From positions 1 to 46,529 of the IMG/VR virus record IMGVR_UViG_3300033145_000867: a DNA stretch of 46,529 nt; one strand, given 5' to 3'. Each line of letters begins with the position of its first letter. Position 1 is the stretch's first letter. Positions 1-46,529 of this stretch are shown in pieces. Source of the DNA: a virus. The notes beneath the pieces were generated by a model. It was not told where the DNA came from. It made no database searches and saw nothing but the letters and a program-made list of their open reading frames with translations. A program made the translations under genes and the position numbers.

Positions 1-61
1 ATAATATGGAGCTTAATAACGTATTTTGGTTGTATAATATATAGGAGTGATAGCTATTTCC

Positions 62-73
62 GAATGTGAACTA
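62..73. repeat. Arm of a 12-bp inverted repeat spanning the genome junction
   Basis: GAATGTGAACTA here is the exact reverse complement of TAGTTCACATTC at 46392-46403. On a circle the arms lie 73 bp apart. They bracket an AT-rich segment with TATA-like sequence (CCTATATATTATAC on the minus strand) upstream of the first gene of the right-hand minus operon at 46349. This could be an operator pair or the flank of an origin. The function is unknown. Confidence 0.6.
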
Positions 74-85
74 CTGTTGGAGTGT

Positions 86-105
86 GTAAAAATACCTCTT
101 TTTAC
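86..105 (-). terminator. Hairpin at the end of the left operon
   Basis: GTAAAAA and TTTTTAC form a perfect 7-bp stem around a 6-nt loop. The stem overlaps the stop codon of the last left-arm gene (102-221). A U-rich arm at an operon end suits a terminator or 3' processing site. It lies within the terminal repeat, so it is also present at 46501-46520. Confidence 0.45.
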
Positions 106-221
106 CTCATATTGAACATAATTGTCCCACATTTTTTGCACTTGTATTGGTCGAAATACGTGCCTTTCTTGTGGAAAACAACTTCTCCTCCACAATTATT
201 TTCTGTGTGTTCAGGATTCAT
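102..221 (-). CDS. Small zinc-ribbon protein (39 aa)
   Basis: This reading frame encodes 39 residues with a C-G-G ... C-K-K-C-G pattern. The pair CKKCG at residues 28-32 and an upstream NCGG are typical of half a zinc ribbon. The start ATG at 221 is preceded by GGAGG with a 9-nt spacer, and it overlaps the end of the upstream gene (211-399) by 11 bp, as expected in a coupled operon. It is the last gene of the left minus operon. The partner is unknown; nucleic-acid binding is a guess from the fold. Confidence 0.7.
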   Translation of the reverse strand: MNPEHTENNCGGEVVFHKKGTYFDQYKCKKCGTIMFNMR

Positions 222-399
222 TTTCATCTTCCTCCAATTTGTTTATTTCTCTTATCCAATCCTCTACTACACTACTTGGATTGTTGAAACATCCACTACC
301 ATTTAGTCCTGCGATTTCATCCTCTGATGCATACTGTCTTAAATAAGCTTTTGCTTTTTCAAGAGCTTTGTTTTCCTTTATATCATAACATGTTGTCAT
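211..399 (-). CDS. Hypothetical protein (62 aa)
   Basis: The predicted product is acidic and mostly helical, with a cluster of Asp and Glu at its C terminus and no motif I recognise. The start at 399 follows GAGGAAGATAAA, a good ribosome site, and overlaps the stop of the upstream gene by a few bases. It is part of the left-arm operon of small accessory genes. Confidence 0.65.
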   Translation of the reverse strand: MTTCYDIKENKALEKAKAYLRQYASEDEIAGLNGSGCFNNPSSVVEDWIREINKLEEDENES

Positions 400-632
400 T
401 TTATCTTCCTCACAGCTATATTGACCAACTTCCAGTGTTCCCGTGGTTTTTTGTCGGTCAGTATTTCATATACCAACTTAGATATTTCTGGTCTATCGCT
501 TTTGTTGACATACAGATTAACATCATAATCATGGTGTCCATTTACCTCAACATCGAAATCTGCATGGTCAAAGACAACATCTATTATTTCTTCAACAGCC
601 TTATTGATTCTTTTTTTGGTTACGAACCTCAT
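396..632 (-). CDS. Hypothetical protein (78 aa)
   Basis: A mixed alpha/beta 78-residue protein with a basic N terminus (MRFVTKKR) and a basic C terminus. No family is recognised. It overlaps the upstream gene (601-756) by 32 bp and the downstream gene by 4 bp, which indicates real coding in a compressed operon. Confidence 0.65.
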   Translation of the reverse strand: MRFVTKKRINKAVEEIIDVVFDHADFDVEVNGHHDYDVNLYVNKSDRPEISKLVYEILTDKKPREHWKLVNIAVRKIK

Positions 633-756
633 TTTTTATCCTCCAATTTCTGGATAGGTCTTGTATCCTTTGTCCAACTAAGAATATTTTGACAGCATAC
701 GATAAATCTTCTTTCTCCTCCTCACTTGCTACTGTACCTACAATTACCATTTTCAT
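601..756 (-). CDS. Small MIVG-type protein (51 aa), paralogue of 4235-4357
   Basis: I place the start at ATG 756 rather than at upstream codons, because GGAGGACAAATAGA lies directly before it. The protein starts MKMVIVGTVASEEE and contains IRIQDL-like text (QRIQDLSRNW). The 40-residue gene at 4235-4357 reads MLIVGVINSKEEA ... IRIQDLNKG, so the two are clearly related copies in the same operon. Function unknown; a small dimeric alpha/beta regulator is one possibility. Confidence 0.7.
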   Translation of the reverse strand: MKMVIVGTVASEEEKEDLSYAVKIFLVGQRIQDLSRNWRIKNEVRNQKKNQ

Positions 757-757
757 T

Positions 758-934
758 CTATTTGTCCTCCTTATATTTTTTATAGCATTTGTCACAGTAC
801 CATTCCATATCTATTCTGTGTATTTTGTTGTCATAGCGTAGGTCATGCTTACAAATACTACAGTGTGTGATTTTGTTCATATTAGGGTATTTGTCCAGCA
901 ATTGCTCCATAAATGTTCTTAGATATGCTTTCAT
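758..934 (-). CDS. Small zinc-ribbon protein (58 aa)
   Basis: The frame encodes MKAYLRTFMEQLLDKY followed by CSICKHD and later CDKCYKK, a two-CxxC zinc ribbon (residues about 26-29 and 47-50). Its ATG overlaps the upstream TGA (ATGA), indicating translational coupling. The stop overlaps the ribosome site of the next gene. The role is unknown, but this genome holds more than a dozen such small ribbons. Confidence 0.75.
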   Translation of the reverse strand: MKAYLRTFMEQLLDKYPNMNKITHCSICKHDLRYDNKIHRIDMEWYCDKCYKKYKEDK

Positions 935-1176
935 GCTCTCCTGTGCAATAGAAAATCAAGTATTCTTCTGTTTATATCAAACACATGCTCATCTTGTGCT
1001 ACTATTTCTCTCAGTACTGTATCAGTTATGAGTGTTGATTTGTTCTTGTATGTTAGCTTTATAACATAATGACTTGCACCAGGCTCTATTGTAACACCAT
1101 CGCCTGTAGTTATTTTGCCGTGTGCATTTGCATCAGCCTTTTTGTTTTCCTCAATTATTTCTTTTAGTCCATTCAT
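931..1176 (-). CDS. Hypothetical protein (81 aa)
   Basis: The start is ATG 1176, preceded by GGAGG and a 10-nt spacer; an upstream in-frame ATG overlaps the ribosome site and is less likely. The product is soluble and mixed alpha/beta, starting MNGLKEIIEENKKAD, with a basic C terminus (LLHRRA). No family recognised. The TGA overlaps the ATG of the zinc-ribbon gene below it. Confidence 0.65.
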   Translation of the reverse strand: MNGLKEIIEENKKADANAHGKITTGDGVTIEPGASHYVIKLTYKNKSTLITDTVLREIVAQDEHVFDINRRILDFLLHRRA

Positions 1177-1196
1177 GTTTATTTGTCCTCCTTTCA

Positions 1197-1343
1197 TTAC
1201 TTCTCTAACATCTTTCCAAGTTTATTTAATAATGTGATACTTTCTAAATAACTGCATTCAGCTATATTTTGTAATTTTACATTATCTCTATTTTGCGTCA
1301 TTAATCGTTCAAAAATTATTAATTCATCTGTTGTTAGTTTCAT
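1197..1343 (-). CDS. Hypothetical helical protein (48 aa)
   Basis: A 48-residue frame starting MKLTTDELIIFERLM, helical and leucine-rich. GAGGT lies 5 nt before the ATG. The TAATG at 1195-1199 overlaps an upstream in-frame ATG of the next gene. No motif recognised. Confidence 0.6.
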   Translation of the reverse strand: MKLTTDELIIFERLMTQNRDNVKLQNIAECSYLESITLLNKLGKMLEK

Positions 1344-1378
1344 TTTTTACCTCACTATCTATTTATCCTTTCTACTAT

Positions 1379-1651
1379 TTAAACCTTTGTCGGCAGAATT
1401 GCATTTTGACATTTTGTCACAGCTTGTTTCAGTTTGTTTTGTTTATTTGTGTTACCTTTTGTTAATGCATGATGTTTGTTGCATAGTGGTATAAATACAT
1501 TCCATAAATCATAGTTTTCGTGATGTTTTTCGATTGGTTGTTTACCACATATGGCACAAATAAATTCATTATTCTGTATCCCATGATAGGTTAAAAAATG
1601 AGCCAATTTGTGGCAGATATTTGTTCTTTTATGCCTATCACCATTATTCAT
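1379..1651 (-). CDS. HNH-type endonuclease-like protein (90 aa)
   Basis: The protein contains a CAICGK zinc knuckle, the motif EKHHENYD (an HH pair of the HNH core) and a later LCNKHHALTKG that completes the second Cys and the terminal His. This order (CxxC, HH, CxxH) is the usual small phage HNH nuclease. I place the start at ATG 1651, which follows GGTGGACAAA; the same GGTGGACAAAATG junction recurs upstream in this operon. It may be a free-standing homing nuclease or a DNA-processing enzyme. Catalytic activity is inferred only. Confidence 0.75.
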   Translation of the reverse strand: MNNGDRHKRTNICHKLAHFLTYHGIQNNEFICAICGKQPIEKHHENYDLWNVFIPLCNKHHALTKGNTNKQNKLKQAVTKCQNAILPTKV

Positions 1652-1660
1652 TTTGTCCAC

Positions 1661-1735
1661 CTACCACATGTCATTAATACTGAATATGATTATTTCATCG
1701 GGTATCCCGTATTTGTTTCTCTTTTTGTCCGTCAT
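1661..1735 (-). CDS. Micro-ORF (24 aa)
   Basis: The frame runs MTDKKRNKYGIPDEIIIFSI and a few more residues. GGAG lies 6 nt before the ATG, and the frame exactly fills the gap between its neighbours. The size makes this tentative; it may only provide coupling between the flanking genes. Confidence 0.4.
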   Translation of the reverse strand: MTDKKRNKYGIPDEIIIFSINDMW

Positions 1736-1737
1736 TT

Positions 1738-1929
1738 TTACTCCTCTGTAAATCCTGTTTTTCCATTTAGATATGTATCGCAACTAAATGTATCATTGAT
1801 GGAATACTGTTGCAATAGATAAATTATAACTTCATCTCTTGTCATACATATTAGTATTTGTTCTCTGTCTCCAGCCTTACCAAGTTTTACTTCTTTGGTA
1901 GAAGTGATTTTCTCTGTTTTGTTTTTCAT
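1738..1929 (-). CDS. Hypothetical protein (63 aa)
   Basis: ATG 1929 follows GGTGGACAAA and overlaps the stop of the upstream membrane peptide. The protein is basic at its N terminus (MKNKTEKITSTKE) and more hydrophobic towards the middle. No family recognised. Confidence 0.6.
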   Translation of the reverse strand: MKNKTEKITSTKEVKLGKAGDREQILICMTRDEVIIYLLQQYSINDTFSCDTYLNGKTGFTEE

Positions 1930-2063
1930 TTTGTCCACCTGTTAATAATATAAAGTCCAATCATTACAGATATAGATAAAGCTACCAGCATTATAAATAT
2001 ATTGGTGATGTATTTATCTAAATTGTATTGTATTAACTCATTTATTCTTATCGGTACTTCCAT
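1926..2063 (-). CDS. Single-pass membrane peptide (45 aa)
   Basis: After an N-terminal amphipathic region (MEVPIRINELIQ) there is one long hydrophobic segment (about residues 21-41, IFIMLVALSISVMIGLYII) and a short basic end (NRWTK). It is coupled to the next gene by an ATGA overlap and preceded by GTGTGGACAAA. Probably an inner-membrane peptide; role unknown. Confidence 0.6.
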   Translation of the reverse strand: MEVPIRINELIQYNLDKYITNIFIMLVALSISVMIGLYIINRWTK

Positions 2064-2166
2064 TTTGTCCACACTCACACGTTATACTACTGCATGCTTT
2101 TGTTGATTTGCCTCCTAATGTATACCAAGTTATAAGAGGCTTCCCACACGTACAGTATTCAGTCAT
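2038..2166 (-). CDS. Small cysteine-rich protein (42 aa)
   Basis: Six cysteines lie in 42 residues in two groups (YCTCGK near the start; CSSITCECG near residues 25-32), which fits a single bound zinc or iron-sulfur site. GGATGG precedes the ATG. It overlaps the downstream membrane peptide by 26 bp. Function unknown. Confidence 0.6.
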   Translation of the reverse strand: MTEYCTCGKPLITWYTLGGKSTKACSSITCECGQNGSTDKNK

Positions 2167-2209
2167 ATTAATCCATCCATACTTTTAAATCTGTTTGTTC
2201 AAAGTGATT

Positions 2210-2800
2210 TTAAAGGTAATAGCCAAAATCATGCGACTCTTTAAACTTTGTTCCGTTTATCTCAGTCTTGGCATAAACCCATAAACACGCCTGGGCTTCA
2301 TATGTCTTTATATTAAGGTTATTGGCTATAATCGTAACAATTTCGGTTATGTACTTTATATCATACTTTGTCGGAGACCGTCTTTTTAAGTTGAATGCTT
2401 TTAAAACCCAGGTATCAATACACACTGAGCCATCTTTTAATTTGAGGCTTCCAGCAAAGTTATTAATCTTAACTCCATTAAATTGTTTTGTCTCAATATA
2501 TTTGTCCAAGTTTTTCCGAATTTGTTTATTTGCCAGCCCATAAATAATATTATTTGTCCGTTTGTATTTAATTATGTCTACCGTTTTTATCGTATTTGTC
2601 AGATTTAATTTAACATTTGTCAGGGGCGATGTAATACTTAATATATCAAAAAATAAATTAAAATCCTTCGGATAATAATGTTTCACAAGTTTATTACTGT
2701 TTAAATACCAGTCTTTATTCTTGATATACTTTAAGGTTTTATCTGTTAATAACTCGATGGATGGCACATCATTTTTATCTATCCACTCTTTTAAATTCAT
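2210..2800 (-). CDS. Phage HhH-glycosylase-like protein (196 aa)
   Basis: The C-terminal half (KINNFAGSLKL, then VCIDTWVLKAF, then a helical stretch ending in a Gln/Trp pair, EAQACLWVYAKT) follows the layout of a phage family whose fold recalls helix-hairpin-helix DNA glycosylases (DUF7178-type, from memory). In that family a conserved Asp sits in the VDxW segment, and here IDTW has it. Length matches the family. It may act in DNA repair or base removal, but that is inference from fold resemblance only. Confidence 0.5.
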   Translation of the reverse strand: MNLKEWIDKNDVPSIELLTDKTLKYIKNKDWYLNSNKLVKHYYPKDFNLFFDILSITSPLTNVKLNLTNTIKTVDIIKYKRTNNIIYGLANKQIRKNLDKYIETKQFNGVKINNFAGSLKLKDGSVCIDTWVLKAFNLKRRSPTKYDIKYITEIVTIIANNLNIKTYEAQACLWVYAKTEINGTKFKESHDFGYYL

Positions 2801-2950
2801 TTAAGCCCCCTCTAATACAATAACACGTTTATTAATATCGAAATACCAATTATCATTTAAACTACTTGGTGCATTACTTAAACCATGTTTAATTAAATGA
2901 TGTTGTACTATAGAATGATGTAAGATATATTTAGGAATAGGCTTAAACAT
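2801..2950 (-). CDS. Hypothetical protein (49 aa)
   Basis: The frame starts MFKPIPKYILHHSIVQHHL after a near-consensus AGGAGGTAATAA ribosome site. Its stop abuts the ATG of the next gene. It is histidine-rich near the N terminus (four His within about 8 residues), which could bind metal. No family recognised. Confidence 0.6.
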   Translation of the reverse strand: MFKPIPKYILHHSIVQHHLIKHGLSNAPSSLNDNWYFDINKRVIVLEGA

Positions 2951-3278
2951 TTATTACCTCCTGGCTCACACTGTTATAAATAGCCTTCTGGTTTAATTTC
3001 TTGGCTATCTTTAAAGCATATGATTTATTTTTATATGTCTTGTTTAACTCGATAAAATATGTATTTGTATCCGAATCCAGCCAGCCCCCTATTATGCATT
3101 TATTGGGTATATTCACATTATTAAAGATTATACCGTTTTTATGCACTTCTGCAATAGTTTTATAGCTTAACACATAAGGTTTATTAACATTATTGTACTG
3201 TTGTATATTACCGTTGTTTACTTCTATAGTAAAACCTTCTTTAAAGATTTTAGATAATTGTATCAACTCATTTATCAT
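2943..3278 (-). CDS. Conserved-type viral hypothetical protein (111 aa)
   Basis: A mixed beta/alpha protein with a central GGWLDSDTN turn and a C-terminal helix containing LKIAKKLNQKAIY. This end (AxxLNQxAIY) recalls a common phage protein that I know only as uncharacterised. It overlaps the downstream frame by 8 bp. Confidence 0.6.
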   Translation of the reverse strand: MINELIQLSKIFKEGFTIEVNNGNIQQYNNVNKPYVLSYKTIAEVHKNGIIFNNVNIPNKCIIGGWLDSDTNTYFIELNKTYKNKSYALKIAKKLNQKAIYNSVSQEVINV

Positions 3279-3279
3279 T

Positions 3280-3396
3280 TTATAACTCCATTAAACTTAT
3301 GCATATTAAGATATTGCTCAGTATTACAGTTAACAAATAAACTTTAAGTTGTTCTACTCTGTTATTGCTGCCTGTTATTATATAATCTATGTTCAT
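3280..3396 (-). CDS. Single-pass membrane peptide (38 aa)
   Basis: A polar N terminus (MNIDYIITGSNNRVEQ) is followed by a hydrophobic segment (VYLLTVILSNILICISL). GGGAT precedes the ATG and only 1 bp separates it from the metalloprotease-like gene. Probably membrane-bound. Role unknown. Confidence 0.55.
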   Translation of the reverse strand: MNIDYIITGSNNRVEQLKVYLLTVILSNILICISLMEL

Positions 3397-3397
3397 T

Positions 3398-3808
3398 TTA
3401 TATCCCATTACATAGTATATAAGCCTGGATTAAGTTAATATTATCTAAGTGATATATATTAAAAAATGTATCCAATCCTTCCTCCTCTATAGTTTTACGC
3501 CATGTTCTCGGGTAATTGCCCCCGTTAAATACTCTCATATGCTCAAATAATTTTTCTTTTATGCTAAAACCGTTATTAAATAGGTGTTCTATGCTATCAA
3601 ATAATCTTGAAACCGTTCCACTAAATTGTTTTTGTAGTATGGAATGAATGAACTCATGTATTATACAGTCATTTAAATACATATCAAAATCTTTTTCTGA
3701 AAATATATTTATAGCTATCTTAAATTCTTTTCCAAGTGTTATAATATCAAAATCTGGAGTATAACAACTTAACATATTGTCATAATTCCTTATTGTTATG
3801 TCACACAT
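3398..3808 (-). CDS. HExxH metalloprotease-like protein (136 aa)
   Basis: The sequence IIHEFIHSILQ near residues 49-59 is a classic zincin HExxH helix with hydrophobic flanks. A third ligand is not obvious; E or H residues in IEHLF or FEHMR about 20-40 residues on are candidates. The protein is shorter than most zincins and has no signal peptide, so it would act in the cytoplasm. It could cleave a host or viral protein, or be a degenerate member. Neighbours are small accessory genes. Confidence 0.55.
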   Translation of the reverse strand: MCDITIRNYDNMLSCYTPDFDIITLGKEFKIAINIFSEKDFDMYLNDCIIHEFIHSILQKQFSGTVSRLFDSIEHLFNNGFSIKEKLFEHMRVFNGGNYPRTWRKTIEEEGLDTFFNIYHLDNINLIQAYILCNGI

Positions 3809-3810
3809 CT

Positions 3811-4083
3811 TTATAACTCCTCCAGATATTCAAATTGTACGAATAGCGATTTATTAAACCTTAGTACCTTATTATGGTTCTCATCTATAAATCTATATAA
3901 ATAAAACATTCCAAATATTTCAACCCAGGTACTATCTTTTTCTAAGCTATCATAGAGTTTTTCCAGAGTTGTTATACTTTTACGCATTAGTTTTTTATTC
4001 TCTTGAAGCCATTTTTTTCCAGTAGTACCCGTTAATGCCTGTATTCCGTCAACTAACATGGATTTATCAGAAGGTAGTTTCAT
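3811..4083 (-). CDS. Hypothetical protein (90 aa)
   Basis: A helical, basic N-terminal half (KKWLQENKKLMRK) and a more aromatic second half. GGAGG precedes the start at 4083 with a 9-nt spacer. No family recognised. Confidence 0.6.
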   Translation of the reverse strand: MKLPSDKSMLVDGIQALTGTTGKKWLQENKKLMRKSITTLEKLYDSLEKDSTWVEIFGMFYLYRFIDENHNKVLRFNKSLFVQFEYLEEL

Positions 4084-4085
4084 TT

Positions 4086-4244
4086 TTATTTGCCTCCTTT
4101 TATTAAAACATCGACTTCATTTAATGTTTTTTGTATCTTGATTAAATCTTTATAGTTTATATCGTTGTCACCTATTTTATTAAAGCGTGTTTGTATATCA
4201 GATAATAAGCTTTTAATATCTTCTTTAATGTAGTTTAAAGACAT
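4086..4244 (-). CDS. Hypothetical coiled-coil protein (52 aa)
   Basis: The frame starts MSLNYIKEDIKSLLSDIQT and is predicted helical throughout. Its ATG overlaps the last codons of the upstream gene, and its end supplies the GGAGG for the next gene. No motif recognised. Confidence 0.6.
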   Translation of the reverse strand: MSLNYIKEDIKSLLSDIQTRFNKIGDNDINYKDLIKIQKTLNEVDVLIKGGK

Positions 4245-4357
4245 CTTGTTAACCCCTTGTTTAAATCCTGTATTCTTATACTTGTTTGTAATACCTTGGC
4301 GATAAAGCTTATTTCGGTAGCCTCTTCCTTAGAGTTAATAACTCCTACTATTAACAT
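4235..4357 (-). CDS. Small MIVG-type protein (40 aa), paralogue of 601-756
   Basis: It starts MLIVGVINSKEEATEISF and ends RIQDLNKGLTRCL. The N-terminal strand, the SKEEA/SEEEK turn and the IRIQDL motif match the 51-residue protein at 601-756, so this is a duplicated family within one operon. GGAG lies 9 nt before the ATG. Function unknown. Confidence 0.7.
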   Translation of the reverse strand: MLIVGVINSKEEATEISFIAKVLQTSIRIQDLNKGLTRCL

Positions 4358-4363
4358 GTTTAT

Positions 4364-4471
4364 TTACTCCTTTAAATCTGGTACTTCTTGATATGCTATA
4401 ATAGTGTTAGTTAATTGCATATACAGTTGTTGATAGGCAGCCTTATTTCGTGTTCCATTTTCTTTTATCAT
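4364..4471 (-). CDS. First gene of the left operon (35 aa)
   Basis: The frame starts MIKENGTRNKAAYQQLY. There is no ribosome site ahead of the ATG, but a TATA box (TTTATATA at 4502-4495) lies at the distance at which an archaeal transcript would begin at or next to the ATG, so it looks leaderless. Function unknown. Confidence 0.6.
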   Translation of the reverse strand: MIKENGTRNKAAYQQLYMQLTNTIIAYQEVPDLKE

Positions 4472-4502
4472 ACTATAGGTTATAGTGTGCCTACTATATA
4501 AA
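4472..4502 (-). promoter_or_regulatory. Archaeal-type promoter with palindromic operator
   Basis: On the minus strand TTTATATA (4502-4495) is followed by 23 nt and then the ATG at 4471. Within those 23 nt is ACTATA-ACC-TATAGT (4486-4472), a perfect 6-bp palindrome with a 3-nt centre that would cover the start site. A repressor there would block initiation. The promoter would drive the whole 4471-to-102 operon. The TATA assignment assumes an archaeal host. Confidence 0.6.
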
Positions 4503-4860
4503 CCTTTGGAGCTAGTATGCCACAGTGTTATTATGTCCACATACTACAGTCTTATATGCTAATGCTTTAATAAAAATGTTTTCTCGGAGGCAAATCAATA
4601 ACTATTCAATTAGGTACTAAGGTATATGTTATGTAGTTAATAGCTTAGAGGCATACGTATGTTTTTTATAAGTGAATCAAATAAAATTCGCCCTTTGGCT
4701 ATATTTTCCACATAATATAATAATAGTACTATATAATACATGGAATATTAAACCGTAATATCTAACACTTAATATAGTAATACTTATATAATGCTACATA
4801 CTATATAGTTAATGCGATAATAGGGTACATACATGCACTCTTGTATATAAAAAGAATTGT

Positions 4861-4912
4861 ATATTAATCAATAGATAAAAATGCTATATATTAATCATTG
4901 AATAAAAATGCT
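4861..4912. repeat. Tandem 25-bp imperfect repeats
   Basis: Copies at 4861-4885 and 4888-4912 share ATATTAATCA and ATAAAAATGCT and differ by a few bases in the middle; the period is 27 bp. Such iteron-like pairs in a gene-free AT-rich segment suggest a protein-binding site, for example for an initiator. Confidence 0.6.
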
Positions 4913-5016
4913 CGGTAATGTACTACTCATTAACAAGTACGTACTTAATATTGCGTAAGTTCGATAAAAAGGCGGTAGGAAAAAGGAAAGTGTGTGACAC
5001 TCATCATACAATTAAC

Positions 5017-5049
5017 TGTATAATTTTTGAATAGTGTATAATTTTTGAA
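5017..5049. repeat. Tandem 15-bp exact repeats
   Basis: TGTATAATTTTTGAA occurs at 5017-5031 and again at 5035-5049, an 18-bp period. The repeats sit directly before the structured segment at 5052. Confidence 0.7.
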
Positions 5050-5051
5050 AA

Positions 5052-5193
5052 CGAGCATGTGGCAATCCGTAAGTCAAGATTCTGTTACATTTCTTTAATT
5101 AAAGATTTACGAAAAAGAGGGCTACAGGTGCTCGATTGAGAATACTTGTGGCTAAGTAAAGCTGAATTGACTAAGGATTGCTCAAAACGCCCT
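5052..5193. ncRNA. Candidate structured RNA with pseudoknot pairing
   Basis: Segment 5061-5077 (GGCAATCCGTAAGTCAA) can pair with 5167-5182 (TTGACTAAGGATTGCT), giving two stems of 7 and 6 bp with a small bulge. CGAGCA at 5052-5057 pairs with TGCTCG at 5129-5134, and AGGGC at 5118-5122 pairs with GCCCT at 5189-5193; both cross the long stem. A palindrome CTTTAATTAAAG lies inside. The strand is uncertain and no known RNA family is recognised. Confidence 0.35.
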
Positions 5194-5234
5194 GTGACAG
5201 CATGTAGTACATATCACTAGGCACATGATACCTG

Positions 5235-5330
5235 CTACATGAAAAGTACAGCCATAGGGGCGATTATGCAGAAAATCATATAAGCTAAAGCCCAAGCAAG
5301 GATTATAAATTCTAGCTTTCCTTTCTTCAT
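5235..5330 (-). CDS. Micro membrane protein C (31 aa)
   Basis: MKKGKLEFIILAWALAYMIF and 11 more residues form a short basic head and one membrane span. GGAG sits 7 nt before ATG 5330, which is chosen over an upstream start in the same frame. It overlaps the previous micro-gene by an ATGA. It is the last of three coupled membrane peptides at the end of the operon. Confidence 0.55.
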   Translation of the reverse strand: MKKGKLEFIILAWALAYMIFCIIAPMAVLFM

Positions 5331-5413
5331 TGTAAGACTCCTGTTATTACAACGCAAGCTATTTGACCTGTAAAGCTGATAGCTGTAAGTCTCCACAAAG
5401 TTTTCTCTTTCAT
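5327..5413 (-). CDS. Micro membrane protein B (28 aa)
   Basis: MKEKTLWRLTAISFTGQIAC and 8 more residues: a short basic head and one hydrophobic span. Both ends use 4-bp ATGA overlaps with the neighbouring micro-genes, so translation is probably coupled. Confidence 0.5.
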   Translation of the reverse strand: MKEKTLWRLTAISFTGQIACVVITGVLQ

Positions 5414-5505
5414 CTTGAAAACCAAAAGCCATACCATCCAGCAAGCATTGCAATCAATAATAGTATCTCTAATGCTATTACTAATGGGCTTCTTTTTACT
5501 TTCAT
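5410..5505 (-). CDS. Micro membrane protein A (31 aa)
   Basis: MKVKRSPLVIALEILLLIAM and 11 more residues: basic head, then one hydrophobic span, with Trp and Tyr near the membrane exit. It overlaps both neighbours by ATGA. With B and C it forms a run of three single-span peptides of about 30 residues. Confidence 0.55.
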   Translation of the reverse strand: MKVKRSPLVIALEILLLIAMLAGWYGFWFSR

Positions 5506-5639
5506 TTTATCACTCTGTTACGCCAAATACCGTGTTGTACTAAACCAGTAGTTGTGATTGTAATATCATCAACTAGATTCCTACACTTGCCTTTTTTGTA
5601 TACTACATATAGTTTTTGTATCATAGCTTCATGTATCAT
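5502..5639 (-). CDS. Hypothetical protein (45 aa)
   Basis: I choose ATG 5639 because a GGAG lies 14 nt upstream; a longer frame to 5696 has no ribosome site. It starts MIHEAMIQKLYVVYKKGK and has no motif I know. It overlaps the zinc-finger gene upstream and micro membrane protein A downstream. Confidence 0.55.
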   Translation of the reverse strand: MIHEAMIQKLYVVYKKGKCRNLVDDITITTTGLVQHGIWRNRVIK

Positions 5640-5781
5640 TTTTATGGCACTCCTTTTTATGCTTTTCCCAACTTTTGATACAGCATGTGCGTACATAGCA
5701 ATTAGCTATTCCGCATGGTACACCTTCTGCTACTAAGCTATCTACTTCTGAATCAAATCCGCAAAATTCACATACTGTCAT
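5629..5781 (-). CDS. Small cysteine-rich zinc protein (50 aa)
   Basis: MTVCEFCGFDS at the N terminus gives one CxxC. Further on, CGIANC, RTCC and EC add five cysteines, and several His follow (HKKECHK). This fits a treble-clef or MYND/HIT-like knuckle. GGAG lies 9 nt before the ATG. Role unknown. Confidence 0.65.
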   Translation of the reverse strand: MTVCEFCGFDSEVDSLVAEGVPCGIANCYVRTCCIKSWEKHKKECHKNDT

Positions 5782-5782
5782 T

Positions 5783-5932
5783 TTAATTTGCTCCTAGTGA
5801 TTTAGTTTTTATATAATGCTCTATGCATTGTTTGCACCAATAGGTAGGTATCTTTTTATTAGGTATGGATTTATAGAACTCTGTGGTAGGTTTTACTTTG
5901 CCACACTTAGGGCATTTTATTCTTACCTTCAT
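5783..5932 (-). CDS. Zinc-ribbon protein (49 aa)
   Basis: IKCPKCGKVKPTTEFYKS followed by YWCKQCIEHY is a two-CxxC ribbon of the kind often found as the N-terminal part of phage HNH nucleases, but here it stands alone with no nuclease core. The start at 5932 overlaps the upstream stop. Confidence 0.75.
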   Translation of the reverse strand: MKVRIKCPKCGKVKPTTEFYKSIPNKKIPTYWCKQCIEHYIKTKSLGAN

Positions 5933-6027
5933 AAGTAATCATCCAAAGTCTTTTGCTCGTATTTTGTAAGAACTCCATTACGGGAAACCCAAACATAATA
6001 GCCTATAGATTTATATGTAGTATTCAT
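5929..6027 (-). CDS. Hypothetical protein (32 aa)
   Basis: The frame starts MNTTYKSIGYYVWVSRNGVL after GAGGATGAAAAA and overlaps both neighbours by an ATGA. Short and uncharacterised, but the tiling supports it as real. Confidence 0.5.
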   Translation of the reverse strand: MNTTYKSIGYYVWVSRNGVLTKYEQKTLDDYL

Positions 6028-6170
6028 TTTTTCATCCTCTTCAAATCTGCTCTAACATACTTTAATTCGAATATGACATCTGCATCACATATGGGGCAAA
6101 CTGGCGTATCCATGAGTATCTGCATACGCCTCCCACATTTGCAGCACTTTAGCTTTGGCAACTTTTGCAT
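6024..6170 (-). CDS. Zinc-ribbon protein (48 aa)
   Basis: KCCKCGRR and CPICDA give the two metal-binding knuckles. The start is uncertain: ATG 6170 lacks a clear ribosome site, while in-frame ATGs at 6125 and 6113 would remove the first knuckle. I keep 6170 because the complete ribbon makes sense. Confidence 0.6.
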   Translation of the reverse strand: MQKLPKLKCCKCGRRMQILMDTPVCPICDADVIFELKYVRADLKRMKK

Positions 6171-6340
6171 TTGCAAGCACAATCTGTATTCTCAACCAAA
6201 TATTTACAAAGCTCTTTTAACTGTTCTGTAGTGAACTCTATTTTTTGGTCTTTATCAGTTATTGTAGTTATACCTGTTTTTGCATCTTTTTCTATTGAAG
6301 GACAACAGCCTCCATCTCTACCACATAATAGTGTTTTCAT
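6149..6340 (-). CDS. Cysteine-rich hypothetical protein (63 aa)
   Basis: It starts MKTLLCGRDGGCCPSIEKD, has a central strand pair (GITTITDKD) and ends CACKCKSCQS. Eight cysteines occur in two clusters flanking an alpha/beta core. I have seen the CG-GxCCP start in other viral proteins but know no function. It overlaps the downstream ribbon by 22 bp. Confidence 0.65.
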   Translation of the reverse strand: MKTLLCGRDGGCCPSIEKDAKTGITTITDKDQKIEFTTEQLKELCKYLVENTDCACKCKSCQS

Positions 6341-6344
6341 TTTT

Positions 6345-6491
6345 TCACCTATTTTTTATTAATTCTATTATTTCTCTTGATATGTCATACACTCCACCCA
6401 TGATTGCTAGGATGAGCCATAACTCAATATAGAAATGACGATGGAGGAGTAAACAAATTATTAGATAGAGTATTGGAAGTACCAGTATCAT
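6345..6491 (-). CDS. Two-span membrane peptide (48 aa)
   Basis: Two hydrophobic segments (MILVLPILYLIICLLL and LWLILAIMGGVYDI) flank a short HRHF turn, and a charged tail follows. GAGGAG lies 8 nt before the ATG. The ATG overlaps the stop of the large upstream gene. Confidence 0.6.
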   Translation of the reverse strand: MILVLPILYLIICLLLHRHFYIELWLILAIMGGVYDISREIIELIKNR

Positions 6492-7333
6492 TGTCTTTGC
6501 TCCTCAAAGTAACAGTGGTCACATGTATCTAACGTATAATTACCAAATGATTTTTTAAGTACTTTGTATCCACACTTAGAGCATTTTATTTTTTTGTCCT
6601 CAGTCTCTTTTAATGCCATACCTATAGTTTTAATTGGAGGTTCTTTTGGAAGTGTAGGGATATGCCCGTGTTTTTTATCCATTGATTCCTTAAATTTCTT
6701 ATAATCTTTTTCTGTCCATGAGTCAGAAAATTCTGTATCCTTTGGAGTAGAAACATGGTCATATTTGTAAGCTTGTATTTCTTTGATAAGGGGTTTGCAC
6801 TTTAGGTCTATCTTCATACGCTGAGTTTCATCTACAATGGGGGGTGGAGATGATAATCCCTGTAACTTAGTTTTTTTAGCTATCTCCGTTTGTATTGTAT
6901 TCATACAAGTATTGTAACCTTCAGGAAATACATGTATATCAGTCTTTTTACATTTGGGACAAAAAACCCAATGACCATTCCCGTCTTTCAAAGCTTCTAT
7001 CCAGCATCCTCTGTATCCACAATGGTTGCAAGTGATAGTGATAAGCCCTAGACTTTTACCTAGTAAAGTTTTCAGGAATAACTGCATCATTATTTTCCGC
7101 TTTCGACTTCTTATAGCACGATTGTTTTCCTGTCCTTTTGCTTCGGGGTCTTTCTCAAGAATATCTTTACAATTGGTAAACCAGAAAAAGTCATTCTTTT
7201 CAAAGTCACACCGATAGACCCAAGCTTCTTTATTATCAGCCTGTTTTTCGAATAACTCCAGCCACTCTTGAAGCCACGCCTCTACTTTCTTTCGAGTCTT
7301 TTTATGGAGACCCAAATCATTTAGAGTTTTCAT
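6488..7333 (-). CDS. Double zinc-ribbon protein (281 aa)
   Basis: The start ATG 7333 is preceded by GAGG with a suitable spacer. Near residues 100-130 there is CNHCGYRGCW ... CPKCKK, and at the C terminus CSKCGYK ... CDHC, so two separate ribbons frame a charged linker with prolines (PPPI, PTLPKEPP). The N-terminal third is helical and aromatic. It resembles no enzyme I know. Its position next to the replication genes suggests nucleic-acid binding. Confidence 0.65.
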   Translation of the reverse strand: MKTLNDLGLHKKTRKKVEAWLQEWLELFEKQADNKEAWVYRCDFEKNDFFWFTNCKDILEKDPEAKGQENNRAIRSRKRKIMMQLFLKTLLGKSLGLITITCNHCGYRGCWIEALKDGNGHWVFCPKCKKTDIHVFPEGYNTCMNTIQTEIAKKTKLQGLSSPPPIVDETQRMKIDLKCKPLIKEIQAYKYDHVSTPKDTEFSDSWTEKDYKKFKESMDKKHGHIPTLPKEPPIKTIGMALKETEDKKIKCSKCGYKVLKKSFGNYTLDTCDHCYFEEQRQ

Positions 7334-7544
7334 CGAGTTCCTCTGAATCTGCTGCATCTTTCCGTGTCATATTGGCAAGTGACCCAATAACTTTTTTAAG
7401 TTCAGTATCTTGTATTTCTGTTGGTAATGCCATATTCAATATAACAGGTAGTGCATATGTTTGGCTATTGAATGTTGTTTCGAATACAAACAAATGTTCG
7501 GTTTCATTCATTACTTCTAGGTAGATAAGCTCTACTTTTCTCAT
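7317..7544 (-). CDS. Hypothetical protein (75 aa)
   Basis: ATG 7544 is chosen because GAGGGAAAATT precedes it. The product starts MRKVELIYLEVMNETEH, is mainly beta with an acidic C-terminal tail (DSEELDEN), and is likely a small binding protein. It overlaps the ribbon gene on each side. Confidence 0.6.
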   Translation of the reverse strand: MRKVELIYLEVMNETEHLFVFETTFNSQTYALPVILNMALPTEIQDTELKKVIGSLANMTRKDAADSEELDENSK

Positions 7545-7696
7545 AATTTTCCCTCTTTTTTTAGTTTCTTGAAACATCCTTCGCAGAGAATTGTTCCATC
7601 TTTATTATTTTCTAAATAGTTGTGGAATTTTGGTATTACTGTAAGTCCACATTCCTTACAAACGAGTGTCTTCGGAGGTTTTCCCTGTGTTTTCAT
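7541..7696 (-). CDS. Zinc-ribbon protein (51 aa)
   Basis: LVCKECGLT and LCEGCFKK give two knuckles separated by about 25 residues, with Lys-rich ends. It overlaps the upstream gene by 41 bp in another frame and ends in an ATGA overlap with the next gene. Confidence 0.65.
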   Translation of the reverse strand: MKTQGKPPKTLVCKECGLTVIPKFHNYLENNKDGTILCEGCFKKLKKEGKL

Positions 7697-7919
7697 TAGG
7701 TCGCCAATCCTCTATAGTAGGTTCTTTCTTTTTCTTAGGTTTCTTTGCTTTTTTCCTTGGAATTATCTTTACTGATTCAGCCTGTGCTTTTAACGCTTCT
7801 TTTTTTGCAGCCTTTCTCTCTAATCTTGTATTGTAGCATTCCAAACACAAAATTTCTTTTCGATAATGTTTGTATTTGTTATACATTATTTTCTTATGGC
7901 AATTATTGCATGCTCCCAT
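7656..7919 (-). CDS. Basic zinc-finger protein (87 aa)
   Basis: MGACNNCHKKIMYNK and LCLECYNTR form an N-terminal zinc ribbon. The rest is a strongly basic tail (RKKAKKPKKKKEP), typical of a nucleic-acid binding arm, ending in acidic and polar residues. Confidence 0.65.
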   Translation of the reverse strand: MGACNNCHKKIMYNKYKHYRKEILCLECYNTRLERKAAKKEALKAQAESVKIIPRKKAKKPKKKKEPTIEDWRPNENTGKTSEDTRL

Positions 7920-7921
7920 TT

Positions 7922-8167
7922 TTATACCTCTGTATTCTCTAATTCTTTAATCTTTTCCCGTGCCTTCTGTACATTAAAAAATAAATCATGCGTTTTTTCC
8001 ATTATATGCTGTTCCCATTTTTGTTCTCGCATAAACTTGGTTAATTTTTGCGATTCTTTTCTAAAGTTGTCGTATAACTCATCAAGTTCTTTCTTCATAA
8101 TTGTTACTTTTTCTGCATCATCACTACGCAAATTTTTTCTTATCATTTCAATTAATTTTCTTCCCAT
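7922..8167 (-). CDS. Coiled-coil protein (81 aa)
   Basis: Almost entirely charged helix with a heptad-like pattern (KKELDELYDNFRKESQKL). No motif recognised. It lies 2 bp downstream of the primase-helicase gene, so it may be an accessory of replication. Confidence 0.6.
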   Translation of the reverse strand: MGRKLIEMIRKNLRSDDAEKVTIMKKELDELYDNFRKESQKLTKFMREQKWEQHIMEKTHDLFFNVQKAREKIKELENTEV

Positions 8168-8169
8168 TT

Positions 8170-10341
8170 TTATACCTTCTTGATATATCTACGAATGTCA
8201 GTATAACTATGATGCCCTTCTTCGAGCACTCTTTCATAAGTTATTTTCATATTAGTAAGAGTTCTCCCAAGGGCGTTTCTACTATCTGCGGGTATGTTAT
8301 TTTTCTTGCACCATTTGACGTAATCTGCGTAAATTTCATCAGATTTTACAGTATCACTAAATTCTGAAGTCTTTACATAGAATTTTTGCACAAAATATAG
8401 AGTGTTTTCTCTATACATCAGATAGCGTTCTTCTTTATCGTCAGGATATGAGAATCGTTTATTTTTTAGCAATCTATGCATTCCTACAAGTGACCATGCT
8501 AATAGACCCTCCATTTCTTTTTGCACTAATAGCTTATCAAGTAATTCAGTATCTTCTTGTTTAGTGTGCCTAAATTTCTCCAGAAATGGAAGTATGTACT
8601 GTCTTTGATACCATCCATCAGTTGAATCCCTACAATCAGGAATAGAGTTACAGGCTGTAATAATCTTAGCCTTGTTCTCAAAGTCAAATCCATCTTTTCC
8701 TTTAAACTCAGCCTGAATACTATCGCCACCGCTTAAACCTTTTAACATATCTGTATCATGCAATACAGAGGTAGTTAATTCTCCACAAATATTTGCAAGT
8801 TTTCCGTAAAGAAGTGCAGAGGTAAATCTGAACCTAACTAAACTATCAATAGATTTATTTGTTACGTTTTTAGTTCCAAGCATGTGCTCTAGCATTTTAG
8901 TCCAAATCTTTTTGCCATTTCCACCTGTACCATAAAGATAAAAAATAGCAGCGTGTCGATAGTCAAACATTAAGCAGTATCCAAATATCTCTTGAGTTAA
9001 TTCCATAAACTCAGGCTTCAGAGTGCTTTTTAAGTACTTCATAACTTTGGGACATTCAGCTTGTGGTTTGTAGTTCCAAGGAATTTTATAGAGGAAATAG
9101 TCATCTGAATTGTGGGGTCTAAGTTTACGAGTATCTGTATCATAAGTTCCGTTGTTAAAATTTAGTAGATTCTTGGCAGGATTTATTTTATCCCTTTCAA
9201 CCATATTTTCAGTTTTAACATAGTTTAAAATATCTCTTTCATACTGTGTTTTATAAGGAACACCTTGATTGTTTAGAATTTTTTTGAGTTCTATTTTAAT
9301 TAAATCTTCGCCATTCAAATTGTAATAACCATCTTTGTAGACATAGATATGAGGTAATCGCCCTGTAGCATCTTGTACTACTATAAATCTACAGCTAAGT
9401 TTTATATGCTCAACAATTTCCTGTACCAACAATGCTCCTGGGCGTTTTCCTTTATGGAATAGCAGTATACGATTATCCTCAAAACCATATTTCTGTGCCC
9501 CGATTTTTTTGGCTTTGTGGAAAACTTCTATGCCTTCCTTGGTGCTAAAGAATCCAGGTTTACAATCTTCACATTTTACTAGACCATTCAACATTGCAAT
9601 GAGAGACAAAGCATCTCCACCTGTATCACATCTATAACAATGCCAAACACCCTTAGTAGGATTTAAATTAAAGTTGCTTCCTTCATCCCCATCTTTTGAA
9701 CCATGTACTGGATGTTCCCCCCAATGTTCTACGCCATCATCAGTTTCTCGTTGCTCCTTTATGCCACCTAATTTTTCAAGGATTACTCCAATATCCCAAT
9801 TCAATCCAGTTGTTACAGTTTCTACAAATTTATTTTTTTTCTTTAGGAATGGCTCTAAAGCTTCAAAGAGTTTTTTCTTGGTGATAGTTTTAATTGGTGC
9901 ATCATTTTTTACTGCATAGGTATTACCACTAGGATGATGAGACTCTGCACCAACTACATAAGACTTTGTAAATTGAACTTCGCCATGATGTACATCTTTA
10001 CTATCAGTTATTATAATTTTTTTGTCTAAATCTGGAATTATGTAATATAAATGCAAACCTCCAGAACCAGTAATAACACTAAATGTTGGAGGTAATGTGT
10101 ATAGCATTGCTTTTGCAAATTCCTCTTTATCACAATCGATAACTGCTAATTTTCCAAATCCACATAGTACACCATAGCCTGTAGCTTGTTTTAAGTAATC
10201 TTTAAAAGCTACTTCATCATATTTGTAATGATAAGAATCATGCCAATTTTTTTCAGAAGCTTTTTTGGAATTTGAACCAGAACGCAGTTTTATAAATCTA
10301 AACTTCATATTCCGAAGTTGTTTTGGGATTGTAATTTTCAT
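8170..10341 (-). CDS. Primase-polymerase / SF3 helicase (723 aa)
   Basis: Residues 1-170 form an archaeo-eukaryotic primase-polymerase domain: AVIDCD supplies the acidic pair, SGGLHLYY the histidine strand and ESHHPSGNTY the third motif. Around residues 230-245 a zinc knuckle (WHCYRCDTGGDA) follows. The C-terminal half is a D5/SF3 helicase: GTGGNGKK is the Walker A loop, NICGE the Walker B strand, ITACNS sensor 1 and GWYQRQ the arginine finger. The Walker A ends in Lys-Lys where Lys-Ser/Thr is normal. The enzyme should prime and unwind viral DNA, working with the family A polymerase encoded at 39159-40970. Confidence 0.9.
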   Translation of the reverse strand: MKITIPKQLRNMKFRFIKLRSGSNSKKASEKNWHDSYHYKYDEVAFKDYLKQATGYGVLCGFGKLAVIDCDKEEFAKAMLYTLPPTFSVITGSGGLHLYYIIPDLDKKIIITDSKDVHHGEVQFTKSYVVGAESHHPSGNTYAVKNDAPIKTITKKKLFEALEPFLKKKNKFVETVTTGLNWDIGVILEKLGGIKEQRETDDGVEHWGEHPVHGSKDGDEGSNFNLNPTKGVWHCYRCDTGGDALSLIAMLNGLVKCEDCKPGFFSTKEGIEVFHKAKKIGAQKYGFEDNRILLFHKGKRPGALLVQEIVEHIKLSCRFIVVQDATGRLPHIYVYKDGYYNLNGEDLIKIELKKILNNQGVPYKTQYERDILNYVKTENMVERDKINPAKNLLNFNNGTYDTDTRKLRPHNSDDYFLYKIPWNYKPQAECPKVMKYLKSTLKPEFMELTQEIFGYCLMFDYRHAAIFYLYGTGGNGKKIWTKMLEHMLGTKNVTNKSIDSLVRFRFTSALLYGKLANICGELTTSVLHDTDMLKGLSGGDSIQAEFKGKDGFDFENKAKIITACNSIPDCRDSTDGWYQRQYILPFLEKFRHTKQEDTELLDKLLVQKEMEGLLAWSLVGMHRLLKNKRFSYPDDKEERYLMYRENTLYFVQKFYVKTSEFSDTVKSDEIYADYVKWCKKNNIPADSRNALGRTLTNMKITYERVLEEGHHSYTDIRRYIKKV

Positions 10342-10463
10342 CTCAAGCCTAACCTTTTTAATTCCTTCAAAATTGCTCGGTGCTCCGCTTTCTCATCAAT
10401 AGAGCCGTCTTTATGTTTTATTGCATGAGAGTCTAAAGAATCGTTAGCCTTCTTTTTTGTCAT
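10338..10463 (-). CDS. Hypothetical protein (41 aa)
   Basis: MTKKKANDSLDSHAIKHKDG is a basic, charged small protein. I choose ATG 10463 with GAGTGA upstream; a longer frame to 10523 lies inside the metallophosphoesterase gene and is less likely. It is coupled between the phosphoesterase and the primase by short overlaps. Confidence 0.5.
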   Translation of the reverse strand: MTKKKANDSLDSHAIKHKDGSIDEKAEHRAILKELKRLGLR

Positions 10464-10467
10464 AGAA

Positions 10468-11292
10468 TCACTCAGAAATATGCAAATCTCCTTGGACTGG
10501 TCTAAGAGATATTTTGACAACACCTGTCATAGTAGGTGAAAGCATCCATTGTTCACAGTATCCACCTGCACCTTCAGTATAGCCGTTCAAAAAACAACCA
10601 GTAACAGCTAAAACTTTCTTAGCACGTTTTAAATTTAATCTACCATCCACGTATAACTGTGACTTAGATGATGTTAATTTGATATGAGAATGTGCCATTA
10701 AGTATATGTCAGCTTTAAAATTAGCACACATATCTTCTAATCTGTTTAACTTCGCACCACCCTTTCGACCACCGACATTACCATGTACACTGAATATATC
10801 ATATGAATTAGACCGTTCTCTTTTCCCATTGACACAATATTCAAATCGTAATCGTGTAATTGCTGCATCTTTAAGTATAGGTATACTAGGTATGTTAAAA
10901 GACTTCCATAATTCATATATAGGGTCGTATTGATAGTGTAATCTTATTTTTCTTTCGTGATTGCCCTCATGCAGCCCCAAACATTTATCTTTGATGGGGT
11001 CTAGTATTCTTGCAACTTTTGCCATTTGTAAGGGTATAAGATTGTGTAGTTTATTCTGAAATTCAGGAGCAATAGTAGTCTGGTCAAATCGTTTATCGCC
11101 TAAATTGATGCAATCAAAAAAATCTCCCATACCTATCCAGTACACATTGTCTTTTTCTTTTATCCAAGAAACCAATTTTTTAAGCTTTTCAACATCGCAA
11201 CCAACATTACCCATATGTATATCACCGATTGGGATAACATGATACCATGTTGTGCTATCTTTTATTTTTATTGTCCTCATATTTATTTCCAT
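10468..11292 (-). CDS. Metallophosphoesterase, Mre11-like (274 aa)
   Basis: All five metallophosphoesterase motifs are present in order: GDIHMG, GMGDFFD, GNHERK, HGNVGG and AHSH. The pattern is calcineurin-like and closest to phage Mre11/SbcD-type exonucleases in this setting, although no Rad50 partner is evident. I chose ATG 11292 with AGGTG five bases ahead. It sits in the replication operon, consistent with a DNA repair or recombination role. Confidence 0.85.
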   Translation of the reverse strand: MEINMRTIKIKDSTTWYHVIPIGDIHMGNVGCDVEKLKKLVSWIKEKDNVYWIGMGDFFDCINLGDKRFDQTTIAPEFQNKLHNLIPLQMAKVARILDPIKDKCLGLHEGNHERKIRLHYQYDPIYELWKSFNIPSIPILKDAAITRLRFEYCVNGKRERSNSYDIFSVHGNVGGRKGGAKLNRLEDMCANFKADIYLMAHSHIKLTSSKSQLYVDGRLNLKRAKKVLAVTGCFLNGYTEGAGGYCEQWMLSPTMTGVVKISLRPVQGDLHISE

Positions 11293-11302
11293 TTGAACAC
11301 CT

Positions 11303-11527
11303 TTATGCAAATGCAGGGTCAGAGCCATTCTTTGTTTTGGAGGTCTTTTTTTCTGCTGATGGCGATGCAGGTGGTCGCATTTGTAATTGCTGGATAATAT
11401 TTGTCTCTATCTGACAATGATTTGCTTCTGCTTCAACTAAACCGTCTAATACTGTAGTAATGTTTAGTATAACTTCTAAATATTTTCGTCTACTAACAGG
11501 TAAAAGTTCAATCAGTTTTTTCAACAT
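11303..11527 (-). CDS. Hypothetical protein (74 aa)
   Basis: A helical N-terminal part (MLKKLIELLPVSRRKYLEV) is followed by a Pro/Ser/Lys-rich tail. The start ATG 11527 overlaps the end of the upstream HTH gene and is preceded by AGGGATG. No family recognised. Confidence 0.6.
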   Translation of the reverse strand: MLKKLIELLPVSRRKYLEVILNITTVLDGLVEAEANHCQIETNIIQQLQMRPPASPSAEKKTSKTKNGSDPAFA

Positions 11528-11981
11528 CTTTTTCATCCCTTTCCAATTTTTTGAATTTCTTTAAATCTATTTCTATAGGTTCTCCAATAGATATATTATA
11601 GATAGGCTTTTCTTCTGTAGCTAACTTAGCTTGAGCCTTTCTAAATTTGATAAGAATTTCAGATTTAGTTTTAGATAACTTAGATACTGTATTCATTGCT
11701 TTAAGTTTAAGCTCATTATCAGATTCAGTTGTAACTATCCTATGTGCAATATCAATTTCAGTATCAATCATAGTTAGTATACCGCTTTTCTGATTTGCGT
11801 ACTCTTCCTTGGTGAGAAACTCCAAATCTCGCTTCAAGTCGGCATTAACTGTATTATGATTAGCTTCTATACCATATTTATCCTTTAGCAATTTTTGCAT
11901 TTCCCTAGATGAAGGTACTTTGCCTAATTCCTGAAGGATTTCAAGTTCGGCTTTCCAACGAGTTTCTTGGGCAACAGTCAT
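11508..11981 (-). CDS. HTH protein, putative terminase small subunit (157 aa)
   Basis: Residues about 20-55 form a helix-turn-helix (SREMQKLLKDKYG ... NTVNADLKRD), followed by long helices (residues 70-125) and a C-terminal acidic/basic tail. That layout, and the location next to but divergent from terL, fit a terminase small subunit. A transcription factor acting on the neighbouring operator is the alternative. The ATG at 11981 follows GAGGAT with 6 nt. Confidence 0.5.
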   Translation of the reverse strand: MTVAQETRWKAELEILQELGKVPSSREMQKLLKDKYGIEANHNTVNADLKRDLEFLTKEEYANQKSGILTMIDTEIDIAHRIVTTESDNELKLKAMNTVSKLSKTKSEILIKFRKAQAKLATEEKPIYNISIGEPIEIDLKKFKKLERDEKDVEKTD

Positions 11982-11991
11982 AAGTCTATCC

Positions 11992-12024
11992 TCGCCAATA
12001 GTATATCGCCACTACTATTTAAAG
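11992..12024 (-). promoter_or_regulatory. Operator-promoter copy A (minus strand)
   Basis: On the minus strand TTTAAATA is followed 13 nt from its first base by GGCGATATACTATTGGCGA, a direct repeat of GGCGA spaced 9 bp. The same 33 bp occurs exactly at 44892-44924. The predicted archaeal start site is about 10 nt before the ATG of the HTH gene. It should drive the leftward operon of terminase-small/replication genes. Confidence 0.7.
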
Positions 12025-12087
12025 TCTACTATTGTAATTGCCAGGATTTCAGGCAAAATAAATTAATATAACTCTTTTTATAAAAAA

Positions 12088-12120
12088 CTTTATATACTAT
12101 GGGCGACATACTATTGGCGA
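12088..12120 (+). promoter_or_regulatory. Operator-promoter copy B (plus strand)
   Basis: CTTTATATA at 12088-12096 is an archaeal-type TATA box. GGCGACATACTATTGGCGA at 12102-12120 follows at the same 13-nt offset as in copies A and C, with one base different from them. The start site would fall just after the operator, 30-40 nt before terL. Copies A and B are divergent and about 80 bp apart. Confidence 0.7.
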
Positions 12121-12157
12121 AGAGAAAATTATTTTATATTACTCAGGAGTGGTCTGG

Positions 12158-13501
12158 ATGGACTTGGGAAAGGGTGGGCAAACTACTACTTTAGCTTTGA
12201 AATTGGGGAGAGAATTTTTACCTGTCCAAATTCGAGCTATGCGTGCTATCGCTAAATACAGATACGTTTTATATAGTGGTGCTGTAAGAGCAGGTAAAAC
12301 CTTGCTACTTGCTCATGTTGCTATTCAAACATGTATTGAGAACCCTGGCTGCATTGGTATGCTAGGCTCATTAACTACACCACAATTGACTGATGTTGTA
12401 TTTAAAGTATTTCAACAAGAATTAGAATATTACCAAAATGCTCTGGATAAAGCTGGTATCCCAATTCAACTTGCAAGAATCAAGCATAGCAAAGGGGATA
12501 TGAAAGCTATTTTCTGGAATGGTTCAGAAATATGGTTTAAGCCCTGTGAAGTAGAAGAAAAACTTAGGGGAATGACCTTAGATTTCGTAGGACTTGATGA
12601 GCCTATTGAAATTGCTGAGTCTATATTTGCACAATTAACATTAAGAATATCAGGAACAGGTAACTTAAAAAATAAAAATCCATTTATTATATTAACCACA
12701 AATCCTGGTAGTCAATCACATTGGATTTACAAAAGATTCTTCAAGAGGGGAAATCCCGATTATCACGTTATTGAAACAACCACTTACGACAATGTGCTCC
12801 TTCCACGTTATGAAGACTTTATTGCAGAGGCACAAGATTCTGGTGATGAAGACTGGGTACGAAGATTTCTTGATGGAACATGGGAAGCATTTGCAGGACA
12901 GGTTTATAAGGAATTTAATCCTGATAAGCATGTTATGGACATTATACATCCTGACACTGGAAAACTTCTCATAAATAACTTTGATTATGTTACGGCTGGC
13001 GTGGATTGGGGTTTTACAAATCCTAGTGTAATATTAACATTAGGTATTAAGGGTAAGGATGTATTCATATTAGATGAATATTATCAAAGAGGAAAACCTT
13101 CACATTTCGTTGTCAGTGAAATTGCAAAAAAACATGAGAAGTATCACTACAGACGAGCATACTTTGACCCTTCCAATCCTGACCTTATATTTCAAGCAGC
13201 CGATTTACAAATTCCTACAGAGAAAGGCGATAGAGATATTAATGCTGGAATAGGTAAGATTAAATCTATTCTTGCAAAAGGACATCTTCACGTAGGGCGA
13301 CATTGTGTTCATACTATAAGAGAATTTCAGGCTTACCAATATGAGAAAGATAAAACTGGAAAAAATAAAACGGAAGTTCCAGCCAAACTTGATGACCACA
13401 CTATGGATGCTTTAAAATACGGCTTAACGCCTTATAGAGCATTTAGTGGAAAAAGTGTAGTCGGATGGGTAAAAAAAGAACTTTGGAGTTTTGGAGATTA
13501 G
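12158..13501 (+). CDS. terL: Terminase large subunit
   Basis: The ATPase has Walker A SGAVRAGKT and Walker B VGLDEP. The nuclease domain has GVDWGFTNPS, YFDPSNPD and DDHTMDALKYG, with the expected acidic residues. The 447-residue length is normal. I place the start at ATG 12158, because AGGAG lies 8 nt upstream and the earlier GTG at 12149 overlaps it. The protein packages DNA into the prohead using the portal encoded next. It is expressed from promoter copy B. Confidence 0.95.
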   Translation: MDLGKGGQTTTLALKLGREFLPVQIRAMRAIAKYRYVLYSGAVRAGKTLLLAHVAIQTCIENPGCIGMLGSLTTPQLTDVVFKVFQQELEYYQNALDKAGIPIQLARIKHSKGDMKAIFWNGSEIWFKPCEVEEKLRGMTLDFVGLDEPIEIAESIFAQLTLRISGTGNLKNKNPFIILTTNPGSQSHWIYKRFFKRGNPDYHVIETTTYDNVLLPRYEDFIAEAQDSGDEDWVRRFLDGTWEAFAGQVYKEFNPDKHVMDIIHPDTGKLLINNFDYVTAGVDWGFTNPSVILTLGIKGKDVFILDEYYQRGKPSHFVVSEIAKKHEKYHYRRAYFDPSNPDLIFQAADLQIPTEKGDRDINAGIGKIKSILAKGHLHVGRHCVHTIREFQAYQYEKDKTGKNKTEVPAKLDDHTMDALKYGLTPYRAFSGKSVVGWVKKELWSFGD

Positions 13502-13504
13502 AAA

Positions 13505-15001
13505 ATGGCAACAATAGGCGACCACTTGAGAAGTGCATGGAAAAATTATGTTGCACCTACTGCTGAAGATATTAAAGTGGGCAAGAAAGAATTAAATTTA
13601 GTGAGTCCACCTGATGGAAATCCTGAATATAAGCACTCGTTCCTTAAAAGAGCATTGACTATGGCAGAGTGTAGGAACACGGCACTACAATGTCCTTTAT
13701 TTATGAAGGGTGCAAGAAAAAAATCTATGGATTCAATCAGAGCATGGTTTGAAATTGTATCTCAAAATCAACAAACACTCCCAGTAAAAGCCGATTTAAC
13801 TTTAATAAAGAATTTTGAAAGGCGTACTCAATTTATAAGCAAATGGCTTGATGCTAGAATAGCTAGTCTCATTTATGGTGACGGTTATCTTTTAATTACC
13901 TATGAAAATGATGAAAAAACTAAGCTACATGACCCTCCTACTAAGGTAGAAGTAAATAAAGAACTTGTTTATGTAGCTCCTTGGAAAGTTCGAGTATTGA
14001 ATAGTGAGCACATCAAAGAAATAGATTTTTTCCCTGCTCAAAAAGAGAAATATACAAAACTTTTCACTAAACATTTCCACTACGAAGATGCTGAAAATAA
14101 CAAAGATTATTGGATACATCCTGATAGAATTATACATTTAACAGTTGACAAATTACCACACAAAGAATTTGGAAATTCAAAGATTAACTTACTTAGAAAT
14201 ATAGTTAAATCAATGATTAATGTAGATATTAGTTGCGGTGAAATTTTATCATGGTTTGCACATGGAACATTCGATATTGAAGATGAAGAACTCGATGATG
14301 AAAGAAGAAAAAAGTGGGAAGATATTGCTAAACAACATCCTGGGGCTTGGATACATAATGACAGAAGTAAAATTAAAGCTGTAGCTCCTACAGCAATTGA
14401 CCCTAAATCATTCTATGAATACTTGGTGCTCAAAGTTGCATCTGCATTCAGAATGCCTACTCACGTTTTAACTGGTATTCAAGTAGGAAAAGTAACTGGT
14501 GCAGAAGTAGGTATGGGTGATTACGTCAAGGATGTAAAAGACGACCAAGATTTACTATATACTCCATTAATAGAAATTCTGTACGAGAGGATACTGAGAG
14601 CCAAAGGGCGAAAATGGAAATACAATCTTCTTTGGAATGCTATTTACATTGATGAATTAGCTGAAGCTGAAATTCTACTGAAAAAAGTAGAAGCTGCTAC
14701 ATTGGCTATGAACGGACAAAGGGGAGCAGGTGGATTCATTAATAAGAAAGAAGCTCGTACTGTCTTTAACAAAGGACAGATTGCTCTTGATACTGAAAAT
14801 ATTCCAACTGATATTCCTAAACCTGTAACACCTGGAGCACCACAAGAAACTGCTGATGAGGCTGAAGAGGGTGCACAGAATCTTTATGATTATCAACTTA
14901 GTGTATCGCAGAAAGCTATGATTGAGAAAAGAAAACTACAAGCTGCAATAGAAAAGAAGCTTGGCGAAGAGCAAGATGGTAACACTAAAAGTAAGGACTA
15001 A
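13505..15001 (+). CDS. Portal protein (498 aa)
   Basis: Size, position directly after terL and sequence character fit a phage portal of the DUF1073-like type: an N-terminal wing, a central stem region (KVASAFRMPTHVLTG and GDYVKDVKDDQDLLYTPL) and a C-terminal Pro/Glu-rich tail. It forms the DNA entry ring at one capsid vertex. The 3 bp between it and terL suggest coupling. Confidence 0.85.
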   Translation: MATIGDHLRSAWKNYVAPTAEDIKVGKKELNLVSPPDGNPEYKHSFLKRALTMAECRNTALQCPLFMKGARKKSMDSIRAWFEIVSQNQQTLPVKADLTLIKNFERRTQFISKWLDARIASLIYGDGYLLITYENDEKTKLHDPPTKVEVNKELVYVAPWKVRVLNSEHIKEIDFFPAQKEKYTKLFTKHFHYEDAENNKDYWIHPDRIIHLTVDKLPHKEFGNSKINLLRNIVKSMINVDISCGEILSWFAHGTFDIEDEELDDERRKKWEDIAKQHPGAWIHNDRSKIKAVAPTAIDPKSFYEYLVLKVASAFRMPTHVLTGIQVGKVTGAEVGMGDYVKDVKDDQDLLYTPLIEILYERILRAKGRKWKYNLLWNAIYIDELAEAEILLKKVEAATLAMNGQRGAGGFINKKEARTVFNKGQIALDTENIPTDIPKPVTPGAPQETADEAEEGAQNLYDYQLSVSQKAMIEKRKLQAAIEKKLGEEQDGNTKSKD

Positions 15002-15398
15002 GGGTTTGCAGCAGTTTATAGCTAAAACTGACAATGTAATCAAAGCATTGGAAGATGGAATACTCACTGATGCTATACAGAAAAAAGTTGTTAGAAGAGC
15101 TAAATACCGAGCACCACGAAAAAAAGGTACTCTAGTAAGAGGTATCCGTGCTCAGAAAACTGGCAAACACAGCTTTAAGCTTATTTGCGATGTAACTAAC
15201 GAAAGGAATGAGCCTTATCCAGCATTTCTTGAATTTGGTACAAGGTTCATTAGAGTAGGAACTCCAGAGCATCCAAGAGTCATTAAAAGTAGCAGTGGAA
15301 AAACAGCGTTCTTACCATATATGTCATGGGCTGCTTGGCGAACTTTACAAGAAGTGCCCAAACTATTTAGGGATAAAATATTAAAATTTTATAATTGA
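14976..15398 (+). CDS. HK97 gp10-like neck/tail completion protein (140 aa)
   Basis: The motif PYPAFLEFGTRFIRVG with following Pro-rich text is typical of HK97 gp10-type proteins, which link head and tail. A basic N-terminal half (RRAKYRAPRKKG) is also typical. I use ATG 14976; a TTG at 14961 would add five residues. It overlaps the portal by 26 bp. Confidence 0.75.
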   Translation: MVTLKVRTKGLQQFIAKTDNVIKALEDGILTDAIQKKVVRRAKYRAPRKKGTLVRGIRAQKTGKHSFKLICDVTNERNEPYPAFLEFGTRFIRVGTPEHPRVIKSSSGKTAFLPYMSWAAWRTLQEVPKLFRDKILKFYN

Positions 15399-15409
15399 GA
15401 GGCAAAAAT

Positions 15410-16006
15410 ATGAGCAAAAAAAGAGTTGTAAATAAAAAGCATGCAGTTGCTATAGAAGAAACACAACCTGCAAAGGTAAACCCACTTATGAAAGCTGAAG
15501 GTCAATTCTTTCAGGAACTTGTAAACTCATCAAATAGATACGCAGATTTAATGAAACAGGAATCTCAATACAAATTTATAGTAGCTAGACTAGAAAGCGA
15601 TAGGAAAAAAATCCAGAAAGGTGAAATAAAGCTTCCTATTACAATGACACTAATTCCTAAAGTTATGTCTTATCAAGAAGACGATAAGAAAAAAGTACTT
15701 GCAGTATTTGATGAGCAAATAGCAGCTTACAATACAAATTTAGTGAGCTTAAAAGGACAAATGGAACATAGATACGAAGATTTCCTAGAATCGGCTGCAC
15801 GTAACAAAGAGTTCTTAGCTGCACGTTTCAAAAATGTACAAGCTAAAAAAATCGTTCCACTGAGAGATATAGGAGAAAAAGACGAAGAGGTTTTATTCGA
15901 ATCTCAGTTCAAAGATTTAGTAGACGATTCTGATAAACAAGCCGAACTTAAAGCAGCAAAGAAAGAAGCCATCAAAAGAAATACTGCTCGGAAGACAAAA
16001 GCATGA
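15410..16006 (+). CDS. Charged coiled-coil protein, possible scaffold (198 aa)
   Basis: Highly charged and helical, with a long central coil (ESDRKKIQKGEIKLP, DDKKKVLAVFDEQIAAYN) and basic ends. The position between the neck gene and the protease fits an internal scaffold, but the sequence itself shows no family. AGAGG precedes ATG 15410. Confidence 0.55.
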   Translation: MSKKRVVNKKHAVAIEETQPAKVNPLMKAEGQFFQELVNSSNRYADLMKQESQYKFIVARLESDRKKIQKGEIKLPITMTLIPKVMSYQEDDKKKVLAVFDEQIAAYNTNLVSLKGQMEHRYEDFLESAARNKEFLAARFKNVQAKKIVPLRDIGEKDEEVLFESQFKDLVDDSDKQAELKAAKKEAIKRNTARKTKA

Positions 16007-16497
16007 GTGACATAGCTTGGGGCGAACACTCCAAAAAGATATTACGTCTTCTGCTAAAATTAGGCTACCGTCATTTAAAAGTTGATATGAATGCAATTGA
16101 TGACAGTTTACGGTTTTATCCTAATCCAGTAATTAAAAATTTGAACGAGCTTCTAGTAATTGCTTCAGACAAAATAAAACCCTACTGGCAACGGAGAATG
16201 ACAAGGCAATATGGTCAACTTATTATATGGATAGTTGCAAAAGATACTGCTTATAGAGATGTATTCTTTTGGATGCTAAGTGAAATACTAAAAAGGGCTG
16301 ATAAGTTACTTGTCATAATAGAACCATTCGTTAAACCACCTGAAGAGTGGATTCCTAATATATGGCATGACTCCAAGGAAAGAACAAGTAAACTTAGGAA
16401 AGAGGGCAAACTTCCAACTAACATGCATAGCTTCGAAGAAAGCATGTATATTAAAAGTACTCAAAACAAACGGCATGAAAGAAATAGAAAAGGATGA
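16003..16497 (+). CDS. Hypothetical head-module protein (164 aa)
   Basis: The product is basic and contains a Trp-rich hydrophobic middle (GQLIIWIVAKDTAYRDVFFW). It is coupled to the previous gene by an ATGA. No family recognised. It may belong to head assembly, judged by location only. Confidence 0.6.
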   Translation: MSDIAWGEHSKKILRLLLKLGYRHLKVDMNAIDDSLRFYPNPVIKNLNELLVIASDKIKPYWQRRMTRQYGQLIIWIVAKDTAYRDVFFWMLSEILKRADKLLVIIEPFVKPPEEWIPNIWHDSKERTSKLRKEGKLPTNMHSFEESMYIKSTQNKRHERNRKG

Positions 16498-16502
16498 TGC
16501 TT

Positions 16503-17279
16503 ATGAAGAATGAATCTGAGAATCCAAAAGAAAATAAAACCCAAATGGATTTCATCATTGAATATTTAGAGAAACAGAAACATATACACAAAGATGAGGA
16601 AATGTTTACCTCTGATGCTCAATTTGCAAAAGTAGCTAATGAAAATGATAATGTTACTGTTACTAATGCTCCTAGCAATGATAGTAATTCTAAGAATATG
16701 ATAGCTGTCATAGGCGATAGGTTTATGAACGGTGGATACCTTTCAAAAGAAGTACTAGAAGCAAGCTACAAGAAATGGAATGGAACTTTGCATGACATAA
16801 ATCATATGGGAACTTCCACAGGCTTTTTCTTGATGCAATCTGATATTACTTACTTCGTTGGATACCACTCAAATGTACAGTATGATAAAGAAACTGGCGA
16901 AGTCTCTATGGAATTGAACATAGAGGACTCAACTGCATTTGCTGAAAAATGGAGAGGGTTCATTAAATTATGTGAAAGTGCAGGTCAAATACCTAATGTG
17001 TCGGTGACATATTTTGGTAAACGAGACTGGATAACAGCATCTAACTTGCCAAAAGGTGTACCTTGGAAAAAAGAAGGATACACTAAAGATGACCTTGTAC
17101 CAGTTTTGACTGAGATAACACCCGTTTGTGTATCTACTGTTTTAAAAGGTAGATGCAACGATAAAGATGGGTGTGGAATACGCAACAATGATGACGATAC
17201 CCCAACTGAATTAGAAGTTGAACTTGAAATTAAAAGACAAGAGCTAATAAAATGGCTCAAAGAAAACGATAAAAAATAA
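16503..17279 (+). CDS. Putative prohead protease (258 aa)
   Basis: The central part has NGTLHDINHMGTS, where a His could be catalytic, and PNVSVTYFGK, a Ser in the strand expected for the U35/S78 herpes-protease-like fold. A C-terminal strand (LTEITPVCVSTVL) mirrors the final strand of that fold. The location immediately before the capsid gene supports it. It would trim the charged N-terminal part of the capsid protein. Confidence 0.7.
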   Translation: MKNESENPKENKTQMDFIIEYLEKQKHIHKDEEMFTSDAQFAKVANENDNVTVTNAPSNDSNSKNMIAVIGDRFMNGGYLSKEVLEASYKKWNGTLHDINHMGTSTGFFLMQSDITYFVGYHSNVQYDKETGEVSMELNIEDSTAFAEKWRGFIKLCESAGQIPNVSVTYFGKRDWITASNLPKGVPWKKEGYTKDDLVPVLTEITPVCVSTVLKGRCNDKDGCGIRNNDDDTPTELEVELEIKRQELIKWLKENDKK

Positions 17280-17302
17280 TCCAATATATGGAGGATAAAA
17301 TT

Positions 17303-18625
17303 ATGACCAAAGACGAATATGAGGGAAAATCCCTTGAAGAACTTGAGGCACTTGCAAATGACCGCAAGAAAGCCAAAATAGTAAATGCATTAGAACTTGA
17401 GGACACAGAAGCTCAAGAGAGTGCCGATAAGAGCAAACTCGAAGAGCAGAAAATAGCATGGGAAGAGGAATTTATGAAAGCCCATCCTGAAAAAGCTCCA
17501 CAAGATAAAATCCCTGACGATGCAGGCGAAATCAAAGGTAACGGTGACGAAGAGAGTACTTTGCAGAAATTCTATAATGGTTTCTACAAAAGGAACTCAA
17601 GCGTTGAAACTCGAAGTCAGTATGGATGTAACCTAGATACTGTCAAAGACATTAAATTCCAAACCTATGATAATCAACACTATGCTGAAGTAGGCATGGA
17701 TAGATTATTTAGCAATACTGATTCTGATTCTGGTTGTGAGGATATAGTCGCAGCTTGGAGTCCAGAAGATGTTTACGCTAAAATAGTTTGGAATACCTTC
17801 GTTTGTAAAGCTGACCTTTTCAAAATTTGTGTAAAAGGACTAGCTATAAACCCTGGTGACGGACTCGGTGTTCAAATTCGAGCATATGGCTCATTTGGAA
17901 ACCCAGTTGCAAAAAACGCATGTGAATGTGGAAGCTGTGCATCAATCAGTTTCACGACCTATCCACTTACTTTGCAACAGTACAACCTAGAAGCTATCGT
18001 CTGTGACAAGGACATATGGGATGTTGGTGGAATCCTTATGGATTCATACCTAAACGCTATGGCTGATTCATGGGCACAGTGGTTCGATGCTCAAATTTAC
18101 AGTGAGCTTGCAACTGCTACACCTGGAACAACTGAAACTCTTGCTGCTAAATTAAGCTGTACTCCAGCTATAACTGGCTCATGTTGTTCAGATGCTAGTT
18201 TAGTCAATCTGTACAATGCTATCCATAATGTTGTAGCTTCAATGAGAGAAGGTGCGAATCCTTACAACCCTGATTGGGTACTCGTATCTCCAACTGTAGC
18301 CTCAATCTTCAAACGAATGCAAACACCTACACCTATGTCTTGGATGGGAGATGTTAGCTTCGATGATGATGGAAGGCTCAAGAAAATCGGTGGACTAAAG
18401 GTTATTGAGTACTGTGGTGCAAATACTTGTTCTACTGTAACTGATACAGTAATGGCAATCATCATAGATTCAAGACGGGCTGTGGGAGCAGTTTTCGGTG
18501 AGAGACCAAAAACGTACAAGTTCTTCCAAACCAACTGTAATTCATACCGTATCGACCAGTGGGCTTACTTCGCTGTAGGCGAACTTGATACGAATGCTAT
18601 TGCACACGTAATCAATCCAGCGTAA
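17303..18625 (+). CDS. Major capsid protein, HK97 fold (440 aa)
   Basis: Residues 1-85 are highly charged and helical, like the cleaved delta domain of HK97-type capsids. The rest is the shell domain with E-loop and P-domain signatures and a C-terminal YFAVGELDTNAIAHV strand. The domain holds 14 cysteines, including ACECGSC, TGSCCSD and YCGANTC. ATG 17303 follows GGAGGATAAAATT. The leader is nearly the same as that of the tail tube gene, and a stem-loop follows the stop. Confidence 0.85.
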   Translation: MTKDEYEGKSLEELEALANDRKKAKIVNALELEDTEAQESADKSKLEEQKIAWEEEFMKAHPEKAPQDKIPDDAGEIKGNGDEESTLQKFYNGFYKRNSSVETRSQYGCNLDTVKDIKFQTYDNQHYAEVGMDRLFSNTDSDSGCEDIVAAWSPEDVYAKIVWNTFVCKADLFKICVKGLAINPGDGLGVQIRAYGSFGNPVAKNACECGSCASISFTTYPLTLQQYNLEAIVCDKDIWDVGGILMDSYLNAMADSWAQWFDAQIYSELATATPGTTETLAAKLSCTPAITGSCCSDASLVNLYNAIHNVVASMREGANPYNPDWVLVSPTVASIFKRMQTPTPMSWMGDVSFDDDGRLKKIGGLKVIEYCGANTCSTVTDTVMAIIIDSRRAVGAVFGERPKTYKFFQTNCNSYRIDQWAYFAVGELDTNAIAHVINPA

Positions 18626-18645
18626 GAGGGATAATCCCCTCTTTT
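18624..18645 (+). terminator. Stem-loop terminator after the capsid gene
   Basis: AAGAGGG pairs with CCCTCTT around a 6-nt loop and is followed by a T run. It begins at the stop codon. A similar stem-loop follows the tail tube gene. It could terminate, or attenuate and stabilise, the capsid transcript. Confidence 0.65.
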
Positions 18646-18683
18646 AATTCTTTAATCATTTCTCATAAACTTGATTAGGGCAT

Positions 18684-18800
18684 ATGAAATACTTAGACGT
18701 AATAACAGGCAACAAGTTAGTGGTTTATCCTTGGAGTAAGAATCTCAAAAAAACCATAGACAATAATCCTGGCAGATACATTAAATTCTTTGAGGAATAA
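18684..18800 (+). CDS. Small protein (38 aa)
   Basis: MKYLDVITGNKLVVYPWSKN and 18 further residues. AGGG lies only 3 nt before the ATG, so the ribosome site is short. Mixed strand/helix, unknown function. The Lys/Asn-rich end is polar, and it precedes the nuclease-like gene by 2 bp. Confidence 0.55.
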   Translation: MKYLDVITGNKLVVYPWSKNLKKTIDNNPGRYIKFFEE

Positions 18801-18802
18801 AA

Positions 18803-19549
18803 ATGTCAGGTAAAAAGTGGCAAATAGTAGTACCTGAAGATTTTGAATCTACCAATACCAACTATCGTATAAACGGAAGATTGTATAACAGAGTAACAGC
18901 GACACTTGGTATCATAGCCAAACACAGAGTAGATGCATGGATAAAACGAATAGGACATGCTAAAGCTAATCAGATACTTGAAACCAGGCAAGCGATAGGT
19001 ATTCATGTACACAAGCTCATAGAACTAACATTAAAGGGCGAAGACTGTAATCTTGGTGGATATGAATTAGAGATTCAAGAAGGTATGTGTAAGTTTTACG
19101 AATTTCAACAAGCTGCATCATTAAAACCTGATGGACTTGAACAGAGACTTTGGAGCAACAAGCACGGATACGCTGGAACTGCGGATTTTGTAGGAATGTA
19201 TCAGAGTCCTCCTAAAGTCAAAACACCGAAGGGCATTAAGCAGAGTCCCTTTTTAGTGAGAGGGCGTGAAGCGGTCTTTGAAAAGCCTGCTTATGTAATC
19301 GGTGACTGGAAAACTGGCAAAGGGTTCTATAATACATACTGGCTACAACTTGCAGCTTATGCGATGGCTTTTAAAGAGCTAACTGGTGTTCAAGTTGAAG
19401 GTGCGTTCATAGCAAGAATCCGTGACGGAAAATTAAAAGTTGCGGAGAAAACTTGGGATGAACTTGAATTAGAATTTAAAGCCTATTTGCATGCTCTAAA
19501 ACTTTATGAATGGATGCATGGATTAGGGGAATTTGAAAAGAAAAATTAA
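18803..19549 (+). CDS. PD-(D/E)XK nuclease, Cas4/RecB-like (248 aa)
   Basis: The order HVHKLIE, EQRLWSN, GYAGTADFVG, VIGDWKTGK and QLAAYAMAF matches the RecB-type nuclease core: the Asp in TADF, the D-x-K in GDWKTGK and the QLAAY helix. No four-Cys iron-sulfur cluster is evident, so it is a Cas4-like rather than true Cas4 protein. Unusually, it sits between capsid and connector genes. It may process DNA ends during packaging, or be misplaced recombination gear. Confidence 0.8.
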   Translation: MSGKKWQIVVPEDFESTNTNYRINGRLYNRVTATLGIIAKHRVDAWIKRIGHAKANQILETRQAIGIHVHKLIELTLKGEDCNLGGYELEIQEGMCKFYEFQQAASLKPDGLEQRLWSNKHGYAGTADFVGMYQSPPKVKTPKGIKQSPFLVRGREAVFEKPAYVIGDWKTGKGFYNTYWLQLAAYAMAFKELTGVQVEGAFIARIRDGKLKVAEKTWDELELEFKAYLHALKLYEWMHGLGEFEKKN

Positions 19550-19560
19550 GGTGAATAAGA

Positions 19561-20532
19561 ATGGGTTCATATTACGAAATTTCCACAAAATACGAAAATT
19601 CTATATACGAAAGAGGAGAAGAAAATTATTACGTAGCTAAAATTAAGAATATTGATGGAGATGAAAATGTAGACCCATCTACTGTTTCAATTACAATACA
19701 TGACCCTTGCTCTACTGTGCTTATAGATTCAATTGCTATGGTTAGTCTTTCAACTGGAGAATACTTTTACTCATATACTATACCTAATGATGCTATTTTT
19801 GGACAATACGAAGTAGAAGTAGAAGCATCCTCTCCTACATATAATACAATTTATAAAGATAAATTCTACATATTACCTTGGAATACTATCTATGATACTA
19901 GAAGATATTCTGGACTTACCGCAAAAAAATCTATCAGTGACCATGATATAGCTGGAATTATTTGGGAAGCATATCTTGAAGCGTTAAGAGATGTTTTTGT
20001 ATTTTGGGAAGATGATAGCCCAACATGTAATCCAGATACAGGTGCATGGATTGATGGAACTAATACTACTTTCGCCACTAAGGAAGGGAAATTAGCCGAT
20101 TCTAATGGAGATGGCGTAGTAAGTGGGTATGGTGAACTTTCTTGCGGAACTGATGTAGATGGATGGTGGAAAGATACCAATGGAAATTGCCACCAATTAA
20201 AAATAACTGTCCTTGATGCAAGATGTGGCAAGCTTACACTAACACAATGGGATGGAACACCTATTCCTAGCTCTGCTTGCTTTATCAGAATAAATTATTA
20301 TACTGAATGGCGAACTTATAATAAAGCAATATTCAAATCGGCAGTAGCTTTTTTAGCAGCCCACAAATGCATTGTAAGATTTAGGGAGTTAGGGAAAGCT
20401 ACTCAAGCCGATTTACACTCAAATAAAACAGTAATACTCAATGACCGTAACAGAATGGAAAGAGCCTACAAGAAAGCAATGCACAAAATATCTAAACCTA
20501 TTATTGGGGCTAGTATGTTTCCTGGTGAATAA
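19561..20532 (+). CDS. Head-tail connector-type virion protein (323 aa)
   Basis: The N-terminal 100 residues form an Ig-like beta sandwich (YYVAKIKNIDGDENV, TGEYFYSYTIP). The middle carries a DxD-rich loop (DSNGDGVVSGYG), reminiscent of a calcium loop. The C-terminal helices (KSAVAFLAAHKCIVRFR) resemble a connector. Seven cysteines are spread through it. Probably an adaptor or decoration protein. Confidence 0.55.
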   Translation: MGSYYEISTKYENSIYERGEENYYVAKIKNIDGDENVDPSTVSITIHDPCSTVLIDSIAMVSLSTGEYFYSYTIPNDAIFGQYEVEVEASSPTYNTIYKDKFYILPWNTIYDTRRYSGLTAKKSISDHDIAGIIWEAYLEALRDVFVFWEDDSPTCNPDTGAWIDGTNTTFATKEGKLADSNGDGVVSGYGELSCGTDVDGWWKDTNGNCHQLKITVLDARCGKLTLTQWDGTPIPSSACFIRINYYTEWRTYNKAIFKSAVAFLAAHKCIVRFRELGKATQADLHSNKTVILNDRNRMERAYKKAMHKISKPIIGASMFPGE

Positions 20533-20534
20533 GA

Positions 20535-21038
20535 ATGGTATATGAATCTTTTGACCCAAGAAAAGCATACAGAGAATACTTAGGTATTTTATGGGATACC
20601 AATCACGATGGTAAAAGAGAATACTGTATTACCATAACTAATAAAAAAAGCGACCCTGTGCATATTCCAATGTATATTAGTGAAGAAGTAAAAGCAGAAG
20701 ATTTACCACCCATGCCATTTATAGAGATGCAAATACCACCAGGAGCTACAACTTATGAGCCTCAAGATATTTTAGCATCAACGAGAAAAATGGAAAGTTT
20801 TATCTTGCTGCATGTTTATTTCACTGATACTGATAATCTTGATAGAACTGAATTCGCAAGAAAAATAAAAGATAGACTACATTATCTGACCCGTACAAAT
20901 CAGTCTACAACACCTGGAATAGTTTTTATGAATATAGAGGATGACGGGTTAGAGGAAGAGACAGATGGGAGACAAGTTGTGTTCCATTATATATTAACCC
21001 TGTATTGTTTATACTACGATACTTGTATAGAACCATGA
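20535..21038 (+). CDS. Putative tail terminator (167 aa)
   Basis: A small alpha/beta protein directly before the tail tube gene, with a beta strand and helix order (FILLHVYFTDTDNL, FARKIKDRLHYL) like tail completion proteins. Function is assigned by gene order rather than by motif. Confidence 0.5.
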   Translation: MVYESFDPRKAYREYLGILWDTNHDGKREYCITITNKKSDPVHIPMYISEEVKAEDLPPMPFIEMQIPPGATTYEPQDILASTRKMESFILLHVYFTDTDNLDRTEFARKIKDRLHYLTRTNQSTTPGIVFMNIEDDGLEEETDGRQVVFHYILTLYCLYYDTCIEP

Positions 21039-21072
21039 GAATAAAAAATCCATAATATGGAGGATAAAAATT

Positions 21073-22020
21073 ATGACTTTAGACAAAATAGGAATGCCCT
21101 TTCAGGGTACAGCGTGGTATTGGATAGAAAACGAGTACGGAGTTGTACATGATTATGACTCAAATGAACTTCCAATATCCTGTAAAATACAGAATGTAAG
21201 AATTGATACTGGAGACAGATATAAAGTATTACGAGATATAGGTTCACCACTCGTATGTCATCTATTGAAACAAACACATGAACCAAAAGTCCATTTAGAG
21301 TATATTCCACAAGCTGGAGATACTTTAATAGATGATACCATAGACAGAGCAGAGAGCACATGTACGTTGCAATCTATTTCTTTGTGTGTTGGATTTAACA
21401 CAAAAATGACGGCTGATGCTGACAATGTATCTTATTACTTAATTGACGGTATGAAGCCTTCAACAATTAGAATCACAGGTTCAAAGAATACTGAGTATCT
21501 AGTTGTAATAGATTATGAAGCACGGTCTATTGTTACAAGTGAAACTGCAACTGGTGCTGCACCTTCTGTACTAACTGGAGAATACTTAGTATTTAATGTC
21601 GCTGGAGAAATACGAAAAACTGGCTATCATACTGTTAACACTGACCACATAGCTTTCATTACAAACTCATTAGAGTTAACTGTAAGCCACAAGTTGACAC
21701 CATATACTGACCACGATTCATTGTATAAATCTTTCCTCATTGAAGGAGACATGGATGTGGAAGGTACTGTAGATATTACACTCGATGGTGGTGGTGCACT
21801 ACACGTTGATGAAGTACTGAACAACAGAGCATTCGAGCTAGTAATTGATATGGGATTAATAGATGCAGGGGCAAACGTACCAAGAATAACTTTGCCTGCT
21901 TGTGAGTGGAAAAATACAAGTGTTGATGGTAATATAAACGGGGAAGCAATAACAAATGCTGTTCCTTTCACATGTAAGCCATCTTCTTGCAGCGACTTAG
22001 TATCGTTCCCATCGGTGTAA
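21073..22020 (+). CDS. Major tail tube protein (315 aa)
   Basis: A beta-rich protein with the expected position and size. GGAGGATAAAAATT precedes the ATG, almost the leader of the capsid gene (both have an ATAT-GGAGGATAAAA block). Seven cysteines, two pairs near the C terminus (PSSCSD, CEWKN region). The stop is followed by a stem-loop. It should form the tail tube around the tape measure. Confidence 0.7.
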   Translation: MTLDKIGMPFQGTAWYWIENEYGVVHDYDSNELPISCKIQNVRIDTGDRYKVLRDIGSPLVCHLLKQTHEPKVHLEYIPQAGDTLIDDTIDRAESTCTLQSISLCVGFNTKMTADADNVSYYLIDGMKPSTIRITGSKNTEYLVVIDYEARSIVTSETATGAAPSVLTGEYLVFNVAGEIRKTGYHTVNTDHIAFITNSLELTVSHKLTPYTDHDSLYKSFLIEGDMDVEGTVDITLDGGGALHVDEVLNNRAFELVIDMGLIDAGANVPRITLPACEWKNTSVDGNINGEAITNAVPFTCKPSSCSDLVSFPSV

Positions 22021-22027
22021 ACATTTT

Positions 22028-22049
22028 AGAGGGAAATTCCCCTCTCTTT
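22028..22049 (+). terminator. Stem-loop terminator after the tail tube gene
   Basis: AGAGGG pairs with CCCTCT around a 6-nt loop, then CTTTAATTTTT. This matches the stem-loop after the capsid gene in stem sequence and in distance from the stop. Confidence 0.65.
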
Positions 22050-22059
22050 AATTTTTAAT

Positions 22060-22116
22060 GGGCTTGATGGCGTACTACGGAAGCCACAAAGATAGGTTCG
22101 AATCCTGACTTGTCCA
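22060..22116 (+). other. tRNA-like element 1
   Basis: GGTTCGAATCC is a standard T-arm core, and CTTGTCC-A at the end looks like the 3' half of an acceptor stem. The 5' part GGGCTTG pairs with it only partly. A hairpin GGCTT/AAGCC lies between. There is no space for normal D and anticodon arms, so it is a truncated or mimic tRNA. It sits between two tail genes, downstream of a terminator. Confidence 0.4.
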
Positions 22117-22132
22117 CTAAAGAGGAATTTAA

Positions 22133-22519
22133 ATGAAAAAAATAAAAGAGCCATATAGTTTACCATTTGTAAATAAGGGCAAAGATTTTGCAATGCCCAA
22201 TTGGACAACTGAAAAACATGAGGCTGCACTTGCTAAACTTGCTGAAGATATGGAAGGTATATCACCAGAAAAGCAAGAAAAAGAGTTTAAGCATTATGTT
22301 ATTTATGAAACTTTATCAACTATAGACAAAACTGGCAAATGTACATTAGAAGTAATACGAAATATGCATCCAGTAGATTTACTTAGTATATTCCGAGCCG
22401 TATATGATGCTGGTAAAAAGGGCATTCATTCCAAGGATTTTCGCAAGGAGCAAGAGACCCTCATGCTCCAAAGATTAGAATCTATTGGGAAGAAGAGCTT
22501 GAAGAGTTCCAGCAATTAG
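22133..22519 (+). CDS. Tail assembly chaperone, short form (128 aa)
   Basis: Small, charged, helical, immediately before the tape measure gene: the classic position of the tail chaperone. AGAGGAATTTAA precedes the ATG. A second frame, open from 22417 to 22707, overlaps its end, which suggests a -1 frameshift product. Confidence 0.65.
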   Translation: MKKIKEPYSLPFVNKGKDFAMPNWTTEKHEAALAKLAEDMEGISPEKQEKEFKHYVIYETLSTIDKTGKCTLEVIRNMHPVDLLSIFRAVYDAGKKGIHSKDFRKEQETLMLQRLESIGKKSLKSSSN

Positions 22520-22707
22520 TTAATTTCCTTTACTTAGAAGTTGGTGGAAAATTAGATGATATTCTCCATATGAATTATTGGAGATTCCTAAGTATTCTCA
22601 AGACTCTAAATAAAATTAATTCCATAAAAAGTGGGAAACCTTATACAGAAGCAGGTGTTCCACGAAGCTCCAAAGATATGATTTCAAAAAGAGAAGCTCA
22701 GAGATAA
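22417..22707 (+). CDS. Tail chaperone frameshift extension
   Basis: In the -1 frame relative to the short chaperone, the sequence is open from 22417 to a stop at 22705. It reads WEEELEEFQQLVNFLYLEVG and further helical text, ending SKREAQR. It lacks its own good start, so it is probably joined to the short form by ribosomal frameshifting, as in lambda G/GT. No canonical slippery heptamer is certain; the shift must occur between 22417 and 22519. Confidence 0.55.
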   Translation, partial: KGHSFQGFSQGARDPHAPKIRIYWEEELEEFQQLVNFLYLEVGGKLDDILHMNYWRFLSILKTLNKINSIKSGKPYTEAGVPRSSKDMISKREAQR

Positions 22708-22711
22708 TGGC

Positions 22712-25456
22712 ATGACAAAAAAACAAACAGTTGAAATGCAGTTTCTTTCAAATGCGAAAATGATGCTAGGTGAACTCAGGGCAATCCGTGTTGAGTTGCT
22801 TAATATTAGACTTGAAACTGACAGAATGAACAAGTCGCATGCGAAAGGTGCATCAGGGGCTAAAAAGCACAGTTCAGAAATGAAAGGGCTTGCAATGCGG
22901 TTCGTTGGGTATAACTTAATACTCAATCAAGTAATGGGTGCTCAACAAAAAGTAATCGATTTCACGAAAGAATCTGTTAAGGCATTCCGTGACTTTGAAA
23001 ATGCTCTTGCTGAAGTTTCTACAATTTTAACTGCTGATACTCTAAGTTCAATATACGAATTTAGAGGGGGCATGGAATCATTATCTATTACTTTCGGTAA
23101 AGCTGCAACAGATTTAGCAAAAGCTACATACCAAATTTTATCGGCTGCATTTGATGCTGATAACGCTATGCAGTTATTAACAATAGCGACAAAGGGTGCT
23201 GTAGCTGGTATTACTTCTGTTGAAACTTCCGTTGATGTTTTAACCTCTATTCTTAATGCGTATGGACAGGAAGCATCACAAGCAGCACGAATGTCCGATT
23301 ATCTATTCCAAACAGTTGTTCGTGGTAAACTGGTATACGAAGATTATGCTAGTGCTTTAGGATACATTACTCCTATTGCTGCTAATGCTGGTATTGAATT
23401 TAAAGAACTTGCTGCAATAATGTCTACCTCAACGAGAATGGGTTTGCATTTAGATATGACAGTTCGTGGTTTAGCCTTAATGATGCAAGGGCTAATTAAT
23501 CCAACTGAACAAGTAGCGAAAGCAGCTAAAAAATATAACTTTGAAATTGGTGCATTACAGTTACGTATTTTTGGATTACAAGATATGTTCCAGCAATTAA
23601 ATGCTGTATCTAAAGAATTTGGAGACCATGTTATAGGTGAAATTGTACCAAATATGAGAGCTACAAGGGTCGCTGCTGCTGCTGCTGGTGATGAGGGTAT
23701 ACTGGGTCTTGCAACTGATATGGAATATCTTACTAATTCTGCTGGTAAAACAGAAGAGGCTATGTCGAAAATCATTGCAACCACTAAGTTTATGTCAGAC
23801 CAGATGGCACAAATGTCAGAGCAGATAAAGAGAGATTTCGGTGAATCATTGACCCTACCTATGTTAGAATTTGAAAGATTAACACTAGGCTTAAAATCTG
23901 GTGTACTTGGATTACTTGGAGCAATGGGAAAATTACCAGAAATGAGTTTGGAAGAAACGCTTTTTCCCCCTCTTGCTGGATTTAAATATATAGCTGGTAT
24001 GGTTGAAGGTTTTAAAGAAGGTGCTGATGAATCAAATGCAAAAGTCAGACAGTCATTTGAGGCAACCGCTAACTTCATTAAGAATACAATGTTAGCAACA
24101 ATTGCTGCTACTGAAGGTGGGGACAGAAAATCTTTATTTGAATCATTAATGGTTGAAGATACTGATGTGGATAAAATTTTAGCTAGTACAGTTAAATTAT
24201 CTGATATTGGGGATAGAATAGACATAAAAGAAAAAATATCCCAACAAGTGGAGGGTTTAGCTGTTGCATTAGATGCTGCTGGACAAACATTTATTATGCA
24301 TGGTGGTGATGCAGATGCTTACGCTACTTACATGGAAAGAGTAATTCACTTGCAACAGGCTTTTTTGCCAGGTATTAGGCAACTTGAAAGTGAATTGCTA
24401 TTAACTGAAAATGTGTGGAATGAAGTAACAGGTGCTCTTGCTAGTTTTGATGAAGTACTGGAAGATTCACAAACAAATGTTAATTTATTAAATATTGAAT
24501 TATCCAGCTTGGGAGATGAAGTTGGAGAAGTTGGTGAAATGTTCGATGGTACACTTGGCGTGCAGGTGCAATTTAAAGAAGATGTTGCAGAACTAGAAGA
24601 TAAAATTCGAGCACTTCAAAACGCAATAAAAGGTGAGACAGGAGATTTGGGTTTAGTATCAGAGGCTATGAAATTACATATAGCAGAAGTTAACGAACAA
24701 AAAGATGCGTATGATGCTTTAACTCTAGCTATGTCGAAAAATAGATTAGCAATGATGAAGATAGAACTCAAAGGAATGCTAAGACGAAGAGGACTATTGC
24801 GTTCTGAACAAAAATTGATAAAGAAATACCAAATTAGCAATAAAGAAATATCAATTGAGCAATTACAAATGAAATTAATAGCAGAAGATGAAGCTGCTAC
24901 ACAACATAAAGAAATATTAGATACTGAATTATCTGATTTAAGAGAACAATTACGTCAGATGAAAGATACAAGATACGATGATATTGCTAATCTAAAAGCA
25001 ACAATAGTAGAGAAAGAATCCGAAATTACAAAATGGACAGATGCTCTAGCAACAGAGCAATTAAAAATTGAAACATTGACAGAAACACATACTCAGTTTA
25101 TTGCATCTCTTTATTCAGATATGACTACTAATATTTTAGCTGAATTTGAACGGCTTAGTGGTTATGATATAACTAAGACAATGACAGATTTGAATCTTAT
25201 AAAACCACAAGGGCTGTCTTCACAAAGTATGCTTGAAAAATTACCGTTGCCGTTGCAAACAATATTACAAAGTAGAATGCCAGGACAACAAGGTGGGGGA
25301 GCATCAACTACTACTCATATAGATAATGTAACCATAGAAGTAAAAGAACTTGCTGATATGGATGCTATTGAGAAATTCCAAGCAGTGTTAGCACAATCGG
25401 AAAGTAGTGGATTAATGAAAGATGGTAAAACTAACTATAGACTAAGGATAGGTTAA
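22712..25456 (+). CDS. Tape measure protein (914 aa)
   Basis: A TP901-type tape measure core (YQILSAAFDADNAMQLL, ASALGYITPIAANAG, KELAAIMSTSTRMG) spans about residues 100-350. The rest is helical, with long coiled coils near 600-800. No cysteine occurs in the whole protein, in contrast to the other virion proteins. At about 1.5 angstrom per residue the tail would be roughly 135 nm. A long tape measure of this type indicates a siphovirus. Confidence 0.9.
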   Translation: MTKKQTVEMQFLSNAKMMLGELRAIRVELLNIRLETDRMNKSHAKGASGAKKHSSEMKGLAMRFVGYNLILNQVMGAQQKVIDFTKESVKAFRDFENALAEVSTILTADTLSSIYEFRGGMESLSITFGKAATDLAKATYQILSAAFDADNAMQLLTIATKGAVAGITSVETSVDVLTSILNAYGQEASQAARMSDYLFQTVVRGKLVYEDYASALGYITPIAANAGIEFKELAAIMSTSTRMGLHLDMTVRGLALMMQGLINPTEQVAKAAKKYNFEIGALQLRIFGLQDMFQQLNAVSKEFGDHVIGEIVPNMRATRVAAAAAGDEGILGLATDMEYLTNSAGKTEEAMSKIIATTKFMSDQMAQMSEQIKRDFGESLTLPMLEFERLTLGLKSGVLGLLGAMGKLPEMSLEETLFPPLAGFKYIAGMVEGFKEGADESNAKVRQSFEATANFIKNTMLATIAATEGGDRKSLFESLMVEDTDVDKILASTVKLSDIGDRIDIKEKISQQVEGLAVALDAAGQTFIMHGGDADAYATYMERVIHLQQAFLPGIRQLESELLLTENVWNEVTGALASFDEVLEDSQTNVNLLNIELSSLGDEVGEVGEMFDGTLGVQVQFKEDVAELEDKIRALQNAIKGETGDLGLVSEAMKLHIAEVNEQKDAYDALTLAMSKNRLAMMKIELKGMLRRRGLLRSEQKLIKKYQISNKEISIEQLQMKLIAEDEAATQHKEILDTELSDLREQLRQMKDTRYDDIANLKATIVEKESEITKWTDALATEQLKIETLTETHTQFIASLYSDMTTNILAEFERLSGYDITKTMTDLNLIKPQGLSSQSMLEKLPLPLQTILQSRMPGQQGGGASTTTHIDNVTIEVKELADMDAIEKFQAVLAQSESSGLMKDGKTNYRLRIG

Positions 25457-25457
25457 A

Positions 25458-25610
25458 ATGGCAGATGAAAGAGGGGAAAAGGGAACTGTAACTTACCAAA
25501 TGAAATCCTATGCAGATGCTACAAGGATTAACCTGCGTTCAGTTGATAAAATATTGGGTGTAGATAGAAATGGACTTACTTGGATTTTAATAAAACAAGC
25601 GGTGAGATAA
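25458..25610 (+). CDS. Small tail-module protein (50 aa)
   Basis: MADERGEKGTVTYQMKSYAD and a further 30 residues, one base after the tape measure. Soluble and mixed. The stop overlaps the start of the next gene (TAATG). Function unknown; distal-tail proteins of this size are common. Confidence 0.55.
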   Translation: MADERGEKGTVTYQMKSYADATRINLRSVDKILGVDRNGLTWILIKQAVR

Positions 25611-25750
25611 TGATTTACACAGTTGAAAATACGAATCTTGTTAACAATAATTATATCGTAATTAATCGTGGCGATATAGTAGCAGGTTTTGACCCTGACC
25701 CTGGTGCTATTGTAGTTCTCAGAATTGTAAAAAATGAGAGGGATTTCTAA
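25610..25750 (+). CDS. Small tail-module protein (46 aa)
   Basis: MIYTVENTNLVNNNYIVINR and more, a small all-beta protein with an FDPDPGAIVVLR segment. Overlaps both neighbours by TAATG. Function unknown. Confidence 0.55.
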   Translation: MIYTVENTNLVNNNYIVINRGDIVAGFDPDPGAIVVLRIVKNERDF

Positions 25751-26346
25751 TGGGACTTTCAGACCAACGAGATTTTATAATTTTCTATGGTATAAAGAAT
25801 AATGATTGGGAAACTACATTTGGGAGATTCACTGACCACTCAGAAGCATTGGTAACAGAATATATTGGAATTGATACAAGCACATCAGACTCAACTCAAG
25901 CTGATAGTGCATGTACAGATGGCTATTGTGCTACTGTGCGATTCTTATTTCCACATCATATTAAAAAACAATATTACATTGAAGGCGTATTACAGGGAGA
26001 AATTACTGTTGCATGTAATGGTGGAGCTTCACATATAACTGATTATAAAATATCAGTTTGGAAAACTAACACTGACGGTACATATGAACGTCTAGCTTAT
26101 ACTTATTCAAATGATAGCGAATGGATACCTGTGAATGATGACTTAGCATGGGATGCAGGTAATAGCATTGGAGAAGAAAAAGTATATCATTGGTACATTG
26201 ACTGCTGGGATGCTCAAGAATTACTAGAAAATGATAGAATATATCTCCAAATTGAAATTCGTGGCACTAATACTAATCTTTACTTGATGCATGCAAATGA
26301 CCCTGAGTGGATTGATGTATGGGCAAAAATCCCATTTAGGTTGTAA
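25750..26346 (+). CDS. Distal tail protein (198 aa)
   Basis: A beta-sandwich-like protein in the place of the distal tail gene, with four cysteines (SACTDGYC, VACNGG, DCWD). The central run (YKISVWKTNTDGTYERL) is strand-rich. Assigned by position; the exact role is not seen. Confidence 0.5.
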   Translation: MGLSDQRDFIIFYGIKNNDWETTFGRFTDHSEALVTEYIGIDTSTSDSTQADSACTDGYCATVRFLFPHHIKKQYYIEGVLQGEITVACNGGASHITDYKISVWKTNTDGTYERLAYTYSNDSEWIPVNDDLAWDAGNSIGEEKVYHWYIDCWDAQELLENDRIYLQIEIRGTNTNLYLMHANDPEWIDVWAKIPFRL

Positions 26347-26348
26347 TC

Positions 26349-27710
26349 ATGGTAAACTATATCACACTCAGACAAACAATTTCAAGAATTTATACAAATT
26401 TCCTACCTAATGCTGATGGGTGTCATATAGACCTTACACCAGTAGGTGCAGCTAATAATTGGGAATGCGTAGATGACCCTGTAGCAACACCTGATGAAGA
26501 CGCAACTTATGTTTATAGTACTGTAACAGATTTGCAATACGATTTATATGAACTTCCAAATCATACAACTGAAAATGATGTTCCTAATACAATTAATTAT
26601 GTCCAAATTTTCGGAAGAGCAAAATCTCATTTGGACTCTCAAGCTACAAGTGGTACTTTCAAATTAATTTTAACTGATAATGCATGTACTGATATTTATA
26701 AATCAAGTGATATTAATATAGCAACAGAATATGCAACACATAGTAATACTTGGGCAGAGAATCCTAGAACAGATACAACTTGGACATGGGATGATATTGA
26801 TAATTTGCAGACTGGTTTAGAATGCAGTAGTCCATCAGTTGGTGTAGCACACATTACTACATTTAGACCTAATGGTGCTGGAGATGTAACAGAACTTACA
26901 CCTTCACCTGCTGTACCTAATTGGCAAAATGTAGATGAGGTAACACCAGATGCTTTCACAACAACTGTTAAAATGTATGAACCTGATGGCTCTGGATATG
27001 ATTTATATAATTTAACAAATCACACTACTGAAACTGGAACAATATCAAAAATTGTGGTCTATGCGTGGGTATGGTTACGTACTCTTACTGCAACAAAAAC
27101 AGTAATTAAAACAGGTGGTAACACTTATCAAGATGACCAAACGCCAGGTTCAGATACAAATTGGGTATTAATTTCAACTGAATATGCATTGAATCCACAA
27201 ACAACTGTTGCCTGGACATGGGCTGACATTGATGCACTACAAGCTGGTATTTTCTTAACTGAACCAGCACCAGCAGGGGACAGTAACACATGTACTCAAG
27301 TGTATGTTGAAGTATTTCACACTGAACTAGAAAGTCCAGAAATTAGAACGACTCAACTTTATACAAAAGTTAACTATTCAACACATCATAATATGATAGC
27401 ACCAAAGGAAGTATCTACTGACCACGCACAAAATGTAAGAGAAATGAATATGTGGAATGGCGAAAGAATAGTGTTTGGAGAATCACGGAACAGATGGTCA
27501 TTGCTATTAAAAGGTGACGATTGGGAAATTGATGCTTGTGAAAAAATACAAGCTATACAACAATTAGGCTTAGATGGACTTCCAATTACTATTACAGGTT
27601 TAAATAATATTAACTGGGACACAGAATGGATGATTAAATCCTTTGGATGGAGACTCGTATTAGAAAAACCTATTCATTATGAATGGATAATTTTACTGGA
27701 GAGAACTTAA
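26349..27710 (+). CDS. Tail protein with repeated WTWxDI domains (453 aa)
   Basis: Two similar beta domains occur in tandem (residues about 20-170 and 190-335), each ending in a WTWDDIDNLQTG or WTWADIDALQAG motif. The C-terminal 110 residues form a different domain resembling a distal tail baseplate segment (TQLYTKVNYSTHHNM). The next gene carries a third copy of the motif (WTWTDINNLDV). The repeats may bind glycans. Confidence 0.6.
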   Translation: MVNYITLRQTISRIYTNFLPNADGCHIDLTPVGAANNWECVDDPVATPDEDATYVYSTVTDLQYDLYELPNHTTENDVPNTINYVQIFGRAKSHLDSQATSGTFKLILTDNACTDIYKSSDINIATEYATHSNTWAENPRTDTTWTWDDIDNLQTGLECSSPSVGVAHITTFRPNGAGDVTELTPSPAVPNWQNVDEVTPDAFTTTVKMYEPDGSGYDLYNLTNHTTETGTISKIVVYAWVWLRTLTATKTVIKTGGNTYQDDQTPGSDTNWVLISTEYALNPQTTVAWTWADIDALQAGIFLTEPAPAGDSNTCTQVYVEVFHTELESPEIRTTQLYTKVNYSTHHNMIAPKEVSTDHAQNVREMNMWNGERIVFGESRNRWSLLLKGDDWEIDACEKIQAIQQLGLDGLPITITGLNNINWDTEWMIKSFGWRLVLEKPIHYEWIILLERT

Positions 27711-28648
27711 TGGCATGCAATGAATTTACTCTAAGAACTGCTGACATACAAGAAATGTTTTACTTCAATCATTATAGTGTAGATGGTGCAAGACTTGGAT
27801 GGGAAGATTTTCCAGAAAGAATGGTTGATGGTATAGTAACAGGTTCAGCAGCAGTAACATATATAAATAATCGTATACAATGGTGCGATGAAAATACATC
27901 ACCTATAGACCGTGATACAACGGTAACTAAAGTTGAAATTAGAGCATTCTCAGATTGTGGCGATAGCTGTGGAACATTAACCGCTTATCTTAAACCAATT
28001 TTCACACTAGGAAATGGAGATTCTCATTCCTACTTACCTACAGGCGTGGGAATACCTGCTTATTGGAGTGATTGGATTGATATTACTAATGACACTAATG
28101 CCCCTGCAACATGGACTTGGACTGACATTAATAATCTTGATGTAGACCATTGGATGGTTAGAACGATATGTGGCGACCCTAATTTTATGGTTACTGCAAG
28201 GATAGAGATACGTGTAACGTGGTATGATTCTGTTGTATTAAGTTACCCATTAGAAGACGCATTAGATAATAAATTAGACAAGCAACTCAAAAAATTTAAC
28301 TTATGGCGAGATTACAAATTGGCTGATGAAGGTATTGCTGGACAACCTTTAAATTTAGAGGGTGTTGAAGTAGGCGTTGTGGAAACAGGCGATAACTTAT
28401 ATGCAACTTGTTTTCCATTGTGTTTTCCAATATGTTTTAACCAATTTGTAGGCAAAAGTGCTGCACAAATGGCACAAGAAAAATTTCAGAAAATACATAG
28501 TTGGATAGAAAATAATTACAATGTAGTACTCTATGAGTTTGGAGATTGCTTCAATGCGGAATACACAATCAAAGATTTTACAGTAAACAGCATGCAACAT
28601 CCTTCAAATTATTTATGGAAATTAAGTTTAGAAAAGGTGAAAAATTAA
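27710..28648 (+). CDS. Tail baseplate-type protein (312 aa)
   Basis: ATG 27710 follows GGAGAGAACTTA. It contains one WTWTDINN motif domain, nine cysteines (including a short CFPLCFPICF run) and a C-terminal FTVNSMQHPSNYLWKL strand resembling the end of the previous protein. Both likely belong to the tail tip. Confidence 0.55.
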   Translation: MACNEFTLRTADIQEMFYFNHYSVDGARLGWEDFPERMVDGIVTGSAAVTYINNRIQWCDENTSPIDRDTTVTKVEIRAFSDCGDSCGTLTAYLKPIFTLGNGDSHSYLPTGVGIPAYWSDWIDITNDTNAPATWTWTDINNLDVDHWMVRTICGDPNFMVTARIEIRVTWYDSVVLSYPLEDALDNKLDKQLKKFNLWRDYKLADEGIAGQPLNLEGVEVGVVETGDNLYATCFPLCFPICFNQFVGKSAAQMAQEKFQKIHSWIENNYNVVLYEFGDCFNAEYTIKDFTVNSMQHPSNYLWKLSLEKVKN

Positions 28649-29125
28649 ATGGCAGTAAAAGATTGGTGGGAAAGTTTCAGTCCATCCGATTGCCTAAAAA
28701 CAGGCAGTTGGGAGGATATGACAGATTACATTCAACATAGTGCATGCACAGATTTCACTATATACTCAGAGTGTACTATTGACGGACAAGCATTTAGATT
28801 TACTAATAATGGAACGCTTTCCATGTTAATAGGTGGTGCTGATTCTGGTGACGATTTAGGTATCTATGCTAATGATACTGATTTCTGTGCTTCCATAAAA
28901 TTATATGGCGATGGAGGTATTGTAAATAAAATTGAAGCAGCAAGTGGATTTGAAATTAGTACATGCAGTGATGAAACATTGTGGGAAGTAGTTAGTAGCC
29001 CAAGTGATAAACATGTCGATTTCCATTGTCTTGATGCTCATAATTTTGTATTGGAACTTAGAACAAGCGACCCATCTAGTCCTACATGTCTTGGACAAAT
29101 TTGGTTTCGTACGGATTTAGTGTAA
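28649..29125 (+). CDS. Cysteine-rich virion protein (158 aa)
   Basis: Seven cysteines in 158 residues (SDCLKT, SACTDF, SECTID, DFCASI, STCSDE, FHCLDA, PTCLGQ), spread through a beta-rich chain. The position in the tail module and the lack of CxxC pairs suggest disulfides rather than zinc. Function unknown. Confidence 0.55.
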   Translation: MAVKDWWESFSPSDCLKTGSWEDMTDYIQHSACTDFTIYSECTIDGQAFRFTNNGTLSMLIGGADSGDDLGIYANDTDFCASIKLYGDGGIVNKIEAASGFEISTCSDETLWEVVSSPSDKHVDFHCLDAHNFVLELRTSDPSSPTCLGQIWFRTDLV

Positions 29126-29130
29126 TATAA

Positions 29131-29523
29131 ATGTCAATAGAATCACATAGAAAAGCATGTTTTAAATATGACCATTCCGAAAAAGGTAAAAAGAAAAAGC
29201 AAGAATGGCGTAGTAAATATAAATCAGATTCAGATGCCAAATACTATCAAAACAATAAAGAGAAACTTAAAAAACAAGTCGCTGAATATAAGAAAACGAT
29301 GAATGGTAAATTGACAGTTCTAAGACATATGTATAAACGACATAAACAAATGAACACGAAAAAAATGTTTAATAACCCATTTAATAAATCTGAAATAATA
29401 GACTGGCATCATATCGATAATTGTTATGTGGTTGCAATACCACGTGATTTGCATAGACATTTTCAGGGTAAATTCCACCGAGATAATTTAATGGGGATAG
29501 TTAAACAAATATATTTAGTATAG
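29131..29523 (+). CDS. HNH homing endonuclease-like protein (130 aa)
   Basis: A basic, Lys-rich N-terminal arm leads to IIDWHHIDNCYVVAIP, RDLHRHFQG and FHRDNLMGIV, which supply the His pair, central His and last His of an HNH-like core. This resembles stand-alone homing nucleases inserted in tailed virus modules. It breaks an otherwise structural gene run. Confidence 0.7.
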   Translation: MSIESHRKACFKYDHSEKGKKKKQEWRSKYKSDSDAKYYQNNKEKLKKQVAEYKKTMNGKLTVLRHMYKRHKQMNTKKMFNNPFNKSEIIDWHHIDNCYVVAIPRDLHRHFQGKFHRDNLMGIVKQIYLV

Positions 29524-29536
29524 TGAGGTAATAAAT

Positions 29537-29809
29537 ATGACGAAAGTAGATGATGCAAAAATAGCAATAATAAATGAACTAAAAGCAAAGGAATATGTAA
29601 TAAGTGCAGAATTTGATGAATCGGTACATGACATAAAACCATTCGGATATAAATTCTACAGGTTAAATATATTCCACAAAAATAAAGATGGCGAAGCCAC
29701 ATTTTCAGCGAAAGGTGTGTACATTAAAACAACCACAGGAGAGTATTATTTACATCCTGGGGGAGTACAGACTAAATCTTTAAAAGCTGAAGAAACACCC
29801 AAAGAATAA
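29537..29809 (+). CDS. Hypothetical virion-module protein (90 aa)
   Basis: A small alpha/beta protein with a central beta segment (YKFYRLNIFHKNKDGE) and a Gly-rich turn (HPGGVQTK). Only position suggests a virion role. Confidence 0.5.
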   Translation: MTKVDDAKIAIINELKAKEYVISAEFDESVHDIKPFGYKFYRLNIFHKNKDGEATFSAKGVYIKTTTGEYYLHPGGVQTKSLKAEETPKE

Positions 29810-29821
29810 AAGAGTTGAAGC

Positions 29822-31024
29822 ATGGTTTGGTACGATAATAATTATAACTACAAAAAGAAAATAACCATTGACCATACAGAAGTTGATGGTGATGAGACTG
29901 ATTTTCCAGTTCTTATTAGCGTGACTGATAATGACCTTCGTGATGAACTAAACGGTGGACATGTTAAAAGTGCTAGTGGTTATGATATTATATTTACTAA
30001 TTCAGCAGAAGATACACAACTTAAACATGAGATAGAACTATATGTTGACACCAGTGGGCGACTTGTTTTTTGGGTAAAAATACTTTCACTATCAAGTATA
30101 GCTGACACAGATATTTACATTTATTATGGAAAAGTTGGTGTTGTCGTTGACCCATCAACAACTGATACTTGGGATAGCGACTTTTGGGGCGTTTATCATT
30201 TAGATGATTCCGCAGGTGGTTGTGTCGATTCTACAGTTAATGGCAATGATGGTACATATCAAGGTGACTTACCAGATGAAAGAGATGAGGATATTGGATA
30301 CTCCCAACATTTTGATGGTACTGGAGATTTTATAAGCTTACCAACTACGATAGATGAGGAAGAGCTAACCGTAGAACAACGAGCAAATAGAGATAACGAT
30401 AATAGTATGTACGGTTTTCATCTTTACGATGATGCTATTGATTGGGTTAGTATGATAGCAGTAACAACAGTTAAATATGAAATTAACGGCGAATTTAATG
30501 ACGTTAGAGAATTTGAACCTAGCGGTGGTGTGCCTGATGTTGGTAATTGGCATTCCTTTGCAACAACATGGCAAACAGATGATGCTAAGTTCATACTTGA
30601 TGGTACACCAATAGCAGTAGATGCTAGTTGTAGTCCTGCAAATTTCAATACCACTATATTTAGAATAGGTGGGAGAAACGATGGTGTAAATGCCTGGGAA
30701 GGATTCATGGATGAAGTGCGTGTATCTACAGTTAGACGTAGTGATAACTGGTTAGGAACAACGCATAATACAATGGATGACCCTGCTGCATTCATGTCTT
30801 GGGATGTAGAACAAGAAAAACCTATTAGCGAAGTCGGTGCAGATATTTATTACCATGATGGTACAGATAATATAGAGTTGCAACGTGACGATAGTTCACC
30901 TGTTCAAATGTACAATGGAACAAGTGTTATAGGATTAAAATTAGGTGCAACTAATGATGTAAATGCATCACCAATTCATGTTTATGATGGTACAACTATT
31001 AAGGCAATTTTGAAAATGTCGTAA
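29822..31024 (+). CDS. DUF2341/LamG tail fibre or receptor-binding protein (400 aa)
   Basis: Residues 1-105 match DUF2341 (WYDNNYNYKKKITIDH start and YIYYGK end). Residues about 125-310 form a LamG-like jelly roll (WGVYHLDDSAGG, QHFDGTGDFISLP, GGRNDGVNAWEGFMDEVRV). The last 80 residues hold two similar strand blocks (YHDGTDNIELQRDD, VYDGTTIKAIL). LamG domains often bind glycans, so host recognition is likely. Confidence 0.75.
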   Translation: MVWYDNNYNYKKKITIDHTEVDGDETDFPVLISVTDNDLRDELNGGHVKSASGYDIIFTNSAEDTQLKHEIELYVDTSGRLVFWVKILSLSSIADTDIYIYYGKVGVVVDPSTTDTWDSDFWGVYHLDDSAGGCVDSTVNGNDGTYQGDLPDERDEDIGYSQHFDGTGDFISLPTTIDEEELTVEQRANRDNDNSMYGFHLYDDAIDWVSMIAVTTVKYEINGEFNDVREFEPSGGVPDVGNWHSFATTWQTDDAKFILDGTPIAVDASCSPANFNTTIFRIGGRNDGVNAWEGFMDEVRVSTVRRSDNWLGTTHNTMDDPAAFMSWDVEQEKPISEVGADIYYHDGTDNIELQRDDSSPVQMYNGTSVIGLKLGATNDVNASPIHVYDGTTIKAILKMS

Positions 31025-31038
31025 AAAGAGGAAAAACA

Positions 31039-31242
31039 ATGGTAAAAATAGATATAGATAAAAAAGAAATAGAGGCATTTGATATGATGCTCAAGAATAC
31101 CACTTACACTGGTAAAAATTGGAGTGTAGTTGGATACCTTATAGGCAATTTCCGAATGAAAATACAACAAGGGGTACAAAAAGAGCAGGAATCTAAATTG
31201 AGGGAGCAGTATGGCAAAAAAGACAAAAATCCAAAAACTTGA
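31039..31242 (+). CDS. Hypothetical protein (67 aa)
   Basis: Charged and helical (KIDIDKKEIEAFDMMLKN). AGAGGAAAAACA precedes the ATG. It overlaps the next gene by 32 bp. Function unknown. Confidence 0.55.
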   Translation: MVKIDIDKKEIEAFDMMLKNTTYTGKNWSVVGYLIGNFRMKIQQGVQKEQESKLREQYGKKDKNPKT

Positions 31243-31450
31243 GCAGGGACTTGAGGAAGTAAAAACACTCGTTAAAGAATTTAGAAGTAAAAACGGGAAT
31301 GCATCCTGTCGAGTTCTAAATAAGGACATGCTATTCTGGTTACTCACAAGACAGGTAGAGGATGACCGCAGAATAGCAAAACTTGAGGCTTACGTCAAGA
31401 TTCTATTGCTGCTTGTTCTAGCTACATACGGAGTTAACATAGTATTATGA
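31211..31450 (+). CDS. XhlA-like coiled coil/membrane anchor (79 aa)
   Basis: A charged coiled coil (KKTKIQKLEQGLEEVK) is followed by one C-terminal membrane span (VKILLLLVLATYGVNIVL). That is the layout of hemolysin XhlA-type proteins that act with a holin. GAGGGAGCAGT precedes the ATG. Confidence 0.6.
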   Translation: MAKKTKIQKLEQGLEEVKTLVKEFRSKNGNASCRVLNKDMLFWLLTRQVEDDRRIAKLEAYVKILLLLVLATYGVNIVL

Positions 31451-31460
31451 GTAGGGTTTT

Positions 31461-31495
31461 GATTGGAATGCCCTTAAAGGGCGTTTCTGTCAATC
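31461..31495 (+). terminator. Stem-loop with two nested arms
   Basis: GCCCTTAAAGGGC forms a short inner stem and GATTG/CAATC an outer one around it. It lies between two gene groups. A terminator or processing site is possible. Confidence 0.4.
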
Positions 31496-31513
31496 CTAAA
31501 GGAAATGATAAAT

Positions 31514-31804
31514 ATGGTAAAAAAGTGGTATGAAGTTGATATGAATAATTCTAAGAATCAATCGTTCTATGGTAAACAAAGAGAAGAAGATTTAAAAGAG
31601 ATGTTCAAAACTTTTAAAGCACAACCTGAACCTGAACCTGAACTTGAACTTGAATCAATTGCGGAAAATTTTGAAACAGAATGGTTCAATGATAACAACT
31701 TTACATCTGAATATATTGATGAGTTTTATAATCAGTGGTTTACAGATAATAATTATATAAATCAAGACAACGAAGATTTTGAGGGAGTTGATTGGGATGA
31801 GTAA
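31514..31804 (+). CDS. Acidic protein with Glu-Pro repeat (96 aa)
   Basis: A central EPEPEPELELES stretch, then two imperfect copies of an EWFNDNNF/QWFTDNNY motif. ATG 31514 has AAAGGAAATG upstream. Very acidic. Possibly a protein-interaction segment. No family recognised. Confidence 0.55.
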   Translation: MVKKWYEVDMNNSKNQSFYGKQREEDLKEMFKTFKAQPEPEPELELESIAENFETEWFNDNNFTSEYIDEFYNQWFTDNNYINQDNEDFEGVDWDE

Positions 31805-32330
31805 ATCCGATTGGAATATAACAGGCACAGGTGGCATCGCCATAATTGAAGCTGGTGGAAGTAAACGCTGTCGTCTTTCATATCAAAAACTTATGCTGTG
31901 GAACGGGAATAGTGAATGTGTTGACTATGAGGTTGTTGCAGATATAAGTATATCCAACAGTACAAACTTTCGTGGTGGACTTGTGTTACGATGCAACGCA
32001 GCAGGTTCAAATATGTATCGGTTAAGGATATATGGTGCTTCAACCTATAGAACATACTATATAGATAAGCTAGTCAACGGTGTAAATACAATTCTTGGAC
32101 AGGTGACAAGTTCACACCCTTATGGTACATATGTAAAAACAAGATTCAGAGTTGATGGTTTTCAGTTATCAGTAGAAGAGTACGTCAACGGTGCTTGGGA
32201 GTTGATAACAATGGTAGAAGATACAAGTCAAGCAATAGTATCTGGATACTGTGGATTACACGGGTGCAGTGTTAATAGTGGTTATTACATCACATTTGAT
32301 AACCTTGAAATAAATAAGAAGGAAGTATAA
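31797..32330 (+). CDS. Concanavalin-like virion protein (177 aa)
   Basis: A beta jelly-roll pattern (FRGGLVLRCNAAGSN, YRLRIYGASTYRT, TRFRVDGFQLSVEEY) ending FDNLEINKK resembles LamG/DUF1080-type glycan-binding folds. Five cysteines. ATG 31797 is in the overlap with the acidic protein. Likely a fibre or decoration protein. Confidence 0.6.
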   Translation: MSKSDWNITGTGGIAIIEAGGSKRCRLSYQKLMLWNGNSECVDYEVVADISISNSTNFRGGLVLRCNAAGSNMYRLRIYGASTYRTYYIDKLVNGVNTILGQVTSSHPYGTYVKTRFRVDGFQLSVEEYVNGAWELITMVEDTSQAIVSGYCGLHGCSVNSGYYITFDNLEINKKEV

Positions 32331-32332
32331 GA

Positions 32333-32896
32333 ATGGCAATAGATAATATAGCAGTAGATAAAAGAAGGATACAAGATAACGATGGTGATGTATTAGACAT
32401 TACTCCCGATGGAAATATAGTTGCGGATACTTGGCAAGAACAAAAATTGAGTGATGGAGAAATAATACTTGCATCTTACCATCTTGATGATTTAGCTGCT
32501 GGAAGTACATGTACATTAGGATTTAGCACATGCAGTATTCACGATATTCATCTAGTAGCAACTGCAAATACAACTGGTAGTTCGCATGTAGAATTTCGTG
32601 AAGAACCTACATACACTGGTGGAGTATCAATTACACCATTAAATATGAATAGACAAAAACCATTGCCGTGTGCTAATACGGTATTTGTAAGTAATCCAAC
32701 AGTGACCGAAGATGGGTTTTTATTAGTTGAATTACACAGTGGTTCAGCAGGATGGAAAGCACAAATTTCAGGTTCAGCAGATATGGAAAGTTGGGTAGTT
32801 AAAAAAGATACGAAATATACAGTCAAAGTAACAAATGATTCTGATGAAGCTATTGATGTTACTATCATAGTAGTATACCACAAACATGAGGTATAA
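32333..32896 (+). CDS. Virion-type beta protein (187 aa)
   Basis: Strand-rich with a C-terminal VKVTNDSDEAIDVTIIV and a start NIAVDKRRIQDNDGDV. Resembles small fibre-associated proteins found near tail tips. Function not seen. Confidence 0.5.
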   Translation: MAIDNIAVDKRRIQDNDGDVLDITPDGNIVADTWQEQKLSDGEIILASYHLDDLAAGSTCTLGFSTCSIHDIHLVATANTTGSSHVEFREEPTYTGGVSITPLNMNRQKPLPCANTVFVSNPTVTEDGFLLVELHSGSAGWKAQISGSADMESWVVKKDTKYTVKVTNDSDEAIDVTIIVVYHKHEV

Positions 32897-32898
32897 AA

Positions 32899-33069
32899 GT
32901 GAAAAAATTCTGGAAATCAAAAACATTTTGGGCAAATTTAATTGCCCTGGCTGCATTGGCATTACAAATTGAGTATGGATTTGTAGCATCACCTGAACTA
33001 CAAGCTATGGCATTAGTTATTGTGAATTTAGTGCTACGAAAATACACAAACGAAGGATTAGAAAAATGA
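32899..33069 (+). CDS. Holin-like protein (56 aa)
   Basis: GTG start after GAGGTATAAAA. MKKFWKSKTFWANLIALAAL, a second span (LQAMALVIVNLVLRKY) and a polar end. The KSKTFWANLIAL motif is typical of small phage holins. It is coupled to the next gene by an ATGA. Confidence 0.65.
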   Translation: MKKFWKSKTFWANLIALAALALQIEYGFVASPELQAMALVIVNLVLRKYTNEGLEK

Positions 33070-33167
33070 ATCCAATAGTAATTATTGCTTTGGGCTTTAT
33101 TGCTGGCTTAACTGTAATGATTATTATAGATTTGTATAAAGCTGCATTAAAATTAACACGAAGATAG
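33066..33167 (+). CDS. Single-span membrane peptide (33 aa)
   Basis: MNPIVIIALGFIAGLTVMII and a basic tail (LYKAALKLTRR). Coupled to the holin-like gene, so a lysis accessory is likely. Last gene of the plus operon. Confidence 0.6.
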   Translation: MNPIVIIALGFIAGLTVMIIIDLYKAALKLTRR

Positions 33168-33170
33168 AAA

Positions 33171-33204
33171 GGGTTAAGGTTTCCTTGCCTCTTTTCCTTA
33201 ACCC
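33171..33204. terminator. Bidirectional stem-loop between converging operons
   Basis: GGGTTAAGG and CCTTAACCC form a perfect 9-bp stem around a 16-nt loop, between the plus operon (ends 33167) and the minus operon (ends 33218). It should stop transcripts from both sides. Confidence 0.75.
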
Positions 33205-33217
33205 AATTTATCTCCGA

Positions 33218-33373
33218 CTATGGAGGATTTTTTGTTTCGTTGTTTAAGAATAAAATTGCTATATATGCAATGCTAAAACCAAGTACGAAAATTAACAAGG
33301 CTGCTATAATAGGATGAATGTATACTTTATCAACTAATTCTGTCGCTGTTTCACTGACACATCTAAGAATCAT
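33218..33373 (-). CDS. Single-span membrane protein (51 aa)
   Basis: MILRCVSETATELVDKVYIH and one hydrophobic span (IIAALLIFVLGFSIAYIAILF), then a polar end. Only 1 bp from the glycosyltransferase gene. It is the last gene of the minus operon; a second lysis or anchor peptide is possible. Confidence 0.6.
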   Translation of the reverse strand: MILRCVSETATELVDKVYIHPIIAALLIFVLGFSIAYIAILFLNNETKNPP

Positions 33374-33374
33374 T

Positions 33375-34427
33375 TTACCAATCTCTTAATTCTGTAAGTC
33401 TTTCTTGTGATACTATTTTCTCATCTTTTATTAGAACGGCTCTTATTGCATTGATGTATATCTTCAGTGTAAGTTTTAACACCTTCCACTCAGGGTATAT
33501 TTGCCATGCACGTAGACCTCTGAACAGTACCCACTTGAAATGCCACAGGGCTTTTAATTTTGAACCATGTATTCCTTTTTCTCCGACTAGCAGCCACAAG
33601 ATTTCGTAGTCCTGATTATCCTTGGCTCGTTTCTGGTCAAACTTTAAATGAAGAGTTGGAATATCCATGACATACATTTCCATGCCTCTAGTTCTTACTA
33701 TTTTTCCCAAGTAATTATCTTCTTGAGAACTGAGCTTTGAAATTTCCTGTCTCTGTGTAAAGTTTAGTTTGTAATCATTTAGAACAAGTAGATTAGCCGT
33801 AGGACACCCAAGATTATAGCCGTAGCGGTCAAAGTTACCTCTCTCGAATCCACTCCACCACTTATGCCAAAGCTCTTTTCGTTTATCAGTTCCATCTCTA
33901 CAGTCCATCCATCCTTGTAGCCCATATATGTTAGTCAGCAAGGGGATTTTTCCAGAGGCGTGTAAATCTCTAGCCATACCAAATAAATTACGGATATAAT
34001 CTTTGGGCAAAACAATATCTGAATCAAGCCAAAAAAGTGTCTTGTATTTAGCGTGTTGCATCCCTTCCAGGCGAGCCTTACCAAGCTTACCTGTCTCAGT
34101 GATAATTTTATATGGTATCTGGTCAAGTTCATCCTCTAGCATAGAAAATTCAATGCAACTAAGAGTACCATCGGTGCTCTCTTTATCAACGAATATTATT
34201 TCAAGTTTTACATATGGTGGGAAAGCCTTTGGTATTGACTCAAGACATTTATACAAAGTATCTACACAGTTCCAAGTAGGAATAATAATTGTACATCCAC
34301 CACTATAAAATCTTCTTTGTAATTTGAATCCATCTCCGTTTAAATCTTCACGGCAATCATAACAAAGATAAACACACTCGCCTTTCTTGCCACATCTTGG
34401 GCATACTTTATATTTATTATTGTACAT
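33375..34427 (-). CDS. GT2 glycosyltransferase with zinc ribbon (350 aa)
   Basis: Residues about 8-30 are a zinc ribbon (CPRCGKKGECVYLCYDC). Then a GT-A fold starts at CTIIIPTWNCVDTL and includes IIFVDKESTDGTL and WLDSDIVLP, whose D-S-D is the nucleotide-sugar metal motif. ATG 34427 is preferred to TTG 34436. It should add a sugar to a membrane or virion glycan. Confidence 0.85.
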   Translation of the reverse strand: MYNNKYKVCPRCGKKGECVYLCYDCREDLNGDGFKLQRRFYSGGCTIIIPTWNCVDTLYKCLESIPKAFPPYVKLEIIFVDKESTDGTLSCIEFSMLEDELDQIPYKIITETGKLGKARLEGMQHAKYKTLFWLDSDIVLPKDYIRNLFGMARDLHASGKIPLLTNIYGLQGWMDCRDGTDKRKELWHKWWSGFERGNFDRYGYNLGCPTANLLVLNDYKLNFTQRQEISKLSSQEDNYLGKIVRTRGMEMYVMDIPTLHLKFDQKRAKDNQDYEILWLLVGEKGIHGSKLKALWHFKWVLFRGLRAWQIYPEWKVLKLTLKIYINAIRAVLIKDEKIVSQERLTELRDW

Positions 34428-36330
34428 CTTTTGCAATCTCCAATACAGGTTTCAATGCTAGTTGTCTAACATTTTTGGACTTTAAATTCTTCTTGATAAA
34501 AAATTTGAAAACTTCTTTAGTACGCCATACTTCTTCAATTTTGTAAGCTACTTCTATCATATTCAATCTACCAGCTACTAAGCTTTCTAATCCCAAATCA
34601 GAATACAAAGCTTTAAATTTTGAACTGTATGCAATAGGTATCACTGGAACTCCTTGCTGCAAACTGGAGATAGAAGCGTGCATTCTAAGGGAGACATTCA
34701 ATTGGCTACCTCCCAATACTAATCTATGCATAATAGGAGTACCATTAGGCAAAATAGAAACCTTCTTGTTACCTGTTTTACGTTCTATTTCTTTTATAAG
34801 AAGACCCTCTCCAGAACGGTAATCTATATTTTGATTATCAGAATGTGCCATTAGATAAACAGGCAACCCAGTAATTTTATTCAAAGCGTTTGCAATATAT
34901 GCAAGCTTATCAGTGAACTCATCCTTTGTATCACAATACTTTCGCCACAAATCAGAGACAACAAGGGTTGTGAATTTAGAACGGTGCTCGTAACTAGATT
35001 CGTTATGAATTGGCAAAAAGGCTAAGTCATAACACCTGCTGATATTTTTTAATCCAAGCTTCTGCATCTCTTGCATACTAAAATCATCACGACAATAAAT
35101 CCTGTCAGCTTTTGAAAACGCCCACTTGGCAAACGGTTTTAGATAGCATGGAAATTGCCCCATAGTTTGACTAACAAGGTAAAGCTTTTTCCCTGCTCGT
35201 TTTATGTTCCTGAAATCCCAGTAAGTAAAGAGCATTCTCATAGTCCACAAGAGTCGATTCCTGAGTATTGCTTTACCTACAAAGTGGTCTCCACCTAAGT
35301 ACACTACAGTTTGACAATCTCGAATTTGTTTTTCTAAGTTAGACTGACCTCTCCATCTAATACTCTTGATGTATCCAAGTAGCTTGTGTCCATCCAGTAA
35401 GTCCCAGGCACTATGAAATCCATAGTCTAGTTTGTCAGTAATCTCTTTCGGCAGAAGTCTTTCCATAACTTCTTTTCCTGTATCGCCTTTCTCATATTCA
35501 AGTAGTGTGAATCCAACATCAGTTTCTTTCGAAAGATACTCAATAAAATTCTGTGTCATAATCAGAGTACCGTTGTTACTAACTGTCATGCCTCCCATGA
35601 TGGCAATCTTATTCGGGCAATGTTCTTTACGTTCAATGTTGTAAAGACTATCAAAAAATTCCTGTCCTTTCTTGGTGACTGTTACAACCTTAGATGTACC
35701 TTTTTTATTCTCAAGAAACGCTGGACATTCCCAATAATCTCCAAGAATTAAATCGCCCTGTGGATGTAATTTACAAAATGCACATTGTTGTTTCTGATTA
35801 GTTCCTTGAATATAATCTTTTATTAATTTGCTTTTATAATCAAATTCAAGACCGTCTTTTGTAATCACGCATAATTTAGTAGAACCTCTCCAGCCATCAG
35901 TCTTGTCTCGAAATTTAACAGTCTTTGCGTTTTTGTGGTATTTATCTATGTAGCTGTCAAAAATATCTTGTCTTATAACACCATGACAACGCAATTCAAC
36001 ATACAGAATACTATCTTTATTTTTGAATCTTCTTTTCATTGCTTCTATTGTGCAAGGTAATCCAACAAATAAAATAGGTCTTTTAGAATACTTCATAATT
36101 TCCAATACATATATACTTAATCTAGCTTGTAAATATTTAGAACCACGCATTTTTTTTACTCTATCTAAATTTCGTGTAATTATGTAGAAAGGTTCTAACT
36201 CAGGCATAACTACTCCTACTACCAATCCTCCTCTGTTTATCGTTTTTTTGGCAAGCTCTAAAAATATTCCACCTGATGAACTCTCAAATAAGTTCTCTTC
36301 ATCCTTACTCCAGCATATAAAATTCTTCAT
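34417..36330 (-). CDS. FrhB-like / polysaccharide pyruvyl transferase fusion (637 aa)
   Basis: Residues 1-230 resemble the FrhB/FdhB C-terminal domain: SSGGIFLELAKK, LPCTIEAMKRRF, CHGVIRQDIF and CAFCKLHPQGDLILGDYW. The usual N-terminal ferredoxin cluster is missing. Residues 235-637 fit polysaccharide pyruvyl transferase: MGGMTVSNNGT, VVYLGGDHFVGKA, IYCRDDFSMQEMQKLG, RLVLGGSQLNVSLRMHAS. The enzyme would add a pyruvate ketal to a glycan using phosphoenolpyruvate. The same fusion is known from cellular polysaccharide clusters. It overlaps the GT gene by 11 bp and the next GT by 4 bp. Confidence 0.85.
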   Translation of the reverse strand: MKNFICWSKDEENLFESSSGGIFLELAKKTINRGGLVVGVVMPELEPFYIITRNLDRVKKMRGSKYLQARLSIYVLEIMKYSKRPILFVGLPCTIEAMKRRFKNKDSILYVELRCHGVIRQDIFDSYIDKYHKNAKTVKFRDKTDGWRGSTKLCVITKDGLEFDYKSKLIKDYIQGTNQKQQCAFCKLHPQGDLILGDYWECPAFLENKKGTSKVVTVTKKGQEFFDSLYNIERKEHCPNKIAIMGGMTVSNNGTLIMTQNFIEYLSKETDVGFTLLEYEKGDTGKEVMERLLPKEITDKLDYGFHSAWDLLDGHKLLGYIKSIRWRGQSNLEKQIRDCQTVVYLGGDHFVGKAILRNRLLWTMRMLFTYWDFRNIKRAGKKLYLVSQTMGQFPCYLKPFAKWAFSKADRIYCRDDFSMQEMQKLGLKNISRCYDLAFLPIHNESSYEHRSKFTTLVVSDLWRKYCDTKDEFTDKLAYIANALNKITGLPVYLMAHSDNQNIDYRSGEGLLIKEIERKTGNKKVSILPNGTPIMHRLVLGGSQLNVSLRMHASISSLQQGVPVIPIAYSSKFKALYSDLGLESLVAGRLNMIEVAYKIEEVWRTKEVFKFFIKKNLKSKNVRQLALKPVLEIAKDVQ

Positions 36331-37181
36331 CTTTGATACATCTCCTTTAATTTAAATATAATTCTCCATATTTTTTCTCTAACTATAAAGCCCATTAGGA
36401 ATAGGGAAACTAACAGTGAAGATTTAATTACGTTGAATGCGAAACCCTTTGCACCAAGATAGGTCAGCATGTCTTTGCCATAGAGCCTATAGAGGTCGAG
36501 AACTTCAGCTACCTTTATGTAGTAGAACTTCTTCTCATTGGCGTTGTCTCGATTCATAGTCATAAGAGGTTTTTGTACTACGAAAATTCTGTAGCTAAGT
36601 TTTGCTAATTTCAAAGCTATGTCATACTCATGCATAGACCTAAGATTTGTATCAAAACCACCGATGGCTTTCAATACTATACTTCTCAAAAAATATGATG
36701 AAGTACATGACATATTAAAACTCTTGAGTAAATCTTCATACTCTGGTAGAAGTGCAGGTTTGTCTATGTAGGTAGAAGTAGCATCGTGAACTTCCATTTG
36801 ACAGCTTACTAATGCTGCATCATATAGCTCTGCATAGAATAATTGTTGCTCAATCTTGTTGGGTTTCCAATAATCATCATCATCCAGCATAGCTACATAC
36901 TTTCCATTCGATTGTCCGAGACCAAAATTTCTAGCACGTTGAACATCACCATACATAGTAGCTTTTTCTACTACATTTGAATCTTGTACCCAATGCACTA
37001 TTCTATCATCTTTTGAACGAAATTTGCGTACAAGGTCTTTTGTCTCTTGTAATCCTTTCCCGTCAATGACTAGGATTTGTAGATTCTTGTAGGTTTGATT
37101 GACTACACTGCTCAAAGCCCTGGAAAGGTAGTCAGGTCTATCGTAGGTAGTTAGAATTACAGTAACAAGTATGTTATCCAT
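36327..37181 (-). CDS. GT2 glycosyltransferase (284 aa)
   Basis: ILVTVILTTYDRPDYLSRAL, ILVIDGKGLQETKDLV and VAMLDDDDYWKP are textbook GT2 motifs, the last giving the DxD. A hydrophobic C-terminal stretch (SSLLVSLFLMGFIVREKI) suggests membrane association. ATG 37181 follows GGGG. Works with the pyruvyl transferase beside it. Confidence 0.85.
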   Translation of the reverse strand: MDNILVTVILTTYDRPDYLSRALSSVVNQTYKNLQILVIDGKGLQETKDLVRKFRSKDDRIVHWVQDSNVVEKATMYGDVQRARNFGLGQSNGKYVAMLDDDDYWKPNKIEQQLFYAELYDAALVSCQMEVHDATSTYIDKPALLPEYEDLLKSFNMSCTSSYFLRSIVLKAIGGFDTNLRSMHEYDIALKLAKLSYRIFVVQKPLMTMNRDNANEKKFYYIKVAEVLDLYRLYGKDMLTYLGAKGFAFNVIKSSLLVSLFLMGFIVREKIWRIIFKLKEMYQR

Positions 37182-37398
37182 CAATTTGACCCCAACATCT
37201 TCGACATACACCATCTCTTGCTTCGTATTCTTTTCGACTGATTATCCTGTCACAATTTCTACAAAAATATGTTGCTTTCTTTTCAACTTTCCATACCCAA
37301 TAGCATTCACGCCAATGATATGATACTATACGAGTACCCATCACACTACTTACTCTTTTACCAAATATCCTTGCTAAGATAAACATTATAGGTTTCAT
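37174..37398 (-). CDS. Zinc-ribbon protein (74 aa)
   Basis: YFCRNCDRIISRKEYEAR followed by VCRRCWGQ gives the two knuckles; the N-terminal half is basic and hydrophobic. It overlaps the glycosyltransferase by 8 bp and may regulate or anchor the cassette. Unknown function. Confidence 0.6.
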   Translation of the reverse strand: MKPIMFILARIFGKRVSSVMGTRIVSYHWRECYWVWKVEKKATYFCRNCDRIISRKEYEARDGVCRRCWGQIDG

Positions 37399-37414
37399 TT
37401 TACATCACCATCCA

Positions 37415-37606
37415 TCATTCTTCTGTCTCACCTTTCTTGTTAATAAAACGATAACCATAGTATCTAAGTTGTTTTTTCATCCATTCAATTCGTATGGCAT
37501 CATTTTTTTCTGCATAGGTTTCATCTTCATACTCTATATTGCTAGTGTTAGGGTCGCCGTCATCCAATGATATTTCTACACCATCAACTATTCTTTTATT
37601 TTTCAT
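37415..37606 (-). CDS. Hypothetical acidic protein (63 aa)
   Basis: A polar, acidic N-terminal half (DDGDPNTSNIEYEDE) and a basic C-terminal half. GGTGATGTAGA precedes the ATG. No family recognised. Confidence 0.55.
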   Translation of the reverse strand: MKNKRIVDGVEISLDDGDPNTSNIEYEDETYAEKNDAIRIEWMKKQLRYYGYRFINKKGETEE

Positions 37607-37881
37607 TCTACATCACCGTTCTCTTCTATCTTTTTATCCTCATATGGTACTAAATATCTTCGTCTTATCTCTTCTTCACATTCATGCAACTCACTAAGAA
37701 AATCAGCCATACCAGCATAATTGTTTCTTCTAGTAAAATTTTCGATATACTCTTTGAATAATTTGAATATGAAATAGTTTAAGTTGCCCCTTATTCCACC
37801 TGCTATCATAAGCTCAATTGTTAATTTTTCTGCTATTCTATTAAATACTATTCTTGCTGCAAGTTCTCTTATATATGGCAT
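37603..37881 (-). CDS. Phage conserved protein, DUF6899-like (92 aa)
   Basis: The C-terminal pattern (LNYFIFKLF, ELHECEEEIRRRYLVPYEDK and IEENGDV) fits a small conserved phage family I recall as DUF6899. The YEDxKIxxNGDV end is its hallmark. Function is unknown. Confidence 0.65.
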   Translation of the reverse strand: MPYIRELAARIVFNRIAEKLTIELMIAGGIRGNLNYFIFKLFKEYIENFTRRNNYAGMADFLSELHECEEEIRRRYLVPYEDKKIEENGDVE

Positions 37882-38023
37882 ATTTATCTTCCCTTTGTAT
37901 TAATTCCACACAACAGTTGCAAAAATGCAATACTTGTTGCCTACTCAATATTTTTAATATTCTAGTATTTTGTACATGTTCATGTATAGTTATAGGTCTT
38001 CCGCATCTTGAACATCTATACAT
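37841..38023 (-). CDS. Zinc-knuckle protein (60 aa)
   Basis: MYRCSRCGRPITIHEHVQN and FCNCCVELI form two metal knuckles about 30 residues apart. It overlaps the previous gene by 41 bp in another frame. Role unknown. Confidence 0.6.
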   Translation of the reverse strand: MYRCSRCGRPITIHEHVQNTRILKILSRQQVLHFCNCCVELIQREDKYAIYKRTCSKNSI

Positions 38024-38225
38024 AATAAAATCCTACTCGTTTTCTTTCAGATAATTGTTTCTGAATTTGTTTTTTTATTTCACCTAATTGTTTAGACGAA
38101 AGACCTTTCCAACGGACAAGTATATTATCCAATCTGTCATAGAATGTAACTGTACCTGTCTCGAAATTTATTTCACCCTTAACTACGTCACCGTTTTGTA
38201 TCCACATCAACATATCTTTGTGCAT
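38016..38225 (-). CDS. Hypothetical protein (69 aa)
   Basis: Beta-rich N-terminal half (GEINFETGTVTFYDRL) and a charged helical tail (IKKQIQKQLSERKR). GGTGGAAAA precedes the ATG. A small nucleic-acid binder is possible. Confidence 0.55.
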   Translation of the reverse strand: MHKDMLMWIQNGDVVKGEINFETGTVTFYDRLDNILVRWKGLSSKQLGEIKKQIQKQLSERKRVGFYYV

Positions 38226-38271
38226 TTTTCCACCGAAAATTTTTTTCTGAAAAATTCATTTATGAACCATG

Positions 38272-38706
38272 CTACAACTTAGCAAGGTATCTTTCAAGCT
38301 CCTTTTTGTTAGTAAATATTTTCGTTGCTAATTCTACAACCCAAGGATGTGCTGCATACTTTCTTGTCACAACATAAACAGGGAGTCGAAGAACTCTCGA
38401 TGCATAGAATACTTCCATTGGTGTACCAATCCTAACATCATTTAGTATAGCTACAATACCATCACTTTTTCTAATTTTTTCTAAATCATCCTCAACTATA
38501 CTGTATGAGCTTCTTGTGGATAAGTAACTCCGTTGTTTTCTACTGCAATCTACATATGAATCCAATATCAGCATTTCCTCTGCTCTTGCTGGATTATCAT
38601 AGAACGGATTATCCAAATTTACGTTATACTTTTTCTCTATCCTGAGTTCCCACTTGCGTACCTTCTTTCGAGTTAAAAAATTATGGGCAAGGTATAGCGT
38701 TATCAT
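38272..38706 (-). CDS. Nucleoside 2-deoxyribosyltransferase-like protein (144 aa)
   Basis: ITLYLAHNFLTRK, LDNPFYDNPA, IVEDDLEKIRKSDGIVAIL and IGTPMEVFYA follow the nucleoside 2-deoxyribosyltransferase fold. GTPMEVFYA holds the Glu expected for the catalytic nucleophile. Such enzymes exchange bases on deoxynucleosides. Activity is likely but unproven here. Confidence 0.65.
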   Translation of the reverse strand: MITLYLAHNFLTRKKVRKWELRIEKKYNVNLDNPFYDNPARAEEMLILDSYVDCSRKQRSYLSTRSSYSIVEDDLEKIRKSDGIVAILNDVRIGTPMEVFYASRVLRLPVYVVTRKYAAHPWVVELATKIFTNKKELERYLAKL

Positions 38707-38984
38707 TTTTGCTTCCTCTTTTTATATTTTCTTATCAATTGTAAAACCCAAACTACGATAATTCCTTCGGTAAGTAATACTGCAAGTGACAAGTATAAAC
38801 CAGTTATTGTTAACATTACACTTGTAAATCCTATTGCCTTAAGTTTACTTGTATAAGCAGTACGAGAAATTCCACTTACTTTATGTTTTCTTCTTATCTT
38901 TTTTAACTGATTTATTTCAGCCCATAAAAAGTAACTCATTCCAAGTACGCCTGCTATGTCAGCGACTAGCATTAAGAAGTCCAA
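38703..38984 (-). CDS. SemiSWEET/PQ-loop-like membrane protein (93 aa)
   Basis: Three predicted membrane spans with a conserved-looking first loop (EINQLKKIRRKHKVSGIS). This recalls bacterial SemiSWEET sugar transporters, although the Pro-Gln pair is not present. TTG start after GGAGGAGATAGA. It may transport a small molecule or only form a membrane scaffold. Confidence 0.5.
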   Translation of the reverse strand: MDFLMLVADIAGVLGMSYFLWAEINQLKKIRRKHKVSGISRTAYTSKLKAIGFTSVMLTITGLYLSLAVLLTEGIIVVWVLQLIRKYKKRKQK

Positions 38985-39175
38985 TCTATCTCCTCCAATT
39001 TCTTTCTGAAATATACGCCAAGGATTCTGTGTTTGTCAGGATGAATACGCTTCCTTTCTCCCACAGCATTTTGAACGGTCAATGTTTTGCCAACTATCTT
39101 TATAACTTTGCCCTCTCGTTGACCTAAGTTGAAATATGAAACATACTTTCCTTTGAGCTTACTTTTTGGAATCAA
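38972..39175 (-). CDS. Small beta-barrel protein, SH3/KOW-like (67 aa)
   Basis: KLKGKYVSYFNLGQREGKVI, GKTLTVQNAVGERKRI and DKHRILGVYFRKKLE give a five-strand pattern like a KOW or SH3 fold, with a basic character. TTG start following GGAGGAGTTAAAAG. Likely nucleic-acid binding. It overlaps the polymerase end. Confidence 0.6.
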   Translation of the reverse strand: MIPKSKLKGKYVSYFNLGQREGKVIKIVGKTLTVQNAVGERKRIHPDKHRILGVYFRKKLEEIDWTS

Positions 39176-40970
39176 CTTTTAACTCCTCCAATTTAATCCC
39201 ATCTCCATGAGCCTCTTCCCAATTTCTACCAAACTTGATTGCAACATCAACAGGCACAGATAAATTTTCGCCAGCTTTCATCATACTAGATTTTATTATA
39301 TCATAACAGCATTGTGCATATTTAATTGGGCAAGAAACTAATACTTCATCGTGCACCGTAGATATTATTCTAGCATCGAACTCTTTTAATCGTGAATACA
39401 TAGTTATCATAGCCATTTTGATTAAGTCAGCAGCAGAGCCTTGTATAATGGCGTTTGTCGCACTCCGAATCTCACCACCTTGGTCATAGGAGTCCTTTGC
39501 CATAAAGTTGTCAGAACGCCTTCTTTTACGCCCTGAGAGAGTTTCCACAAATCCGAAGTCTATGAAGTTTCTTTCAGATTCAGCCCAAAACTCCTTAACT
39601 CCAGAGTATGTATCAAAGTATCTATCTATATATCGTTGTGCCTCTTCCACAGAAACCTTTATCTTTTTTGCTAATGTTTTGCCACCCATTCCATAAACCA
39701 ATCCAAAGTTTACTGTCTTTGCGTTATACCTGGAACATCCACAGGCATCCGCAGTTTGTTGATGTATATCTTTGTTCTCGTTATAAGCCTTGATGAGATT
39801 CGGGTCATGGGAGAAGTGAGCAAGTACACGTAGTTCTATCTGTGAATAATCTGCTCCAATAAGAATTTCTCCGTTATCTGGAATGATAGCTTCTCTAATT
39901 CTTATATCATCAGGGTCATCGTCATTAGTACGGGGAATATTCTGCATATTTGGTCTACTGCTGCTAAATCGCCCACTTGTAGTCCCTGCTTGATTAAAGT
40001 TAGCATGGATTTTTCCAGTCATAGTCTTAAAATCCCATTCAGTGGGTGTTAGAGCAGGTATAAAGGTACTCATAATCTTACTATACTTACGATACTCCAA
40101 AAGAGTCTTAGCTACGGCATCAGTCTCAGCGTACTTTTCAAGAACTTCTTTATCCATAGATGGTTTTCCAGTTTTGGCACTCTGTTTTATAACTGGCATT
40201 TGTCGCTTATCAATGAAGTACTTTTTTAGCTGTTGCGTGCTACCGAAATTAATGTCTTCGCCCATTTCTACTCTTAATTTAGTTTCAGAAAGCTCTATTA
40301 TACTGTTACATTTGTTCTTAATTCCTATAACTTTGTCTACATCTATGTTAATCCCGTGAATATGCATATCAGCAATTACATTTAGCAAGGGGCGTTCTAT
40401 TTTTCCATACACTTCAGCAGGTCGTTTGTCCTGTGCTAGTTTGTTAACTAAGTAAAAAAATAACTTTAGTGTATAGTAAGCATCATCTGCTCCGTATTTC
40501 CATTTTTCTTTAGGTGCATCTGCAAATGATATACGCTTTTGTCCTGTACCACAAAGTTCTTTGAGTTCTGTCATTGTATAATGAAAGTATCTTTTTACAA
40601 GTCCTTTCAATCCGTGTCGTATGTTCTCATTCACAAGATTAGCCATTAGTAGGGTATCGTGAATATTGCGAGCATTGTAAACATTAATTCCAAAGTTATG
40701 CAGCACATGCATATCAAAAGCTGAGTTATGAAAAACTACTGTACAATCGTAGAGTATCACATCTAATAAATGTTGAGCTTCCTCTATAGACATATTATCT
40801 AATACATTATCTCTAACTGGAATGTAGTACGATTTGTCGTCAAATGCGAGGCTAAATCCTACCATAGTTTTGTCAATCAAAGAAACAGTCTCCGTATCTA
40901 TAGCAACAATTTCTGCATGAAGGAGAGCCACCATAAATTTTGCATCCCAAGAAGTTATTAATTTTCTCAT
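39159..40970 (-). CDS. Family A DNA polymerase with 3'-5' exonuclease (603 aa)
   Basis: Exonuclease motifs: VAIDTETVS, VFHNSAFDMHVL and YGADDAYYT. Polymerase motifs: A, GADYSQIELRVLAH; B, RYNAKTVNFGLVYGMG; C, STVHDEVLVS. All catalytic residues are present; there is no 5'-3' nuclease domain, as usual for phage PolA. It replicates the genome, with the AEP primase-helicase. Its ATG overlaps the stop of the cysteine synthase gene. Cellular archaea do not normally carry family A polymerases. Confidence 0.95.
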   Translation of the reverse strand: MRKLITSWDAKFMVALLHAEIVAIDTETVSLIDKTMVGFSLAFDDKSYYIPVRDNVLDNMSIEEAQHLLDVILYDCTVVFHNSAFDMHVLHNFGINVYNARNIHDTLLMANLVNENIRHGLKGLVKRYFHYTMTELKELCGTGQKRISFADAPKEKWKYGADDAYYTLKLFFYLVNKLAQDKRPAEVYGKIERPLLNVIADMHIHGINIDVDKVIGIKNKCNSIIELSETKLRVEMGEDINFGSTQQLKKYFIDKRQMPVIKQSAKTGKPSMDKEVLEKYAETDAVAKTLLEYRKYSKIMSTFIPALTPTEWDFKTMTGKIHANFNQAGTTSGRFSSSRPNMQNIPRTNDDDPDDIRIREAIIPDNGEILIGADYSQIELRVLAHFSHDPNLIKAYNENKDIHQQTADACGCSRYNAKTVNFGLVYGMGGKTLAKKIKVSVEEAQRYIDRYFDTYSGVKEFWAESERNFIDFGFVETLSGRKRRRSDNFMAKDSYDQGGEIRSATNAIIQGSAADLIKMAMITMYSRLKEFDARIISTVHDEVLVSCPIKYAQCCYDIIKSSMMKAGENLSVPVDVAIKFGRNWEEAHGDGIKLEELKVDSKK

Positions 40971-41914
40971 GCGAATACCCCAGTTGATAAGTACCTGTCT
41001 CCTCTATCTGCAAGGATAACTACAATAGTACCACTTTTTAATTCTTTAGCTACCTTGATAGCTTGACTCATTGCTGCACCACTGGACATGCCACAGAATA
41101 TGCCCTCTACTTTTGCCAGCTTACGGGTCATTTCAAAAGCCTCTTTGTCCGTAGCAAAAAGTGTTTCATTTATATATCTTGGGTTGTGTATTTTTGGCAC
41201 TATCTGAAACTGTAAATTTTTTAGCCCTTGAATTTTACTGTTTTTTTGTGGGGATACGGCTATTATTTTTGTTCTGTATCTCTCTATATGTAATACTGTA
41301 CGATAAGTAAATTTAAACCATGCACTACATCCACGTATTGTGCCAGTAGTTCCATAAGCCGATACAAAATGTGTTGGATTCATATAAGGGGAGTGCCCAG
41401 TCCAATAGCATATTTCTCCAAGTTGTTTTGCTATTTCTGGAGCAGTTTCCATATAGTGTGTTTTCCAATTGTCAGGATTGTCGAATTGATTAGGATTATA
41501 ATGGTGTACCCATCCATGTGTTTTCATCATTTCTGCAACTGTTGTAATTGCTAAATCAGTAGCACCATCAACTTCGATTAACCTTGCACCATATGCCCGT
41601 AGGATTTTCTTCCTCTCTTCACTCACAGCTTTTGGCATAACAAGAGTACACTTATACTTGAGTGCAGCACAAACCATAGCTAAACCTATTCCAGTATTTC
41701 CACTTGTCGCTTCCAGTACTTCCATGCCTGGTTTTAGCTCTCCTCTTTCTATCGCTTGCTGAATCATGTATTTGGCAACTCTATCTTTTACACTCCCACC
41801 TGGATTACTTCCTTCCAGCTTTGCAAAAATTCTAACCTCTCCTGATTTCCAGAGATTTTCGATTTCCACAAGGGGCGTGTTTCCTATTGCGTTTAGTATG
41901 CTCGTGCTAATCAC
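40967..41914 (-). CDS. cysK: Cysteine synthase
   Basis: Fold type II PLP enzyme: GSVKDRVAKYM holds the PLP lysine, TSGNTGIGLAM the substrate loop, YGTTGTIRG the phosphate loop, GMSSGAAMSQA and DRGDRYLST the C-terminal sites. The 315-residue length is normal and no motif is broken. It would make cysteine from O-acetylserine (or a related acceptor) and sulfide. GTG start with GGAG overlapping it. It lies upstream of the polymerase in an ATGA-coupled pair, and just downstream of two tRNA-like hairpins. A cysteine synthase in a tailed virus is unusual. Confidence 0.9.
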   Translation of the reverse strand: MISTSILNAIGNTPLVEIENLWKSGEVRIFAKLEGSNPGGSVKDRVAKYMIQQAIERGELKPGMEVLEATSGNTGIGLAMVCAALKYKCTLVMPKAVSEERKKILRAYGARLIEVDGATDLAITTVAEMMKTHGWVHHYNPNQFDNPDNWKTHYMETAPEIAKQLGEICYWTGHSPYMNPTHFVSAYGTTGTIRGCSAWFKFTYRTVLHIERYRTKIIAVSPQKNSKIQGLKNLQFQIVPKIHNPRYINETLFATDKEAFEMTRKLAKVEGIFCGMSSGAAMSQAIKVAKELKSGTIVVILADRGDRYLSTGVFA

Positions 41915-41941
41915 TCCAATAATCTATTATTTTTTCACATT

Positions 41942-42015
41942 TAGCAGGTGGGAATCGAACCCACGCATCTTGATGCCTCTTGGGTCTTACACGGCAACTC
42001 CTAATGTTCTGCTAG
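41942..42015 (-). other. tRNA-like element 3
   Basis: CTAGCAG pairs with CTGCTA (6 bp plus one mismatch), enclosing 44 nt and a perfect T-arm GTGGG-TTCGATT-CCCAC. The length is close to a tRNA, but I cannot form normal D and anticodon stems: only TGCC/GGCA and GCATC/GATGC are available. A divergent or non-decoding tRNA is the best reading. Confidence 0.4.
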
Positions 42016-42078
42016 GTCTAAACCTTTAAGTCGTTTCGTACCTCCTTCGGTATCTCCGTGCAGAGTATCCACGACTAA

Positions 42079-42120
42079 GAGCACATGAGGGAGTCGAACC
42101 CTCATCCAGAATTTGTGCCC
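42079..42120 (-). other. tRNA-like element 2 (minihelix)
   Basis: GGGCACA pairs with TGTGCTC over 7 bp (one wobble), and GAGGG-TTCGACT-CCCTC is a perfect T-arm. Only 10 nt (AATTCTGGAT) link them, so the D and anticodon arms are absent. This is the acceptor/T half-tRNA shape that tRNA-processing enzymes recognise. The linker also recalls the 5' end of tmRNA, although I see no tmRNA tag. Confidence 0.5.
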
Positions 42121-42144
42121 CTAATTTGCCATATGGTGAGGATA

Positions 42145-42513
42145 CTATTTGGCAACTCCGACAGTAAACTTGTTGAATGGGCGACCCTTGCCTGTCTTTG
42201 TTATTCCATCGAATGTAATCTGTATGAGGTCATTGACTTTGACCACAACATTACTCTTTTTTGTCCCGTATCCCATTTTATTATTCAGGTCAGTTTTTCC
42301 AAGTATGACTACGATTGGCTCTATTTTGTCCACTTTTAGTCGATATATTTTCTTGTATACAGCCGAGTCATTAATCTCTTTGACTACACCTACGATACTT
42401 TCGCCTTCTTTTATCAGTATAGATTTTTTAGGGTCTTGCCCCTTTTTTATTGAACCGAATGATGCGAAAAGAATTTCCTCATCTTCAGTTTCATTTGTTA
42501 CGAATGTTGTCAT
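42145..42513 (-). CDS. OB-fold-like phage protein (122 aa)
   Basis: The run ILIKEGESIVGVVKEIND, PIVVILGKTDLNNKMG and KVNDLIQITFDGIT, ending GKGRPFNKFTV, matches a common phage protein near replication genes. The beta pattern suggests an OB fold for ssDNA binding, though this is inference. GGTGAATAAAA precedes the ATG. Confidence 0.6.
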   Translation of the reverse strand: MTTFVTNETEDEEILFASFGSIKKGQDPKKSILIKEGESIVGVVKEINDSAVYKKIYRLKVDKIEPIVVILGKTDLNNKMGYGTKKSNVVVKVNDLIQITFDGITKTGKGRPFNKFTVGVAK

Positions 42514-42515
42514 TT

Positions 42516-42749
42516 TTATTCACCAAATATTTTTTCTACAAAGAGAAATACTTTTTTACAACGGGCTTGCAATGCCACGTAACCTACTTTAACTTCTTTG
42601 AAAGCATCTTCTGCTTCTATGAGTTCAGTTTGTGCTTGTACAAATAGTGCATCAGCATCATTTTTTATTTGTTCAGATACAGAAAATAAGCTCTCAATTG
42701 CTTTTGAATTTCTCCCTACTTTTCTGCTTAATATTTTTAGCTTATCCAT
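42516..42749 (-). CDS. Hypothetical coiled-coil protein (77 aa)
   Basis: Helical and charged (MDKLKILSRKVGRNSKAIE, then DADALFVQAQTELIEAED), with a hydrophobic tail (VFLFVEKIFGE). GAGGAATAAAA precedes the ATG. It lies 2 bp from both neighbours. Confidence 0.55.
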   Translation of the reverse strand: MDKLKILSRKVGRNSKAIESLFSVSEQIKNDADALFVQAQTELIEAEDAFKEVKVGYVALQARCKKVFLFVEKIFGE

Positions 42750-42751
42750 TT

Positions 42752-43183
42752 TTATTCCTCTTTTCTTTTTAAAGTTTGTATGAAATCATACGCCCTTCCT
42801 TGACGATATGCGGTACGTTGGAAGACATCACAATATCCAAGTGGTTTTGGTACTAACTCTGTCTCGACACCTAATGATGCCATATGGATATAAACTTTTA
42901 ATGATGTAGTTAGTACTGTACAGTTTTTAAATATCTCTGGTAACTCTGTTAACTCTTCATATTTTTCGTTTATTACGAGTATTGATGCTTTACTTTTGTA
43001 TGCAGCTAATAAGAATTTCCAGGTAGCTATAACTCTTGCTACAGGCACAACTTTTGGCACACCACTAATGCAAACATGCATAGTATCATACTCCTGTAAT
43101 TTCAGAAGCACAGGAATCAACTCTCCCAAATGCGGAGGCTGTGACTCTAGTAAAAATAGAGCCTCTTTTTTATTATTTTGCAT
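42752..43183 (-). CDS. Nucleotidyltransferase-like protein (143 aa)
   Basis: LLESQPPHLGELIPVLLKL followed by MHVCISGVPKVVP matches the N-terminal part of the cytidylyltransferase/NMNAT fold, where a PxHxGH loop binds the nucleotide. Here the second His is Glu (HLGE), so activity may differ or be lost. ATG 43183 follows GGGAGCAAA. Confidence 0.6.
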   Translation of the reverse strand: MQNNKKEALFLLESQPPHLGELIPVLLKLQEYDTMHVCISGVPKVVPVARVIATWKFLLAAYKSKASILVINEKYEELTELPEIFKNCTVLTTSLKVYIHMASLGVETELVPKPLGYCDVFQRTAYRQGRAYDFIQTLKRKEE

Positions 43184-43382
43184 TTTGCTCCCTTGCAATT
43201 TTAGCTGATTTTTTGTACTCCAGTACTATTGATTTTGAAAGTTTCAGGGATTCAGCAAGGAGGGGCATGGATTCCTTTATCCCTTCTACCATGTTATCTA
43301 GTGACACAGCTAACTGGTCGAAGCCTTTGTCCAGTAGCATATCTTTCGATGTTTTAGTTGCTTTCTTATTTCCTTTTGCCAT
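43173..43382 (-). CDS. Helical basic protein (69 aa)
   Basis: MAKGNKKATKTSKDMLLDKG, then amphipathic helix. Overlaps the neighbours by 1-11 bp. Probably a binding or scaffold peptide; no motif recognised. Confidence 0.55.
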   Translation of the reverse strand: MAKGNKKATKTSKDMLLDKGFDQLAVSLDNMVEGIKESMPLLAESLKLSKSIVLEYKKSAKIAREQNAK

Positions 43383-43558
43383 TAGCCTAACACCTTCTTG
43401 ATCTCAGCTTTGTTTAAGGCTCTGATTTCGGGCATTCTGTCCAGTTCAGCATTCAAATCTTTGTTGCACTCTTCAAAACTAGGAGCATCAATCACAGCTA
43501 TCTTGATGGTCTTGTATGGTGCAATACTTAGTACAATCTCTTTTCCGTATTTGGTCAT
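43382..43558 (-). CDS. Hypothetical protein (58 aa)
   Basis: MTKYGKEIVLSIAPYKTIKI and a charged helical end (LDRMPEIRALNKAEIKKV). Its TAATG overlaps the start of the next gene. No family. Confidence 0.55.
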   Translation of the reverse strand: MTKYGKEIVLSIAPYKTIKIAVIDAPSFEECNKDLNAELDRMPEIRALNKAEIKKVLG

Positions 43559-43806
43559 TCTAACTCAACCTCAAGCGTTATCATCTTTATTTTTTTAAGG
43601 TTTCTGTATTGAATAACAGGTTGATTATCTTGCACATTGAATCCCATAGGTACTACATTGATTACTGATACTATACTGGTATTCCATCCATCAAAGAATA
43701 TTATGCGGTCATCTTCATCAATGTATGTTGCTAAATAAGCACCTTCTTTCTGTTTCTCTCCTAATTTTTTCTCTTTTATTTTTATTTTTATTTCTGCTTT
43801 GGTCAT
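43555..43806 (-). CDS. Hypothetical protein (83 aa)
   Basis: A basic N-terminal helix (EIKIKIKEKKLGEKQKEG) and a beta-rich rest with VEL-type end. Overlaps the next gene by an ATGA. No family. Confidence 0.55.
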   Translation of the reverse strand: MTKAEIKIKIKEKKLGEKQKEGAYLATYIDEDDRIIFFDGWNTSIVSVINVVPMGFNVQDNQPVIQYRNLKKIKMITLEVELE

Positions 43807-43807
43807 A

Positions 43808-44167
43808 TTATACCCATCCGTATCTTTCTTTAATTAGTGCTTCTAATAGTATAAGATAGTTTATACCATCAGTGATTTTTTCATCTAATATTTTTCTTGT
43901 CAGGAATGGTGGTCGAGCAATAAAGTGAAGTCCACGTTTCTGATTCTCTGCTTCTATCTTCTCCACAATGTCCTCAATAGTAGTGTAATGCTTCTCAGCC
44001 ATGCCCATTAAGGCTTCCTCTGGAGTTTTCCTCCGTCTTTCACCTGTTCTTTTGAAATTGTATAGTTTGTCAGAATCCCTAGCATATTCGCTACTCTTAG
44101 CAGCCAGGGTATCCCGTATTCTTTCGATTGAAGCATCCAATAGCTTATTAAATTTTTTAGGTTTCAT
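43808..44167 (-). CDS. Conserved phage protein with KH-type helical motif (119 aa)
   Basis: ERIRDTLAAKSSEYARD, LYNFKRTGERRRK, EEALMGMAEKHYTTIED and KITDGINYLILLEALIKERY follow a phage family seen in many genomes. It resembles nucleotide-modification-associated or MazG-like helical proteins, so a nucleotide role is possible. All helical. Confidence 0.6.
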   Translation of the reverse strand: MKPKKFNKLLDASIERIRDTLAAKSSEYARDSDKLYNFKRTGERRRKTPEEALMGMAEKHYTTIEDIVEKIEAENQKRGLHFIARPPFLTRKILDEKITDGINYLILLEALIKERYGWV

Positions 44168-44466
44168 TTTTTTGCCTCTAATAGTTTATATTTTTTTACA
44201 CATGCTACACAGATAGGAACACCAATCCGTTCTAAGTCCATAATACTATCGAACTGCTCCATTAGTCCTATCTTATCTTTGTCTATTACCCTGGAGGTTG
44301 ACCATATAAAGAATAGTGCATCTTCTCCACATACTTTACATTTATGTGATAGAAAACGAGTGGCTTCTTTTCGTACTATAGTGAGATAAGAGCCTTCTGA
44401 TTCTCTGTCAACATTAAGTACCCATGCTATTTGTTCATCATTGGATTCACCTGTATTATGCGACAT
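44164..44466 (-). CDS. WSTSR zinc protein, short paralogue (100 aa)
   Basis: C-terminal half: HKCKVCGEDALFFIWSTSR, then VIDKDKIG, then LERIGVPICVACVKKYK. Two CxxC pairs frame a conserved WSTSRxIDKDK core. The neighbour 44467-44943 carries the same domain. GGAGGCGTTATAA precedes the ATG. Function unknown. Confidence 0.7.
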   Translation of the reverse strand: MSHNTGESNDEQIAWVLNVDRESEGSYLTIVRKEATRFLSHKCKVCGEDALFFIWSTSRVIDKDKIGLMEQFDSIMDLERIGVPICVACVKKYKLLEAKK

Positions 44467-44943
44467 TTATAACGCCTCCTTTTTCACACAGGCACAACAA
44501 ACGGGGTAGCCGAGCCGTTCAAGATTAGCAACACTTTTGAATGAGTCTATATCTTTGAGTCTATCTTTATCTATCGCCCTGGAAGTTGACCAAACAAAGA
44601 ACAATGTTTTTTGCCAGCAGATTTTACAGTGATTGACTTTGCCTGCATTTTTCTCATACTCTCTTTCGAAGATTGGTAATTGTGTAGATGCCCCACCCTC
44701 CGAAGGGATGACACATTTTTCCCGTGTACCTAGAACTTCTTGTGCTAATTTTTCATCGTTTAAACCAGGGTAAATTAATTTACCTCTATGCGGATATTTT
44801 ATAAGATTAGTTTCACATCGTTTACAGCAGCCAAATTTGTCAAGTATATCATTACCGTGAAGCTGACAGTACCAACAGCGAATATCTCTCTTCGCCAATA
44901 GTATATCGCCACTACTATTTAAAGGTTTCTTTTTACTTACCAT
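44467..44943 (-). CDS. WSTSR zinc protein, long paralogue (158 aa)
   Basis: Residues 22-45 form a first zinc module (CWYCQLHGND, CCKRCETN). Residues 100-158 repeat the neighbour's domain: HCKICWQKTLFFVWSTSR, AIDKDRL, LERLGYPVCCACVKKEAL. The ATG at 44943 follows GGAGTTATTAC. An alternative TTG at 44898, at the predicted start of promoter copy C, would give MAKRDIRCWYC. Confidence 0.7.
   Translation of the reverse strand: MVSKKKPLNSSGDILLAKRDIRCWYCQLHGNDILDKFGCCKRCETNLIKYPHRGKLIYPGLNDEKLAQEVLGTREKCVIPSEGGASTQLPIFEREYEKNAGKVNHCKICWQKTLFFVWSTSRAIDKDRLKDIDSFKSVANLERLGYPVCCACVKKEAL
44892..44924 (-). promoter_or_regulatory. Operator-promoter copy C (minus strand, within coding sequence)
   Basis: These 33 bp are identical to 11992-12024: TATA-type TTTAAATA, 13-nt offset, then GGCGATATACTATTGGCGA. 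The element lies inside the N-terminal codons of the long WSTSR gene (encoding PLNSSGDILLAK). It should start a transcript at about 44892 and bring the WSTSR genes under the same regulator as the terminase divergon. Confidence 0.7.
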
Positions 44944-45238
44944 GTAATAACTCCTTCCGTTGTTGTCGTGCTTTGTATGCGTTCTTTATTTCCCAATATT
45001 TCCATGTCTCTACTCGTATATCTCCTTTTAAAACGTACTGTTCCCAACTAGGGAAAACTATCACATTTATGAAAGCTTTACACTTAGTACACTTAAAGAA
45101 ATCTTTGTTAAACTGTTTTATTATTGCCTTGTCTCCATATTTTTCAACAGCTTTCTTATTTACTATGATGGTCTCAACTCTTGTTTCTGCAAAGTTAAGT
45201 TCGCCACCACAATTTAAATGATGCCTTGGGTATTCCAT
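44933..45238 (-). CDS. Zinc-ribbon protein (101 aa)
   Basis: MEYPRHHLNCGGELNF supplies one Cys, FFKCTKCKAF the CxxC pair, and a basic helical tail (NAYKARQQRKEL) follows. GGAGGCAAAATA precedes the ATG. Similar in start to the zinc peptide at 102-221. Function unknown. Confidence 0.65.
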   Translation of the reverse strand: MEYPRHHLNCGGELNFAETRVETIIVNKKAVEKYGDKAIIKQFNKDFFKCTKCKAFINVIVFPSWEQYVLKGDIRVETWKYWEIKNAYKARQQRKELLHGK

Positions 45239-45249
45239 TATTTTGCCTC

Positions 45250-45474
45250 CTAATTTGGAACATCAACCTCTATGGATTGAACTTCGGATATTTTTACAAG
45301 AAGCGGATACGTATCTTTTCTGTCTAATATTGCGATGCCTTTTTTGTCTGTCCCATTTAGGAATATTGCTTTTATGGTTTTAAAGTATGCTGGTGATATT
45401 TCAATCCAATCACTGTTCGCTCCGTTTTTGTAGCTTATTAAAATGAATATTGTCTCTTGTTCATCTTTACTCAT
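45250..45474 (-). CDS. Hypothetical protein (74 aa)
   Basis: Mixed beta protein (ETIFILISYKNGANSDWIEI, KKGIAILDRKDTYP). ATG 45474 has GGTGG at a 10-nt distance; an upstream ATG at 45483 is too close to it. No family. Confidence 0.55.
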   Translation of the reverse strand: MSKDEQETIFILISYKNGANSDWIEISPAYFKTIKAIFLNGTDKKGIAILDRKDTYPLLVKISEVQSIEVDVPN

Positions 45475-45754
45475 GTTGCTCATTCCACCATTTGGCTAAG
45501 TCAACGCCATATTGTATTTGGTCAGTCCTTTTGTTGATTCGAATTTTTTCACCTGTCATCAGTTTGTGTACTTGAATTATCCTATCATATAGTTTATGTT
45601 CATTATTATGTTTTGCCTGTTTATGCAACTTTTGCTCGGCTCTCTTTCGTTCTTTAATTCTGGTCAGCCTCTCTTTGTTGTCTCCTCTTGCCTCAATGAG
45701 ATTAATAATTTCCTGGGTCTCAAATCCACTTGGAAGGAAGTATGCATTCCTCAT
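45467..45754 (-). CDS. Hypothetical basic protein (95 aa)
   Basis: Helical and highly charged (IEARGDNKERLTRIKERKR, KQAKHNNEHKLYDRI), with a C-terminal VDLAKWWNEQHE. The start abuts the upstream stop. No family. Confidence 0.55.
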   Translation of the reverse strand: MRNAYFLPSGFETQEIINLIEARGDNKERLTRIKERKRAEQKLHKQAKHNNEHKLYDRIIQVHKLMTGEKIRINKRTDQIQYGVDLAKWWNEQHE

Positions 45755-45925
45755 TTAATTACCATCCTTTATTTGCATTATTTGTTCAACTAATTTTTGG
45801 AGTCTTTCCCAAGCATCTTTGTTACCTTGTAAGACTTTCCTACCATCTTCATCTGGAACAGAAAAATAGAAATCCTCTTCCATGATAAGAGCAATCTTGT
45901 TAACAAGTTTAGCTGCTTCTCCCAT
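45755..45925 (-). CDS. Hypothetical protein (56 aa)
   Basis: MGEAAKLVNKIALIMEEDFY and more, with a FSVPDEDGRKVLQ turn. GAGGGATTGTA precedes the ATG. It overlaps the upstream SWIM gene by 1 bp. Confidence 0.55.
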   Translation of the reverse strand: MGEAAKLVNKIALIMEEDFYFSVPDEDGRKVLQGNKDAWERLQKLVEQIMQIKDGN

Positions 45926-46104
45926 TACAATCCCTCTACTGCTATGATGTGCTTACAGTCAGTTCCGTTGTACTTGAATGACTTACAGTTACAGGAGTAA
46001 GTCTCATCCTTTCGCTTTACAACATCGTAATACTTGCGTTTGTTTGAACTCCTGACTTTTGAACGCCAGGGTTCTAATAATATTGCTTCCATTATTGGGT
46101 TCAT
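45925..46104 (-). CDS. SWIM zinc-finger protein (59 aa)
   Basis: YSCNCKSFKYNGTDCKHIIAV is a full SWIM motif (CxC ... CxH). The N-terminal half has a short strand/helix. ATG 46104 follows GGAGGATACAAA. SWIM fingers bind nucleic acid or proteins; this one is a lone finger. Confidence 0.8.
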   Translation of the reverse strand: MNPIMEAILLEPWRSKVRSSNKRKYYDVVKRKDETYSCNCKSFKYNGTDCKHIIAVEGL

Positions 46105-46349
46105 TTTGTATCCTCCAAGAATTGTTGCAGTTTTTTCATATCGGTATCGGTACTTATCCATAAGCATCCGATATATGTATCATTCCTTCCATAAAATGAT
46201 AGCCAAGTTTTGCCGTTAGTTGGGCTATTCAATTTAAAAGAATGCACATGTATAAATAAATCTGCTCCTCTATCTTTTATTGTATACGTTGAGCCTTCTA
46301 CTTTCGAAATCTCCAGCCTATTTTTCCAAATTTTTATTTCTCTATCCAT
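46101..46349 (-). CDS. Hypothetical protein, first gene of the right operon (82 aa)
   Basis: ATG 46349 follows GAGGAAATAAAA. The product is beta-rich (REIKIWKNRLEISKVEGSTY, LFIHVHSFKLNSP, WLSFYGRNDTYIG). A 6-codon open frame (MKNEQI) lies directly upstream with its own GGAG, and its TGA overlaps the ribosome site: a possible leader peptide. Confidence 0.6.
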   Translation of the reverse strand: MDREIKIWKNRLEISKVEGSTYTIKDRGADLFIHVHSFKLNSPTNGKTWLSFYGRNDTYIGCLWISTDTDMKKLQQFLEDTK

Positions 46350-46391
46350 TTTTATTTCCTCAAATTTGTTCATTTTTCATCAAGGTTCTCC

Positions 46392-46403
46392 TAGTTCACA
46401 TTC
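46392..46403. repeat. Second arm of the junction inverted repeat
   Basis: TAGTTCACATTC, reverse complement of 62-73 (and of its copy at 46477-46488). Between them is the AT-rich segment with the TATA-like sequence. Confidence 0.6.
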
Positions 46404-46415
46404 CCATAGTACACT

Positions 46416-46529
46416 ATAATATGGAGCTTAATAACGTATTTTGGTTGTATAATATATAGGAGTGATAGCTATTTCCGAATGTGAACTACTGTTGGAGTGT
46501 GTAAAAATACCTCTTTTTACCTCATATTG
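46416..46529. repeat. Terminal direct repeat, right copy
   Basis: Identical to 1-114. Removing one copy leaves a 46,415-bp unit. Confidence 0.95.

Follow-up and report, generated by a model that had tools for sequence, protein, structure and literature searches.

What would a phage gain from a gene cassette that combines sugar transfer with pyruvyl transfer, and is the cassette viral at all? The window (the whole stretch of DNA analysed, 46,529 nucleotides) is a complete tailed-phage genome that closes circularly, with ends identical over 114 bp, and it encodes a terminase, portal, tape measure, primase, major head protein and DNA polymerase. Because the contig is self-closing, phage modules lie on both sides of the cassette and the cassette is present in related phages, host contamination was rejected as its source. 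Shine-Dalgarno-like signals in the genome were well above background, which together with family knowledge argues against a Bacteroidota host and does not name the host. A profile search with the MCP found no relative among 785 sampled genomes of two phyla, a result that proves little by itself. DNA-level and single-protein searches found no close copies of the cassette, and PDB searches with two proteins from the nearby tail region were uninformative.

The cassette consists of three genes on the (-) strand that overlap end to end. The first (36327 to 37214) encodes a GT2 glycosyltransferase of 295 aa, or 284 aa from the probable start at 37181; the second (34417 to 36330; RBS AAAGGAG) encodes a 637-aa fusion of an FrhB-like domain to a polysaccharide pyruvyl transferase; and the third (33375 to 34436) encodes another GT2 glycosyltransferase of 353 aa, for which the ATG at 34427 is preferred because of its better RBS. 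The first gene overlaps the fusion gene by 4 bp, and the fusion gene overlaps the second GT2 gene by 11 or 20 bp. Just upstream, the first gene also overlaps by 8 bp a small, zinc-ribbon-like ORF of 74 aa with CxxC pairs (37174 to 37398, (-) strand), which had no significant family match in Pfam. An earlier note on this DNA had placed the unit at 34417-37181; its overlapping genes and domains were confirmed, but that interval does not cover the third gene, which extends to 33375. Where the structural (+) and cassette (-) transcription units converge, they are separated by an inverted repeat, GGGTTAAGG...CCTTAACCC (33171 to 33204), and a terminator-like stem was also seen at 33211-33226 (+); a terminator scan gave nothing above chance.

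Both flanking genes were assigned to GT2 by PF00535 together with a DxD motif (cut-off 23.3 bits): the first scored 78.8 bits and has the DDD motif 'AMLDDDDYW', and the third scored 64.8 bits and has the DSD motif 'WLDSDIV'. The closest NCBIfam models to the first were of the TuaG/EpsE-type GT2, below their cut-offs, and one possible C-terminal hydrophobic segment was found in this protein. None of the three cassette genes encodes a multi-TM protein, and GtrB-like PHROG matches covered the GT2 core only (E = 3e-8 and 1e-6).

The C-terminal part of the fusion (residues 240-637; 34420 to 35613, (-) strand) is a pyruvyl transferase domain of the RMH/CsaB-like subtype. It was found to belong to PF04230 (residues 327-570, 90 bits, cut-off 25.3), and it gave a profile match to Pvg1p (5ax7) with an E value of 8e-4. 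The PEP-site residues of CsaB have been mapped to R148, R306/H308 and K328 (PMC10435577). The equivalents of R148, R306, H308 and K328 in the fusion are R414, R549, H551 and K571, which are kept in 4/4 viral proteins, and the H to K spacing is 20, as in CsaB; R414 and H551 were also invariant in 12 diverse PF04230 members. CsaB and Pvg1p have PF04230 and the PEP-site R/R/H/K set in common with the viral fusion, but the viral domain is only distantly similar to them, at the profile level, and is fused to FrhB. Judged from its sequence, the fusion would transfer pyruvate from PEP onto a sugar, presumably as a ketal.

The N-terminal part (residues 1-237; 35620 to 36330, (-) strand) is an FrhB/FdhB-like domain, as both PF04422 (residues 5-70, 26.2 bits, cut-off 22) and PF04432 (residues 86-229, 48 bits, cut-off 23.3) matched above their cut-offs; like the PF00535 and PF04230 matches, they cannot be put down to chance. 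Profile matches were to the F420-reducing enzymes 8riu, 9r51 and 3zfs, and also to 8rja, and Foldseek matched this half to FrhB 9r51_B (E = 1e-10 over 257 columns). Cysteines C93, C115, C183 and C186 were invariant among 20 aligned FrhB-like sequences and aligned to cysteines of F420 reductases; from knowledge of the family, we take them to be [4Fe-4S] ligands. The earlier note had remarked that the iron-sulfur start is missing, and the N-terminal 2[4Fe-4S] ferredoxin module is indeed absent from all 4 viral fusion proteins, but the invariance of the internal four-cysteine site leaves room for a redox role. The domain probably has FAD and a single [4Fe-4S] cluster as cofactors and either performs a redox step itself or assists in one. 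The FrhB-type fold and the four cysteines are common to FrhB, the Fsr F420H2-oxidase domain and HCAR (5dqr), the plant HCAR being of the same family as FrhB; the viral domain differs from these in having no ferredoxin module or partner and in its fusion to a pyruvyl transferase. The N-terminal module was present in L098, L144, L147, L148, L149 and L160, and it is common, though not universal, in the FrhB/FdhB family.

An AlphaFold2 model of the 637-aa fusion, built with 20 rows, reached a pLDDT of 79.3 and a pTM of 0.66; PDB fold matches were to FrhB and to GT-B enzymes. Full-length homologues with 37-39% identity were found in three other phages (G010, G013 and G014), and since the open frame recurs there, it does not stem from a sequencing error or a frameshift. 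A sample of about 1,150 bacterial genomes contained no full-length homologue of the viral type. In cells, the same two domains occur as neighbouring or fused FrhB and pyruvyl transferase proteins in surface-polysaccharide clusters, but the cellular fusions examined are of the S/T-[FY]-H-G subtype (branch support 100/100) and, where scanned, keep the N-terminal 2[4Fe-4S] module. Because the pyruvyl transferase subtype is different, the viral fusion looks independent and is not a plain copy of the known cellular fusions; descent from them was not supported by the pyruvyl transferase tree.

In many bacterial clusters, FrhB genes are beside or fused to pyruvyl transferases, and so the two activities appear linked. 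This pairing and the invariance of all four internal-cluster cysteines would fit an alternative in which pyruvyl transfer is followed by FrhB-dependent reduction, so that the product would be a lactyl (carboxyethyl) ether, or a sugar modified by redox chemistry in some other way, instead of a plain ketal. We consider this unlikely: enzymes of the CsaB type need no redox chemistry to form ketals, no gene for an electron donor was seen beside the fusion, the ferredoxin module is absent, and a literature search found nothing tying these proteins to lactyl ethers. A bolder and more doubtful idea is that the fusion is a single-chain redox-coupled enzyme producing an unusual pyruvate-derived group, such as a reduced carboxyethyl ether, that hosts would not normally make, so that infected cells would carry a phage-specific surface mark.

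The position of the cassette among related phages bears directly on its role. It occupies a slot next to two (-) strand flanking genes. One, of 92 aa (37603 to 37881), has a homologue immediately upstream of the cargo in 9/11 relatives; in G007 the match lies at another place, and for L192 no match was listed. The other, of 144 aa (38272 to 38706), is nucleoside 2-deoxyribosyltransferase-like by a weak PF05014 match, and 11/11 relatives have a 46-71% identical homologue that flanks the slot on this side. Between the same flanking genes, each of 12 related phages was found to carry one of three cargo sets: pyruvylation (4/12), LicD/cytidylyltransferase/cupin (4/12; G004, G005, G007 and G009), or sugar acyltransferase plus glycosyltransferase (4/12; L187, L188, L190 and L192, with hexapeptide acyltransferases, GTs and sugar-modifying enzymes). 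No slot among the 12 was empty or doubly filled, and the cargo gene families were confined to the slot, with the sole exception of an extra LicD-like gene in G819. In G010, G013 and G014, the fusion is followed by a GT4 and then by a GT2, which stands last and is a homologue (36-39% identity) of the third gene described here, and the L188 slot contains a GT2 that is 46% identical to the first cassette GT2 and adjoins an acetyltransferase. The LicD set has no glycosyltransferase and must therefore act on an existing glycan. As relatives keep different sugar-editing kits in the same slot, the kits look like interchangeable surface-changing tools.

Our preferred reading, to which we give a probability of about 0.55, is that with this cassette the phage edits the glycans of the host envelope and thereby alters receptors. 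The earlier note's proposal of a viral glycan-pyruvylation cassette was upheld by the complete phage genome, the retained active-site residues and the presence of the cassette in related phages, and alteration of the host surface is still the best reading. Of the two outcomes that the note had named as refuting its proposal, a fusion lacking the active-site residues and a host-contaminant region with no such cassette in related viruses, neither was observed. The identity of the cassette enzymes is well supported. The sequences show which genes are present, that the genome is viral and complete, that active-site residues are conserved, that the fusion recurs and that the flanking genes can enclose other cargos; the ketal chemistry, the host, the host envelope as the target, and the phenotype, with receptor change as the benefit, are inferred. 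The phages of this family are tailed and apparently do not integrate, and their glycan-editing slot would be swappable, with the present cassette as its pyruvylation form. In infected cells, the two GT2 enzymes, both cytosolic, would add one or more sugars to a precursor glycan, for which a lipid-linked polymer of the host envelope is the most likely candidate, and the C-terminal domain of the fusion would add a pyruvyl ketal from PEP to a terminal sugar, creating a new negative charge. The altered surface would no longer fit as the receptor of competing or sister phages, resulting in less superinfection or in less adsorption to doomed cells and debris. Related phages may reach the same end with the LicD set, by attaching phospho-substituents, or with the hexapeptide set, by acylation. 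As precedents, it has been reported that Bacillus anthracis csaB mutants are phage-resistant (PMC9703825) and that phage O-antigen acetylation and glucosylation prevent superinfection (PMC11436027). Against this reading, the cassette encodes neither a flippase nor a polymerase nor a GtrA-like protein and must therefore rely on the host's pathway, and no SLH or S-layer context was seen for it.

The structural operon ends, at its 3' side, next to the slot, and the GT2 enzymes appear soluble, with no clear membrane anchors except the one hydrophobic segment; both points would suit a cassette that decorates phage tail or capsid proteins with a pyruvylated glycan, for virion protection or adhesion tuning. 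However, the cassette is transcribed together with the operon on the replication side, in the opposite direction from the structural genes, and a protein glycan could not be started by the LicD set, which lacks a glycosyltransferase; we regard virion decoration as quite unlikely. The closest NCBIfam model for the pyruvyl transferase domain was CsaB (5.8e-12), and pyruvylation by CsaB serves to anchor SLH proteins and determines sensitivity to phages (PMC9703825, PMC10435577); the cassette might then manipulate how S-layer or wall proteins are anchored, if the host has SLH domains bound to a pyruvylated wall polymer. This link, which the earlier note had also drawn, is improbable, because the score of 45.5 bits is far below the cut-off of 213.1 for the CsaB equivalog TIGR03609 and the slot chemistries of relatives are unrelated. 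That the cassette is neutral or decaying horizontally acquired glycan cargo, functionless in the phage, would fit the high turnover of cargo in the slots of related phages but is very improbable given the full-length frames, the conservation of active-site residues at 37-39% identity among viral homologues, and the lack of an empty slot in 12 phages.

A further point against the envelope-editing reading is that lysogenic conversion, the classical setting for phage genes that alter surface glycans, is not evident here, as no integrase was recognised in the phage family. Like the cassette under the envelope-editing reading, GtrABC of P22/Sf6 and the D3 O-acetylase are phage enzymes predicted to alter a receptor surface glycan, but the present cassette has neither a GtrA flippase nor a GtrB/GtrC pair and does not belong to GtrABC, its predicted substituent is pyruvyl rather than glucosyl or acetyl, and, unlike in serotype-conversion modules, the slot switches chemistries within one phage family. 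In the 'Flandersviridae' gut phages, some syntenic members have a LicD/IspD insertion proposed to block superinfection (PMC8008677). That is one cargo, present or absent, whereas here there are three alternative cargos and no empty slot was found, and LicD comes together with a cupin and a nucleotidylyltransferase of TagD/HldE-like type. Giant viruses have WcaK-like pyruvyl transferases, and an Eggerthella prophage operon includes a pyruvyl transferase (PMC8778435). Therefore, viral pyruvyl transferases as such are already known, and the novelty of what had been called an undescribed viral system is in the fusion family and the exchangeable slot. None of the papers searched paired pyruvyl transferase with F420 hydrogenase or FrhB, or with phage auxiliary metabolism.

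Most known cases of serotype conversion involve temperate phages and a single chemistry at a time. In the phage family described here, for which no integrase was recognised, pyruvylation, phospho-substitution and acylation cassettes replace one another in a fixed slot, which suggests that host-surface editing is important enough to be constantly present and specific enough to be swapped. The viral fusion may also provide a compact route to the role of the FrhB-like proteins that stand beside bacterial pyruvyl transferases.

The three overlapping genes recognised in the earlier note were found to be real protein-coding genes with overlapping ends. The interval assigned to them there, 34417-37181, spans the first GT2 glycosyltransferase and the fusion of an FrhB-like domain to a pyruvyl transferase, but the second GT2 glycosyltransferase lies outside it, at 33375-34427/34436. 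The preferred starts, all on the minus strand, are 37181 for the first GT2, 36330 for the fusion (ribosome-binding site AAAGGAG), and 34427 for the second GT2 (GGAG upstream). A leftward operon that also contains the DNA polymerase gene ends downstream in the cassette, which converges with the rightward structural operon. Just downstream of the cassette, a 51-aa ORF (33218-33373, minus strand) has a single strong hydrophobic segment; it may encode a membrane partner or be unrelated.

The C-terminal domain of the fusion scored far above the Pfam cut-off for pyruvyl transferases, and its profile matched Pvg1p, a ketal-pyruvyl transferase of solved structure. The PEP-binding residues mapped in CsaB and Pvg1p (PMC10435577) have counterparts in R414, R549, H551, and K571, with the reference H-to-K spacing of 20 residues, and R414 and H551 were invariant in 12/12 diverse members aligned. 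An AlphaFold2 model of the fusion, built from 20 aligned sequences (pLDDT 79.3, pTM 0.66; low confidence at residues ~304-329), aligned with FrhB chains across some 257 columns, its other structural matches being GT-B-fold enzymes; its best match in a viral library was a giant-virus WcaK-like pyruvyl transferase.

As had been noted from the sequence, the viral FrhB half lacks the N-terminal 2[4Fe-4S] module, which is present in several cellular homologues. It retains C93, C115, C183, and C186, which align with cysteines of F420-reducing enzymes, as well as SGG, K65-Y66, and D198-x-W200. On the basis of these cysteines and motifs, the domain has probably kept the capacity to bind flavin and one cluster, and the redox role of the family is uncertain.

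Full-length homologues of the fusion (37-39% identity) were found in G010, G013, and G014, genomes related to the window phage by their capsid, terminase, and portal proteins. In these the cassette order is fusion, GT4, and GT2, the terminal GT2 being homologous to the third gene of the window, whereas the window cassette has a GT2 before the fusion. A four-member profile found no full-length match in a sparse sampling of three phyla (399, 395, and 369 genomes); the same search yielded FrhB domains, pyruvyl transferases encoded on their own, and fusions of a different kind. In a tree of pyruvyl transferases adjacent to, or fused with, FrhB, a 100/100 branch separated all 10 cellular fusions included from the viral fusions, with some separate genes (loci L090, L096, L099, and L179) on the viral side, and so the fusion event in the viral line looks independent. 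The viral group was not separated as a clade from L179, an incomplete gene. The larger viral contigs L140 (G015) and L142 (G017) carry separate FrhB genes with a ferredoxin module, and in L142 the neighbouring gene encodes a pyruvyl transferase of the SYHG subtype seen in cells; these are other viral acquisitions of the FrhB-pyruvyl transferase pair.

Relatives were located by capsid, terminase, or flanking-gene queries and by the fusion itself. The cassette site, or slot, lies between conserved small genes (38272-38706, usually with 37603-37881) and the convergent structural operon, and held glycan-modifying genes in every readable case. Pyruvylation genes occupy it in the window, G010, G013, and G014, a count of four that is biased upwards because G013 and G014 were found only via the fusion, whereas the window, G010, and all others were found by neutral queries. 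LicD, nucleotidylyltransferase, and cupin genes occupy it in G004, G005, G007, and G009. A hexapeptide acyltransferase occupies it, accompanied by GT2 or GT4 and by further genes (among them those for a WbuX-like amidotransferase and for a UDP-GlcNAc 3-dehydrogenase-like protein), in L187, L188, L190, and L192; the family capsid protein is present in 3/4 of these phages, and L192, a fragment, was assigned by flanking genes only. The remaining flanking-gene match, L198, differs in gene order and was left out of the count. Profile searches found no extra copies of slot gene families outside the slot, except one LicD-like gene in G819 (L203:17248-17919). L188 pairs an acetyltransferase with a GT2 46% identical to the first gene of the window, which demonstrates shuffling of genes between cassette types. 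A 141-aa zinc-finger/HNH-like ORF (L119:13699-14124) is inserted within the G010 cassette, and L188 and L192 have similar ORFs on the upstream side of the slot; these are possibly homing endonucleases that aid slot exchange.

The window equals in length the IMG/VR virus contig that it comes from, and the two ends of this contig share 114 identical bases. The ends of the relatives G009 and G819 do likewise. This points to overlap in the assembly of a genome that is circular or circularly permuted, and away from a true terminal repeat; whichever the origin, the contig closes on itself. Terminase, portal, tape measure, and primase were recognised in the window, DNA polymerase A clearly, and a head protein weakly; the scanned proteins, part of the small ORFs among them, included no recognisable integrase. 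A PALP-family (cysteine-synthase-like) gene (40967-41914, minus strand; phrog_11528) adjoins the DNA polymerase gene and has homologues, 58-62% identical, at other places in G004, G007, and G009; it is an unexplained mobile metabolic gene of this phage family. The tail region also contains a small, basic, HNH-like ORF (29131-29523, plus strand), whose relatives in G008, G010, and G014 occupy unrelated positions.

That three glycan-modifying chemistries occupy one site, and that no empty example was seen, suggests that selection favours change to a glycan and not one particular product. The cassette's target, host, and benefit are what we infer. The LicD type has no glycosyltransferase and therefore must act on a glycan already present in the cell; this makes the host envelope a likelier target than a phage protein. 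CsaB-dependent pyruvylation in B. anthracis affects phage adsorption (PMC9703825). O-antigen edits encoded by phages exclude superinfection (PMC11436027), and superinfection exclusion has been proposed as the effect of a LicD insertion in gut phages (PMC8008677). The earlier observation stands, and its interpretation is in part supported and is extended; the cassette represents a variant form of phage glycan conversion and contributes a new family of fused enzymes.
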